Below are positions 1 to 64,000 of a stretch of 64,000 nt of DNA, piece after piece; position 1 is the stretch's first letter; every line of letters begins with the position of its first letter. The position numbers and the translations under genes are program-made. The DNA comes from Solen grandis. Lineage: Eukaryota; Mollusca; Bivalvia; Adapedonta; Solenidae. A model generated the notes under the pieces. The model saw only the letters and a program-made list of their open reading frames with translations. It searched no databases and was not told where the DNA came from. The stretch covers positions 54,797,311 through 54,861,310 of the forward strand of contig CM037783.1 in NCBI GenBank assembly GCA_021229015.1, given 5' to 3'.

Positions 1-904
1 AGTTTACCATAATCTTATATTTACTAGTATCCAAAATATACTATATGGCCAAGAGTTTAAACGACATCATACGATTTCTTCCGAGTAAGTATACGACCAC
101 ACACGAAAGATAATGTGTGCCAGGTCAATATTTATAAAAAATAAACAACGAGTTAATGTTGATAAGGTCACTTCGAATACATGCACATAACCTTTCAGCT
201 TGCATGAACCGCCAAAATCTCACGTCACAGCCCTGAAAACCTTTTCTTTCTCTCTGCAGTTCGGACTTAGTTTTGAAATGAGAAGGAAGGTCGCGAGACT
301 GCTTCAAGGTTATAGTTCAAGCCATTTACCGACTGCTTATATACAATATATAATATTTATATAAATTCATGTACAAAATGAGGATTTACGTGAACCCCAC
401 ATATATGCCTATAGCAGAAAGTCCTATTGGGAATTAAGATTATATTGCTCTTCTTCTGCATGGATTTTGTATTCAGTATGACTGTGTTGTAAAAGGCAAT
501 GAAAGCAATATTTCTCAGGTGAGCGATTCAGGGCCATCTTGGCCCTCTTGTGTTTGCATTCTATTCGATTTTGGTAACTGTGCATTAGATGAAATCAAGT
601 GTTCAAGCTGATCAGGTTGTCACATCAGTATGATAACAATACAGTTATATGCTCATTTTGTAAAATAATATTTGCAATAAATGGCGTAGTATTTTTTTCC
701 TCTCATACTTTGTAATATTTGTTTTCTTTTCAAACTATTATGCATAGAATTAAATCATATGATTAGCCCATGGTCCTTTACTGTCATTACATGGTTTTGA
801 TCCCCTAAAAATGAGTCCTGCAGATGATTTTCTAGTTTTCGTATTTAGTCAGTATAAAAACTTTGAAATTGTTTGTATATGAAATTTTAATTTTGAATTC
901 TAAA
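1..904. other. Intergenic; 3' end of a hairpin-headed repeat at about 400-550
   Basis: No credible gene. Positions 515-550 carry the conserved 3' terminus of the bivalve repeat family described below (CTCAGGTGAGCGATTCAGG, then a GGCC hairpin and CTCTTG). The preceding ~110 bases resemble 36430-36570, so this is a 5'-truncated relict. The rest is AT-rich and unassigned. Confidence 0.55.
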
Positions 905-1095
905 GGTTAAACTCGCTGACTTAAACATTCACTCAGCCCCTCACCGCGTGGGTTCGAATCCCGGCAGGGTCATTCGGATTTTCATGTGAGGTAGCGTTCC
1001 AGCTGGCTTGCGGTAGGTCGGTGGTTCCACCCGGATGCCTCCGTGCATTCGGAGTCTTCCTCCACCTGTTATTAGGCAAAAAAAAAAAAAAACTT
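905..1095 (+). mobile_element. tRNA-derived SINE
   Basis: The B-box motif GGGTTCGAATCCCGGC at about 951 follows a degenerate tRNA-like head, and the element runs through a conserved body (TCATGTGAGGTAGC, TCGGTGGTTCCACCC, GGAGTCTTCCTCCACC) into an A-run at 1078-1092. Body and A-tail are typical of widespread bivalve SINEs. The A box is decayed, so this is an old copy. Flanking duplications could not be fixed. Confidence 0.7.
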
Positions 1096-1180
1096 GTTTC
1101 CGCTACCGGCTGTGAAAAAAATAGGGTCGGTCGGTAGGTAGGGATTTTTTTTTAAGAAACGTGATTTTCAATCAATTTTT

Positions 1181-1581
1181 AGCTCACCTGAGCACTTTGT
1201 GCTCAAGTGAGCTTTTAGGATCGCCCTTCGTCCGTCGTCCGTCGTCGTGCGTCGTGCGTCGCCAACAATTTTCTTTAAACGACATCTCCTCTGAAACCGC
1301 AGGACAGAATTAAATGAAACTTGGCAGGAATGTTCCTTGGGTGAGGCTCTACAAGAGTTGCTAAAATAAAGTTGATCCATGAAGAACTCTGGTTGCCATG
1401 GCTACAAAAAGAAAAATAATTTGAAAACTTTAAAAATCATCTTCTTCAAAACTACTGGCCAGATTTCAAAATAATTTGGTACAGATGTTCCTTGGGTCAA
1501 CTTCTACCAAAGTTCCTAAAATTATTCCGATCCGTAAAAAAACATGGCCGCCAGGGGCGGGGCTTATTTGCCTTATATGTA
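1181..1581 (+). mobile_element. Hairpin-headed repeat element A, 5' part (interrupted by LINE)
   Basis: Starts with the family head AGCTCACCTGAGCAC, whose inverted partner GTGCTCAAGTGAGCT follows at once and gives a strong stem-loop. A GTCCGTCGTC microsatellite and diverged ~350-bp internal units follow. It stops abruptly at TATATGTA (1574-1581), where a LINE begins; the element resumes at 5312. The two parts together match the uninterrupted copies at 43748-46628. Confidence 0.85.
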
Positions 1582-1921
1582 CAGAACAGAACAGAACAGA
1601 ACAAAACTTTATTTTCATCCAAGTACAATCATGTACAATATGGAGAAGAAAATACATAGACAATACAATATATACATTTCTTCCGGTTGGGGATAACGTG
1701 TGCATCGCGTTAACACTTGAAAAAAGAATATGGCATTATTAAGGGTATATATCCAAATATTTAATAGAGAAAGGAGAGACTGACCTACTAAAATATGGGA
1801 GAAGACAAATTTTGCATTTATGAAATATAGATATTTATATATATTTATATATCTATTATATCTTTGGAAAAATAGTATAATTTACAAGGTAAATGAATAT
1901 ATCAGAATAACCAGTGTTTTC

Positions 1922-1954
<33 letters not shown>

Positions 1955-2892
1955 AACACACAGCAAAATTTGTTATCAAAATAAATTTTAGCTATTAATA
2001 AATAACCATAGGAATTTTCTTAAATCGTTTTTGTTGGTCATCATTTTAATAATAAGTAGAATACACCAATAGAGAGAGATAGAGAGAGAAGAGAAACAGA
2101 GAGAGAGAGAGAGAAAGTATATTGCGATATACATGTTTCAAGATAGCGCCTCAGTCCTTAACAGATACCGAAAGCGAAACACAGTTAAGGACAGATGCAC
2201 ATATACATTTACTTACATAGAATTTCCAATTAACTTTCATTATACTAGGCTATCGTGACTTTGTTTCCTTGCCTAAGTCGAAAGCGAAAGATGGCAAGGT
2301 ATTTTATATACGTACAAATATAAATGGTGTAGACATCATGATAGCCTAGTATGTAAATGAAAAGGAATAAAAAATATAATATGGAAAAAAGAAACAATAA
2401 TAATCATGTTGAACGTTAAACAATGGGGGGGGGGGGGGGAGAGAGAGATTTCGTAATAATAATAATGATGTCAGTGCAAACACTTACTGTCATATATAAA
2501 ATAACTAATGTATAGCATTTTACAGTTATGCCGATAAAGTATGAGACAAATATAGGTCACTTGCAACAACGTGGAGAGAAATAAATCGTGGAGTAATTAA
2601 TCAAGCATGATTTCGTAGCGGCAGTAAGGTTATCACGTGAATCAATTGCTAATCATGTGGTGTCGGCTAGACATAGACAGAGGTATCATGGAACGAAATT
2701 TTACAAGGCAAAATTTCGAGCTGACCTACGGTAAGTAAATATCGATATATATTTAACAATGAGAAATGAATGATAATAATTTTGAATATGTACATATACA
2801 TACATGATGATTAAAATTGAGATAAGGGAAAGGATTTAGAAACAACAAAATTTGCATGAGGAGGTATTGGCATATTTACATATTATGTTAGT

Positions 2893-4002
2893 TTAATTTT
2901 GACTGAACCGTTGCATTATCTCTCGAATGAATTTGGTTAGATTTCTTAAAGTACACGGATCTTTACTTGACAATAGAGAGTTTGAGTCTGTTGCGTTATG
3001 TATGAATTGACAAAGGAATTTATTTCTTGCACCGTTAAAATAGTTGCAATAAAGAAGATAGTGACTTTCATCCCCGACGCTGTCTGAACTACAGAGGGTA
3101 CATTTCCTATCCTGGAGAGGTGTTCCATCGTACCGACCTGACTCCGTTTCAGTTACTTCGAAATTAGTTACGAAAGGGAAAAGATCAGGGGTAGCTATCG
3201 CATAATCTATTACAGACTTATCTCTGAATGTGTAAGCGCCAATGTTTTTGTCCTTGTGCATTCTGCCATTTAAAATGAATAGATTATTTACTCTACATAT
3301 TTCAATTAATCGTATACCATTTGTATTAGATCTGTGATCTTTGGAACACCTCTCCAGAGGAATTTCTAAATTTTCCAGGACAGTGTATTTATTCAAGAAC
3401 TCTATGCTTTCATTATCTATATCAAATATATCGTCAAATGTTGGATCGGAGGGTAAAAAATCGGACAGACATGCAGTTCTGCAGTTTGTATCTCCTATTA
3501 TGAGTACATGTTTAAATGTCGAGCATTTTTCATTTATTTCATTTTCAAATTTAAATAGATGATCATTATTAAGGAATCTTGAACCCTCAGGTGGAATATA
3601 TACTGCACCCACAATGATCGGGTCTTCTGAAAAGGATTGATGATTATTTATTTGTATCCACAAAATGTATTCACAGTCGGAATCAATAACTTTGATGTAA
3701 GGACTTAAACATTTTCGTATATATATGCCAATACCTCCGGACTTACGTTTGTACAATTGGGACCTGTGCTTTGCTATAAAATCGTATCCATCTATATCTA
3801 CAATATCAGAGTCATCAATATGCGTTTCAGAAATACAAAAAATGTCGAATTGGTTAATGTAATCAATAAAATCAGGATATTGTAATTTTCTTTTAAGTCC
3901 ATTTACATTTAAGGCACATATATTTAAGTCATTTTGTTTAATTTCATTTGCATTATAATTGTTTTTATTTTTTTCAGATGTTGCTGTTATCCCCCAAGTG
4001 TC
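2893..4002 (-). pseudogene. LINE ORF2: apurinic endonuclease domain fused to C-terminal zinc knuckle, RT missing
   Basis: Reading leftward from just after the ORF1 stop, the frame is open and encodes an endonuclease of the exo/endo/phosphatase family: ALNVNGL near the start, FCISETH, GGIGIYIRK, VGAVYIPPEG, IIGDTN and TFRDKSVIDYAIATPDLF in the usual order. The SDH motif that normally closes the fold is lost. Straight after FEV (near 3150) the frame runs into CTLC...ESHYLLYC, a CCHC knuckle that in intact elements lies at the far C-terminus, then stops at 2893. The ~500-residue reverse transcriptase is therefore deleted in frame. The frame has no ATG between the ORF1 stop and the endonuclease motifs. 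Confidence 0.8.
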
Positions 4003-5169
4003 CTAATGAAAAACGCCTGCAGTGACGTTGGACTGATTAGAATGGTCAGTGTCCCATGGACGGAAGGACTGAGTTGGACCCGCCCGTGAAGCGTGGTCGG
4101 ACCGAGTTCTACTAGGTGCTCTACGTCTTTGTCCACCCGCTGCTCGTGGTGACGTTGATTGTGGCCTGCCGCTACGGCGGTCCATGCCTGATCGTGAACT
4201 GCGAGGGCTGGCTGAAGCGTGGCTGTGTTTTGTCTGGCTGTCACGTGGAACAGTTGAAGATTTAACGGTCTGGCGTATAGGGTCAACTTGCCACTGTGCG
4301 TGCTGTGTGAATGCCGGACGTTCAACCTTTACACGATCACCCTTGAGAATGAGGTTCCATTTAGGGAACATGTCTGCATAGACATTACCGTCAATCACAA
4401 TCTTCGCCGGGAATGCCATGGTGATCTTTCGTTCAGGATAGGCTTGCTTTAGTTTTTTCATTTCTGGCCAAAGCTGCTTTCTAGCATCAGAAATTTCTCT
4501 GGGATAATCCCTGTTAATGTGAAAGTCAGTGCCCGCTAACCTGCGTGCTTTAGACAATACCAATTCAGTGTCCCGATAATCGAGAAAATAGGCAATGATG
4601 GGTCTTATCTTGCCCCTGCGGTATGGACCAAGGCGGTGAATCCTGGGGATGGCTGGACAGGGGCAGATATCAAGATTGTCTTTAAGAAAGTTCCTGATTT
4701 TGTACAGACAGTCCTCGTCAAAAGACTCGGGAATACCGGCAATAAGTAAATTGTTTCGCCTGCTGCGGGCCTCTAGGTCTATGGACTTGTATTGTAACAG
4801 TGTCAGTTTATCATCGTGTTCATTTAAGTGTGACTCAATATTACTCACTCTGCTCTGTAGAGCTACACATTTGTCTACACTCTCCCTCACACCCATCATC
4901 TCAGAAAACAATGCATCAAGTTTGTCATTAACTGATAGGGATTTGAAGTTTTTAACAGAAAACTGAGACTGAGACGAGCTCAAACGGGGACGCTTCCTAT
5001 CCTGCTTTACTGTCCATTCACCCTCATCGTCAGTGGGGTCTGACGGTTGATTGTACATAGCGTCGTCGCCATTTTGCCCGCCATTTATATCCCCCGGTTG
5101 TTGAGAGAGATGAACTTCTCCTACCTGAGTATCTGTAGAGATCTCACTTTCTCCTTCAGAATCTGACAT
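4003..5169 (-). CDS. LINE ORF1 protein (coiled coil plus RRM-like nucleic-acid chaperone)
   Basis: 388 residues from an ATG at 5169. An acidic, low-complexity N-terminus (about 1-70) leads into a coiled-coil-prone segment (about 80-130), then an L1-ORF1p/transposase_22-like core with ARSRRNNLLIAGIPE, IHRLGPYRRGKIRPIIAYFLDYRDTE and a C-terminal DYP-REISDARKQLWP block, then a basic Ser/Arg-rich tail. By family knowledge such proteins trimerise, coat the element RNA and act as chaperones. The frame is open, so this half of the element is less decayed than ORF2. It ends at TAG 4003-4005, with ORF2 next in the same frame. Confidence 0.85.
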   Translation of the reverse strand: MSDSEGESEISTDTQVGEVHLSQQPGDINGGQNGDDAMYNQPSDPTDDEGEWTVKQDRKRPRLSSSQSQFSVKNFKSLSVNDKLDALFSEMMGVRESVDKCVALQSRVSNIESHLNEHDDKLTLLQYKSIDLEARSRRNNLLIAGIPESFDEDCLYKIRNFLKDNLDICPCPAIPRIHRLGPYRRGKIRPIIAYFLDYRDTELVLSKARRLAGTDFHINRDYPREISDARKQLWPEMKKLKQAYPERKITMAFPAKIVIDGNVYADMFPKWNLILKGDRVKVERPAFTQHAQWQVDPIRQTVKSSTVPRDSQTKHSHASASPRSSRSGMDRRSGRPQSTSPRAAGGQRRRAPSRTRSDHASRAGPTQSFRPWDTDHSNQSNVTAGVFH

Positions 5170-5311
5170 TATGTTGAGGAGGTACTAATGCAGCTACCAG
5201 CAACAGTTTTATACCAGTAAAATCCGTAAACACATTGATATTTGTATTTTATTGCATGAGAGAATTTTTGTGCATGCACACAATGACCGGAACCGGAAAT
5301 ATATATATGTA

Positions 5312-6192
5312 TATAGAGAAACCTTTAAACAACATCTCCTCTGAAACCACTGGACAGAATTTGATTCAACTTGGCAGGGATGATCCTTGGGTCAATATTC
5401 ACAAAAGTTGCTAAAATAAACTTGATCCATGTAGAACTCTGGTTGCCATTGCAACAAAAAGAAAAAAAATGAAAACTTTAAAAATCATCTTCTTCAAAAC
5501 CATTGGCCAGATTTTAAAATGAATTGGTACAGATGTTCCTTGGGTCAACTTCTACCAAAGTTGCTAAAATTATTCCGATCCGTAAAAAAACATGGCCGCC
5601 AGGGGCGGGGTTTATATGCCTTATATGTATATAGAGAAACCTTTAAACAACATCTCCTGAAACCACTGGACAAAATTTGATTAAACTTAGCAGGGATGAT
5701 CCTTGGGTCAACTTTCACAAAAGTTGCTAAAATAAACTTGATCCATGTAGAACTCTGGTTGCCATGGCAACAAAAAGAAAAAAAAAGAAAACTTTAAAAA
5801 TCATCTTCTTCAAAACTACTGGCCAGATTTTAAAATAAATTGGTACAGATGTTCATTGGGTCAACCTCTACCAAAGTTGCTAAAATTTTTCCGATCCGTA
5901 AAAAACATGGCCGCCAGGGGCGGGGCCTATTTGCTTTATATGATTGTTTATAGGGAAAACTTTAATCAACATTTGCTCTGAAACCACTGGACAGAATTTG
6001 ATTAAACTTGGCAGGGATGATCCTTGGGTCAACCTTCACAAAAGTTGCTAAAATAAACTTGATCCATAAAGAACTCTGGTTGCCATGGCAACAAAAACTA
6101 GTGGCCAGATTTTAAAATAAATTGGTACAGATGTTCCTTGGGTCAACCTATTTATCTCAGGTGAGCGATTTAGGGCCATCATGGGCCTCTTG
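5312..6192 (+). mobile_element. Hairpin-headed repeat element A, 3' part
   Basis: Continues the element broken at 1581: TATAGAGAAACC follows exactly as in uninterrupted copies. It holds about two and a half internal units (GGACAGAATTTGATTAAACT, ATGGCCGCCAGGGGCGGGG) and ends with the family terminus CTCAGGTGAGCGATTTAGGG, an imperfect GGGCCATCATGGGCC hairpin and CTCTTG. Confidence 0.85.
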
Positions 6193-6928
6193 TTTAAAAG
6201 CTTTCCATGTGTATGATTGCAAAATGTGACATTTAATGTAATTTCACACTAGATTTTATGTTAATATATCCAAAAGATGCTATAAAATCTTTTAAAATTA
6301 ATTTAGATTACTTTAATTCAGTAGATGTCCGACATGGAGTAGACTGACAATAGACAATGAACAATAGGCTGTCACAAAAGACAGCAATGTCATAGCACTT
6401 TAAGTTCTGGCTTGCTGAACAAGTATTTTTGATGTGAAATAGTGATATAAATTATAGGTATCTGAAATTAAAAAGGGTGATAGCCAATACAATTTATTTC
6501 AGAATTTATACATTTGTGTTTCCCAATATTCTGTTGTCAGATTAATGTATTGTTGAAACTTCAAGTTGTTAACAATTTCAACTATAGACAGTATGAAGCT
6601 AGAAAATAAAATTGAAGTAAAATTGCTTTGTATAGAATTATGTATTTTTGTGATGTCAGATTGTTTTTGAAATGAAACTTTTCAGGGTTCAACATTTACT
6701 TTTCAGCCAGAAATCCTGTCAGGACATCTGCTTTTCAAATCAGAAGACTCTGTTTAAATAAGAAGTCCTTTAAATAGTTTTTAATTTAAGTAAAATTCAG
6801 TGAAAGATTTTTTGGATATTTAAAACAATATTTAAGTGCACTTTTTTAAACTTTAATTATGTTTATATTAGATTAAATAGAAGTTTGTAATACTTTTAGA
6901 TCATTGTATCTTTTTATATACAAATTTG

Positions 6929-6961
<33 letters not shown>

Positions 6962-6988
6962 ATTTTTTTTAATCTTATATTTTTATAG
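6193..6988. other. AT-rich spacer with AC microsatellite
   Basis: No gene or recognisable element. An (AC)n tract lies at about 6935-6961. The last nine bases, TTTTTATAG (6980-6988), are the left target duplication of the TIR element that follows. Confidence 0.6.
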
Positions 6989-7947
6989 GAGTTATAATGA
7001 AAACGTACCCACTACCTAAACGTACCCAAGTTAAAACGTACCCAAATGGAGTCAAAACGTACCCAACTGTTGGTCAAAATGTACCCACCTAATTGGTCAT
7101 TATGTGCCCAAGTTAGATTATTTTTATGACTAAAATGTGTTTTTTAAAGTACAATTAATATGTTTAAATGCAATGTTCATCAGTCAAAGTTATATGTTTT
7201 TATATTGTTTCAGTTCTGTTCTGTTCTGTTCTGTTTCATGAATGCCATCAAAAGTATTCCATAACATAAGTTTTAATGATAAACACATCAAAATAGAAAA
7301 AGAAAATTATTTCATTCGATCAAACTATCATATACTAGAACTAGAAGCTGGGAAAACAAGAATTCCATGTAAGTGAGAAGAGCATAATCACCTTGCAATT
7401 AAGGTTGCCATCTTTCACACCTTTATTTATGCTCTCAGCACTTAATAAAATGCTACGGGTGAACATGTTATACTTGATTGGTGTAATCTGATTCAATTAA
7501 AGTTGTTTATAATTCAATTAAGACAAGAAGCCGAAACACACAATTGTAGAGATCAAAGGTACTGGTAATCATGTATTTAATTGAAATTTAATTAAAATCA
7601 AATTATGTTTTATACATAAATTAATGTATTATTAACATTATGAACATGTATTAAAATAATGTTTTATTCATAAATTAAAAGTATCAATAATAAATTGTTT
7701 TAGAGGTATCCAGTCAAAACGGACCCAAGTTAAAAAGGGTCCGTTTTGACTTTTTTATGGGTCCGTTTTGACCAATTTGGCACCATTTCAACTTGGGTCC
7801 GTTTTTACTTGGGTCCGATTTGACTGGTAACCGTTTTAGAATATTGATATTATTTTTTTGATCAGTAAATAAGAAAAAAAATCTTGGGTACGTTTTGACC
7901 TCAAAAAGTGGGTACATTTTGGTTTGGGTACGTTTTGACTCGCTCCC
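6989..7947. mobile_element. Non-autonomous TIR element with 9-bp target duplication (MULE-like)
   Basis: Flanked by the direct repeat TTTTTATAG at 6980-6988 and 7948-7956. The ends form ~23-bp inverted repeats sharing AAAACGTACCCA. The left subterminal region has five or so copies of ACGTACCCA or close variants, and the right end has inverted copies. No transposase reading frame lies inside. A 9-bp duplication with repeated subterminal motifs suggests mobilisation by a Mutator-like enzyme (inference). A second, smaller TIR element is nested at 7705-7832. Confidence 0.7.
7705..7832. mobile_element. Nested 128-bp TIR MITE with 8-bp target duplication
   Basis: The direct repeat GTTTTAGA (7697-7704 and 7833-7840) flanks a 128-bp palindromic element whose ends are CCAGTCAAAACGGACCCAAG and its imperfect inverse. 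The core GTCAAAACGGACCCA differs by about one base from the GTCAAAACGTACCCA motif of the surrounding element, so the two are related. No coding capacity. Confidence 0.7.
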
Positions 7948-7956
7948 TTTTTATAG

Positions 7957-9244
7957 AATGGTAATGCAAGTTTGATTCATTGCATTACCCCACCCACTTC
8001 ACTAGGATCATATAATTGTAAGTACGTCAGTCTTTATTTCAAATAATGTTGTAAAATCTGTATTTCATTTCAAACATTCATGTTTTAAAACATTATCAAT
8101 TAGCTTTTAGACCATTTTATTGCTGTAAACAATAGTTTAAATATCAGTTGATGCTCTTTTCCACGATCATACCGGAAGTAAACAAAGTTATATTCAAATA
8201 GCTTTTCACATTTTATGAAAACCACCAAAGGCATTTAAATTGAATATTAATTATATAAATATTATGAAAGAATGATATTGTGTCAAGGTTGAATGCTAGA
8301 TTTGAAGTACATGTATTACAAATATTTGTGCCGATTAGGATATTCATTTCGTATTCATAAACCGACATGCAAAATCAACTTTTACTTTCACAAGTAACTT
8401 TTTATTTCCGGTTTCAATTTTTGAAAAATTACGATGTGTATTGACGATTTTACGACACACAACAATTGATTTCATTTAATAATTATGTTTTCTCTTGAAA
8501 AATCAAGAGTCAAGACGGAAGGAATCCCTTGCCAATTTTTGGTGTTATCTGGATCGCGGGAATGCGTTAGTGTCGAACAATTACAGCTAAGTTACGGAAA
8601 GGACCGAAAATGCCCGAAGTGAAATAGCTAATGTCGAAGAGATTTTAATCTTTAATCTTTTATAAACATTTTGGAAAAAAAAAAAAAAATGGGTCGCCGG
8701 CAACAAAAGAGGGTCGGAGAAGCGGAAAAAGGCAACTTTTTTTTTTGGGGGGGGGGGGGGGGAGGGGGGCTTAGCTTGACGTCGCTATATGACTGAAATA
8801 CTGTTGAAGCGGCGGTAAACTCAAATAGTCAAGTCAAAGGTTAAACTGAATTGTTTAATTAAGCTGGTGGTACTCTTTAGGGCTGTAACGAATATCTGAT
8901 TACTCGGGTATTCAAGGATCAGTGTGTGTGAACCGGGTACAAATATTCGTGCATGCTATACTCGCCGATTCGGGAATCAGCTTCTTTTTGCATGACTACG
9001 AAAGACTATGTTTTTATGTCCGGATTACAGTTGTGAACAATGCCGTCATATAAGGCTATGGTAGATTAGTTTCGCATGTTAAATTTCTATATTATGTTAA
9101 CATGACTCATACAAAAATAACGTTTAAACCTTTTAGTTCAATAAATTTAATCAACATTTCAAGGATAAGATAAAGAAATCAGCTTCATAAAAATGATTTA
9201 ATTAGCAGATCATACACCATGATGAAGGCAATATCAATCCATTT
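7957..9244. other. Intergenic spacer with simple repeats and repeat scraps
   Basis: No supported gene. A-run at about 8674-8687 and G-run at about 8748-8768. A fragment at 8785-8830 (ATGACTGAAATACTGTTG) matches the conserved core of bivalve SINEs. AGGGCTGTAACGAATAT at 8879 resembles hAT-type ends, but no partner was found. Confidence 0.4.
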
Positions 9245-12200
9245 TAGCTCACCTGAGCACAACGTGCTCATGGTGAGCTTTTGTGATCGCCTTTTGTCCG
9301 TCGTCCGTGCGTCCGTCGTCAACAATTTCTTTAAACAACATCTCCTTCTAAACTACTCACTGGATTTTTATAAATCTTCACAGGAATGTTCATTATGGGG
9401 CCCTTTACCAACGTTGTTAAAATTATTTTGATTGGTCAAAAATCTAGGTCACAGGAGCTAAAAATAGATTTTAATAATGAAAATTTTAAAAATCTTCTTC
9501 TTCAAAAACCACAAGGCCTAGCCTTATGATTTTTGGTATGTAGCATGATCTTATGACTCTCTACCAAGTTTGTTCAAATTATAACCCTGGGGTCAAAATT
9601 GGCCCCGCCCCAGGGGTCACTTGATTAAACATAGGCTAATATAGGAAAAAATTGAAAAAATTTCTATTCAGAAACCCTTGTCTAGTAGATCACAACAAAG
9701 TTTGTTCAAATCATGGCCCTTGGGTCAAATTTGGCCCCACAAAGGGGTCACCTGATTTTACATAGGCTAATATAGAAAAAAATTGAAAAAATTTCTTTCA
9801 GAAACCCAAGCCTTGGGTTTAGATATTTGGTGTGCAGCATTGTCTTATAGATCACTACTAAGTTTGTTCAAATCATGACCCTGGGGTCAAAATTGGCCCC
9901 GCCCCAGGGGGTCACTTGATTTAACATAGGCTAATATAGGGAAAAAAATGAAAAATCTTCTTCTCAGAAACCACAAGGCATAGAGTTTAGATATTTGGTG
10001 TGTAGCATTGTCTTATAGATCTCTACCAAGTTTGTTCAAATCATGACCCTTGGGTCAAAATTGGCCCCGCCCCAGGGGTCACTTGATTTAACATAGGCTA
10101 ATATAGGAAAAACTTGAAAAATTTTCTATGCAGAAACCCAAGGCCTTGGGTTTAGATATTTGGTGTGCAGCATTGTCTAGTAGATCACAACAAAATTTGT
10201 TCAAATCATGGCCCTTGGGTCAAATTTGGCCCCACAAAGGGGTCACCTGATTTTACATAGGCTAATATAGAAAAAACATCTTGAAAAATCTTCTTCTCAG
10301 AAACCACAAAGCCTTGGGTTTAGATATTTGGTGTGCAGCATTGTCTAGTAGATCACTACCAAGTTTGTTCAAATCATGACCCCGGGGTCAAAATTGGCCC
10401 CGCCCCAGGGGTCACTTGATTTAACATAGGCTAATATAGGAAAAAAACTTGAAAAATCTTCTTCTCAGAAACCACAAGGCATAGAGTTTAGATATTTGGT
10501 GTGTAGCATTGTCTTATAGATCTCTACCAAGATTGTTCAAATTATGACCCTGGGGTTAAAATTTGGCCCCGTACCAGGGGTCACTTGATTTAACATAGGC
10601 TAATATAGGAAAAACTTGAAAAATCTTCTTCTCAGAAACCACAAGGCCTTGGGTTTAGATATTTGGTGTGCAACATTGTCTAGTAGATCACAACCAAGTT
10701 TGTTCAAATCATGGCCATGGGGTCAAATTTGGCCCCAATTAGGGGTCACCTGATTTTACATAGGCTAATATAGAAAAAACATCTTGAAAAATCTTCTTCT
10801 CAGAAACCACAAGGCCTTGGGTTTAGATATTTGGTGTGCAACATTGTCTAGTAGATCACAACCAAGTTTGTTCAAATCATGACCCGGGGTCAAAATTTGG
10901 CCCCCCAGGGTCACCTGATTTTACATAGGCTTATATAGTAAAAAACAACTTGAAAAATCTCCTTCTCAGAAACCACAAGGCCTGGAGTTTAGATATTTGG
11001 TATGTAGCATGATCTTATGACTCTCTACCAAGATTGTTCAAATTATAACCCTGGGGTCAAAATTGGCCCCGCCCCAGGGGTCACTTGATTTAACATAGGC
11101 TAATATAGGAAAAAAACTTGAAAAATCTTCTTCTCAGAAACCACAAGGCATAGAGTTTAGATATTTGGTGTGTAGCATTGTCTTATAGATCTCTACCAAG
11201 TTTGTTCAAATCATGACCCTGGGGTCAAAATTGGCCCCGCCCCAGGGGTCACCTGATTTTACATAGGCTAATATAGAAAAAAAAGAAAAATCTTCTTCTC
11301 AGAAACCACAGAGCATGGAGTTTAGATATTTGTTATGTAGCATGATCTTATGACCCTCTACCAAGACTGTTCAAATTATAACCCTGGGGCAAAATTGGCC
11401 CCACCCCAGGGGTCACCTGATTTTACATAGGCTAATATAGAAAAAAAAGAAAAATCTTCTTCTCAGAAACCACAGAGCATGGAGTTTAGATATTTGGTAT
11501 GTAGCATGATCTTATGACCCTCTACCAAGACTATTCAAATTATAACCCTGGGGTCAAAATTGGCCCCACCCCAGGGGTCACTTGATTTACAACAAAGTTT
11601 GTTCAAATCATGGCCCTTGGGTCAAATTTGGCCCCACAAAGGGGTCACCTGATTTTACATAGGCTAATATAGAAAAAACATCTTGAAAAATCTTCTTCTC
11701 AGAAACCTCAAAGCCTTGGGTTTAGATATTTGGTGTGCAATTTGTTAAATCATGACCCCGGGGCAAAATTGGCCCCGCCCCAGGGGTCAATTGATTTAAC
11801 ATAGGCTAATATAAAAAATTGAAAAATCTTCTTCTCAAAACCCAAGCTGGTTTAGATATTTGGTGTGAGCATTGTCTATAGATCCTACCAAGTTTGTTCA
11901 AATCATGACCCGGGTCAAAATTGGCCCCGCCCCAGGGGGTCAATTGATTTAACATAGGCTAATATAGGAAAAAAAACTTGAAAAATCTTCTTCTCAGAAA
12001 CCCAAGCTGGTTTAGATATTTGGTTGAGCATTGTCTTATAGATCCTACCAAGACTGTTCAAATTATAACCCTGGGGTCAAAATTGGCCCCACCCCAGGGG
12101 TCACTTGATTTTACATAGGCTAAGAAAAAACTTGAAAAATCTTCTTCTCAGAAACCACAAGGCATAGAGTTTAGATATTTGGTGTGTAGGATTGTCTTAT

Positions 12201-15200
12201 AGATCTCTACCATGTTTGTTCAAATCATGACCCTTGGGTCAAATTTGGCCCCGCCCCAGGGGTCACTTGATTTAACATAGGCTAATATAGGAAAAAACTT
12301 GAAAAATCTTCTTCTCAGAAACCACAAGGCATAGAGTTTAGATGTTTGGTGTGTAGGATTGTCTTATAGATCTCTACCAAGTTTGTTCAAATCATGACCC
12401 TTGGGTCAAATTTGGCCCCGCCCCAGGGGTCACTTGATTTAACATAGGCTAATATAGGAAAAACTTGAAAAATCTTCTTCTCAGAAACCACAAGGCCTGG
12501 GGTATATATTTTTTTCTGTGCAGCATTGTCTTATAGATCTCAACCAAGATTGTTCAAATCATGGCCCTGGGGTCAGATTTTGCCCCGCCAAGGGGTCACC
12601 TGATTTTACATAGGTTAATATAGAAAAAAAAGAAAAATCTTCTTCTCAGAAACCACAGAGCATGGAGTTTAGATATTTGGTATGTAGCATGATCTTATGA
12701 CCCTCTAACAAGACTATTCAAATTATAACCCTGGGGTCAAAATTGGCCCCACCCCAGGGATCACTTGATTTTACATAGGCTAATATAGGAAAAACTTGAA
12801 AAATTTTCTATTCAGAAACCCAAGGCCTTGGGTTTAGATATTTGGTGTGCAGCATTGTCTAGTAGATCACTACCAAGTTTGTTCAAATCATGGCCCTTGG
12901 GTCAAATTTGGCCCCAAAAGGGGTCACCTGATTTATAGGCTAATATAGAAAAAACTTGAAAAATTTCTTTCAGAAACCCAAAGCCTTGGGTTTAGATATT
13001 TGGTGTGCAGCATTGTCTAGTAGATCACTACCAAGTTTGTTCAAATCATGACCCCGGGGTCAAAATTGGCCCCGCCCCAGGGGTCAATTGATTTAACATA
13101 GGCTAATATAGGAAAAAAACTTGAAAAATCTTCTTCTCAGAAACCAAAGGCATAAAGTTTAGATATTTGGTGGGTAGCATTGTCTAGTAGATCTCAACCA
13201 AGATTGTTCAAATCATGGCCCTGGGGTCAGATTTGGCCCCGCCAAGGGGTCACCTGATTTTACATAGGCTAATATAGAAAAAAAAGAAAAATCTTCTTCT
13301 CAGAAACCACAGAGCATGTAGTTTAGATATTTGGTATGTAGCATGATCTTATGACTCTCTACCAAGACTATTCAAATTATAACCCTGGGGTCAAAATTGG
13401 CCCCACCCCAGGGGTCACTTGATTTTACATAGGCTAATATAGGAAAAACTTGAAAAATTTTCTGTTCAGAAACCCAAGGCCTTGGGTTTAGATATTTGGT
13501 GTGCAGCATTGTCTAGTAGATCACTACCAAGTTTGTTCAAATCATGGCCCTTGGGTCAAATTTGGCCCCACAAAGGGGTCACCTGATTTTACATAGGCTA
13601 ATATAGAAAAAACATCTTGAAAAATCTTCTTCTCAGAAACCTCAAAGCCTTGGGTTTAGATATTTGGTGTGCAGCATTGTCTAGTAGATCACTACCAAGT
13701 TTGTTCAAATCATGACCCCGGGGTCAAAATTGGCCCCGCCCCAGGGGTCAATTGATTTAACATAGGCTAATATAGGAAAAAAACTTGAAAAATCTTCTTC
13801 TCAGAAACCATAAGGCATAGAGTTTAGATATTTGGTGGGTAGCATTGTCTAGTAGATCTCAACCAAGATTGTTCAAATCATGGCCCTGGGGTTAGATTTG
13901 GCCCCGCCAAGGGGTCACCTGATTTTACATAGGCTAATATAGAAAAAAAAGAAAAATCTTCTTCTCAGAAACCACAGAGCATGGAGTTTAGATATTTGTT
14001 ATGTAGCATGATCTTATGACCCTCTACCAATACTGTTCAGATTAAAACCCTGTGGTCAAAATTGGCCCCACCCCAGGGGTCACTTGATTTTACATAGGCT
14101 AATGTAGGAAAGAACTTGAAAAATCTTCTTCTCAGAAACCACAAGGCATAGAGTTTAGATATTTGGTGTGTAGGATTGTCTTATAGATCTCTACCAAGTT
14201 TGTTCAAATCATGGCCCTTGGGTCAAATTTGGCCCCGCCCCAGGGGTCACTTGATTTAACATAGGCTAATATAGGAAAAAAAAGATAAATCTTCTTCTCA
14301 GAAACCACAAGGCCTGGGGTTTGGATATTTTGTGTGCAGCATTGTCTAGTAGATCTCAACCAAGTTTGTTCAAATCATGGCCCTGTGGTCAGATTTGGCC
14401 CCGCCAAGGGGTCACATGATTTTACACATGCTAATATAGAAAAAAAAGAAAAATCTTCTACTCAGAAACCACAGAGCATGGAGTTTAGATATTTGGTATG
14501 TAGCATGATCTTATGACCCTCTACCAAGATTGTTCAAATTATAACCCTGGGGTCAAAATTGGCCCCGCCCCAGGGGTCACTTGATTTAACATAGGCTAAT
14601 ATAGGAAAAAAACTTGAAAAATCTTCTTCTCAGAAACCACAATGCATAGAGTTTAGATATTTGGTATGTAGCATTGTCTAATAGATCTCTACCAAGTTTG
14701 TTCAAATCATGACCCTGGGGTCAAAATTTACCCGCCCCAGGGGTCACTTGATTTAACATAGGCTAATATAGGAAAAACTTGAAAAATCTTTATCTCAGAA
14801 ACCACAAGGCCTTGGGTTTAGATATTTGGTGTGCAGCGTTGTCTCGTAGATCACAATCAAATTTGTTCAAATCATGGTCTTGGGGTCAAATTTGGCCCCG
14901 CCCCTGGGGTCACCTGTTTTTAATAGGTTAATATAGAAAAAAACTTGAAAAATCTTTTTCTTAGAAACAAGGCATGGAGTTTAGATATTTGGTATGTAAC
15001 ATGGGCTAATAGACCTCTACCAAGATTGTTCAAATTATGACCTTGGGGTCAAAATTGGCCCCGCCCCAGGGGTCACTTGATTTAACATAGGTTGTTTAAG
15101 GGAAAAAAATTGAAAAATCTTCTTCTCAGAAACTACAAGGCATATAGTTTAGATATTTGGTGTGTAGCATTGTCTAGTCGATTCTTACCATGTGTGTTCA

Positions 15201-15471
15201 AATCATGACGCTGGGGTTAAAATTGGCCCCCCTCCAGGGATCACTTGATTTTACATATACTTAGTTTGAAAAAAAACTAGAAAAGTCTTCTTCTCAAAAA
15301 CCACAAGGTCTGGAGTTTAGATATTTGTATGTAACATGGGCTAATAGACCTCTACCAGGTTTATTCAAATCTTGACCCTGGGGTCAAAATTTGCTCTGCC
15401 CCAGGGGTCACTTGATTTTACATAGCCTAATGATACCAGGTGAGCGATCCAGGGCCATCAAGGCCCTCTTG
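9245..15471 (+). mobile_element. Hairpin-headed element B with a ~6 kb array of ~167-bp tandem units
   Basis: Starts with the head hairpin (AGCTCACCTGAGCACAAC, then GTGCTCATGGTGAGCT) and a GTCC/GTCGTC microsatellite, and ends with CCAGGTGAGCGATCCAGGG plus the GGCC hairpin and CTCTTG. Between them are about 35 copies of a unit marked by TAGGCTAATATAGGAAAAA, CTTCTTCTCAGAAACCACA, TTTAGATATTTGGT and GGGGTCAAAATTGGCCCC. Spacing of successive TAGGCTAATATAG motifs is about 160-172 bp. Units differ by substitutions and small deletions. No protein is encoded. It lies just upstream of the exon carrying the SAMD9-like start codon. Confidence 0.9.
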
Positions 15472-15689
15472 TTTAAGCAATAGGGCATACGGTCTTTAGA
15501 TGACGACTAACCACTATTACGACTTTGAATGGGAGAGAAAAATTGTTATGTTCATCAGGCTATAATAAGATATGAGGATCTGTAGTTAAAAAAACCCCTT
15601 AATATCGATAAGGAAAACTACATTCTTTTATCCTGAGTGTTTATTTAGTATTGACCTTTTTGCTTCTCCTTTTTTTTTTTTTGCTTCAG

Positions 15690-16279
15690 GATAGCAGACA
15701 CCAGTTGACCAGTAAAAACCATCAAGATGGCATCAGAAAAAGTGCAAAATTTCTACAAAACAATGGCAATCCAAATGGATTACGGAACCCAGGTTTTGGG
15801 AGAAATTATTAAGGCGAAGCTTAGTGGAAAAACATTACAGGAACATCTGAACAATAGTCAAGTAAAACTTAAATTTAAAAATCTAGAACCATTTCAAAAG
15901 CAAAAGTTGTATCCCCAAAAAGGGTCTCCCAACATATCAAATTTAGATATTAGTTTACTGACACGTATTCTGTTGGGTTCCTTTGAATTAGAGCCAATTG
16001 AAAGGCAGCATATTTATGATATGAGAAAGATAAGAAACAAGCTTGCCCATGCTTCAAAAGCTGAACTAGAATTGAAAGATAACGATTTCAACAAAGCTAA
16101 GTATCATATTGAAGGATTATGTGAGAACTTGGACAATAACGTAAAGAAGCGAATCAGAAATGGGATATCAGAACTTTATCAGAGACAAATTGTCCAGTGT
16201 TGCAGCAGCAAAGCAAGGGTATTGATTCTGAGCGAAAGTCTAATGGTAGATATTGAGGAGACATGCATAGATGACAAAA
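15690..16279 (+). CDS. Exon 1 (coding): HEPN domain, DZIP3-like
   Basis: ATG at 15727 in good context (CAAGATGGCA) gives 184 codons ending in phase 1 at a GTAAGT donor (16280). Residues ~10-150 look like the HEPN-fold domain first noted in DZIP3 and common in mollusc immune proteins: helical, with the Rx4H motif RNKLAH at residues 103-108 inside MRKIRNKLAHAS. In HEPN ribonucleases this Arg/His pair is catalytic; whether it is active here is not known. The remaining ~35 residues link to the CARD-like exon. Confidence 0.8.
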
Positions 16280-19200
16280 GTAAGTATTTTTCCCATAATA
16301 TAAAATAAAACCGATATGTGAATAAATAAAGAAAATCTTTCTTATTCGATAAATACTTTTAATAAAAATGACTGACTGCAAAGATATTAACCTTTAAGTT
16401 ATTATTAGCTCACCTGAGCACAACGTGCTCATGGTGAGCTATTGTGATCGCCTTTTGTCCGTCGTCCGTCGTCCGTCGTGCGTGCGTGCGTGCGTCCGTC
16501 CGTCGTCAACAATTTGCTTTAAACAACATCTCCTCATGAACCGCTGAAGGGATTTTGACCAAACTTCACAGGAATCATCCTTATGATGCCCTCTATCAAA
16601 GTTGTACAAATTATTCAGATTGGTTAAAAAAGTAGGTCACAGGAGCTAAAAATAGATTTTAAAAATGCAAACTTTGAAAATCTTCTTCTGCAAAACTGCA
16701 AGGCCTAGAGCTTAGATATTTGGTATGTAGCATCATCTTATGGGCCATTACCAAGATTGTACAAATCATAGCCCTACGGTGATAAATGACCCCGCACCAG
16801 GGGTCACTTGTTTTACATAGAGTTATATAGGAAAATCTTTAAAAATCTTCTTCTATGAATCCATTAGGCCTAGAGCTTAGATATTTGGTATGTAGCATCA
16901 TCTAATGGTTCATTACTAAGATTGTTCAAATCATAGCCCTACGGTGATAAATGCCCCCGCACCAGGGGTCACTTGTTTTACATAGAGTTATATAGGAAAA
17001 TTTTAAAAATCTTCTTCTATGAATCCATTAGGCCTAGAGCTTAGATATTTGGTATGAGCATCATCTATGGTTCATTACCAAGATTGTCAAATCATACCCT
17101 AGGTGATAAATGACCCCGCACCATGGGTCACTTGTTTTACATAGAGTTATATAGGAAAATGTTTAAAAATCTTCTTCTATGAATCCATAAGGCCTAGAGA
17201 TTAGATATTTGGTATGAAGCATCATCTTATGGTTCATTACTAAGATTGTACAAATCATGACCCTATGGTGATAAATGCCCCCGCACCAGGGGTCACTTGT
17301 TTTACATAGAGTTATATAGAAAAAAACTTTAAAAATCTTCTTCTATGAATCCATTAGGCCTAGAGCTTAGATATTTGGTATGTAGCATCATCTTATGGGC
17401 CATTACCAAGATTGTACAAATCATAGCCCTACGATGATAAATGACCCCGCACCAGGGGTCACTTGTTTTACATAGAGTTATATAGGAAAATCTTTAAAAA
17501 TCTTCTTCTATGAATCCATTAGGCCTAGAGCTTAGATATTTGGTATGTAGCATCATCTTATGGTTCATTACCAAGATTGTACAAATCATGACCCTATGGT
17601 GATAAATGCCCCCGCACCAGGGGTCACTTGTTTAACATAGAGTTATATAGGAAAATCTTTAAAAATCTTCTTCTATGAATCCATTAGGCCTAGAGCTTAG
17701 ATATTTGGTATGTAGCATCATCTAATGGTTCATTATCAAGATTTTCAAAATGGTGGCCCTTTGGAGATAAATGACCCCGCACTAAGTCTTCTCCTCTGAA
17801 ACCATAAGGCCCAGTGCTTATATATTTGGTGTGTAGTATTGTCAGGGCTAAAATGTTTAAGATTGAGTTATATCAGAATTCTTGTCTGTTTAAAAACCTT
17901 GTAATCAGTTGTAGCAATGGTACTCAGGTGAGCGATCCAGGGCCATCATGGCCCTCTTGTTTTTTATTTTATAATTAAGACATTTTTAATTGCTTTAGTC
18001 CTTTAATATTTTTCAACCATACATTGGAAAATTGTAAATTTTAATCGATGTGTACTAAAATTACCTTTCCAGGTCACGAAAAATGGATAAAATATAGAAT
18101 CACAAAGTCTGCATTAGCAATGGCTAAATATCTGCAAGTAGACACATTCCTACAGAAACTGAAATCCAGTGGGGTTGTAAGTTTCACGTTTGTGAGTCAA
18201 ATCAACAGTGAATGTTTCAACAATGAAGAAACTGTGAACAAACTGGTATTGCAAATGGCTGAAGAAACAAAGCAAAATGTTCTTCAATTTTGTAAATGCC
18301 TAAGAGAATGCAATCCACTGCTTGCAGACATTGTAGAAAACAAACACGACAGTGGAAGAGAAACAGGTACACTTTTTTAACCTCACCTGAGCAAAGCTCA
18401 GGGTGAGTTATTGTGATCCCGTGATTGTCCGTCGTCTGTCGTGCGTCGTCAGTAATTTAGTGTTTACAATCTATCACCTTCATTTCTTAAGCAATTATCT
18501 TCAAACTTAAAGACAATGTTTATGACCTAAAGACAATGTTTATGACCTAAAAACAATGTTTATTACCTTACTGTCTCGATTAAGTTCGCATATTGTTGAG
18601 ATTAGTCAATTAGGTCAGGAGTTATGCCCCTTAAAAATGCAAGATTTCACTTTGTTTACACTCTAGCATCTTCATCTTTTGAGCAATCATCTTCAAACCT
18701 TATGACATTGTTTATGACCATAATGTCTCGATTGTGTTCGAATATGGCTGAGATCGGTTAATTTGGTCAGGAGTTAAGCCCCTTTTGATATCAAAATATG
18801 CCAGTTTTCAGTTTATTTACACTCTAGCATTATTAGTCTTCTGAGCAATCATTTTCAAACTTTATGACAATTTTCATGACCATAATGTCTCGATTGAGTT
18901 CGATTATGGTTGAGATCAGTCAATTAGGTCTCATTTCACTTTGTTTACACTCTAGAATCTTCATCTTTTTAGCAATCATCTTCAAACTTTATGACAATGT
19001 TTATGACCATAATGTCTCCATTGAGTTCGATTATGGCTGAGATTGGTCAATTTGTCAGTAGTTAAGGCATTCTCATCCTAATACCCATATTCCAAATCTT
19101 GTCACTTGATTGTAATTTTTCTATGAAACTGTCACTTTGAAGACATTCAAAAATAAAATATTTCACCAAGAGTTTATTCAAGTTTTATCTTATTTGGGGG

Positions 19201-22200
19201 AGATAATTCGCATATAAGTTAACATTGAAGCCTATGGAAAATATGCATTTTCTGTGAATATGAAAAAATGAATTTGATTAATGAGAAAAACTCGTGGTAG
19301 AAAGATGAATTGTATAATTTTATATGAACTTTCGTGAAAAAAATCTTAATTTTACCACTTTTGTTTAATTTTCAAGGGAGATAACTCATGACAACAAAAT
19401 AATCAATGGAAGTTAATAAAAGAAATTCTGTCACTTGTCATAACATATCAATTTGCCCCTAAAATAACCATTGTTTGACATTTTAAAAACTTATATACAT
19501 ATGTAATGTTAAATTTTATGCACCGGTTTTGATGGAATAGATCGCTATTAGAGTGGCAAGACCTTAAGCCCCTTATTATAAAAAATATGCCAGATTTCAC
19601 TTTGTTTACACTCTAGCTTCTTCGTCTTTTGTGCAATCTTCTTTAAACTTAATGACAATGTTTATTACTATTTTGTCTCTATTGAGTTCGATTATTGTAG
19701 AGATCGGTCGATTAGCTTAGGAGTTATGCCACTTTTAATGTAAAAAAAATGACACCTATGTTTATTACCATTTTGTCTCTATTGAGTTTGATTATTGTAG
19801 AGATCGGTCGATTAGGTTAGGAGTTATGCCACTTTTAAAAAAAAATGATGCCAAATTTCACTTTCATCTTCATCTTTGAGCAATCATCTTCAAACTTTAA
19901 GACAACGTTTATGATCATAATGTCTCCATTGGATTTGATTATGGCTGAGATCGGTCTATTAGGTTAAGAGTAATGTCCCTTTTAATATAAAAAATGCCAG
20001 ATTTCACTTTGTTTACACTCTAGCATTTTCATCTTTCGAGAAATCATCTTCAAACTTTATGACTCTGTTAATGACCATGATGTCTGCAATGAGTTTGAAT
20101 CTGGCTAGATCAGTTATTTAAGTCAGAAGTTTAGTCCCTTTTAATACAAAAAATGGCAAGATTTCACTTTTTTTACTCTCTACCATCTTCATTTTTAAAC
20201 AATCATTTTTAAACTTTAAGGCAATGTTTATGACCATAAGCTCTTGATCGAGTTTGATTATGGCTGCGATTGGCCAAATATATCAGGAGTTATTTTTCTT
20301 TTTATTATAAAAAATGCCAGATTTCACATTGTTATACCCAAGCGGCTTCATTTTTTTAGCAATCATCTTCAATCTTTAAGACAATATTTATGACCATAAG
20401 CTAACAATCGGGTTCAATTATAACTGATATTGGGTATTTAATTTAGGAGTTATGTCCCTTTCACTATAGAAAATAAACATAATTATTTCACTTTGTTTAC
20501 ACTCCAGAATCTTCATTTCTTAAGCAATCATCTTTCTCAGGTGAGCTATTAAGGACCATCTTGGCTCTTTTGTATTCGTCTGTTTGTATCCTCATTGTTC
20601 TCTGTGATATTCTGAAATGGAAATCACAATTATTATACTGTAGTATCAGTTATTTTCGCGCAGTCTTAATTTCGCGCTACCCTCTCTAAAGACCCTTTCG
20701 CGCGGTGCTAAATTCGCGCATTTCCCCATTTCAAAAAAAAAAAAAAAAAAAAGTACAAAAAATAGATATGAATAAATAAAAAAAATATTCATTTCGTTCT
20801 GAATGACTGATTTGGTGCCCCGGATATCGCATGCTAATTAATTACCGACTGATATGTTGGCGCTACCCTCCCCCCAGGTAAGTGACGTCATAGGGGTGGG
20901 TTACTGGTAAGGGTTACTGGTAAGTTGTTAATTAGCACCGTCTCCTAATTGCTGGGGCCAAACTGCCGAAAGATGGCCTTTCTTTTGTTATCGATTGCAG
21001 CACTTCCGGCGATCAGACAAACTATTCTCCGGGACCTTTTTGATTTACAGGTCTCACCTTGATTGTTGTATAAACAAACTGTCAACTTAGAAGGTGGGGA
21101 CATGTCAGTACAAACGATCTGCAACCATACAGTTAGTAGTAATGTTTGTTCGAAATCTGTATTTATTTTGGACCACTTTCCTAATCTTCTCGGCAAAAAA
21201 GAGTAAACATTACGCAAGCGTAAATTTCATGCACCGGTTCAACACCGGTAAAAGGCAAGTTAAAATATACAAAAATATCTTATTTTAAAAGGAATAACGC
21301 AGATTATTGATTTGATATTAGTCTCAAATAGTACACGAGTGTAAAACCCCTTGGGAAACCGTTGGTTTTATTGATCTAAGATGGTACTGATTATAAAACA
21401 ACGCATGAAATTTAGTTGTCAAAATCGGCGTCAAACAAAAAAATACCATATATATTCTTTGATTATACAGACTTAATATCGCGCGGTCCTAAATTCGCGG
21501 AAGGCCCATTGCGCGAACATCGCGAAAATTAGACCAGCGCGAACAATACTGATACTACAGTAGGTTTTAGTTTTTAGCTCACCTGAGCACGAAGTGCTCA
21601 AGGTGAGCTTTTGTGTTCGCCCTGCGTCCGTCGTTGTCCGTCGTCCGTCATCAACAATTTACTTTAAACGTCATTTTCCCTGAAACCGCTGGACAGAATT
21701 TGATTAAACTTGGCAGGGATGTTCCTTGGGTGACCTTCACAAAAGTTACAAAAATAAACTTGATCCATGTGGAACTCTGGTTACCATGGCAACGGAAAGA
21801 AAAAAATGAAAACTTTAAAAAATCATCTTCTTCAAAACTATTGGCCAGATTTCAAAATAATTTGGTACAGACGTTCCTTTGGTAACTCTCTACCAAGATT
21901 GCTAAATTATTCCGATCGGGAAAAAACATGGTATCCAGGGGCGGGGCTAATTTGCCTTTTATGTATATAGTGAACTCTTTAAACGACATCTCCTCTGAAA
22001 CAGCTATACAGAATTTGATTAAATTTGGCAAGGATGATCCTTGGGTGAAGCTTCACAAAAGTTATTAAAATTATTCTAATCCATTAAAACATGAACTCCA
22101 GGGGCGGGGCTAATTTGCCTTATATGTATAAAGTGAAATCTTTAAACGACATCTCTTCTGAAACCGCTAAGCAGAATTTGATTAAATTTGGCAGGGATGA

Positions 22201-25200
22201 TCCTTGGAAGAACAATCACAAAATTTGCTAAAAAAAAACTTGATCCATGTGGAATAGATAATATTTGGCAGGGATTATCCTTGGGTGAAGCTTCACAAAA
22301 GTTGGTAAAAGTATTCAAATCCGTAAATAAACATGGCTAGCAGGGGCGGGGCTAATTTGCTTTATATGTATATAGTGAACAATTTAAGCGACATCTCTAC
22401 AACCGCTCAGCAGAATTTGATTAAATTTGGCAGGGATGATCATTGGGTGAAGCTTCAAAAATGTTGCTTAAATTATTCCGATCCAAAAAAATCATAGCCA
22501 CCAGGGTCGGGGCTAATTTGTCTTATCGGTATATAGTGAAATCTTTAAACGACACCTCCTCAGAAACCGCTGGACAGAATTTGGTTATATTTGGCAGGGA
22601 TGATCCTTGGGTGAAGCTTCACAAAAGTTGCTAAAATTATTCCGATTCGTAAAAAAAACATGGCTGCCAGGGGCGTGGCTAATTTGCCTGATATGTATAT
22701 AGTGAAATCTTTAAACAGCATCTCCTCTAAACGGCTAGACTGAATTTGATAAAACTTTGCAGGGATCATCTCCTTCAAAACTACTGGCCAGATTTCAAAA
22801 TGTTTTAATACAGATTGATATATGGATAACCCTATACTTAGGTGAGCGATCAAGGGCCATCATGGTCCTCCTGTTAATGTCTTAATAAAGAGTTTTAAGG
22901 TCACATGAGCATATCGTGCTCATGCGAGCCTTTAGAATCAGTGGCCGTCCGTCGGCGTCGACATTGTTTTTCAAACGACATCTATAATGAAACCACTTGG
23001 CCAAATTTGATGAAAATTGCCCTAAGCTCTACCAAACTTGTTCAAATGGTCTGGTCCATTGCATATCTAGGTTACAGGAGTTTAAATAGATTTTAAAAGT
23101 GAAATCTTTAAAAACTTTCTTTTCCGAAAGCCAAAGGCCTAGAACATAGGAAGTTTGTATGTAACATGGCCTAGTGGACCTCTGCTGTGTTTGTGGAAAT
23201 CATGGCCCTTTTGTCAACAATGGCTCCGTCCCAAGGTTCACATTGTTTATATTTAGACTTCCAAAAGAAATATATACTTGTCAGAACCGCAAGGCCTATG
23301 AGCTTAGATATTTGGTTTGTGGCGCTGACTAGTGGACCTCTACCAAGTTTGTTCAACTCATTACCCTAGGGTCAAATTTAATCATGCACCTGGGGTCACT
23401 TGGGTTTTATATGACTTACGTAGGATAAAAATGTTCTCTCTCTGTCTGAGATCACATGGTCTTGAAGTTTAGATGTATGTTTTGCTTGAAACATGGCCTA
23501 GAGGATCTCTTTCAAGTTTGTTCAATCTGTGGCTCTGGGGTCAAAACTGGCCGCGTCCTTGGGGTCACTTGGTTTTATATAGACTAACATAATCTTGTCA
23601 GAGACCAGCAGGCCTGGATTTTTTATTTGTGTAAAGTGGCCTAGTGGACCTCTACCAAGTTTGTTCAAATCATGGCCCTGAGGTTAAAATTGGCTTGCCC
23701 CAGGGGTCTTTTGATTTTATATTTACTTTGAAAACTGATTTTAGCGTCAAATTAAGATTCTTAACAAAATGTCTGTTTGATGATATATTTTTTTTTCATT
23801 TTTGTCTGCACTCATTGCATCACAATTTAAAACGTTTGCTTGTTTATAGTGAAGTAACCTTGTCAATGTAATAAGCTTTTAGATTTTATTTTCATCGCCT
23901 TTCATCTCTTAATAAATTGTTTATTTTGACTTTGTTTTAGAAATGGCGCTGAAAAGAATAGAGAAAGAACAAGTGAATGAGATTCTTCAAGACAGTGTGA
24001 CTTTCAAAACATCTAATTTACTTTCAACGGAAGATGTTCATATTTTCGTAGAGAATCGTTTACTTAAGACTATACCCTTTTCTGTGATAGAAAAATGTAT
24101 GAGTGAACTGTTCGGGTTCCAGACTTTACAAGCAAATGAAAACAGGTATATTTTAATTAGTTTATTAATGGAAACGTTTTATTTTTCATCAAGTCTGACT
24201 TCTGTGAATCTAGTTATATCAGATCTTGTGACTCTCATTATATATTCTCATTCAGAATCGTTTAAGATTATTGTATTGTTATTAATTGATATCTGGATAT
24301 ACATGCATTGGGTTCGCTATGTTAGTTGATTGTTATCACTTTACGACCACAGTCACATACACAGCAACTATATCAAATTTGTTTTTATTGTTAATATGAC
24401 TATATATTTTTATCTCAAAATTCTTTTAATATCACAATATAATTTTGAATATTCTTCACGGTAAATTCTTGGCATGAATAATATATATACAGGACTCTGC
24501 TGATTATTAGTTGTTCTATAAGATATTAAAAAAGTAATAAATAAAAAGCTCTAAAATCTCAATATTAAGATCACCTACCGACATTTTAGGATGATCTGAA
24601 AATGAAGATTAGGCATAAAATAAGGAAAAGGGTTACTTAATTATATAATTCAGCGATCTGTAAAACTTAGATTTGTCAACCATTAGATATTAAATTGAAA
24701 ATAATCTAAAAGCTTTTGAGTACATTACTACAGTTTTTTTTTTACGCTCGTGTCCTTTTTAGCTCACCTGAGCACAACGTGCTCAAGGTGAGTTTTTGTG
24801 ATCGCGCTTTGGGTAATGTGGGTCAAAAATTTGGCCATGAGATCAAATCTTAGAAAAAATTTATTATGCTCTAAAGGCCGCATGTTTGGCCCAATCTTCA
24901 TGAAACTTGGTCAGAATGTTTGTTTCCATAAAATCTTGGACAAGCTCGAACTTGGGTCATGCGGGATCAAAAAGTAAGTCACGAGGTCAAATCTTAGGTC
25001 AAATCTTAGAAAATATTTGTTAATGCTCTAAATACCACAATTTGGCCCAATTTTCATAAAACATGGTCAAAATGTTTGTGTCTATAAAATCTTGGACAAG
25101 TTTGACTTTGGGTCATGTGGGGTCAAAAAGGAGGTCATGAGGTTAAATCTTAATAAAAATTGTGTAAACCCTCTAAATGCCACATATTTAGCCCAATCTT

Positions 25201-28200
25201 CATGAAACTTGCTCAAAATGTTTGTTTCTATAAAATAATGTGGGGCCAAAAAGTAGATCATGATGTCAAATCTTAGAGAAACCTTGAAAACCCTTGTAAA
25301 TGCTCTAGAAGCCACGTTTTTGGCCCAATATTCATAAAACTGTCAGAATGTTTGGTTTGAAGTTGGGTCATGTGGGGTCAAAAAGTAGGTCAATATGAAA
25401 AATGCAACATATGTTGCTCATTTGTAATCAGGTGAGCGATTCAGAACCATCATGGCCCTCGTGTTTTTTGTCCTAGGTATCTTTCATTGATGTTTTGCAG
25501 TTTTCGGGATGTGGCCTGGAAGGATGATCCTTTTAAAATGAGAGAGTCGTCTGCTCCACCAAGTATAATTAATCCGTTTGTTACTTAGAACAAACTGATA
25601 TTTAGTAATATATAAAATAAATGATGATTCTGATAAAGGTAGGTTAGCCTTATACCGGAAGTTATACTCGTTAATGGACCAGCTAGCGTGACAGGAGTAA
25701 TCGTTTGTTACTTACTTGGTTGTAACAAAAACATTATTAATATGAAATGGAGGATAAGTGCTGTAGCTTCATCTGTATCAATTACGTAATTCAACTTAAT
25801 ATGTTAACATTAATTTAGAAAAAGAAAACTGGGTGAAAACACATTATGCATTTCTATTTTTATTAAGTGTTTTTTTTTCTGCATAGAAATATATATACAT
25901 GTAATAAACTGTATCATATTGAGTAGATATATACATGTAGTAAACAGTATTATATTGAATACATTTGTATAACTATAGTTTTAAATCAAAAGGCCAAATT
26001 TTGGTAAGAGTAATCTTACATTCTGATATTCTTTTAACAATATTTCCTACTTTTTCTTTAATGCTTTAGGTGAAGATAAATCTTTTATGCTGATGGATCA
26101 TGAACAGTTCGGATTGTATATTGAGAAAAACTTTGGAGCAAAATGGAAACCGTTTCGCAAAGGATTTGCAGAAGCTGTACGTAATGAATGGTTAGAACCA
26201 GAAACATTTATGACAATGACAACCGACGAAATTAAAATCGTTTTAAGTAAGTACATTGAAACTATTCCTTATGGATTTATTCTTGCCTTACAAAAACTTC
26301 AAAAAGAAATCAGGAATGGCATTGACAAAACCGTCGGTGATGCTGCTTGCACACTCCGAAAATTTGACACCCCTACTGGGAATTGCATATATCAGGCAGG
26401 AAATGTGTTAGTAGCAAGAGGAAACCTTTTGGTTCCAACTCACCGTTTTGTGTCCATGCAAGAAAAGGATGGACATATGAAAGATTTCATTGTGAAAGAA
26501 GTAATTCGTTTTGCTGTAGGTTGTATAAATGCTGCAAAAAATGGAACAATACACTTTGGCATTGCGGAGAATGAAAATGGCGGAACTATTCATGGAATTT
26601 CAAAGCAAGATAATTTCAGCGAAGATTTCCTGAATACTGAAATATTAAAAGGATTCGATAATTGTTTCTGTTCTGAAGAGGCAGTGTTTGCAAAGAGATG
26701 CGTTCGCCCTATTCAAATGATTCCAACTACTGAAAAACTGTTTGTTTTGGAAGTTGATATTGTGGCTTTCTCAGAATACTTAAAGCCAAATCTTGTGATA
26801 ATAAATTTCCCGCCAAAAGGGAAACAGTCGTTAGTTTGTGTTTATTATAACAACGATCATCTAATAACAACGGGCGATTTAAATGGGGATGAACAATGCG
26901 AACTTAACAATTTAAAATCAAAAGTTGTATCGGAGAGAAGAAATCTGGAAACAGAAGTTTCTTTGCAAATGTCTTCGGAAAAAAAACTTGGGAAAAAATT
27001 GGCCGCGCTTCTTACAAAAGAAAATAAGTATGTTACAGATGAATTTTTACCTGTAATATGTATTGGAAATTTATCTGGCCTACCACTCGAAGAACAGCAT
27101 AGAAAAGATATTGATTTGAGTCGCGCATTGTTATCTTGTAGATATGTTTTCGACTTTGATTCTAGTGTATTAATGAGGAATAGTGTTGAAATGGAAAAAT
27201 CTTCTTTCCATATCGTCATGGTGAATGAATCTTCAATGAAAGGAGATTTTGATACGAACGAAAAAATGTGGATATACTGCAATGGGAATAAAGAATTATC
27301 ATGTGATGCTATGAACTCAAAAGACTGGTGTAGAGATAGACACGGAAAAGTAAAAAAAATACTTGATGATTGTCGGAATCATATTCCTGAGAATAGGGCC
27401 TGTTTTATATTCATGATATTTGAGGAATTGAAAGAAGACGACCCAGTATATGAGATTGCTCGTGAATGCCTGTTATATACATTTAAAAATGAATGTATCA
27501 TTTTAGCGGAAAATGACACATATGTAAAAACATTGAAACAGATAGTTGCAAGACGTTTTGGAGATAACTGCGCAAACAAGTACTTTTTCACAAATCTGAA
27601 ATGGCCAGATATTTCAAAAATTGTAAATTCTGTTTTTAAAAAGGAAAGTGAACGAGTTTATAAACTTCCTAATTCCAATGGCCACTACGATGAAATGACA
27701 GCTTATGAAAAAGATACGCTCAAATTAGATAATATTGACATTTTGAGTGGCGAAATGTGCATTTGGGAACATGAGAATATGACAAGAGAGGACATACAGA
27801 ACAACCAATCAGAGTCCCAGAATTACTTTTATAGAGGTAACCAGGTTTCATGGTGGAATTTTTATTTTGAATCTCATGTTGGAAAACGTGATTTGTTTGA
27901 TACCTATAAAAAGAAAGTCAAGTCACTGTTAACCGAGGACAGTGATAAATTGAATGAAGTTTTTATCATAAGACATCATACAGGTGCTGGAGGCACTACA
28001 GTTGGACGACATCTTTTATGGCATTTTAGTCAGTTTCATCAAGAACCAGAGGATAAGTACCGATGTTGTGTTGTGGAAAGTGTGACAGACGATACAGCAA
28101 ATCAAATAGAAAGGTTCAGAAACTTTAAAGATCGCGATGCAAAGCCAGTAATAGTGTTAGTTGATAACATAAAAGATGACGATTTGGAATTGTTGATTTC

Positions 28201-31200
28201 TGGTTTGAAAAAAGTATCCTACCTGAAGGGTGTTCCTGGGAAACTGTTCAGCGTCATTATCCAACTGTGCAGAACACCCATTTCGGCGGCTTGCAATGAA
28301 AAAAATACAAATGTTCTGAAACATAAACTTTCTCAAAAGGAAAAAATGTGGTTTGAAGAAAAGTATGCACATCTTGAGAAGACGGATGGAGTGATCGTAG
28401 ATACATTAATAGCATTCAATGTAATGCGGCATTCATTTGCCCCAGAATTTATGGAAAAAATAGCTCAGGACATACTTAAGGATACCACGGCAATGGACCT
28501 ATGTGTCCTGAAGTGCTTGTCTTTAATAAGCTCTTACAATATTGATGATCCTGTACCAGTGAGCATCTTTGATGACAGTATCTTCGGAGGGTTTTTCGAA
28601 ACACACAAGAATTTGCGCTTTGGAGTTATGAAAATGATGAGAGAGAGACAAGAAATGAATCAAAAGGGACAAAACATATTAAATATAGCCATGTCAAACG
28701 CTTTGAATTTACTTGTTACAAAGCGAAAATCGCCTGATTCCTACATTGACGGAATTTCAATAATATCACAACCACTAGCACGAAAAATATTGGATCATAT
28801 CTTGAACAGAGAAAAAATGCTGATCAAAGAAATGGTTTATTATGTACTGAAACTCGTTGAAAAGCATGCACAAATGCTAAACCCACAGTCCAAAAAATTT
28901 GTCAGGATTGTTTGTAGTTTGTTTAAGATAAGGCAGGTAATCGAAAGTGAAAAGGGGGATAAGAAAACAAAGTTCTCTGATTTAGTGCAAGAAATGGCTA
29001 ATGCGAAGCAAGAGGAAATCATGATTCACACAAAGATGTTGTTGAAGCAATACAAAGATGTTTTGACATAACCAAAGACGCAATGGTTGGGCAACAGCTT
29101 GCACGGTATTATATTCACATACATAAATTTGAAGATGCTGAATCGGCTATAGAATTGTCAATTCGACAAAGACCTCAAAGCTCTTATCTCTTAGATACCT
29201 ACGGTCAGATATTCAAAACACAACTTGAATTCGAGTTGGATGAAATTTCAAAAAGAGATCATGATAAAATAGAGAGTGCTGAAGTAGAACGTCTTGTAGG
29301 TTTAGCAGTTAAAGCTGTTAAAACGTTTATTGCTGGGCAAAAGGTAGCAAAGTTAGAGGAAAGTGAATTGAACTTAAGTTGTTTTCATATGGAACTGAAA
29401 ACAATTTTCTTCATCCTTGAAAAACTCGAAAACAAATTATACTGTTTTGAAAACCGTCGAGATTTTTCAAGATTTCTTTTGGACAAAACAGACATGAACA
29501 ATTCACTTAAGCTATTTCAAAAAGGAAGCGATATCCAGATACACATGGAAGAAACCTTACGATTTCTGGAGGAAAATGATTATCAGGTTAAAAAAAGTAT
29601 GTTCGTTATCTATAAGGATAATGATGTTTTACTTTTAAATTTTAGAGAAAGATATGAACTTGTATATGGTGATCCATCGGAAAACTATCGGTTCCAATTC
29701 AGCTTAGGTCTAAAACCACTAATGAATGCACATGTAGAAAATGAGACGCTTCTTATGAAGCGAGTAAATGTAGCTGAAGACAATATTGAAAGGAAAGGAT
29801 ACACACATGCTGACTTCAGAGATTTACTGGTATTATTGGGATATAAAATAATACTCATGTCCTCATTAGGAGAGGAAAAGTATTATGATTATCAAAAGCT
29901 ACTTAATCTAAGTACAGTATTGCTCGATTCCCAAAGAAAAAGAATAGAGAGACATGGAAGACCTTATTTAGAGGGATTTCTCTATCATGCTATTTTACAC
30001 TGGCCTTTATCAACAAGAACTGAAAGTCATAATTTATGTGCACCAAAGACATTTTGTAACATCCTAGAGGAATGGAGCGAAGCTTATGATCAAAATCAAT
30101 TTATTCATTGTAAAGACGCAAAAAGGAAAAACAAACCAAAGCATTTTCTTGCTTTAGGTACCGGAGAACCAGGTAAAGACATTGTTGATTTAGAAGCTGT
30201 TAGAAAAGTCTGGAGGCAAACCAAAAAAGAAAAAGAAGGTCGTAGCAGACAAGCTGTATTCAGCGACTACTTTTGGACGGATCCGTCTGTCCGAGGATAC
30301 CTACTAAGACTTGAAGGTGTTGTTGATGATTCTGGACATTGTATCAAATACAAGGTATGTGTAATAGCTATTTCCCCCAATGTAACCTTTACCCAGGCGT
30401 TAGAATTTTCGCGTTAAACATATGTATTTTTATTGAAATTACAAATTCCGTTTCTACATACCGAGCAGTGATATTTCTGAATTTTGTGATTTTTTTATCT
30501 CTGAGGTCAATCACTTTTGTTTCTTTATCAATCATTAAAAAAAGACGATGTAATTTTACTGTTATTTCAGAATTGTATTTTTTTTTTTCATAATCAGGCT
30601 TGTTATAGAAGTGGGACCCACGTTTTCAAAATAAATACGTACTATCCATGCCATGCGTTTGTCAACCGACCCGTCACCTTTATTTTGGGATTTTCGTGGA
30701 AAGGACCTGTTGCTTTTGACGTTGAAGAGAAAAGTATGTATGTTTTCCACGATTCACTTTAAATCGACCTTCATACCTAATGTACATTGTTCAGAAATAC
30801 AAAATATTTTCTCTTCATTCTCATTAACTAAAAACCCGAAAACCCTGATAATGGCCCCTATCACAACTTTTTTATATTATTTAAATTATAAAAACACTGT
30901 ATAATTCTGTGATATTTGTGGTAGGGAAGGAAACACATTCGATACCAGATCATGTCGACGGTGAAAACTCGCAACCTGAAGATAATGAGGAAAGCAAAGG
31001 AAAATCTAGTGGTTTGGAATGTTCCCTTTATTTTTATTATCCCCGAACTTAAAGAATATGACTTATTGTTCATTATGTTCCGACTTATTAGTCCCCACCG
31101 GTAAAACCGGTTGGGGACTATAGGTTTGCGTACGTCCGTCCGTCCCGCTTTCGTGTCCGCTCCATAACTAAAACATTTATGGACAGATTTCAATAAAACT

Positions 31201-34200
31201 ACACAGACGTATTCCTCATTACCCAAGGGTGTGTAGCGTGCATCAACTATATCCACCCTTGAAAGATCAAAGTCAAATGAGTTGCTAGAAATTCTCATTT
31301 ATATTTATAGGATATATCTTTTGTGTTCATTGGCTATATTTTCGTTTCCGCTCTATGACCTCCATATCTATTACATTTCGTAAAACTTAACAGAAGTGTT
31401 TGTCATAACACAAAGGTGTGTTGCGCGTATCAACCATATGTGTCCTTGAAAGGTCAAGGTCTTTTGAGTTCTTAGCAATTCTCATTGGTATTTATAGGCT
31501 ACATCTTTGTTTCTGCTCAATAACTTCAGTATCAGTGGATGGATTTTCATAAAACTTTACAAAAGTGTCATAACATAAAGATATGTTAATGCAACAACTA
31601 TTAGCACACTGAAAGGTCAAGGTCTCAGGAGTTGCTAGAAATTGTCTTTGGTATTCGTACATAGACTTCATTTTCATGTCTGCTTCATAACTTCCATGTT
31701 TAAATTTTCATAAAACTTTACAGAAGTATTTGGTTTGACACATAGACGTGTCCTGTGCATTAACCATATGTGCGCTTGAAAGGTCAAAGAGTTGTTTGTT
31801 TCTTGGGTTTAACGTCCCACCGACAGTATTTCAGTCATTTTGAGACGATGTCTACTTGAGACAGATAGAGTGCTGCCACAATGCAATATTACGCCGTAGA
31901 CATGTGGCATGATACCACACCCAGTCACATTATACTGGCAACGGGCCAACCAGTCCTGCAACTAGCTTATATGCTGAGCGCCAACCAAGGGCGCTTTAAC
32001 AGTACCATTTTTTACCACTATGGTATGTCGCTGCCGGGGATAGAACCCACATTCTCCCGATTCCGGGGCGGACGCTCTAATCACTCGGTCACCGAGACCA
32101 GTTCAAAGAGTTCTTAGAAGTAGTTAGAAGTTGTCTTTGGTGTTCATTGGCAACATGTTCGTGTCTGCTTTAAAACTTCTATGTCTATTAATGTATTTTT
32201 TTCATTAAACATAACAAACTTGTTTAATGCGTTGGTACAACAACCAAAAGTTATTTTGAAATGTCAAGGTCTCAGGAGTCTCAGGGGATCATTACCAGGT
32301 TTTTGTTCCTATCTGGCACAAATTCTTCATGGGGTTTATACTGACAAAGCTTTGTTTATATAGGGGATATGTATTGTTTTTGTCAGAGTTGTCTATCACA
32401 CTAATTCGAAAAGGACAAAAGCTATTAATTTGAAACTTCACAGGTGGATATATCGCTCAGAGGAAAAGTGTCTTGCACAAGAACCGTAACTCTGCACATC
32501 ATTTACATTATATTTTCGAATTATTGCGCTTTTTATTCCCCGCATCGATCAATCGGGGATATATTTTTCATACCCCCGCAAACGAAGTTTGAAGGGGGTA
32601 TACTTGATTCAGCCTGTCAGTTGCCCGGTCGATCGGGCATGCAGTCTGTCTGCAAATTCTTGTCCGGTGAACTCCTTCTTCACTTTCAGTCCAGTTCAAC
32701 TGATACTTAGCATAAATATTCATCAGGAGCAGTAGATGTGCCGGACACAAATTCCATGTGTGTTTGCGCAACGATTACGTAGTTATTGTCCCTTCATCAA
32801 CTTGAAAAGTCTTGTCCGATGAACTTCTCCTTCACTTTAAGTCCGATTCACCTGATACTTGGCATAGATATTCATCAAGAGAATTAGATGTGCAAGACAC
32901 AAATATTACGTGCGTTCGCGCAAGGATTACAAAATCATTGCCCCTTATATCTTGTGACGCTAACTTCTACATTTCTTAACCGATTCGGTTCAAATTTTGT
33001 GTGTGCATTGATAATCAGGTGGAGAGGGTGTGTCATAAATTTCATTTGAGTTGTCTTAAGGATGGCTGTTTTTGCCCTGGTCCCTTTTAAGCTCACCTGA
33101 GAACTTGAGCTCAGGGTGAACTTTTGTGACCGCTTTATTACCGTCGTGCGTCGTCCGTCGTCTGTCGTCCGTCGTCAACAACTGTTTGTGAACACTCTAG
33201 AGGCCACAGTTTTGGCCCAATCTTCATGAACTTTGGTCAAGATGTTTGTCTACATGATATCTTGGATAAGTTTGAAATTGGGTTATGTGGGTCAAAAACT
33301 AGGTCACCAGGTCAAATCTTAGCAAAAACCTTGTGTACACTCTAGATGCCACAGTTTAAGCCCAATCTTCATAAAATTTGGTCAGGATGTTTCCCTACAT
33401 GATATCATAGAAACGATCGAAATTTGGTCATATGGGTCAAGAACTAGGTCAAAAAGTCAATTCTTAGAAAAGCCTTGTGAACACTCTAGAGGCCACAGTC
33501 TTAGCCCAATCTTAATAAAATTTGGTCATGATGTTTGCCTACATGATATCTTTGAGTTTGAAACGGGTCATGTGGGATCAAAAACTATGTCACCAGGTCA
33601 AATCTTTGAAAAAACTTGTGAACACTCTAGAGGCCACAGTTTTAGCCTAACCTTAATGTAACTTGTTCAGAATGTTTGTTTACATCAAATCTCGGATGAA
33701 TTCAAAACTGGGCCACATGGGGTGAAAAAGTAGGTCACCAGGGCAAATTTTAGAAAATCTTGTGAACACTCTAGTGGCCTACAATTTTGTTCCAGTCTTC
33801 ATTAAACTTGATAAGAATGATGACTGCTTGAATTCCTAGTTGAGTGCAAATTCAGGTAGGATCAAAATTTAGGTCAGTTAGTCAAATATGAGAAAAACAC
33901 TTTAGATGCAACATTTTTGTCATCATACCTAACACAGCAATCTTACTCAGGTAAGCGATACAGGACCATTTTTGACCTCTTGTTTTAATCATTTCCCTTC
34001 TGTTACCTTTTATTAACTGTTTTTCTTGTCCGGAACATTACTCGAATATTATACAATGTATTGACTTGAAACCTAAAATATTGACTGATGGCAAACAGGA
34101 GAAGTGCAGTATTCAAAAACTGTAATAATGCCTGGTCCAATTTTTTTAATTATTTCCCCTTGTTTATTTTTTTTTCTTGTTCGGAACATAACTCGAAAAT

Positions 34201-37200
34201 TATACAAGGTATTGACTTGAAACTTAAAATGTAAACAGATGATGACTAGGAAACTGTCTCTTTACCTTGTCACATTTTTAGCTCACCTGAGCACAAAGTG
34301 CTCAAGGTGAGCTTTTGTGATCTCCCGTTGTCCGTCGTCCATCGTCCGTGCGTCAGTGCGTCCGTGCGTGCGTCCGTCGTCAACTTTTCGTTCAAACGAC
34401 TTCTCCTCCTAAACCACTGGATGGATTTTGACCAAACTTCACAGGAATCATCCTTATCATGACCTCTATCAAAGTTGTTCAAATTATTTTGATTGGTTGA
34501 ATAAGTAGGTCACAGGAGCTAAAAATAGATTTTTAAAATGCAATCTTAGAAAATCTTCTCCTGCAAAACTGTAAGGCCTAGAGTTTTAATAATTGGTATG
34601 TAGAATTGTCTTATGAACATCTACAAAAGTTGTTCAGATCATGACCCTGGGGTCAAAATTGGCCCCGCCCCAGGGGTCATTTTATTTTTCATAGGTTTAT
34701 ATAGTGAAAAACTTTAAAAATCTTCTCCTATGAAACCATAAGGCCTAGAGCTAAGATATTTATTATGTAGCATGATCTAATGGTTCATTACCAAGATTGT
34801 TCAAATCATAGCCCTATGGTGATAAATGACCCCGCACCAGGGGTTACTTGTTTTACATAAAGTTATATAGGAAAATCTTAAAAATCTTCTTTTATGAATC
34901 CATAAGGCCTAGAGCTTAGATAATTAGCTCACCTGAGCACAACGTGCTCATGGTGAGATTTTATGATTGCCTTTTGTCCGGCGTCTGTCGTCCGTCCATC
35001 TGTCCGTGCGTGCGTGCGTCTTGCGTCAACTTTTTTCATTAAACAACATCTCCTCCTAATCCGCTGAAGGGATTTTGACAAAATTTCACAGGAATCATCC
35101 TTATGATGTCCTCTAACAAAATTGTACAAATTATTATGATTGGTTGAAAAAGTAGGTCACAGGAGCTAAAAATAGATTTTAAAATGCAATCTTAGAAAAT
35201 CTTCTCCTGCAAAACTGTAAGGCCTCTACAGCATGTAGAATTGTCTTATAAACCTTTACAAAAATTGTTCAAATCATGGCCCTAGGGTCAAAATTTGCCC
35301 TGCCCAAGTGGTCATTTTATTTTACAAAGGCTTATATAGGGAAAAACTAGAAAAATCTTCTTATCAGACACCACATGGCCTAGAGCTTACATATAAGGCT
35401 TGTACCATTGTCTAGTGGATCTCTACCAAAGTTGTTCAAATCATGGCCCTTGGGTCCAAATTGGGTCCGCCCCAGGTGTCACTTGATTTTACATTGGCTT
35501 ATATAGAGGAAGAAAGGAAAATCTTCTTCTCAGAAACCACAAGGTCAAGAGTTAAGATATTTAGTGTGTAGCATTGTTTAGTACATCTCTATGAAGTTGT
35601 TTTTTTTCAAATCATGGCCCTGTGTCAAAATTGGTCCCACTTTAAGTATGTTCATATTATAAACCATTGAAAGCAATATTTCTCAGGTGAGCGATTAAGG
35701 GCCATCATGGCCCTCTTGTTAGCACACCTGAGAACATAGTGCTCATGTGAGCTTTTAGGATCAATGGCTGTCCGGCGTCCGTTGTCAGTCGTCAACAACT
35801 TTTAATTGGCATCTCCTCCGAAACCACTGGGCCAAATTTGATGAAAATTGCCTGTGATGTTTCTTGCATGAAGCTCTACCAAAGTTGTTCAATGGTTCCG
35901 GACCATTGCATATCTGGGTCACAGGAGCTAAAGATAGATTTTAAAAGTGAAATCTTTAAAAATCTTCTCCAAAACTGCAAGGCCTAGGGCTTAGATATTT
36001 GGTCTTTGGCATTGCCTGATGGACCATTACTAGTTTTTTCAAATCATGACCCTGGGGTCGAATTTGGTACCACCCCAGGGGTCACTTGATTTTACATAGA
36101 CTTACATATGAAAAACTAGAAAAATCTTCTTGTCAGAAACCACTAGGCCTGGAGTTTAGATATTTGGTGTGTAAGATGGCCTAGTAGACATCAGTCAAGT
36201 TTGTTCAAACCATGGCCCTGGGTTCAAATTTACCACGCCCCAGGGGTTCCTTGATTTTACATAGACTTATTTAAGAAAAAAAAACTAGAAAAAATCAGAA
36301 ACCACAAGGCTTTGAGTTTATATATTTGGTGAGAAACATGGCCTAGTGAACATCTACCAATTTTGATCAAATCGTGGCCCTCGGGTCAAAATTGGCTCCG
36401 TCCTAGGGATCACTTGATTTTATATAGACTTGTTAGGGCAATGTCCTTCAAATTTTGAATGGCAGGTAGTTTTTGTGTTAAATTTAGATGATCTTGCTTT
36501 ACTTCTGCATAGATTATGTATTCACTATGACTTGTAATACAATAATTGGCAATGAGGGCAATGTTTCTCAGGTGAGAGTATAAGAATCCACCATGAGTAT
36601 TCATGTAGGATAGGGATATCTCACCCGAGGGTCAGAAATTTCAGGCAGGGACGAGGCTCTGCCGAGTCCCTGCCTGAAATTTCTGATCCCGAGGGTGAGA
36701 TATCCCAATCCTTCATGAATTTACGAATGATGGATTTTTAGCTCACCTGAGCACAACGTGCTCATGGTGAGCTTTTGTGATCGCCTTTTGTCCGTCGTCC
36801 GTCGTCCGTGCGTGCGTGCGTGCGTGCGTGCGTCGTCAACAATTTCTTTAAACAACATCTCCTTCTAAACTACTCACTGGATTTTAATAAAACTTCACAG
36901 GAATGTTCATTATGGGGCCCTTTTCCAAAGTTGTTAAAATTATTTTGATTGGTCAAAAATCTAGGTGACAGGAGCTAAAAATAGATTTTAAAAATGAAAA
37001 TTTTAAAAATCTTCTTCTCCGAAACCACAAGGCCTAGCCTTTTGATTTTTGGTATGTAGCATGATCTTATGACTCTCTACCAAGATTGTTCAAATTATGA
37101 TCCTGGGGTCAAAATTGGCCCCGCCCCAGGGGTCACCTGATTTAACATAGGCTAATATAGGAAAAACTTGAAAAATCTTCTTCTCGAAACCACAAGACCT

Positions 37201-40200
37201 AGCTTTGATTTTTGGTTGAGCATGTCTTAGATCCTACCAAGTTGTTCAAATATGCCCTGGGGTCAAAATTGGCCCCGCCCCAGGGGTCACCTGATTTTAC
37301 ATAGGCTAATATAGGAAATACTTGAAAAAATCTTCTTCTCAGAAACCACAAGGCCTGGAGTTTAGATATTTGGTATGTAGCATGATCTTGACTCTCTACC
37401 AAGATTGTTCAAATTATGACCCTGGGGTCAAAATGGCCCAACCCAGGGGTCACTTGATTTAACATAGGCTAATATAGGAAAAACTTGAAAAATCTTCTTC
37501 TCAGAAACCACAAGGCCTGGGTTTAGATATTTGGTGTGAGCATTGTCTTTAGATCACTACCAAGTTTGTTCAAATCATGGCCCTGGGGTCAAATTTGGCC
37601 CCGCCCCAGGGGTCACCTGATTTTACATAGGCTAATATAGGAAAAACTTAAAAAGATCTTATGATCTCTACCAAGATTGTAAAAATTATGACCCTGGGGT
37701 CAAAATTGGCCCCGCCCCAGGTGTCACTTGATTTAACATAGGCTAATATAGGAAAAAACCTTGAAAAATCTTCTTCTCAGAAACCACAAGGCATAGAGTT
37801 AAGATATTTGGTGTGTAGCATTGTCTGGTGGATCTCTACCAAGTTTGTTCAAATCATGACCCTGGGTCAAAATTGGCCCCGCCCCAGGGGTCACTTGATT
37901 TAACATATGCTAATATAGGAAAAACTTGAAAAATCTTCTTCTCAGAAACCACAAGGCCCGGGGTTAAGATATTTGGTTTGCAGCACTGTCTAGTAGATCA
38001 CAACCAAATTTGTTCAAATCATGGCCCTGGGGTCAAATTTGGCCCTGCCCCAGGGGTCACTTGATTTAACATAAGCTAATATAGGAAATACTTGAAAAAA
38101 TCTTCTTCTCAGAAACCACAAGGCCTGGAGTTTAGATATTTGGTATGTAGCATGATCTTATGACTCTCTACCAAGATTGTTCAAATTATGACCCTGGGGT
38201 CAAAATTGGCCCCACCCCAGGTGTCACTTGATTTAACATAGGCTAATATAGGAAAAACTTGAAAAATCTTCTTCTCAGAAACCACAAGGCCTAGGGTTTG
38301 GATATTTGGTATGTAACATGGGCTAATAGACCTCTACCCAGTTTGTTCAAATCATGACCCTGGGGTCAAAATTGGCTCTGCCCCAGGGGTCACTTGATTT
38401 TACATAGCCTAATGATATCAGGTGAGCGATCCAGGGCCATCATGGCCCTCTTGTTTTTTCTCCCATGAACGATTATTACTTGCCACAGACCGTCAGCCTC
38501 GATTTAATAAACATATCGCGCTTTTATTTTTCTTTTCTTTTTTTTTTGCACTTTTTTTTCTTGCCGCTTAACAAATTGACTCAATAACAACATGAAAGAA
38601 ATCGGCATTTTAAAGTTCACACGCAAGTATGTACCTAAATTCTGATGTTCGTTCAACTGGGAATTACCATTTGCTTAAAATAACTTAGTTAAAATACCAG
38701 CCCTTGACGGTACGTAATATTCCCCCCAAATATTAAGCCTTATTTCACATTCGTAGTAGTAAATGATAATAAATGGATAACTAACTAGATATATATAATA
38801 TTTTCAAACATACATGCATATATATTCACATGAATTACAACAAGTTAGTTTTGAATCTTGATAAAATGTATAACTTACAGTCACCATTGACATGGAAGAA
38901 AGCTGATCACGTGACATGGAAGATAGAGTTTTCTTCCATGAGGGAAATCCCTATCTTTGTATGCTGAACATGAGAGAAATTCGGGGCCTTAATGGCCCTC
39001 TTGTGTAATTATCTTCCTATTTCATACCATCATAACCAATGACTATGTATACAGGTTCTTATCTATGCTCCTGGAGTCTGGCTTCTGCATCAAAGCATTT
39101 TGCGGGGGTATTAATCACCTTCAGTGATAGATCTAGTTTGGTCTGTCTGTCTTTTTGTTTGCACAAAACGTTTACCTTGACCTTAACACGGAAGTCCTTC
39201 CACCTAGAGCCTCCAAACTTAATATGTACATGCACTTCATAAGCTCTAATCGTCAGACCCACTGACATGTTCCAGGGCCAAAGGTCAGGGTCACAATGAC
39301 ACAATACAGCAACTATTAATATTAGCCACATTATGAATTTGCTTCCATCAATAACTTCCTAACTTCACAGGTGTATGCACTACTCGTCAGGTGACTTTGA
39401 CCTTCAAATGACCTTGATTCCAAAATTCTAACCCCCTTCCCACACCCCCTGCGTGGACATGGAGTTCATTCGAATGTAGGACTTGTTTATTTTCTTACTT
39501 AATTTTTGTCCGGAACATAACCCAAAAAGTATAAAAGACATTTTACTTTGAAACTATACATGTAGATAGATCTCAAGGAGAAGAAGTGCAATGCACAAGA
39601 ACCGTAACCTTAAATATCAATATTGTTTGAGTTGTTGCCCTTTGTTAAATTTTGTCTGGATCATTACTTATGCACTACGAAACATATAATCTTGGAACTT
39701 CATAGATGGATAGGTCACATGGTGAAAAGCAGTACACAAGAACTTTATTTCTGTACGTATTTTTAAATAGTTATTGCCCGTTGTTTAATTTCATATGCTA
39801 TTAAGTTTTGTCCGGAGCATACCTCATTCACTATGAAACAATTTTGAAGCCCCAACGCCATAGAGGAGGATTACAGTGCACAAGATCCGTACCTTTACAC
39901 ATCATTATTTTGGAATCCTAATTATTCTTTAACATGTGAAAAATAACAATGTATTTCTATTTCGAAGTGTATGTGTGTCTGTGAGGGGGGGGGGGGGGCT
40001 TCAGTTTTCTAAATCTACGAAAAGAAATATCTAATTGTGGTTTGATATTTTAATATGATAATGCTGTCAGTCCACTAGTACTGCGGTATGACAACCCGCT
40101 ACGAAATGGCCTCATAAACATATGTAATTCCAAACTAATATTGATAATGAATTTATCATATCCTCCCATCACAGAAGTGGATTCATGCTCGTCACGTCAC

Positions 40201-43200
40201 AACTCTCCCCGTCTTACTCTCATATTACATTACGCTAAGGTTGGATTAATCACCTTGAGTAATAGGTGTCATTCTGTTGCTTCAAATTCATTACTATATA
40301 GTGTTTACATCCATTTGAATATCCCGCCAAATTCAATAAGTAAAGAAATCAACATTTCAATTGTTTCCTCCAATGAGAATACTCCGAAATCATTATGTGT
40401 AAAAAAATCTACAATGGTTGGGTATTTCAGAACACGAAGCACAGAGAAATGTAGTTGATGAAGCGTCTGCTACTGGAGGAGCTGCAAGTCAAATGAAAGG
40501 TAAATATTTACATATGTTTAAACTGTTCTTATTGATAATTATATTTTCATTAATGGTTTTTAAAGTTGCATAACCTTGAAACCTCATCGGTGGATAGGTC
40601 ACATTATGGAGAAGAGCAGTGCACAAGAACTTTATTTCTGCGCGTAATTTTTAAATAGTTATTGCCCGTTGTTTAATTTCATATTCTATTAAGTTTTGTT
40701 CGGAGCATAACTCGTTCACTATGAAACAATTTTGAAGCTCCAACGCCATAGAGGAGGATTGCAGTGCACAAAAAACCGTAGCTTTGCACATCATAATTTT
40801 GGAGTCCTAATTATTCTTTAACATGTGAAAAATAACAATGTATTCCTATTTCGAGTGACAATCTCTGTTTGCAAAAATGGGCTTATGTGTTGGTAATTGA
40901 AGACATGGTAGATCCACTACTTTTTAAAGCAAATAAAACAGACTCTGGTGACAGGGCTCTTGTGCATATGACACTGTGTGCCTCAGTGTATGTGTGTCTG
41001 TGAGGGGTGGGGGGGGGGGGACTTCTGTTTTCTTAATCTACGAAAAGAAATATCTAGTTGTGGTTTGATATTTTAATTTGATAATGCTGTCAGTCCACTA
41101 GTACTGCGGTATGACAACCCGCTACGAAATGGCCTCATTAACATTTGTATGTAATTCCAAACTAATATTGATAATGAATTTATCATATCCTCCCATCACA
41201 GAAGTGGATTCATGCTCGTCACGTCACAACTCTCCCCGTCTTACTTTCATATTACATTACGCTAAGGTTGGATTAATCACCTTGAGTAATAGGTGTCATT
41301 CTGTTGCTTTAAATTCATTACCATATAGTGTTTACATCCATTTGAATATCCCGACAAATTCAACAAGTAAAGAAATCAACATTTCAATTGTTTCCTCCAA
41401 TGAGAATACTCCGAAATCATTAAGTGTAAACAAATCTACAATGGTTGGGTATTTCAGAACACGAAGCACAGAGAAATGTAGTTGATGAAGCGTCTGCTAC
41501 TGGAGGAGCTGCAAGTCAAATGAAAGGTAAATATTTACATATATTTAAACTGTTCTTATTGTTAATTATATTTTCATTAATGGTTTTTAAAGTGGTACAA
41601 CCTACTCCTAGCAAATTATATGTTGGAAGGTATATCGTGTTTCATGTACGTTACTTTTCAATTCTCTTAAACACACATTGAAAACACAAAACAGCAATCA
41701 CATGATCAAAATTACGAGCATCGACTGATTGCCATAGTAATCGAGTTGAAGTAAAATAATCTAGTGTCTGTCTTTGTGTCTGTCTTATAACATTCAGATG
41801 GATGGTTTATCGTCGTTTTTTTTTTTTTTTGTCTGATGCATGGAATTTAGTTTAATAATCGTTTCAGCTTCATTTGAATACAAACAAACGACATTAAAGC
41901 ATGCATATACTTTCAGAGTTTTTTTTGCTGTTGTTTCTTAAAGAGCATATCTTTACAATTGCATGCCAGCAGTTGTTTTTGTATCATCTGTTGTAAGCAG
42001 AAGTGACACATAGTGACCATTTTTCTTTCGTCTGTCTGCCCGTCACGCTTCAGCGTATGACACATTATTTCCAAAGAATACTCTTGTTTTTGATGTCGCC
42101 CACGATGTTAATTAATTTCCAAATTGAAAATAACTACTATATTTTAGAAATAAGTAGTGTGGTATCTACGAAAGGTTTGGAGTATTACCCGTGTACAAAG
42201 GATAATTGTAAAAACTACTTTTTTAATGTAACTGAAAATAACTACTATATTTAGAATTGTGTGGTGTAAAGTAAGGTATTAGTCTGCCACGTAAATAGAT
42301 ATGAGGTTAATATAGTGCATGAGGCTCGAGGGCAATAAAATGTGCACATCTGTCAAATTGGTCTCATTGGTTTGTTTAATTGTTTGCATTAAACAGTATT
42401 CAGTCATATTTGGAAGTTATCCTAAATTTATGGCCATTCATAAGCTATGCAAATGCAAATTTATCAGCAATCTGTTTCAATAGAACAATTTTTATTATCT
42501 ATTTTATCTTGTAATAAAGCTCAATATTTTGACAAATCGTATGTTTTACAAATTCAGGAATTATTTCTAAGCCGGGGAGTATAAAATCGTATTAACACAT
42601 TTTTTCCAGATAACAGAGTCCTACGTCCGCTGAGGTTTTCTTTAGAAATGTCTAAATAGATTTTATCCTATATGTTGACATACTTTTAATAAATCCATAC
42701 CAGTACCGATTTATCAAATTTGCTAGGTTGCTGCCAAGGTAATCCAAACATATAGGAACATTAATCCTACCAGGACATTACATTTTTGGCACAATTATTA
42801 AAATTACTGTAGGAAGTGATAATTATTAGAATTTATAAGAAACATGTCATCTGTAGGATTCTACATTTTAGTCTCAAAATGACTGAAATACTGTTGACGG
42901 GAAGTTAAAACTAATTCAGAAACAAATAGCATTGTGAATCTGATAGTCATAATGCCCGTTAGATTAAGATATTATCCAGAGTGTCTCCCCTCTTGGAGTA
43001 GATCCCTTTGCTTCAATATTGACAGTCTACTCCAGAGTATTTCGCGCGCCAATAAAATGATAAACAGATGGCATTAATAAACGAAAAAAAGGAAAGCTTC
43101 AGGTTACTAACATGTATTTGATGTCACTGTTGTCTCGTTCTTCAGACTCAGAGCCTTTTGAACTCCCATTAGAGTAACAATCAATGTTCTATGATATAGT

Positions 43201-46200
43201 GTGTGAATTTTTCGAGTTAGTATTGGTACATGTTCATTAATAACACATGAATAAGGAAATTTAGAACCGAATTAGCCAACTAGCATATTTTATTCAATTA
43301 GCAAATTCAACGATATAGTAAAAATGATTATGTTTGACAAAATTTGGCTATGCTTTATTGTTTTAAGCTCGGTTTAAACAAACGTTTTAGCAAGAAATAA
43401 AGCTTTCTGAAGTAAGTGTAACAAAGATAAAAGGTTTGGAATTCCAACAATTCTACTATTCTGTATATTCAATAACGTGCGAACCAGTTTAACACATATA
43501 GGCATAAATACTGTATAAAACCATTTTCATTGAAAATATGCAATATTGAATACGACACGTTTTCAATATTCTAATCCAAATAATTGCTGATTTTCTTATT
43601 ATCTCCCGTTTATTTATATATCAATCTTTATCAAGAACCGAACTCCTGAACTATTCAAGGTATTGATTTGAAACTTAAGATATAAATAGATAGTGAGTAG
43701 CAGAAGTGTAATGATTATGAAACAGAACTCTGTCAGGTTCTATTTTTAGCTCACCTGAGCCAGAGGCTCAAGGTGAGCTATTGTGACCGGTCTTCGTCCG
43801 TCGTCCGTCCGTCCGTCGTCCGTCCGTCCGTCCGTCCGTCGTCCGTCCGTCCGTCGTCCGTCAACATTTTGCTTCAAACGACATCTCCTCCTTAACCGCT
43901 TGGTCAATTTTGATAAAACTTTACAGGGATGTTCCTTGGGTGGTCCCCTTTCAAAGTTGTTCAAAGAATTGAATTCCATTTGGAATTCTGGTTGCCATGG
44001 CAACGGAAAGAAAAAACTTAAAATGTCTTCTTCTCCAAAACAACCAACTGAATTTCAAAATGTTTTGGCACAGATGTTCCTTTGGTAAGTGTCTACCAAG
44101 ATTGTTCAAATTATTTGGATCCGTAAAAAAACATGGCCGCCAGGGGCGGGGCTTATTTGCCTTATATGTATATAGAGAAACCTTTAAACAACATCTCCTC
44201 TGAAACCACTTGACAGAATTTGATTAAACTTGGCAGGGATGATCCTTGGGTCAACCTTCACAAAAGTTGCTAAAATAAAGTTGATCCATGTAGAACTCTG
44301 GTTGCCATGGCAACAAAAAGAAAAAAAAATGAAAACTTTAAAAATCATCTTCTTCAAAACTACTGGCCAGATTTTAAAATAAATTGGTACAGATGTTCCT
44401 TGGGTCAACCTCTACCAAAGTTGCTAAAATTATTCTGATCCGTAAAAAAACATGGCCGCCAGGGGCGGGGCTTATTTGCCTTATATGTATATAGAGAAAC
44501 CTTTAAACAACATCTCCTCTGAAACCACTTGACAGAATTTGATTAAACTTGGCAGGGATGATCCTTGGGTCAACCTTCACAAAAGTTGCTAAAATAAACT
44601 TGATCCATATAGAACTCTGGTTGCCATGGCTACAAAAAGAAAACAAATATGAAAACTTTAAAAATCATCTTCTTCAAAACTACTGGCCAGATTTTAAAAT
44701 AAATTGGAACAGATGTTCCTTGGGTCAACCTATTTATCTCAGGTGAGCGATTTAGGGCCATCATGGGCCTCTTGTTTAATTAGCTTCCATTTTTAGCTCA
44801 CCTGAGCATGAAGTGCTCGCGGTGAGCTATTGTGATCACCCGTCGTCCGTCGTCGTGCATCGTGCGATGTGCGTCGTGTGTCGTGCGTCGTGCGTCGTCA
44901 ACTATTTTCTTTAAACGACATCTCCTCTGAAACTGCTGGACAGAATTTAATGAAACTTGGCAGGAATGTTCCTTGGGTGAGGCTCTACAAAAGTTGCTAA
45001 AATAAAGTTGATCCATGAAGAACTCTGGTTGCCATGGCTACAAAAAGAAAAATAATTTGAAAACTTTAAAAATCATCTCCTTCAAAACTACTGGCCAGAT
45101 TTCAAAATAATTTGGTACAGATGTTCCTTGGGTCAACCTCTACCAAAGTTGCTAAAATTATTCCGATCCGTAAAAAAACATGGCCGCCAGGGGCAAGGCT
45201 TATTTGCCTTATATGTATATATAGAAACCTTTAAACGACATCTCCTCTGAAACCGCTGGACAGAATTTGATGAAACTTGGCAGGGATGATCCTTAGGTCA
45301 ACCTTCACAAAAGTTGCTAAAATAAAGTTGATCCATGAAGAACTCTGGTTTCCATGGCAACAAAAAGAAAAAAAATATGAAAACTTCAAAAATCATCTTC
45401 TTCAAAACTACTGGCCAGATTTCAAAATAATTTGGTACAGATGTTCCTTGGGTCAACCTCTACCAAAGTTGCTAAAATTATTCCGATCCGTAAATAAACA
45501 TGGCCGCCAGGGGCGGGGCTTATTTGCCTTATATGTATATAGAGAAACCTTTAAACGACATCTCCTCTGAAACAGCTGGACAGAATTTAATGAAACTTGG
45601 CAGGAATGTTCCTTGGGTGAGGCTCTACAAAAGTTGTTAAAATAAAGTTGATCCATGTAGAACTCTGGTTGCCATGGCTACAAAAAGAAAAATAATTTGA
45701 AAACTTTAAAAATCATCTCCTTCAAAACTACTGGCCAGATTTTAAAATAACTTGGTACAGATGTTCCTTGGGTCAACCTCTACTAACGTTGCTAAAATTA
45801 TTTCGATCCGTAAAAAAACATGGCCGCCAGGGGCGGAGCTTATTTGCCTTATATGTATATAGAGAAACCTTTAAACAACATCTCCTCTGAAACCACTGGA
45901 CAGAATTTGATTAAACTTGGCAGGGATGAACCTTGGGTCAACCTTCACAAAAGTTGCTAAAATAAACTTGATCCATGTAGAATTCTGGTTGCCATGGCAA
46001 CAAAAAATAAATATGAAAACTTAAAAAAATCATCTTCTTCAAAACTACTGGCCAGATTTCAAAATAATTTGGTACAGATGTTCCTTGGGTCAACCTCTAC
46101 CAAAGTTGCTAAAAAAAATTCCGATCCGTAAAAAACATGGCCGCCAGGGGCGGGGCTTATTTGCCTTATATGTATATAGGGAAAACTTTAATCAACAGTT

Positions 46201-47210
46201 CCTCTGGAACCACTGGACAGAATTTGATTAAACTTGGCAGGAATGATCCTTGGGTCAACCTTCACAAAAGTTCCTAAAATAAACTTGATCCATATAGAAC
46301 TCTGGTTGCCATGGCAACAAAAAGAAAAAGAATATGAAAACTTTAAAAATCATCTGCTTCAAAACTACTGGCCAGATTTAAAAATAAATTGGTACAGATG
46401 TTCCTTGGGTCAGCCTCTACCAAAGTTGCTAAAATTATTCTGATCCAATTAAAAAACATGGCCGCCAGGGGCGGGGCTTATTTGCCTTATATGTATATAG
46501 GGAAAACTTTACAGGGATCATCTCCTTTAAAACTACTGGCCAGATTTCAAAATGTTTTAATACAGACTGATGTTCCTTGGGTAACCGTATACTCAGGTGA
46601 GCGATCCAGGGCCATCATGGCCCTCCTGTTTTAATGATTTTTTGTCTTGAGCATTACTTCATTACAATATGGAGACTTTATAATTGACTACTTACTACAC
46701 TCATGAGTGGCTTCCAGTTGACATCAATTATTTGACATCTGACCTGCTCAGACGGGGGCATACTGTTTTTCGAACACATCGTTTTTTTTAAGTATATTAT
46801 TTCATTAATTGCAGTTTATAGCTGAACATTTCTGGAGTGTGGTACATAATCTAGAAATTTAATCAGAAGCGGTTTTGAAGTATTTTGAATGTACAACGTG
46901 AAAGGGATTGCATATTTAAGTGTTCTTTGAGTAAAAATTCGTATTGTTCTTTTGAACGGCTTTCCTCAATGGTACTGGAGTTAACAGTGTGTTTTTGATA
47001 TATAATAAATATTAAGATGGGTGTTGAATATTTTTGAAAATACTAACACACCCTAATAATAACATATATGATTGAGGATTTTTTTTGGTGTAATTTTTTA
47101 CGTGTTTAATGTTTCCCTTATCAACTTTAGACACTGAACCTATGTCCGCCCAGGGACAAGTCGAGGCACCAGTAAAAAAGAAAAAGAAGAAGAAAAAGAA
47201 AAAACGTTGA
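15690..47210 (+). CDS. SAMD9/SAMD9L-like protein with HEPN and CARD-like N-terminus (whole gene, ten coding exons)
   Basis: Predicted cytoplasmic innate-immune STAND protein of about 1,900-1,950 residues if the frameshift is discounted. Exons: 15690-16279, 18073-18366, 23941-24145, 25501-25562, 26070-30354, 30598-30733, 30925-about 31011, 40431-40499, 41458-41526, 47131-47210. All junctions are GT..AG and phases match (1,1,2,1,0,1,1,1,1). The SAM-AlbA-SIR2-NTPase-TPR-OB order is that of vertebrate SAMD9/SAMD9L, which restrict poxviruses and inhibit translation; SAMD9's AlbA-like domain is reported to act on tRNA. The HEPN and CARD-like exons are an added N-terminus not found in the human proteins. 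The 5' UTR is spliced: an acceptor (GCTTCAG, 15683-15689) lies 37 nt before the ATG, so the promoter is upstream and unidentified. The frameshift in exon 5 may mean pseudogene, assembly error or recoding. Confidence 0.8.
16407..17959 (+). mobile_element. Hairpin-headed element C in coding intron 1
   Basis: Complete copy: head hairpin at 16407, GTCC microsatellite, about seven ~165-bp units related to those of element B (CTTCTTCTATGAATCCATTA, TAGAGCTTAGATATTTGGTA), and tail ACTCAGGTGAGCGATCCAGG plus AGGGCCATCATGGCCCT. Same orientation as the gene. Confidence 0.88.
18073..18366 (+). CDS. Exon 2: CARD-like (death-fold) domain
   Basis: Acceptor CTTTCCAG|GT and donor ACAG|GTACAC; phase 1 in, phase 1 out, 98 residues. 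Residues ~195-272 of the protein are all-helical with death-fold spacing: ALAMAKYLQVDTFLQKLKSS, then VVSFTFVSQINS, then a final pair VNKLVLQMAEETKQNVLQF and CLRECNPLLADIVE, the last resembling the CARD pattern of a charged/hydrophobic helix ending in L-x-x-x-L. Such domains recruit adaptors by homotypic binding. The call rests on pattern recognition; a DEATH or DED fold is possible. Confidence 0.6.
18380..20572 (+). mobile_element. Hairpin-headed element D in coding intron 2
   Basis: Head CTCACCTGAGCAAAGCTCAG, short GTCGTC tract, then ~10 diverged units of about 170-190 bp marked by TTTCACTTTGTTTACACTCT and AATCATCTTCAAACTTTATG, and tail CTCAGGTGAGCTATTAAGGA with a decayed GGCC hairpin. It starts only about 14 bases after the exon 2 splice donor. 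More diverged than elements B and C, so probably older. Confidence 0.8.
20638..21560. mobile_element. GCGC-rich TIR element (~920 bp, TA target)
   Basis: Imperfect inverted ends starting CTGTAGTATCAG (20638) and ending CTGATACTACAG (21560), each flanked by TA. Subterminal regions repeat TTCGCGC / AATTCGCG motifs in opposite orientation at the two ends. No transposase. The TA flank suggests a Tc1/mariner-superfamily or similar MITE; assignment open. Confidence 0.65.
21576..22873 (+). mobile_element. Hairpin-headed element E
   Basis: Head AGCTCACCTGAGCACGAAG with its inverse, then four to five units of the CCAGGGGCGGGGCTAATTTG / TGGCAGGGATGATCCTTGGG subtype also found in elements A, K and L, and tail TTAGGTGAGCGATCAAGGG. 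Begins 14 bases after the preceding TIR element. Confidence 0.85.
22898..23725 (+). mobile_element. Hairpin-headed element F, 3'-truncated
   Basis: Head GGTCACATGAGCATATCGTG with partner CATGCGAGCC, GTCCGTCGG tract, then units with GGCCTAGTGGACCTCTACC and CCATGGCCCT-like motifs. The usual tail is missing; similarity fades at about 23725. Older, diverged copy directly behind element E. Confidence 0.65.
23941..24145 (+). CDS. Exon 3: unassigned helical segment
   Basis: Acceptor TTTGTTTTAG|AA, donor ACAG|GTATAT; phase 1 in, phase 2 out, 68 residues starting EMALKRIEKEQVNEIL. It is charged and probably helical, with FVENRLLKTIPFSVIEKCMS in the middle. No domain recognised. It lies between the CARD-like and SAM-like parts and could be a linker or a divergent helical domain. 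Confidence 0.65.
24146..25500 (+). other. Intron with hairpin-headed element G (24761-25462)
   Basis: Element G has head AGCTCACCTGAGCACAACG and inverse (24761), three to four diverged ~180-bp units (CATGTGGGGTCAAAAAG, TCATGAAACTTGGTCAGAATG) and tail ATCAGGTGAGCGATTCAG with CCATCATGGCCCTCGTG ending at 25462. It ends 38 bases before the next exon. The other ~600 bases are AT-rich with no feature seen. Confidence 0.8.
25501..25562 (+). CDS. Exon 4: 62-nt small exon
   Basis: Acceptor GATGTTTTGCAG and donor A|GTATAA. Entering in phase 2 and leaving in phase 1, it reads FRDVAWKDDPFKMRESSAPP without a stop. Without it, exon 3 (phase 2) cannot join the main exon (needs phase 1): a direct join gives an immediate stop. 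The phase repair is the main evidence. The Pro/Ser-rich sequence suggests a linker. Confidence 0.65.
26070..30354 (+). CDS. Exon 5: main SAMD9-like exon (SAM-like, AlbA, SIR2-like, NTPase, TPR, OB start), frameshifted
   Basis: One 4.3 kb exon, as in vertebrate SAMD9 genes, which have a single large coding exon. Modules: SAM-like helices (26087-26330); AlbA/Schlafen-like domain (about 26440-26850, with VKEVIRFAVGCINAAKNGTI and IHFGIAENENGG); SIR2-like middle region (about 26950-27650, with KMWIYCNGN and ACFIFMIFEE); NTPase core with P-loop HTGAGGTT at 27977-28000 and Walker B-like PVIVLVDNI near 28145; helical arm (about 28400-29000); TPR-like LARYYIHIHKFEDAESAIEL and SSYLLDTYGQIFK (29080-29220); C-terminal region with HFLALGTGEPGKDIVD, entering the OB fold at VRGYLLRLEGVV. 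The P-loop lacks the lysine, as I recall for SAMD9. The frame changes between 29002 and 29068. Confidence 0.88.
29002..29071 (+). other. Frameshift inside the SAMD9-like main exon
   Basis: The upstream frame (codons from 26072) ends at TAA 29069-29071 after a run with no family likeness. The downstream frame has a stop at 28999-29001, is open afterwards, and reads HKDVVEAIQRCFDITKDAM into the TPR helices. The switch therefore lies between 29002 and 29068, most simply at the CACACAAA run (29027-29034), and needs one extra base in the genome or a -1 shift. No classical slippery heptamer is visible there. Confidence 0.85.
30598..30733 (+). CDS. Exon 6: C-terminal OB-fold segment
   Basis: Acceptor ATAATCAG|GC and donor AAAA|GTATGT; phase 0 in, phase 1 out, 45 residues: ACYRSGTHVFKINTYYPCHA through SWKGPVAFDVEEK. 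It completes the beta-rich OB-like domain begun at the end of exon 5, as in SAMD9, where this domain closes the protein. Here the protein goes on through small extra exons. Confidence 0.8.
30925..31011 (+). CDS. Exon 7: acidic tail exon (donor uncertain)
   Basis: Acceptor TTTGTGGTAG|GG; phase 1 in. Reads RKETHSIPDHVDGENSQPED onward, acidic and probably disordered. No consensus donor follows. GT at 31012 (or 31009) would end in phase 1 and join the next exon in frame. If unspliced, the frame stops at 31050-31052, giving an alternative C-terminus. The acceptor is fair, the donor weak. Confidence 0.5.
31091..32340 (+). mobile_element. Second hairpin-headed repeat family (GTCCCCACCGG head)
   Basis: Starts with a strong hairpin, GTCCCCACCGGT / ACCGGTTGGGGAC (31091-31118), then TACGTCCGTCCGTCCC, then ~200-bp units marked by TTTCATAAAACTTTACA and TTGAAAGGTCAAGGTCT. 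Same plan as the AGCTCACC family but a different sequence. A SINE interrupts it at 31794-32102. No clear 3' end. Confidence 0.6.
31794..32102 (-). mobile_element. tRNA-derived SINE with 10-bp target duplication
   Basis: Direct repeat TCAAAGAGTT at 31784-31793 and 32103-32112. On the minus strand a tRNA-like head has an A box in TGACCGAGTGATTAGAGCG and a B box in GGGTTCTATCCCC. A body follows with the conserved core ATGACTGAAATACTGTCGG-like block, and the tail is TTAAACCCAAGAAACAAAC. It sits inside the GTCCCCACCGG family element. Confidence 0.8.
32341..33089. repeat. Third hairpin-headed family and TTTTGTCCGG-type repeat
   Basis: 32537-32559 (TCCCCGCATCGATCAATCGG) and 32570-32602 (ATACCCCCGCAAACGAAG with its inverse) are two short hairpins side by side. 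Related ~130-bp units follow (GATACTTGGCATAGATATTC). No gene. Confidence 0.5.
33090..33982 (+). mobile_element. Hairpin-headed element H
   Basis: Head AGCTCACCTGAGAACTTGAG with partner CTCAGGGTGAAC, GTCGTC microsatellite, four to five ~150-bp units (GTGAACACTCTAGAGGCCAC) of the same subtype as element G, and decayed tail CTCAGGTAAGCGATACAGG. Confidence 0.8.
33983..34279. repeat. Fragments of the TTGTCCGGAACAT repeat
   Basis: Two ~120-bp direct copies (TTTTTCTTGTCCGGAACAT at about 34020 and its variant near 34170, each followed by TATTGACTTGAAACYTAAAAT). Related copies lie at 39485-39950, 40577-40860 and 43590-43735. No gene. Confidence 0.5.
34280..36580 (+). mobile_element. Head-to-tail cluster of three hairpin-headed elements (I1, I2, I3)
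   Basis: Heads at 34280 (AGCTCACCTGAGCACAAAG), 34925 (AGCTCACCTGAGCACAACG) and 35721 (AGCACACCTGAGAACATAG). I1 has no tail and breaks where I2 starts. I2 ends with a full tail at about 35718, and I3 starts two bases later and ends at a degenerate tail near 36580. Internal units match the ~165-bp type of elements B and C. Confidence 0.75.
36586..36735. repeat. Long palindrome (hairpin MITE)
   Basis: 36607-36712 folds into a near-perfect hairpin: GGGATATCTCACCC...TCAGAAATTTCAGGCAGGGA on one arm and its inverse on the other, with a short loop at GAGGCTCTGCC. Weaker complementarity (AATCCACCATGA / TGATGGATT) extends the arms. It sits four bases before the head of element J. Confidence 0.75.
36740..38453 (+). 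mobile_element. Hairpin-headed element J
   Basis: Complete copy, close to element B: head AGCTCACCTGAGCACAACGT at 36740, GTGCGTGC microsatellite, about eight ~165-bp units, and tail ATCAGGTGAGCGATCCAGGG with the GGCC hairpin and CTCTTG. The two share nearly identical heads and last units, so B probably grew from such a copy by unit expansion. Confidence 0.88.
38454..39690. repeat. Repeat-rich intron segment
   Basis: 38900-39005 has a short inverted pair (CATGGAAGAA / TTCTTCCATG) and ends in GGCCTTAATGGCCCTCTTG, a tail of the hairpin family. 39060-39420 is a repeat (ACACGGAAGTCCTTCCACCT) present in inverted orientation at 60110-60260. No exon found. Confidence 0.5.
40431..40499 (+). CDS. Exon 8: 69-nt exon, first tandem copy
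   Basis: Acceptor GGTATTTCAG|AA, donor GAAAG|GTAAAT; phase 1 in and out. Encodes HEAQRNVVDEASATGGAASQ followed by MK. Low complexity, Ala/Gly-rich, no domain. Being phase-symmetric, it can be skipped or used without breaking the frame. Confidence 0.65.
41458..41526 (+). CDS. Exon 9: 69-nt exon, second tandem copy
   Basis: Same sequence, splice sites and phases as the exon at 40431-40499. Using both would add an exact 23-residue repeat to the C-terminal tail; using one gives the ancestral tail. Its last base plus AC of the next exon make the Asp codon before TEPMSAQG. Confidence 0.7.
41591..43747. other. Intron segment without clear exon
   Basis: A direct repeat of GAAAATAACTACTATATTT lies at about 42124 and 42233. 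A SINE-core fragment (AAAATGACTGAAATACTGTT) sits at about 42876, and a TTATCAAGAACCGAACTC-type repeat fragment at 43590-43735. Nothing else supported. Confidence 0.45.
43748..44774 (+). mobile_element. Hairpin-headed element K
   Basis: Head AGCTCACCTGAGCCAGAGG with partner CTCAAGGTGAGCT, an unusually long CCGTCCGTC tract, ~310-bp units of the CCGCCAGGGGCGGGGCTTAT subtype, and tail CTCAGGTGAGCGATTTAGGG. The last unit and tail nearly equal those of element A. Confidence 0.88.
44795..46628 (+). mobile_element. Hairpin-headed element L
   Basis: Head AGCTCACCTGAGCATGAAG, GTCGTGCGTC tract, about five ~310-bp units (GGCAGGGATGATCCTTGGGT, CATGGCCGCCAGGGGCGG) and tail ACTCAGGTGAGCGATCCAGG plus hairpin. 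It starts only 20 bases after element K, in the same orientation. Confidence 0.88.
47131..47210 (+). CDS. Exon 10: terminal exon with poly-lysine tail
   Basis: Acceptor ATCAACTTTAG|AC; phase 1 in. Encodes TEPMSAQGQVEAPV, ten lysines, arginine, stop (TGA 47208-47210). The AAA/AAG run uses both codons, so it is not a simple A-run. It is a strongly basic C-terminus that could bind RNA, direct nuclear entry or bind acidic membranes (inference). Confidence 0.7.
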
Positions 47211-48021
47211 GGAGTTAACAATTCAGTGTTGTTTGAAGACAGAGACAGTAAATATATACTATACTTGTTAGTGCATCACCCTGCTGAAATACATTTTGTC
47301 TGTTGACTATTGATTTACGTAGATAGTTTCAACTAAGTTTGTTCGAAATGTGATTGGACACATATAATTGTTTGATAAAAAATGTAAATATGGATTGATG
47401 AGGAGATTGTTATTATATATGTATATATTATATATGTATGCAAGGATTATATCTTTCACAATTAACCTTACAAGTGAAGCTGCTGGTATCTCAAGCTTTA
47501 TTCTTGAGCTTTTGTTTGGACATTAAGCCTGAAATCTGCTGTTATAGTTATTTGTAATTAATTATATAGATTATATACTGTACTACTAGCATTTGAGAAA
47601 GTGATAACTTTACGGCATGTAGTCATACTAAAAATACTTAAAAGTGTCTCGAGTCAAATGTTAAGCCAAAGGAAAAGCTCACCGGGAGTATCTTCCTATG
47701 TTTTCCTTTCATCTGAGAGAGTAAAATATATGGTTTGAAAACCTTATTCATAACGTACAGATATTAATTAAAAAGTTTCACTTTCGCTTAGAAGTACATA
47801 GATATTTTGTGAATACTGTCCCATTTGCTGAAAATGTATACATATTTCCATAAGGGTTATTACATGATTTAAAAAAGATGAAATCAATATTTTATATAAG
47901 ATGAGATCAAAAACATTGACAATATTTTATGGTAAAGGGATTATATTTATTGAAGAAATATTCTATATGCCATTAGCGTCACGCTACATAAAAAATGTAA
48001 ATGATTAATGTAGAAGGTGTG

Positions 48022-48052
<31 letters not shown>

Positions 48053-48300
48053 CGTATTAGTATACTTTGTACTTCAAAATACGCTTTCTTATTATTTAGA
48101 TCAGTACTAATTGACATAGAAATATCTGTAAATATCTGTTAATGGACAAACTGAATGAATGCAAATTCAGCATTTACTTCATTTTTTTTTTTTTGGGGGG
48201 GGGGTATTTAGTTTTAGGAAGGGTATAATATATTTATGCAATATATGTTTTATATGTATATTTGTATTGTTGTATATATATAACATGACAGTATGTGTAA
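47211..48300 (+). other. Probable 3' UTR / downstream region of the SAMD9-like gene
   Basis: AT-rich, no coding signal. A (TA)n tract lies at about 48025-48052. A candidate AATAAA lies further down at 48469-48474. No poly(A) site can be proven from sequence alone. Confidence 0.35.
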
Positions 48301-50000
48301 ATAATGCGTGCAAAATACTTCTGGCTTTAAGGGGGTGAAGGGATCTGAACACGGTATCAGAATACTACAGGTCACTACAGAATTGACCTTTTGATAATCT
48401 TAAGGAACAGAAGTTAATGTAAATTACGTGTTTCCTTTTGCTTTACGTTTATTATTTCCATGCCTCTTAATAAAACGTACTATGTTGGTATTCTTATTAT
48501 ATTAAAATATTGTGTAAATATGTAAAGATTTTACATTTAAGCAAACTGTAAATAGTAGTATCAATATACTGATACTGATTAAAGCAATATAATGTTGTCG
48601 ATGTTAGGTAATGGTTTACAGTCATCGTGGAGGATACTCCACAAAATGTTTGAGGTTACTACAGAATAGACTTATATATTTTTTAATAAATACAGAATAG
48701 ACTTATATATTTTTTAATGAATAATGGAATATTATCAAGAGGAATATATTGATGACAATCAAGAATGTAATGTGTGTATCTGGTAATATTTGAAATGTTT
48801 AACTATTGCATCGACAAACTGTAAATAGCATTATCCATAAAGTGTATATACTGACCGTAGCTATTTAATGAGAACAATGGTAGGGAAATGTTTTAAGTTA
48901 TCAAACAGAATAACTAAATGTTTTAGGTCACTACACACTTGACTTGAATAATCGTTGTTTAGGTGAATTAAGTATGTTTGTTTTTTTAATTATTTAAATT
49001 TATTAATTAATTTATTGATTAAATTTCAGTAATATGGTGTATACATATGTTTTCTCTAATTAAGTCAATGCAACAACATCGTGATTTAAAACATATGTTG
49101 ATGACTTAACAAAACCGCGTCATTTACAATTAAGTAATATAGCCGAGGTCACGAGAATTGAAAATATATAAAGAATGTAAATACTTATATGTGTATTTTT
49201 TTAAATTATTATCGTCATTTATTTATCTAGAGAGAATCTTTAGTTACGTCATTACAGGAGAAATACTCGGCAAAATGTTTGAGGTCACTTCTGATTTTGG
49301 CTTTAAGGACGTTTCAGCGGGTAACCACTGATTTTAATTTGGGTATTCTCTTAAATTCTCATTTATTTTCAGCAGAATGTATTTTCAAAAGTTCCAAATT
49401 ATCAAAAAATATTTTGAAAATATCATTTTCATGTTTTTAAGTAATTTGAGTACAATCTTTTCAAATATTAATGCTTTGATTTTTTCACCAAATTTCAGTA
49501 AATGATGTTTTACCATAAGCTCAATCGTTAAAACGAGCATGGTGACCCCCTATATTTAATTCTTTATCTTTTAGTTATAGTCTAGAGAACTTATGTGCAA
49601 AAAGTTAGAAAAATCTATCCGCTGAAATGCCTCTAAAGAATGTTTTTGTAAATAACATTAGTAAATGTGAATACCGTGTTTGCTTTACATGTATTATTTT
49701 ATAATGCTTTTTAAAATATAAGCAATATTATGATGTTCATCATAGCCATTTAATGGGAATGGTGGTAGGAAATGTTCAAGTCAGCAAATGGAGAATACTA
49801 AACTCTATGTTTGAGGTCACTTCAGGCTTGTTTTAAATCATCATTGAATTTACGTGAATTACGTTTATTCATAACTGCATTTATAAAAAAGGTGTGTACA
49901 TGAATGGTGCCGCCATTACATGGAAAGTCTTTGATTTTCTTATCTAGAGTTATGAGAACTGTTTTATAAAGTCATTACAGGAAGAATACTCAACATATGT
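48300..50000. repeat. Diverged repeats flanking an assembly gap
   Basis: A motif like ATACTCCACAAAATGTTTGA then GGTCACTACAGAATTGACTT recurs near 48355, 48625, 48900, 49262, 49790 and 49980, with spacer lengths of roughly 200-500 bp. The last copy runs into the run of N. Confidence 0.55.
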
Positions 50001-50100
50001 NNNNNNNNNNNNNNNNNNNNNNNNNNNNNNNNNNNNNNNNNNNNNNNNNNNNNNNNNNNNNNNNNNNNNNNNNNNNNNNNNNNNNNNNNNNNNNNNNNNN
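50001..50100. other. Assembly gap (100 N)
   Basis: Exactly 100 N, the usual placeholder for a gap of unknown size. It lies where the 3' exons of the minus-strand kinase would be expected and at the edge of the repeated segment above. Confidence 0.98.
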
Positions 50101-50335
50101 CATAAGTCAAGGACAAACATGAATTGAGGGTTAAAGCAAAACCAATGAGCAAAATATACATTTTTGCACATTCAATACCAATTAATTATTCAATTACTAT
50201 CTATTCTATAATGAAATACATTATTTTGATATATCAACACTCTACTCATATCTAAGCATAAACTGTCAAAAGGAATCCATTTAAACTGGTTTAAAAAAAT
50301 GTGCAAATGTGCACCAAATATATCCATAATTCATA

Positions 50336-51950
50336 CAAGAGGGCCATGATGGCCCTGGATCGCTCACCTGGTATCATTAGGCTATGTAAAATCAAGTGAC
50401 CCCTGGGGCAGAGCCAATTTTGACCCCAGGGTCATGATTTGAACAAAGTTGGTAAGAATCGACTAGACAATGCTACACACTACCACACTCTACTTGGTAG
50501 AGGTCTATTAGCCCATGTTACATACCAAATATATAAACTCCAGACCTTGAAGATTTTTCTAGTTTTTTTTCCAATATAAGTCTATGTAAAATCAAGTGAT
50601 CCCTGGAGTGGGGCCAATTTTGACCCCAGCGTCATGATTTGAACAAACTTGGTAAGAATCGACTAGACAATGCTACACACCAAATATCTAAACTCTATGC
50701 TTTGTGGTGTCTGAGAAGATTTTTCAAGTTTTTTTCCTATTAGCTTATGTTAAAACAAGTGACCCCTGGGACGGGCCAATTTTGACCCAGGGTCATAATT
50801 TAACAACTTGGTAAGATCATAGACATGCTACAACCAAATATCTAAACTTAGCTTGTGGTTTCTGAGAAGAAGATTTTTCAAGTTTTTTTCTATATTAGAT
50901 TATGTAAAATCAAGTGACCCCTGGGGCGGGGTCAATTTTGACCCCAGGCTCATGATTTGAACAAACTTGGTTGTGATCCACTAGACAATGCTACACACCA
51001 AATATCTTAACTCCATGCCTTGTGGTTTCTGAGAAGAAGATTTTTCAAGTTTTTTTCTATATTAGCCTATGTAAAATCAAGTGACCCCTGGGACGGGGCC
51101 AATTTTGACCCCAGGGTCATAATTTTAACAATCTTGGTAGAGAGTCATAAGACAATGCTACACACCAAATATCTTAACTCCATGCCTTGTGGTTTCTGAG
51201 AAGAAGATTTTTCAATTTTTTTTCCTATTAGCTTATGTTAAATCAAGTGACCCCTGGGACGGGGCCAATTTTGACCCCAGGCTCATGATTTGAACAAACT
51301 TGGTTGTGATCCACTAGACAATGCTACACACCAAATATCTTAACTCCATGCCTTGTGGTTTCTGAGTAGAAGATTTTTCAAATTTTTTTTCTATATTAGC
51401 CTATGTTTAATCAAGTGACCCCTGGGACGGGGCCAATTTTGACCCCAGGGTCATAATTTTAACAATCTTGGTAGAGAGTCATAAGATCATGCTACATACC
51501 AAATATTTAAACTCCATGCTTTGTGGTTTCTGAGAATAAGATTTTTCAAGTTTTTTTCTTTATTAGCCTATGTGAAATCAAGTGACCCCTGAGCGGGGCC
51601 AATTTTGACCCCAGGGACATAATTTGAACAATCTTGGTAGAGAGTCATAAGATCATGCTACATACCAAAAATCAAAAGGCTAGGCCTTGTGGTTTCGGAG
51701 AAGAAGATTTTTTAAATTTTCATTTTTAAAATCTATTTTTAGCTCCTGTGACCTACTTATTCACCCAATCAAAATAATTTGAACAACTTTGATAGAGGTC
51801 ATGATAAGGATGATTCCTGTGAAGTTTGGTCAAAATCCATCCAGTGGTTTAGGAGGAGAAGTTGTTTAAAGGAAAAGTTGACGCAAGACGCACGCTGGAC
51901 AAAAGGCGATCACAAAAGCTCACCATGAGCACGTTGTGCTCAGGTGAGCT
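50336..51950 (-). mobile_element. Hairpin-headed element M (minus orientation)
   Basis: Reverse copy: starts with the inverted tail (CAAGAGGGCCATGATGGCCC, GGATCGCTCACCTGG), holds about eight ~165-bp units, and ends with the inverted head (AGCTCACCATGAGCACG...CAGGTGAGCT). It lies in the minus-strand kinase gene, so it too runs parallel to its host gene. Confidence 0.88.
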
Positions 51951-52009
51951 AATAAAAAATATAATAAGTTTAAACCAGACACAGTCACCGGGAGTGTCTG
52001 CATACTGAC

Positions 52010-52098
52010 CTATCAGGTCCACCTTGAGGTCCTTACTCTGGGTGAGAAAGTCAAACCATTGGACCAGTACTGCATATTCTAGGTCGGGCATCATTTTA
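52010..52098 (-). CDS. TK2: Kinase exon 6 (KMMPDLEYAVLVQWFDFL)
   Basis: Acceptor TGTTTCAG|T, donor ATAG|GTCAGT; phase 2 in, phase 1 out. Aligns with the SGKMPEVDY...EWFDW block of TK2 and ends at KVDLI, just before the expected YLRT strand, which is missing downstream. Confidence 0.85.
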
Positions 52099-55000
52099 CT
52101 GAAACACATGTTAACATACAAAGTTTATAAATAATAAGTCTAAAACATTCATTAAATTGATTTTTTACATCATATAAAGATTTTTTTGTAATAACAGAAT
52201 ACGTGCTCATATAAGTACATGTGATTCTTATGTTTGTTCAAATAATAGACAAATTGTTATTCTTACATGTGTCAAAATAACGGTCACCGCTGATTAGGGA
52301 TAAATTGCCTCAGGGCACACAGTTTCCGGTCTGATTACCCGTCAAGCTAGTAGCACTGTTCGGATTTCAGAGGTAAAATAGAGTTGATATAACCCTATAT
52401 TTACAAAATTATTGTTCGGAATTCAGAATTTAGAGGTTCCGGAATTCAGAGGTATTATTTACATATAAACAGAAGGGGAAATTTCAGGACCAAGAAAATC
52501 GTCCAGATTTCAAAAGTTTCCGGATTTTGGAGGGTCCGGATTTCAGAGGTTACACTGTATTTGAAATCTGAAAGCATTCTCTAAAATTTGACAAATGAAC
52601 TAATACTATGGACATATCTATGAGTGCCATAATATGGACACAATTATGAGTGTAATGATACCCATTACATAACATTTTAATTACGTAGTCATAAAATTTT
52701 ATGTGTCATACATGACATATTTATATGAGGGTCATTTAAAAATTAGTGGCAATACATGTAGTCCAGTATTTTCAACATTTGCATACACACCCAAAAGTAT
52801 GGCATATCAATGGATATCAGACACTGATGTTGTGAAAGCAATAATCGAGAAAGATGCACAGTGGAGAGGATAGGGGAAATATTGGTCCTTAATTTGTCAA
52901 CTGTTCCTGATTTTAAAAGAAAGGTTGACTGATACTATAGGGATGAGTAGCATCAATCTGCTACATGACAATGCCTGGGCCCATTATGCAGATGTAGTAC
53001 AGGAATACCTCAAGGAGAACACCACACCCACCATGGAGCCATGATCCCTCCCTTCATGTAAATCACGCTTATGGGACCTGCACATGGTCAGTCAACACTT
53101 TTGTGATGCCATCGTAGGGTGGGGATAACATGTCTTGATAATGCATAAGAATACAGCTAGGTTCAACATGTCTCCAGTGCCATATTTCTATTAACAGGTG
53201 TATCTAGAGTACAATTAGTATAGGACCAACCTTCTGTGCAGATTTTCTATGAAGCAATGTCTGCCACTGTAAAGAGATCTCTCCATTAACTTCACCGGGC
53301 GCCCCTGTGTACAGAAAACATTTATATCAGTTCACGCACACAGGAACAATGTGACAACTGAAATCTAGATGTAAACACTATACATTAATTCCTGTGTTAC
53401 CACATCCTAACATAACCCTTTACAATCAGATGACATAAACATACCATTTTACATCAATTTTTTTATGGAACAGTGTATGTCTTGAAAACTGAATGGAATA
53501 TAAACCCATGACTCAATCTCATCTCAAACAGCAAGCATGCCTAGATAATCCTTGCCGCCATTTGTGAGGGGGTCATGAATCCCATTTATAATCTGAACAT
53601 ACATTGTCCCATGATTTCAAAATCCCAATGCTAAGTCACTGAAAAAGACTAAACAAGCCATATCACACTATGTAATCAAGTACATGTACATGTAGTTTAC
53701 ATACAAAATGTGTAAATACACCACATTTTAAAACAAACTGATGGAAAATCAGATCTGATTATAGAGGAATTGATTATAATAAGCAAAAATTTTGACCTTT
53801 GAAACTGATCTTGCCCAAAGATTTTGAAAAATGCTGGGTAAAATCCGACGTTTAATGAGGCCTTCACTGTTTTCAGTAATTATTTTACCTATGCATCTTG
53901 CACCATAGATACAAAGTTTTCTCTGTTAATGTAATGTTTTATTTTGACACATTCACTGGATGCTTAAAATATACGGAAAATGCTATTGAAATTAAAGTAG
54001 GATGCATACTTTCCAAATGAATATGAAATAAAAAGATCTTGTCACAAATTCAGTGAAGATTAAATCTTCAAGAAACAAGGAAATGTGTCCCTGCAACTTT
54101 GATGCCCCACTGGCATATACTGGTTAGAAGCAAATATTTGCTTTTATTTTTAAAAGTTTACACCTTGATATACATTTGTATCAAATGATGATGAGAAGTC
54201 ATCTTCATAGAAAAAAGCTCAAAACACAAAAGCAAAACTGGACAGAGCAACCAATTTCACCATGTTCATTCAACTGTGAAATATTGGTCACAGCTAAAAA
54301 ATTGTATAAATATAAAATGGTTCATAAAACTGAGACGAAAAATATATATCTACCCGCAACGCAGTTGGCAGAATAAAATATTCTTATTTTACAGTATGCT
54401 GTTCTTAAGATCATACCTGTGTCTGGGAATGAATCTCAGCCATGGTGAGCTGGGAGTAAGACTGGAACACACCTCCCCAGCGGATGGGATCCTCATACAT
54501 CTTCTCCTGAAGAAATATTAAAAAGTTTGTTTTTCTTAACCTTAAACACAATAATTACAACCACAAAGCTTGTTTAACCTTTAACATAATAATTACAACC
54601 ACAAAGCTTGTTTAATCTTTAACACAATAATTACAACCGCAAAGCTTGTTTAATATTTAACACAATAATTACAACCACAAAGCTTGTTTAACCTTTAACA
54701 TAATAATTACAACCACAAAGCTTGTTTAACCTTTAACATAATAATTACAACCACAAAGCTTGATTAACCTTTAACATAATAATTACAACCACAAAGCTTG
54801 ATTAACCATTAACATAATAATTACAACCACAAAGCTTGATTAACCTTTAACATAATAATTACAACCACAAAGCTTGATTAACCTTTAACATAATAATTAC
54901 AACCACAATGCTTGTTTAACATTTAATACAATAATTACAACCACAAAGCTTGATTAACCTTTAACACAATAATTACAACCACAATGCTTGTTTAACATTT

Positions 55001-58000
55001 AATACAATAATTACAACCACAAAGCTTGTTTAGCATTTAACACAATGATTACAACAACAAAAAAGCTTGCACAATAATTACAACCCCAAATATGACATGT
55101 TCAATACAGAAAAGTTAGGTTAAAAATATCTTCCTTTCTATCTGGTCTGCAATAGTTTAAAATGGATTTTTCCCCCCATATATATGCACAATAATATTTC
55201 CATTCATGAATCCAGCCATTCCACAATCCAGCAACTTCAGGCTGAGAAAGATGGCTGGATTAATTGGACCTACCACTAAAAGTGAAAAACATCTCTGCAT
55301 CTAACCATGTCTTAATTCTATGAGACATTGAGTGTAGGACAGGACGAGCTCCCACTTCTGTGAAGGAAGGGTATAATATTCTGTACTGTAATGTACCAGA
55401 TCTCCAGATAAGAGGTTAAAAAATTAATGTACCTGTACTACCCTGTAACTCCTTATTAGCAACATCTACAATAATTTGTTTATAGAATATATCTTGGAAT
55501 CGATTCTAGGACATTTGCCCCCCCGGACATTTGCCCCCTCGGACAAATGCCCCCTTTTTTGACTAGGGCGGACATTTGCCCCCTCAGTTTTTCGGATAGG
55601 GCGGACATTTGCCCCCTCACTTAGTTTGATGGGGCGGACATTTGCCCCCTAGCCAATCAATATTTATGATAAGTCTGAATGATAAATTTGATATAAACTC
55701 AAGACATAAGATACTTGCGTACCCAAATATATCATCATACTAAGACTCGTTTTGTGTGTGTTTGTGTGTTTGTGTTTTTTTTAAAGGTGCCAATAGCTTT
55801 GTTTTTCTCACCTTTTTATTCACAATCGCGGGCGAACTACTAATCACTTGAAAATCGCGACTTTTTAATTACCTAATAACGATCGTTGATTACAGTGCCT
55901 CAATTTTCACCATCACGTTTTTGTGTTCTGATTTTTTATATTTTTTGTGAACATTATTTACAAAAATAAGGTATGTGTTGACAGTTTATCAAAGGGAGGT
56001 AACTTTTTTTTCTGTAATGTATATCTTTTTTTAATATCTGATATAAGTGATATCGCAGTAAGTGAAATTTAAAAATGAAAAGACATAAAGCACATTTTAC
56101 GGAGACGTAGCACACGAGATTGTAATAATTGAACAAAGATTTAAACACATAGACAAGTCAAAACATGATTTTACATATATATATACAAACAAAAAACAAA
56201 ACAAACAAAAAACAATCAAACAAACAAACAAAAAACATTTGATAGAGAATATTTAGCAGAAAAATATATACATCTTATGTCACTGAAAGCCTAAAAGCTT
56301 AAACTGAATCACGTATGTACTAACATATATACAACAACAACAACTTGAACTTTTGATGGAGACTGAACAGAACACTCTAACAATCTTTTTCTAGGAGTAA
56401 AGAACTCAGATAATGGATTCTAGGACTTTGCCCCCCCCCCCCCCCCCGGACAAATTAATAAGATTAATCAGATTAATAAGCTCACATTAGTTTTTTTGCC
56501 AACAGTATAACTGCATGTTATATGTAGCAATACTATCAATACTTTAGTTTACAAATATACACAAGCAATGATCAAACCGGTACTCATATTAACGAATCCT
56601 GATGTGGCCCCCAATGGCATACAAAAAGTCAGCCACAGACTTTTCCCCATCAAGAAACTGTTTGCAAAGGGTCTGGAGCGTACGCTGGTAAGTCTTCGTT
56701 GCCCTCCTGGTCGGCATCTTGCTTGGCTGCCCCCTCTGGACCCGGAGAACTTCCGCTTCCACCATGGCCGCGTCTTTCTGGAAACAGGTAAGAATTGTCC
56801 ACAGGGAAGGGTTCAGGTGTCCAACCAGTGAACGAAACCCGTTGTTCCAGGACTCGCAGATGTTGTTCGTCCTTGCATCCCCTCTCAAGGTGGCCTGATG
56901 CACATTCCACTTATCCACCTCAAACCTTGGTTGAGTCCTTCTGAATTTCAGACCTCCTGTCTGTGTCACTACTGACCTGAAAGATACAAAAAAATAACAT
57001 AAATATATAGATTTATTGAAATTGATAATGAAATTGAAAAAAACATATTCGTTAGAGGGTAATCTTTATATTTATAAAGCAAGAAATACACAATTTAGCT
57101 CCGTACATTATGCGTCTACCTCTTTCAAATAGCAGTTAAAAAGAAAACTTACCTAAAACCTCCATGCACATATGTGCTGTCAAAGTATTCCACGACAGGT
57201 ATCATCGACGCCGGTGCTTTTGATTTCAGATAATCCATACCCTCCTTCACCCGGTCTACTGGAAGGAAGGCTAGTCCATCTAACATCCCAACGTAATGTT
57301 TGATGTCTGGATCCTCGCGATACGTCCCTTGTAGCCCTTCAGCTTGCAGGTGGCGCCATGTGGACTGGGTTAAATGATAGAAGCAGCCCTGAAAAATATA
57401 AAATATACATGTGTACAATTTTGTAAATGTAATATAAATTATATTTCCTATATTTTATTGTATTGTATTTTTCTTATATTATTCTATCATTGTTTTTTAT
57501 AATTTTTAAATTTTATATTTTATTATTCAGTAGATCTTATTACCTGTATATGAATGTTGTTGGATAATGCTGAGCGCACTGCATTGTGTATCGCTATTTC
57601 ATAATCCGCAACAACTCTTGAAGGGTTGGGCCGGATGTCGCGTTGAAGGCAGGCATCTAGTATGGCCGTCAGGCATTCCTCATACACTTCTTGCGTCTTT
57701 GACGGCAGCAGTGCGTATGCTGCAGTGGCGGAAGTCTCACCCAACAGCACACGGACAGTGAAAACCTGAAAAAGACAGAAATCGACATAATTATTATGTT
57801 AAAAAATATAAATAAAATTAAATAAATTAAATTTGATTTTATGTGTATTAGGAAAAGAGTCTGTGACATTAAAAGTTTAAAATTTATTGGATTGATCTTG
57901 TTTATAAATGCATACCTGTTGAAACTGCTGAGGTGCTGTAGAATGTGTTCCGTCCATGAACCAGGAGTTGGCGTCCTGCAACAGTCTCAGGCCATCCTCA

Positions 58001-61000
58001 CTGGCGAATACGAGGATCCTGTTGTCTGGAGAGGCGTTGTCGTAAATCATATTATTGGTGTAAGTATCTGGAAGTGGAGATGGTATGTCCTTCAAGTTCT
58101 CTGGGTTGGCAGGTGTATGTCCGGCCCTTTTCCGTCGGATATTTCTCTTTAACGTCTCGTTGGAGCCAACAGCAACTCGAACCTGAAACAAATAAAGCTA
58201 TATGTTAAAACACTTAAAAAATATAAAATATTTCTTTTATTAATTTTTAATTACTTATAAATATATTTAAAAAATTTCAAATAAAAAAATAAAATGTGTG
58301 TCATAACATATTTTGGTATGCGACATTTAATTATAAACTTAATTTACCTCGACAGGTTGGGACACCATCTTGTCCGCTATGATTTGGCCTGGTAATCCCC
58401 GGTTCGCTTCTACACTGTCCATGATTGCAGTCCTGACTTTAGCTGCTTCAACCTGAAATGGGTCGTTTTCATGGCAGTGGTCTTTGGTTGATTTGACTTC
58501 TGTTGGCTGGAATAAATAAACATATAATTAAATTAAAAATATGTAGATCTAACTGTTTATGTTAATTAACATCAATATTCGATAAATTATATATCATTAA
58601 TATTTAAAAGTCTGGAATTTATAATTTAACAATTTATAAAGTTTACAATATACTTTGCTAGGAATTAAGTTAATACTTACTGGATTGTTTGTTATCACAA
58701 CCCCTTTGCATGACATAGAACGGCGTTGAGAGCATTCCCATGTAACTGTCGTTTTACTTTCTTTCTTCTTTGTGTACGAAAATCCTTCGAAACACAACTT
58801 CAGTGCACCTCTGTTACTTTTAATGAATTCCATGATTGCATTGAGCGATTGTGATTCGAGTAAGTTATTGAAGACATATATACTTTTTTCGACTTTTGAG
58901 TATATCATGTCAGCGGGACATAACAAAGTACCGATTTATAATATGATAAGAATTCACTTTAATTGATAATCAGCCTTTAATTACTTCACACATATCATTT
59001 AAGCTGGTTAAGTTCAAAGTAAATCACCGGTCACTATCAATTATTTCTTTTGTCTATAAACCGCCTTTAATTAGTTCACACATAACGCCTTTTAATTCGT
59101 AGTTTGCTTATTGTATGAATGTCCTGTTAGTTTCAGCTCATTATTGCATGTTTCTAATGATATTCAATATAAAGAAAAAAACTAGCAATACAAAATATTG
59201 ATAAAATTGATAAAACCAACATAAATCAGATAATTATTACTCTCGATTTCGAATATATAAGAAAATACATAAACATTATTACTTTAAACATTTCGGTAAT
59301 TAAATAGACGTTCGCACAATTTTGAAAACATAGCGATCTATTTGTTAAATTAAATTGTAGTTTATTATAAGAAAATCTTTATTAAAACATGTTAAATTTT
59401 TTTTGGGGGAAGGGGGAAAAAGGGGATGCTCAAATTTGAGGGGGCAAATGTCCGCCCTAGTCAAAAAAGGGGGCATTTGTCCGAGGGGGCAAATGTCCGG
59501 GGGGGCAAATGTCCGGATACCCTTGGAATCAGATATAAGGTTTTACACATGTCTCATTACACTTATTGATGTAATTCAAATGATAAGGACCGTTTGGTAG
59601 GCTAATTATAAATATGCAGTATACAGTAAACTCCACTTGTAACGATTAAGAATGTGACAATATATCGCTTATAACAATATAAATCCAACACTCCCTGCAG
59701 ACACCTCATAATTCAATGTAATCAGCTCCGTTTGTTACGACATCGCTTGTTAAGATATTTCAGATGTAGCTCTGCTACTATCTGGTCCCTGGCAGTAATT
59801 TTGACTGCCTGAAATGATATTTTGTCACCTATAGTAGATGTTATAAAACATGACCCTGACAGGTGTGAAAAATATCGTCTGTCCAGGTAAGTGTAATAAT
59901 AGCCTGTGTATAGGCATGAGCTCAATTGATCGTTTTGTAACTGTTAATCAGCCAGATATTGTGATCACTTATTTGCTATTTATTTGCAATTATTGCGTTC
60001 TGGTTTCCTTCATTCCAAATTTGGTGAGTGATAGTGATAAGCTCAAGCCATGTCCAGTAAAGAACAAGCGCTATGTTTGAATTAACGCCATGCACCCCCC
60101 CCCCCCCCCCCCGGACCTAGGGCCTTGGGGATAAAGGTCATTTGAAGATCAAGGTCATCTGGTGGGTAGAACTCATCAAGATGCATGCACCTGTGAAGTT
60201 TGGAGGCTACAGGTGGAAGGACTTCCGTGTTATGGTCAAAGTTAAACTTTTGGGGCAAACAAACAGCCCAAAAACAATATGCCCCGATCTAACAATCAGG
60301 GGGCATAAAAATATTGGATTTAGAGTCCAAATACAAAATGAAATTAGTTTTCAGAAAAAGGAAAATGATCAGACTATCTATAAGTACTATAAGTTGTAAC
60401 AGCAAAAACATCCCTGACTAGTAATAGAAATAGCAAGAACTTTTGTGACTAGTTTTACCAGTTAAAGACCATTTCCAGTTGTTTCGTACAGTAGATATTT
60501 TGATTTGACTTTATCACATGCAAATATATACCGTAAATGTGAATGAACTGATGCCAAATGTTTTAACACAATGAAGAAATCACAATTTTAAGTAGAAATG
60601 TCAGCGTATTATTCACTGCTTTATATGCTTGACAATAATATCAGTATAGCGTATTAATGTTTTGCACAGACACCATTTCAGATAGCAGTAGTACTCAGGA
60701 CAGTTTCTTCATACAGAGTAGGATTGCTTGTAATGACATTCAGATGTAACAATATTAATATCTAGGTACGGTGAATATTGTTATAAGTGGAGTTTATTAT
60801 ACATACCAATGCATTCATGCCATCAATGTCCCTCCATTTCTTGGTTGGTTCTTCATACACCTGAAGTATGACAACCAATACATGTATAACAATCCTGACA
60901 GGTGGACATTTCAGTCAAAATCATGGACTGGTTCAACCAAGTAACCATGAAGAGGATATAAAATGTGATTTGTCCATTCTGTTACCAAAAAAAAGGATCT

Positions 61001-63146
61001 ATTAAATAAATTGATAGTAATGAAGAAACAATGGACAAATAAACCCTCTACCTCTCAAAAACTCATTTTGACACATTGGCAAGAATCTGGGTCTCCTCTA
61101 TTTGCTCATACAATATTGAAGATTCTACACAGACTGCACGGCAAAAAAAATAAATAAAAAAATCCATTGTTTTTTATACCTTTTAAAATTCCAGTAAATC
61201 AATATTCATTAACTTGATAAAGTCATAAAGTTTTACATGTACATGAATATTCATGAGGTCAAGGTTAACAGTGTATAAATTCTTGACAGACAAGTGCACT
61301 CTGGGATTGATAATAACTATTAACTTCTGATAATTTATACCTCATATCATGTAGCCTAACATGAACATTTATTTTTATAAGGAGTTATCTTCCTAATAAC
61401 CTATGAAAGAAAAATTCTTTGCCAAATGAAAAATCCTTTACCCATCTTAACCCTTTCCCTCATAAATACTTATTTTGACGCCCTCAATAGGTATCACATA
61501 AAGCCTGATCTGCAGAAAACCACTGTTAAACCTTACCAAATTTAATTACAAAATCCTCATTTCCAGACCTCTGAGGAGCAGCGAACAGCATAAAACCTGA
61601 TCAGCCTGCGAGTTACTCGCAGGCTGATCTGGTTTTATGCTGTTCGCATAGGTCTTTTCATGGTATCCTCTATGAGGGAAAGGGTTAATATCAGAGTGAT
61701 ATATCATGACATACTAACCTCTACAATTCCAGAGAATTTCTGGAAATATTCCAACAGTTTTGTTTTTCCACTGGCTATGTTTCCCTCAACGCATACCTGA
61801 AATGTGTGCAATACATGACTCTGAGAGAATTCTAATAAGGATACACTAATAAATTGATGTATGATTTTATTCAAATGATTATGTAAGACTTTTATGTGTT
61901 TTGATAGATATGGGACCACTCTGGACAATACCCTTTTCCACAATTCGTGCAAATTAGATATATTCCCACTGTTAATTTTGCAGTATACAGACACTCATTT
62001 TATCAGTTTGCAGGGGCCAAATTCTTTCAAAACTTTAGAATGATTTTTTTCCATATCGTTTAAGCTCTAGTTGAAAAGAAACATTGGTTAAAAAATATTG
62101 TCATAAACATCCCATAACTGGACATATCAATCATGCATGAATCTTTTTTTGTTGTTGTTTCATGAAGATTGTTTTACAGAACACTTGCTGTTTTTTTTTA
62201 TAAAAATAAGCATAAATTGATATGTAATTATTTGAATTATAAATAAAAAGTGCAAGCAAGTGTAGCAAGGTGCAGTTTTGTCCCTCTGTATTGTAGTGTC
62301 TTGTTAGTACTCATGTCCTTGTTTTCTCTATGTTTGAACATGTGTGTTATTGTCCAAGAGAGTGAGCATGTCTTGAGTGAGTCCGTATGTAAACTGGTTG
62401 AGTGAGTGTTCTATTTTAAGGAAATACCCTGATTGGTTGGCCCTGCCCCTTTGTCCCTTTTTCTGTCTCATAAGCCACCGTCTTTCTTACTAATCATTCA
62501 CCGATCGATCACCGTCGACGCAAGTTGGTTATAGATCCAGATATATTCTGCTTGACATTATGTCGCTCTTACCTTTGAGCATTTTCTTTATTAGAATGTA
62601 ACTTTATTTAGACGTGCCTGGTAAGTTTATATGGGTACTAAAGTGATTTAAATATGTATTTTCCAAGTAATTTATTCCTCGCGATGATTTGTAAAATCCT
62701 CGATTGACTTCGTATTTATTTTTACTTTGTGTCAATAAACTGTCTTACAAAATGTTTTAATTATATTTTAGGTTTTTGGATTAATACCATTTCTGGTTTA
62801 CAACCATCAAATAAACTATCAAACCACCGCTGGTGTTGGTCGTAATTCCACCCACTGCAAATGTACAGCAAAAGCAACTGAGGCAGAGGATGAGAGAGAA
62901 ACAGAGGAAGAGAGATAAAGTTGAAAAGAGAAAGAGACTAATTGAAAAATAAAAGACAATGAAAAATACAGAGAGAAGAAGAAAAGAGAGACTGTAATAA
63001 AAGTATTAGTGAGAAAAAGCAGGAAGGAGAAGACATAAACTGAAAAAGTGAAATAAAAGAAAGAAATGAACATACTGTGTACTGGTGTTTCATTATGGAC
63101 CTCAGGAAAGGACTTGTCACTTCAGGCGTTGAATGAACAGTCCTAC
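52010..63146 (-). CDS. TK2: Deoxynucleoside kinase, TK2/dNK type (partial gene, six exons)
   Basis: Phosphorylates deoxynucleosides in the salvage pathway; vertebrate TK2 is mitochondrial, insect dNK has broad specificity. Minus-strand exons: 63076-63146, 61719-61796, 60807-60860, 54417-54506, 53231-53304, 52010-52098. All have AG/GT borders and agree in phase. In order they give the P-loop EGNIASGKT, the EEPTKKWR block (catalytic Glu and substrate-pocket Trp), the QSYSQLTM helix, ERSLYSGRHCFIENLHR (the ERS...R...EN block), and KMMPDLEYAVLVQWFDFL. The first exon with any transit peptide and the last exons (lid arginines) are not seen; the 3' ones may lie in the N gap. Introns hold a mariner relict, a minisatellite, an intact MULE and two MITEs. 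Confidence 0.85.
52728..53125 (+). pseudogene. Degenerate mariner-like transposase fragment
   Basis: GAGGGTCATTTAAAAATTAG at about 52738 resembles a mariner terminal repeat. Downstream, MSSINLLHDNAWAHYADVVQ with a following EYLKEN matches the second catalytic Asp region of mariner transposases (LLHDNARPH type). Frames are broken and no other catalytic block is intact. It lies between kinase exons 6 and 5. Confidence 0.6.
53231..53304 (-). CDS. TK2: Kinase exon 5 (ERSLYSGRHCFIENLHR)
   Basis: Acceptor TACACAG|GG, donor AGAAG|GTTGGT; phase 0 in, phase 2 out, 24 residues plus 2 bases. Holds the family ERS motif and the conserved Arg and Glu-Asn that contact substrate and phosphate in dNK structures. 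Confidence 0.88.
53305..54416 (-). other. Kinase intron, no element recognised
   Basis: About 1.1 kb of AT-rich sequence between exons 5 and 4. No TIRs, no hairpin head and no supported exon. Confidence 0.5.
54417..54506 (-). CDS. TK2: Kinase exon 4 (MYEDPIRWGGVFQSYSQLTM)
   Basis: Acceptor TTTCTTCAG|GA, donor ACACAG|GTATGA; phase 0 both ends, 30 residues. Matches the TK2 block with RWGLTLQTYVQLTM-like spacing. The Gln in FQSY is the residue that hydrogen-bonds the base in this family. Confidence 0.88.
54540..55085. repeat. Minisatellite, ~38-bp unit, about 14 copies
   Basis: Tandem copies of a unit containing AATAATTACAACCACAAAGC then TTGTTTAACCTTTAACA, each with a HindIII-like AAGCTT. The first ~12 copies are nearly uniform and the last few are shortened. 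Starts ~35 bases inside the intron next to kinase exon 4. Confidence 0.92.
55086..55492. other. Spacer between minisatellite and MULE
   Basis: No gene or element recognised. Short inverted pair AATCCAGCCAT / ATGGCTGGATT around 55210-55262. Confidence 0.4.
56411..56453 (+). repeat. Internal TIR-like sequence within the MULE
   Basis: GGATTCTAGGACTTTGCCCC followed by a C-run and CGGACAAATTAA repeats the element's left terminus (GATTCTAGGACATTTGCC at 55502) about 910 bp further in, in the same orientation. Could be a duplicated end or the scar of an internal insertion. Confidence 0.65.
56589..58908 (-). CDS. MULE transposase with FLYWCH zinc finger, six exons
   Basis: Exons on the minus strand: 58908-58681, 58506-58348, 58182-57916, 57765-57544, 57388-57153, 56976-56589. 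All have GT..AG borders and phases fit (0,0,0,0,2), giving about 499 residues. I chose ATG 58906-58908 because the frame opens from a TTG only six codons earlier. N-terminus: FLYWCH-type finger (FEGFSYTKKKESKTTVTWEC then SMSCKG). Core: MULE RNase-H-like fold with candidate DDE residues in WFMDGTHSTAP, RVVADYEIAIHNAV and TNNICESWNN, with CFYHLTQSTWR between. It would cut and paste the flanking element. The stop is at 56589. Confidence 0.88.
59624..60799. mobile_element. Tigger/pogo-like TIR element, non-autonomous
   Basis: Ends CAGTAAACTCCACTTGTAAC (59624) and its imperfect inverse GTTATAAGTGGAGTTTATTA (to 60799), flanked by TA. The form resembles Tigger-type ends, and no transposase frame lies inside. 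It includes a C-run (60096-60112) and a repeat shared in inverted form with 39060-39420. Its right end lies about eight bases from a kinase splice donor. Confidence 0.65.
60807..60860 (-). CDS. TK2: Kinase exon 3 (VYEEPTKKWRDIDG)
   Basis: 54-nt exon, acceptor ACTTCAG|GT and donor ATTG|GTATGT, phase 0 both ends. It carries the family EP..KWR motif: the Glu is the presumed catalytic base and Trp lines the nucleoside pocket. Confidence 0.88.
61451..61684. mobile_element. piggyBac-type MITE (TTAA target) with central palindrome
   Basis: 234 bp flanked by TTAA at 61447-61450 and 61685-61688. Inverted ends CCCTTTCCCTCATA and TATGAGGGAAAGGG. 61581-61647 is a near-perfect palindrome (GCGAACAGCATAAAACC... 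with a TTA centre at CTGCGAGTTACTCGCAG). The TTAA target and CCC ends fit piggyBac. It ends 31 bases from kinase exon 2. Confidence 0.85.
61719..61796 (-). CDS. TK2: Kinase exon 2 with P-loop (VCVEGNIASGKTKLLEYF)
   Basis: 78-nt exon, acceptor CATTTCAG|GT and donor AGAG|GTTAGT, phase 0 both ends. GNIASGKT is the ATP-binding P-loop and matches the TK2/dNK family closely; the residue after GKT is Lys where TK2 has Thr. Confidence 0.92.
62261..62749 (+). mobile_element. Possible solo LTR (low confidence)
   Basis: Starts TGTAGCAAGG and ends GTCTTACA, with an inverted CCAAT box in CTGATTGGTTGG, a GC-rich CCTGCCCC, and AATAAA 14 bases before the end. These suit an LTR promoter and poly(A) region. 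No target duplication was found. Confidence 0.25.
63076..63146 (-). CDS. TK2: Kinase exon 1 (first visible; N-terminal region)
   Basis: Acceptor ATTCTTACAG|GT, donor ACACA|GTATGT. Enters after one base of a codon, leaves in phase 0, joining KHQYT directly to VCVEGNIASGKT of the next exon. 23 codons, variable in this family, so called mainly on phase and position. An upstream exon with start codon must lie right of 63146. Confidence 0.6.
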
Positions 63147-63638
63147 CTGTAAGAATTACCATGATTCATGTGTATTGAAATAATGACCGTATCCTTAAAA
63201 TGCTTTTCGCAAACACAATTATTTTTCCTCATTGCATAGCTATAAATAGGTGCTCTGATATGAAAGGTTAGAGCAAAATTAATTGTAGTAGGCTTTTCTA
63301 ATACACTGACCCCAAGTTTGATACTACTATTAGGTGGCAGTTCAGCCTAAGTACGCTGGTTCCTTCTTACATTACACTTGTCCTATGAATATTCCATCAT
63401 TTTGTGATTTTTTTTTTTGGGGGGGGGGGGGGCAAAGCATTCCCACAGAAAGAAAATAATACAAAGCGGCAACACATTATATAGGACAACTCATACACAT
63501 GTGTGGATATTCACAATAGCCAATGAATATAAATTTCTATCTAATCTTACCATTAAAATTAATCTAGTTTAACAGCTCCATTTTTTTGGACAATACCAAC
63601 AATTTAAATAGCATAACGGTATAAACTGAATGATGTAC
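63147..63638. other. Spacer at right end
   Basis: AT-rich with a T-run/G-run at about 63410-63432. No first kinase exon could be recognised here. Confidence 0.4.
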
Positions 63639-63960
63639 TGGCGCAATAGCTCAGTGGTAAAGTGTTCAATTTGCGTTTGGGAGGTCTGGGGTTTGAATCC
63701 CAGCCAGGGCACTTCCTCGGCTGACTGTGTCAAACCAAAGACGTATAAAATTGGTACCAGATGCATCCTTGTCTGGCACTCAGGAAAAATGGCGTGGCTA
63801 TGGGAACTCATAGTACTCAGTGCTGGTTCTACCCAGGACCGGACTACCTTGCATCCAACCATTGTCTCTTCCGATTCTATCTTTAGCAAAAATACAGGAC
63901 CCACACGTTGGAAATCCTTGACCGTATGGTCTAAAATATGGCCACAATAATCAGAAAATG
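63639..63960 (+). mobile_element. tRNA-derived SINE
   Basis: tRNA-like head with A box TAGCTCAGTGGTAAAG and B box GGTTTGAATCCCAGCC, then a body (GGCACTTCCTCGGCTGACTG). The first seven bases cannot pair with the last seven of the head, so it is not a working tRNA gene. The 3' limit is approximate. Confidence 0.7.
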
Positions 63961-64000
63961 ATTGCTAGCTATTATAATAAAAGAAAAGAAACAAAAAGGA

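Follow-up and report, generated by a model that had tools for sequence, protein, structure and literature searches.

The Solen grandis gene analysed here lies in a window of 64,000 nucleotides, the whole stretch of DNA examined, in which all positions are counted from the first letter. Judged by its sequence, it encodes a SAMD9-family protein, and with modest confidence we take it to be a member of a family of SAMD9-type STAND proteins in clams. Comparison with relatives supported the domain order HEPN, CARD, RFX-like winged helix, helical stretch, AlbA/tRNase, SIR2-like region, STAND NTPase, TPR and OB (Table 1). Because continuous clam proteins match the exons in order and keep the Rx4H motif of the HEPN domain without exception, the sequences indicate that the HEPN-CARD-SAMD9 fusion did not arise from faulty gene models but marks a conserved family.

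Table 1. Features of the SAMD9-type gene, in window positions
Feature	Position	Strand	Basis
Putative 5' UTR within the first coding exon	15690..15726	+	Preceded by a splice acceptor ending at 15689; read from the sequence
Exon 1, 184 codons: DZIP3-type HEPN domain	15727..16279	+	Pfam HEPN_DZIP3
RNKLAH, HEPN catalytic-type motif (R103, H108)	16033..16050	+	6-row alignment; Rx4H in full-front proteins
Exon 2: CARD	18073..18366	+	Profiles of relatives; predicted fold
Exon 3: most of the RFX-like winged helix	23941..24145	+	Predicted structure of a relative
Exon 4: final strand of the winged helix, and linker	25501..25562	+	Phase, borders, alignment
Exon 5: SAMD9 core with frame break	26070..30354	+	Frames; matches of relatives
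Helical stretch, called SAM-like in the preliminary description	26093..26330	+	Pfam, PDB profile and hhalign give no SAM support
AlbA/Schlafen-like tRNase module with degraded active site	26393..26873 (limits approximate)	+	SAMD9 tRNase structures; residue table
SIR2-like region	26903..27775 (limits approximate)	+	Alignment to human SAMD9 only; domain name after PMC5445408
STAND-type NTPase	27809..28564	+	Aligned to SAMD9 residues 581-832; Pfam nSTAND_NTPase5 E 0.0012, below cut-off
P-loop HHTGAGGTT, glycine replacing lysine as in the family	27974..28000	+	Sequence; PMC5445408
Frame-break stretch	29005..29068	+	Ends and starts of relatives' matches
TPR region and beginning of the OB region (437 codons, second frame)	29044..30354	+	Family profile
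Exon 6: end of OB-fold region	30598..30733	+	11 relatives matched by tblastn; family profile also matches SAMD9 in its C-terminal part
Possible tail exon with stop codon	30925..31052	+	Open translation; not conserved

Exons 1 to 5 are bounded by gt/ag borders and share one common frame, exon 5 ending at its donor; the limits of the gene as given here are the exon start after the acceptor (15690) and the end of exon 6 (30733). The preliminary description had joined a longer list of domains in one gene. Of that list, HEPN, CARD and the SAMD9 core were found in one phase and bridged by single clam proteins, but a SAM-like domain gained no support and a pair of RNA-cleaving modules is doubtful. 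The neighbourhood of the gene also contains several repeats. A satellite-like array (9678-15431; period 168, 34.6 copies) ends about 260 bases ahead of the first coding exon, and a related array of 6.6 copies occupies much of intron 1 (16701-17782). Repeat ends of the AGCTCACCTGAGCA type, probably those of a dispersed mobile element, were matched 22 times in the window with up to 2 mismatches, against 0.24 expected (e.g., at 16407, 18380, 24761, and 34280); several are within the introns of the gene and one is just past exon 2. On the minus strand, two abutting open frames at 2893-5184, the downstream one matching Exo_endo_phos above the cut-off (E 6.7e-6), are probably a LINE-type retroelement.

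Exon 1 matched Pfam HEPN_DZIP3 with an E value of 5.4e-8 (33.2 bits, cut-off 27). R103 and H108 were among the 8 invariant columns of a 6-row exon 1 alignment, and Rx4H was kept in 10/10 full-front proteins, the window included, with P0005 carrying T after R. Profile match and Rx4-6H motif together place the domain in the HEPN superfamily (DZIP3/hRUL138), so the HEPN domain with an intact RNKLAH motif was as first described, and it may act as an RNase. Leave-one-out profiles found the domain in 10/10 proteins (worst E 7.5e-23), with none of the oyster-type and urchin proteins below E 5.5 and none of 200 shuffles below 2.2. A Foldseek search with the HEPN model returned nothing at E <= 0.001, the top row being a flavohemoglobin, and no HEPN structure was among the matches listed by VIA-align for the modelled relative P0042.

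For exon 2, the CARD family profile matched 6 of 11 homologous members (best 4.8e-5), the window row itself being unmatched; a leave-one-out profile of relatives recovered the window CARD at E 1.3e-25. Such profiles found 10/10 (worst E 2e-15) and scored at best E 0.49 on oyster-type and urchin proteins and 0.0052 on the best of 200 shuffles, the weakest of the three controls. A six-helix death fold was present in the predicted structure of P0042, which, with the profile matches of homologues, upholds the CARD-like domain of the earlier reading. Exons 3 and 4 form an RFX-like winged helix, a domain missing from that reading, in the predicted structure of the same relative. Leave-one-out profiles found the winged helix in 10/10 (worst E 1.3e-13) and no oyster-type or urchin protein at E <= 1, the best of 200 shuffles scoring E 3.0. 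As the RFX family was absent among the Pfam matches of 13 members and the winged-helix profile had no PDB match, the domain is called RFX-like and is not assigned to the RFX family. Profiles made without the window row found the window's HEPN at E 2e-37, its CARD at 1e-25, and its exon 3 domain at 6e-16, on columns taken from an alignment that included the window; since the alignment columns derive from all rows, the leave-one-out values are not fully independent.

Exon 5, as a single sequence, aligned with human SAMD9 PDB chains over residues 116-832 (E 3.4e-33). A 20-row family profile aligned with human SAMD9 at E 2.6e-116, with a second, C-terminal stretch, and with the TPRs of IFIT5 at E 0.00044. 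The homologous core of the SAMD9 family, AlbA, SIR2-like, STAND, TPR, and OB, was found in this order, and the GGT/S P-loop with its upstream histidine was present. The human SAMD9 alignments, the IFIT5 match and the SAMD9-type P-loop thus confirm the STAND NTPase, TPR and OB portion proposed earlier. No NACHT or LRR was found among the Pfam matches of the window pieces, the NTPase aligning with SAMD9; a PDB search with the second-frame piece alone gave nothing relevant, and Rfam gave 0 matches. The SAM-like domain, by comparison, was left without support: SAM had no Pfam match in 10 members, and hhalign gave the stretch a probability of 0.3%, the same as controls. In a PDB profile search, the best row was an OPA1-type dynamin (E 0.006), and a 70-residue chain of L3MBTL3, which we take to be a SAM domain, scored E 0.52. 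The stretch is partly deleted in the modelled P0042. According to PMC5445408, in its available text, SAM domains in the SAMD9 family are confined to vertebrate members.

At least 42 related proteins were collected, 30 as hits of a core query and 12 as new ones among the 20 hits of a family-profile query, the best 7991 and 7990 candidates by shared words having been scored. When residues 1-350 were searched against the large protein set, none of 2698 candidates reached E <= 0.001, and HEPN-bearing relatives were therefore reached only via the core. The full HEPN and CARD front was present in at least 10 proteins: the window, P0005, P0019 and P0039 (Mya arenaria), P0022, P0024, P0031 and P0033 (Mercenaria mercenaria), P0035 and P0042 (Ruditapes philippinarum). 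Uninterrupted single polypeptides from Mercenaria, Ruditapes, and Mya matched the window exons in order; Mercenaria P0033, for example, matched exons 1, 2, 3, and 6 at E 2.5e-16, 5.5e-15, 6e-4, and 7e-12, and the core as well, exon 4 (62 bases) being too short for a match of its own. The comparison with other bivalves' SAMD9-like genes, which had been suggested as a check, thus recovered the same fusion in three genera. An arrangement as two separate genes is ruled out for the family, single proteins spanning the exons. The models of Mercenaria P0034 and P0021 start inside the HEPN and CARD domains, respectively, and P0034, although it carried the HEPN label in the tRNase residue table, was kept outside the ten HEPN-bearing proteins. 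Many further members are single-exon predictions with the front unseen, and HEPN is not claimed for every member. The contigs that carry P0022 and P0005, 7382 and 4883 bases long, could not hold introns as large as those in the window, and these sequences may therefore be transcripts.

Some relatives differ in their ends. In P0025, the HEPN domain (RNVAIH, residues 1-160) runs directly into the SIR2-like region, with CARD, winged helix, and AlbA absent; it is either a HEPN-only effector form or a mis-annotation. Residues 1883-1941 at the C terminus of P0022 gave a Death-domain match just under the cut-off (E 0.0011), a second death-fold domain in a HEPN-bearing relative, and the N termini of P0027, P0028, and P0029 gave a weak ubiquitin-like match below the cut-off (E 1e-4 to 1e-3), a different front on the same core. 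The Mercenaria SAMD9-like proteins P0021, P0024, P0031, P0032, P0033, and P0034 are each listed on a contig of the same length, 74149818 bases, and the family is probably clustered on one chromosome in this species.

In a midpoint-rooted tree of 39 rows, which left out P0001, P0030, P0033, and P0042, 33 rows formed one clade with support of 100/100. Mercenaria, Ruditapes, and Mya are the named members of this clade, the oysters and Lytechinus falling outside. The window was a long branch of unsure placement. Nine HEPN-bearing rows were scattered across the clade, and HEPN was therefore probably present at its base, as far as the sequences tell. An earlier tree of 32 rows had been built without P0015, P0031, P0033, P0036, and P0039 (strict pattern) and without P0001, P0005, P0029, P0030, P0038, and P0042 (by choice).

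HEPN RNases often work as pairs, as in Csm6 and RNase L. SAMD9, in turn, is treated in a published model as a STAND switch undergoing opening and oligomerisation (PMC13245274, available part). Pairing of HEPN domains and an oligomerising SAMD9 switch together lead us to propose RNA cleavage triggered by proximity, with recruitment through the CARD. A STAND sensor of this kind, in which oligomerisation pairs the HEPN RNase domains and the CARD recruits, has in our judgment a slightly better than even chance of being right. The resting protein would be a closed form. A cue sensed by the C-terminal half would open it, the winged helix or AlbA perhaps reading nucleic acid; nucleotide-dependent oligomerisation would then bring HEPN domains into pairs with a composite RNase site, RNA cleavage would arrest the infected cell, and the CARD would recruit death-fold partners. 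The main effector in the HEPN-bearing branch would likely be HEPN rather than the AlbA tRNase. We infer every step from sensing to cleavage, the antiviral role included. The sensor-switch-effector interpretation of the preliminary description is partly supported, in its HEPN, CARD and STAND core, but its second nuclease is doubtful. More tentatively, one clam lineage may have exchanged the built-in tRNase of SAMD9 for an intact HEPN RNase added at the front, the old nuclease having lost catalytic and tRNA-binding residues; this would have turned SAMD9 into a HEPN RNase that is triggered by oligomerisation, signals through its CARD and reads through its winged helix.

Human SAMD9 requires four acids and three basic residues, and charge reversal at the essential K/R sites abolishes its function, whereas in rabbit SAMD9 one of the essential basic sites can be altered (all as given in the available part of PMC12331169). 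We scored these residues (E184, E196, E218, D241; K198, K214, R221) in a MAFFT alignment; P0029, P0040, and P0041 were unscorable, P0030 was omitted, P0023 and P0025 were not meaningful, and P0042 lacked part of the region. The window has A, R, E, E at the acids (phmmer gives V at the first) and V, F, R at the basic sites, retaining 1/4 catalytic acids and 1/3 essential basic residues, short of a tRNase-SA site. The AlbA/Schlafen-like fold region does align with SAMD9 tRNase structures as described earlier, but its active site is mostly replaced, and the presence of two RNA-cleaving modules is for this reason doubtful. That the AlbA module remains an RNase whose site has been rearranged, with HEPN as a second cutter, which is the two-nuclease view of the preliminary description, is unlikely. 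Such a reading would draw on E218, kept in 8/10 HEPN-bearing proteins, on E196, kept in 4/9, on the window's E at D241, on the tolerance of rabbit SAMD9, and on P0037 (front unseen), which retains all four acids. Against it, K214 was missing in 10/10 and K198 and E184 in 9/9 scorable HEPN-bearing proteins, and charge reversal at such basic sites kills the human protein. D241 was kept in 1/10, and R221 was R in 6/10 and K in 2/10. The oyster-type proteins P0026, P0027 (Ostrea edulis), and P0028, with no HEPN detected, kept 7/7 residues in 3/3 scorable cases. This pattern, a single contrast between clades, is what one would expect if the lineage with HEPN had lost the older nuclease. The rule is not clean: P0037 retains four of the acids, and P0014, P0038, and the HEPN-bearing P0035 retain three.

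The HEPN domain could instead be a non-cutting part for RNA binding or dimerisation, in a protein that serves mainly as a CARD scaffold for death signalling. Some HEPN families are indeed inactive and serve in binding (PMC3710099, available part), and SAMD9 relatives with CARD or Death domains have been proposed as apoptosome-like hubs (PMC5445408, available part). We nevertheless consider this improbable, since an Rx4H that all ten full-front proteins keep, and that belongs to the handful of exon 1 columns without variation, would be hard to explain without activity. Still lower in probability is that the front exons of the window are a separate HEPN-CARD gene, or that the whole locus is a decaying pseudogene. 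The intron that separates exons 2 and 3, about 5.6 kb long and rich in repeats, the long branch of the window, and a frame break in exon 5 would speak for it. In the first frame, exon 5 meets a stop at 29069-29071 and conserved sequence continues in another frame, open from 29002 to beyond the donor; of the relatives' matches, the 38 in the first frame stop at a median position of 29008, some running as far as 29068, and the 33 in the second frame have a median start of 29023. However, the phase is kept across five exons, proteins of three named species bridge the exons, and 437 more codons remain open past the break. Uninterrupted relatives exist. The break, which may reflect either a recently inactivated gene or an assembly error, concerns the window copy and leaves the family untouched.

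Compared with known systems, the STAND sensor proposed here shares with human SAMD9/SAMD9L (PDB 9zjr, 7ksp) the core of AlbA/tRNase, SIR2-like region, STAND NTPase with GGT P-loop, TPR, and OB. The human proteins, unlike the window, have a SAM domain and an intact tRNase site, the latter mostly replaced here, and they lack the winged helix as well as HEPN and CARD, the last two absences agreeing with what had been stated. Oyster SAMD9-like proteins (P0026-P0029) have the SAMD9 core but no HEPN or winged helix by profile, and the three scorable ones keep all seven tRNase residues. Invertebrate SAMD9 relatives with CARD, Death, Pyrin, or FIIND, Mollusca among their hosts, likewise carry a death-fold domain ahead of the core, but HEPN and an RFX-like winged helix go unmentioned in the available text of PMC5445408. 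The HEPN-NACHT receptors of Pinctada fucata place a DZIP3-type HEPN with Rx4H ahead of a nucleotide switch, which is however a NACHT NTPase, often with LRR, TPR, or WD40, and no SAMD9 core is reported in the available text (PMC9646362). Animal DZIP3/hRUL138 HEPN proteins have a mostly conserved Rx4-6H, with CARD, NACHT, and TPR fusions listed (PMC3710099 Table 1), but SAMD9 has 0 occurrences in the text available. Prokaryotic Avs STAND defence proteins, with an N-terminal nuclease, a central STAND switch, and a C-terminal sensor, resemble the clam protein in its proposed way of working, no membership being claimed (PMC13245274, available part).

CARD-type fusions to invertebrate SAMD9 (PMC5445408) and bivalve HEPN-NACHT receptors (PMC9646362) are already published, as is HEPN in bivalve death-fold proteins (PMC8195603), each as described in the available parts of these sources. 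No report of a HEPN-SAMD9 fusion was found in the literature searched, which mostly excludes subscription papers; there, texts naming SAMD9 and HEPN concerned Cas12a3 and haematology by title, SAMD9 with 'bivalv' led to SOX2 in scallop, and SAMD9 with clam as whole words led to none. HEPN-CARD-SAMD9 is real and conserved and, as a combination of ordinary building blocks, apparently new.

SAMD9 and SAMD9L restrict poxviruses in their hosts and are also genes of human disease. They are described as departing from other eukaryotic STAND proteins in that their effector is built in (PMC13245274, available part). The same fusion in several other clams suggests that clams gave an ancient sensor of viruses a new kind of weapon. 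They would thereby offer a natural experiment, a lineage in which the built-in effector is apparently worn out and a different nuclease has been added. If the swap is true, it would parallel, in animals, the way in which N-terminal effectors can be exchanged among bacterial Avs proteins, and if HEPN works in the clam lineage, the SAMD9 core would be a general switch able to drive different weapons. For bivalve immunology, the family provides a concrete, multi-copy candidate sensor-effector.
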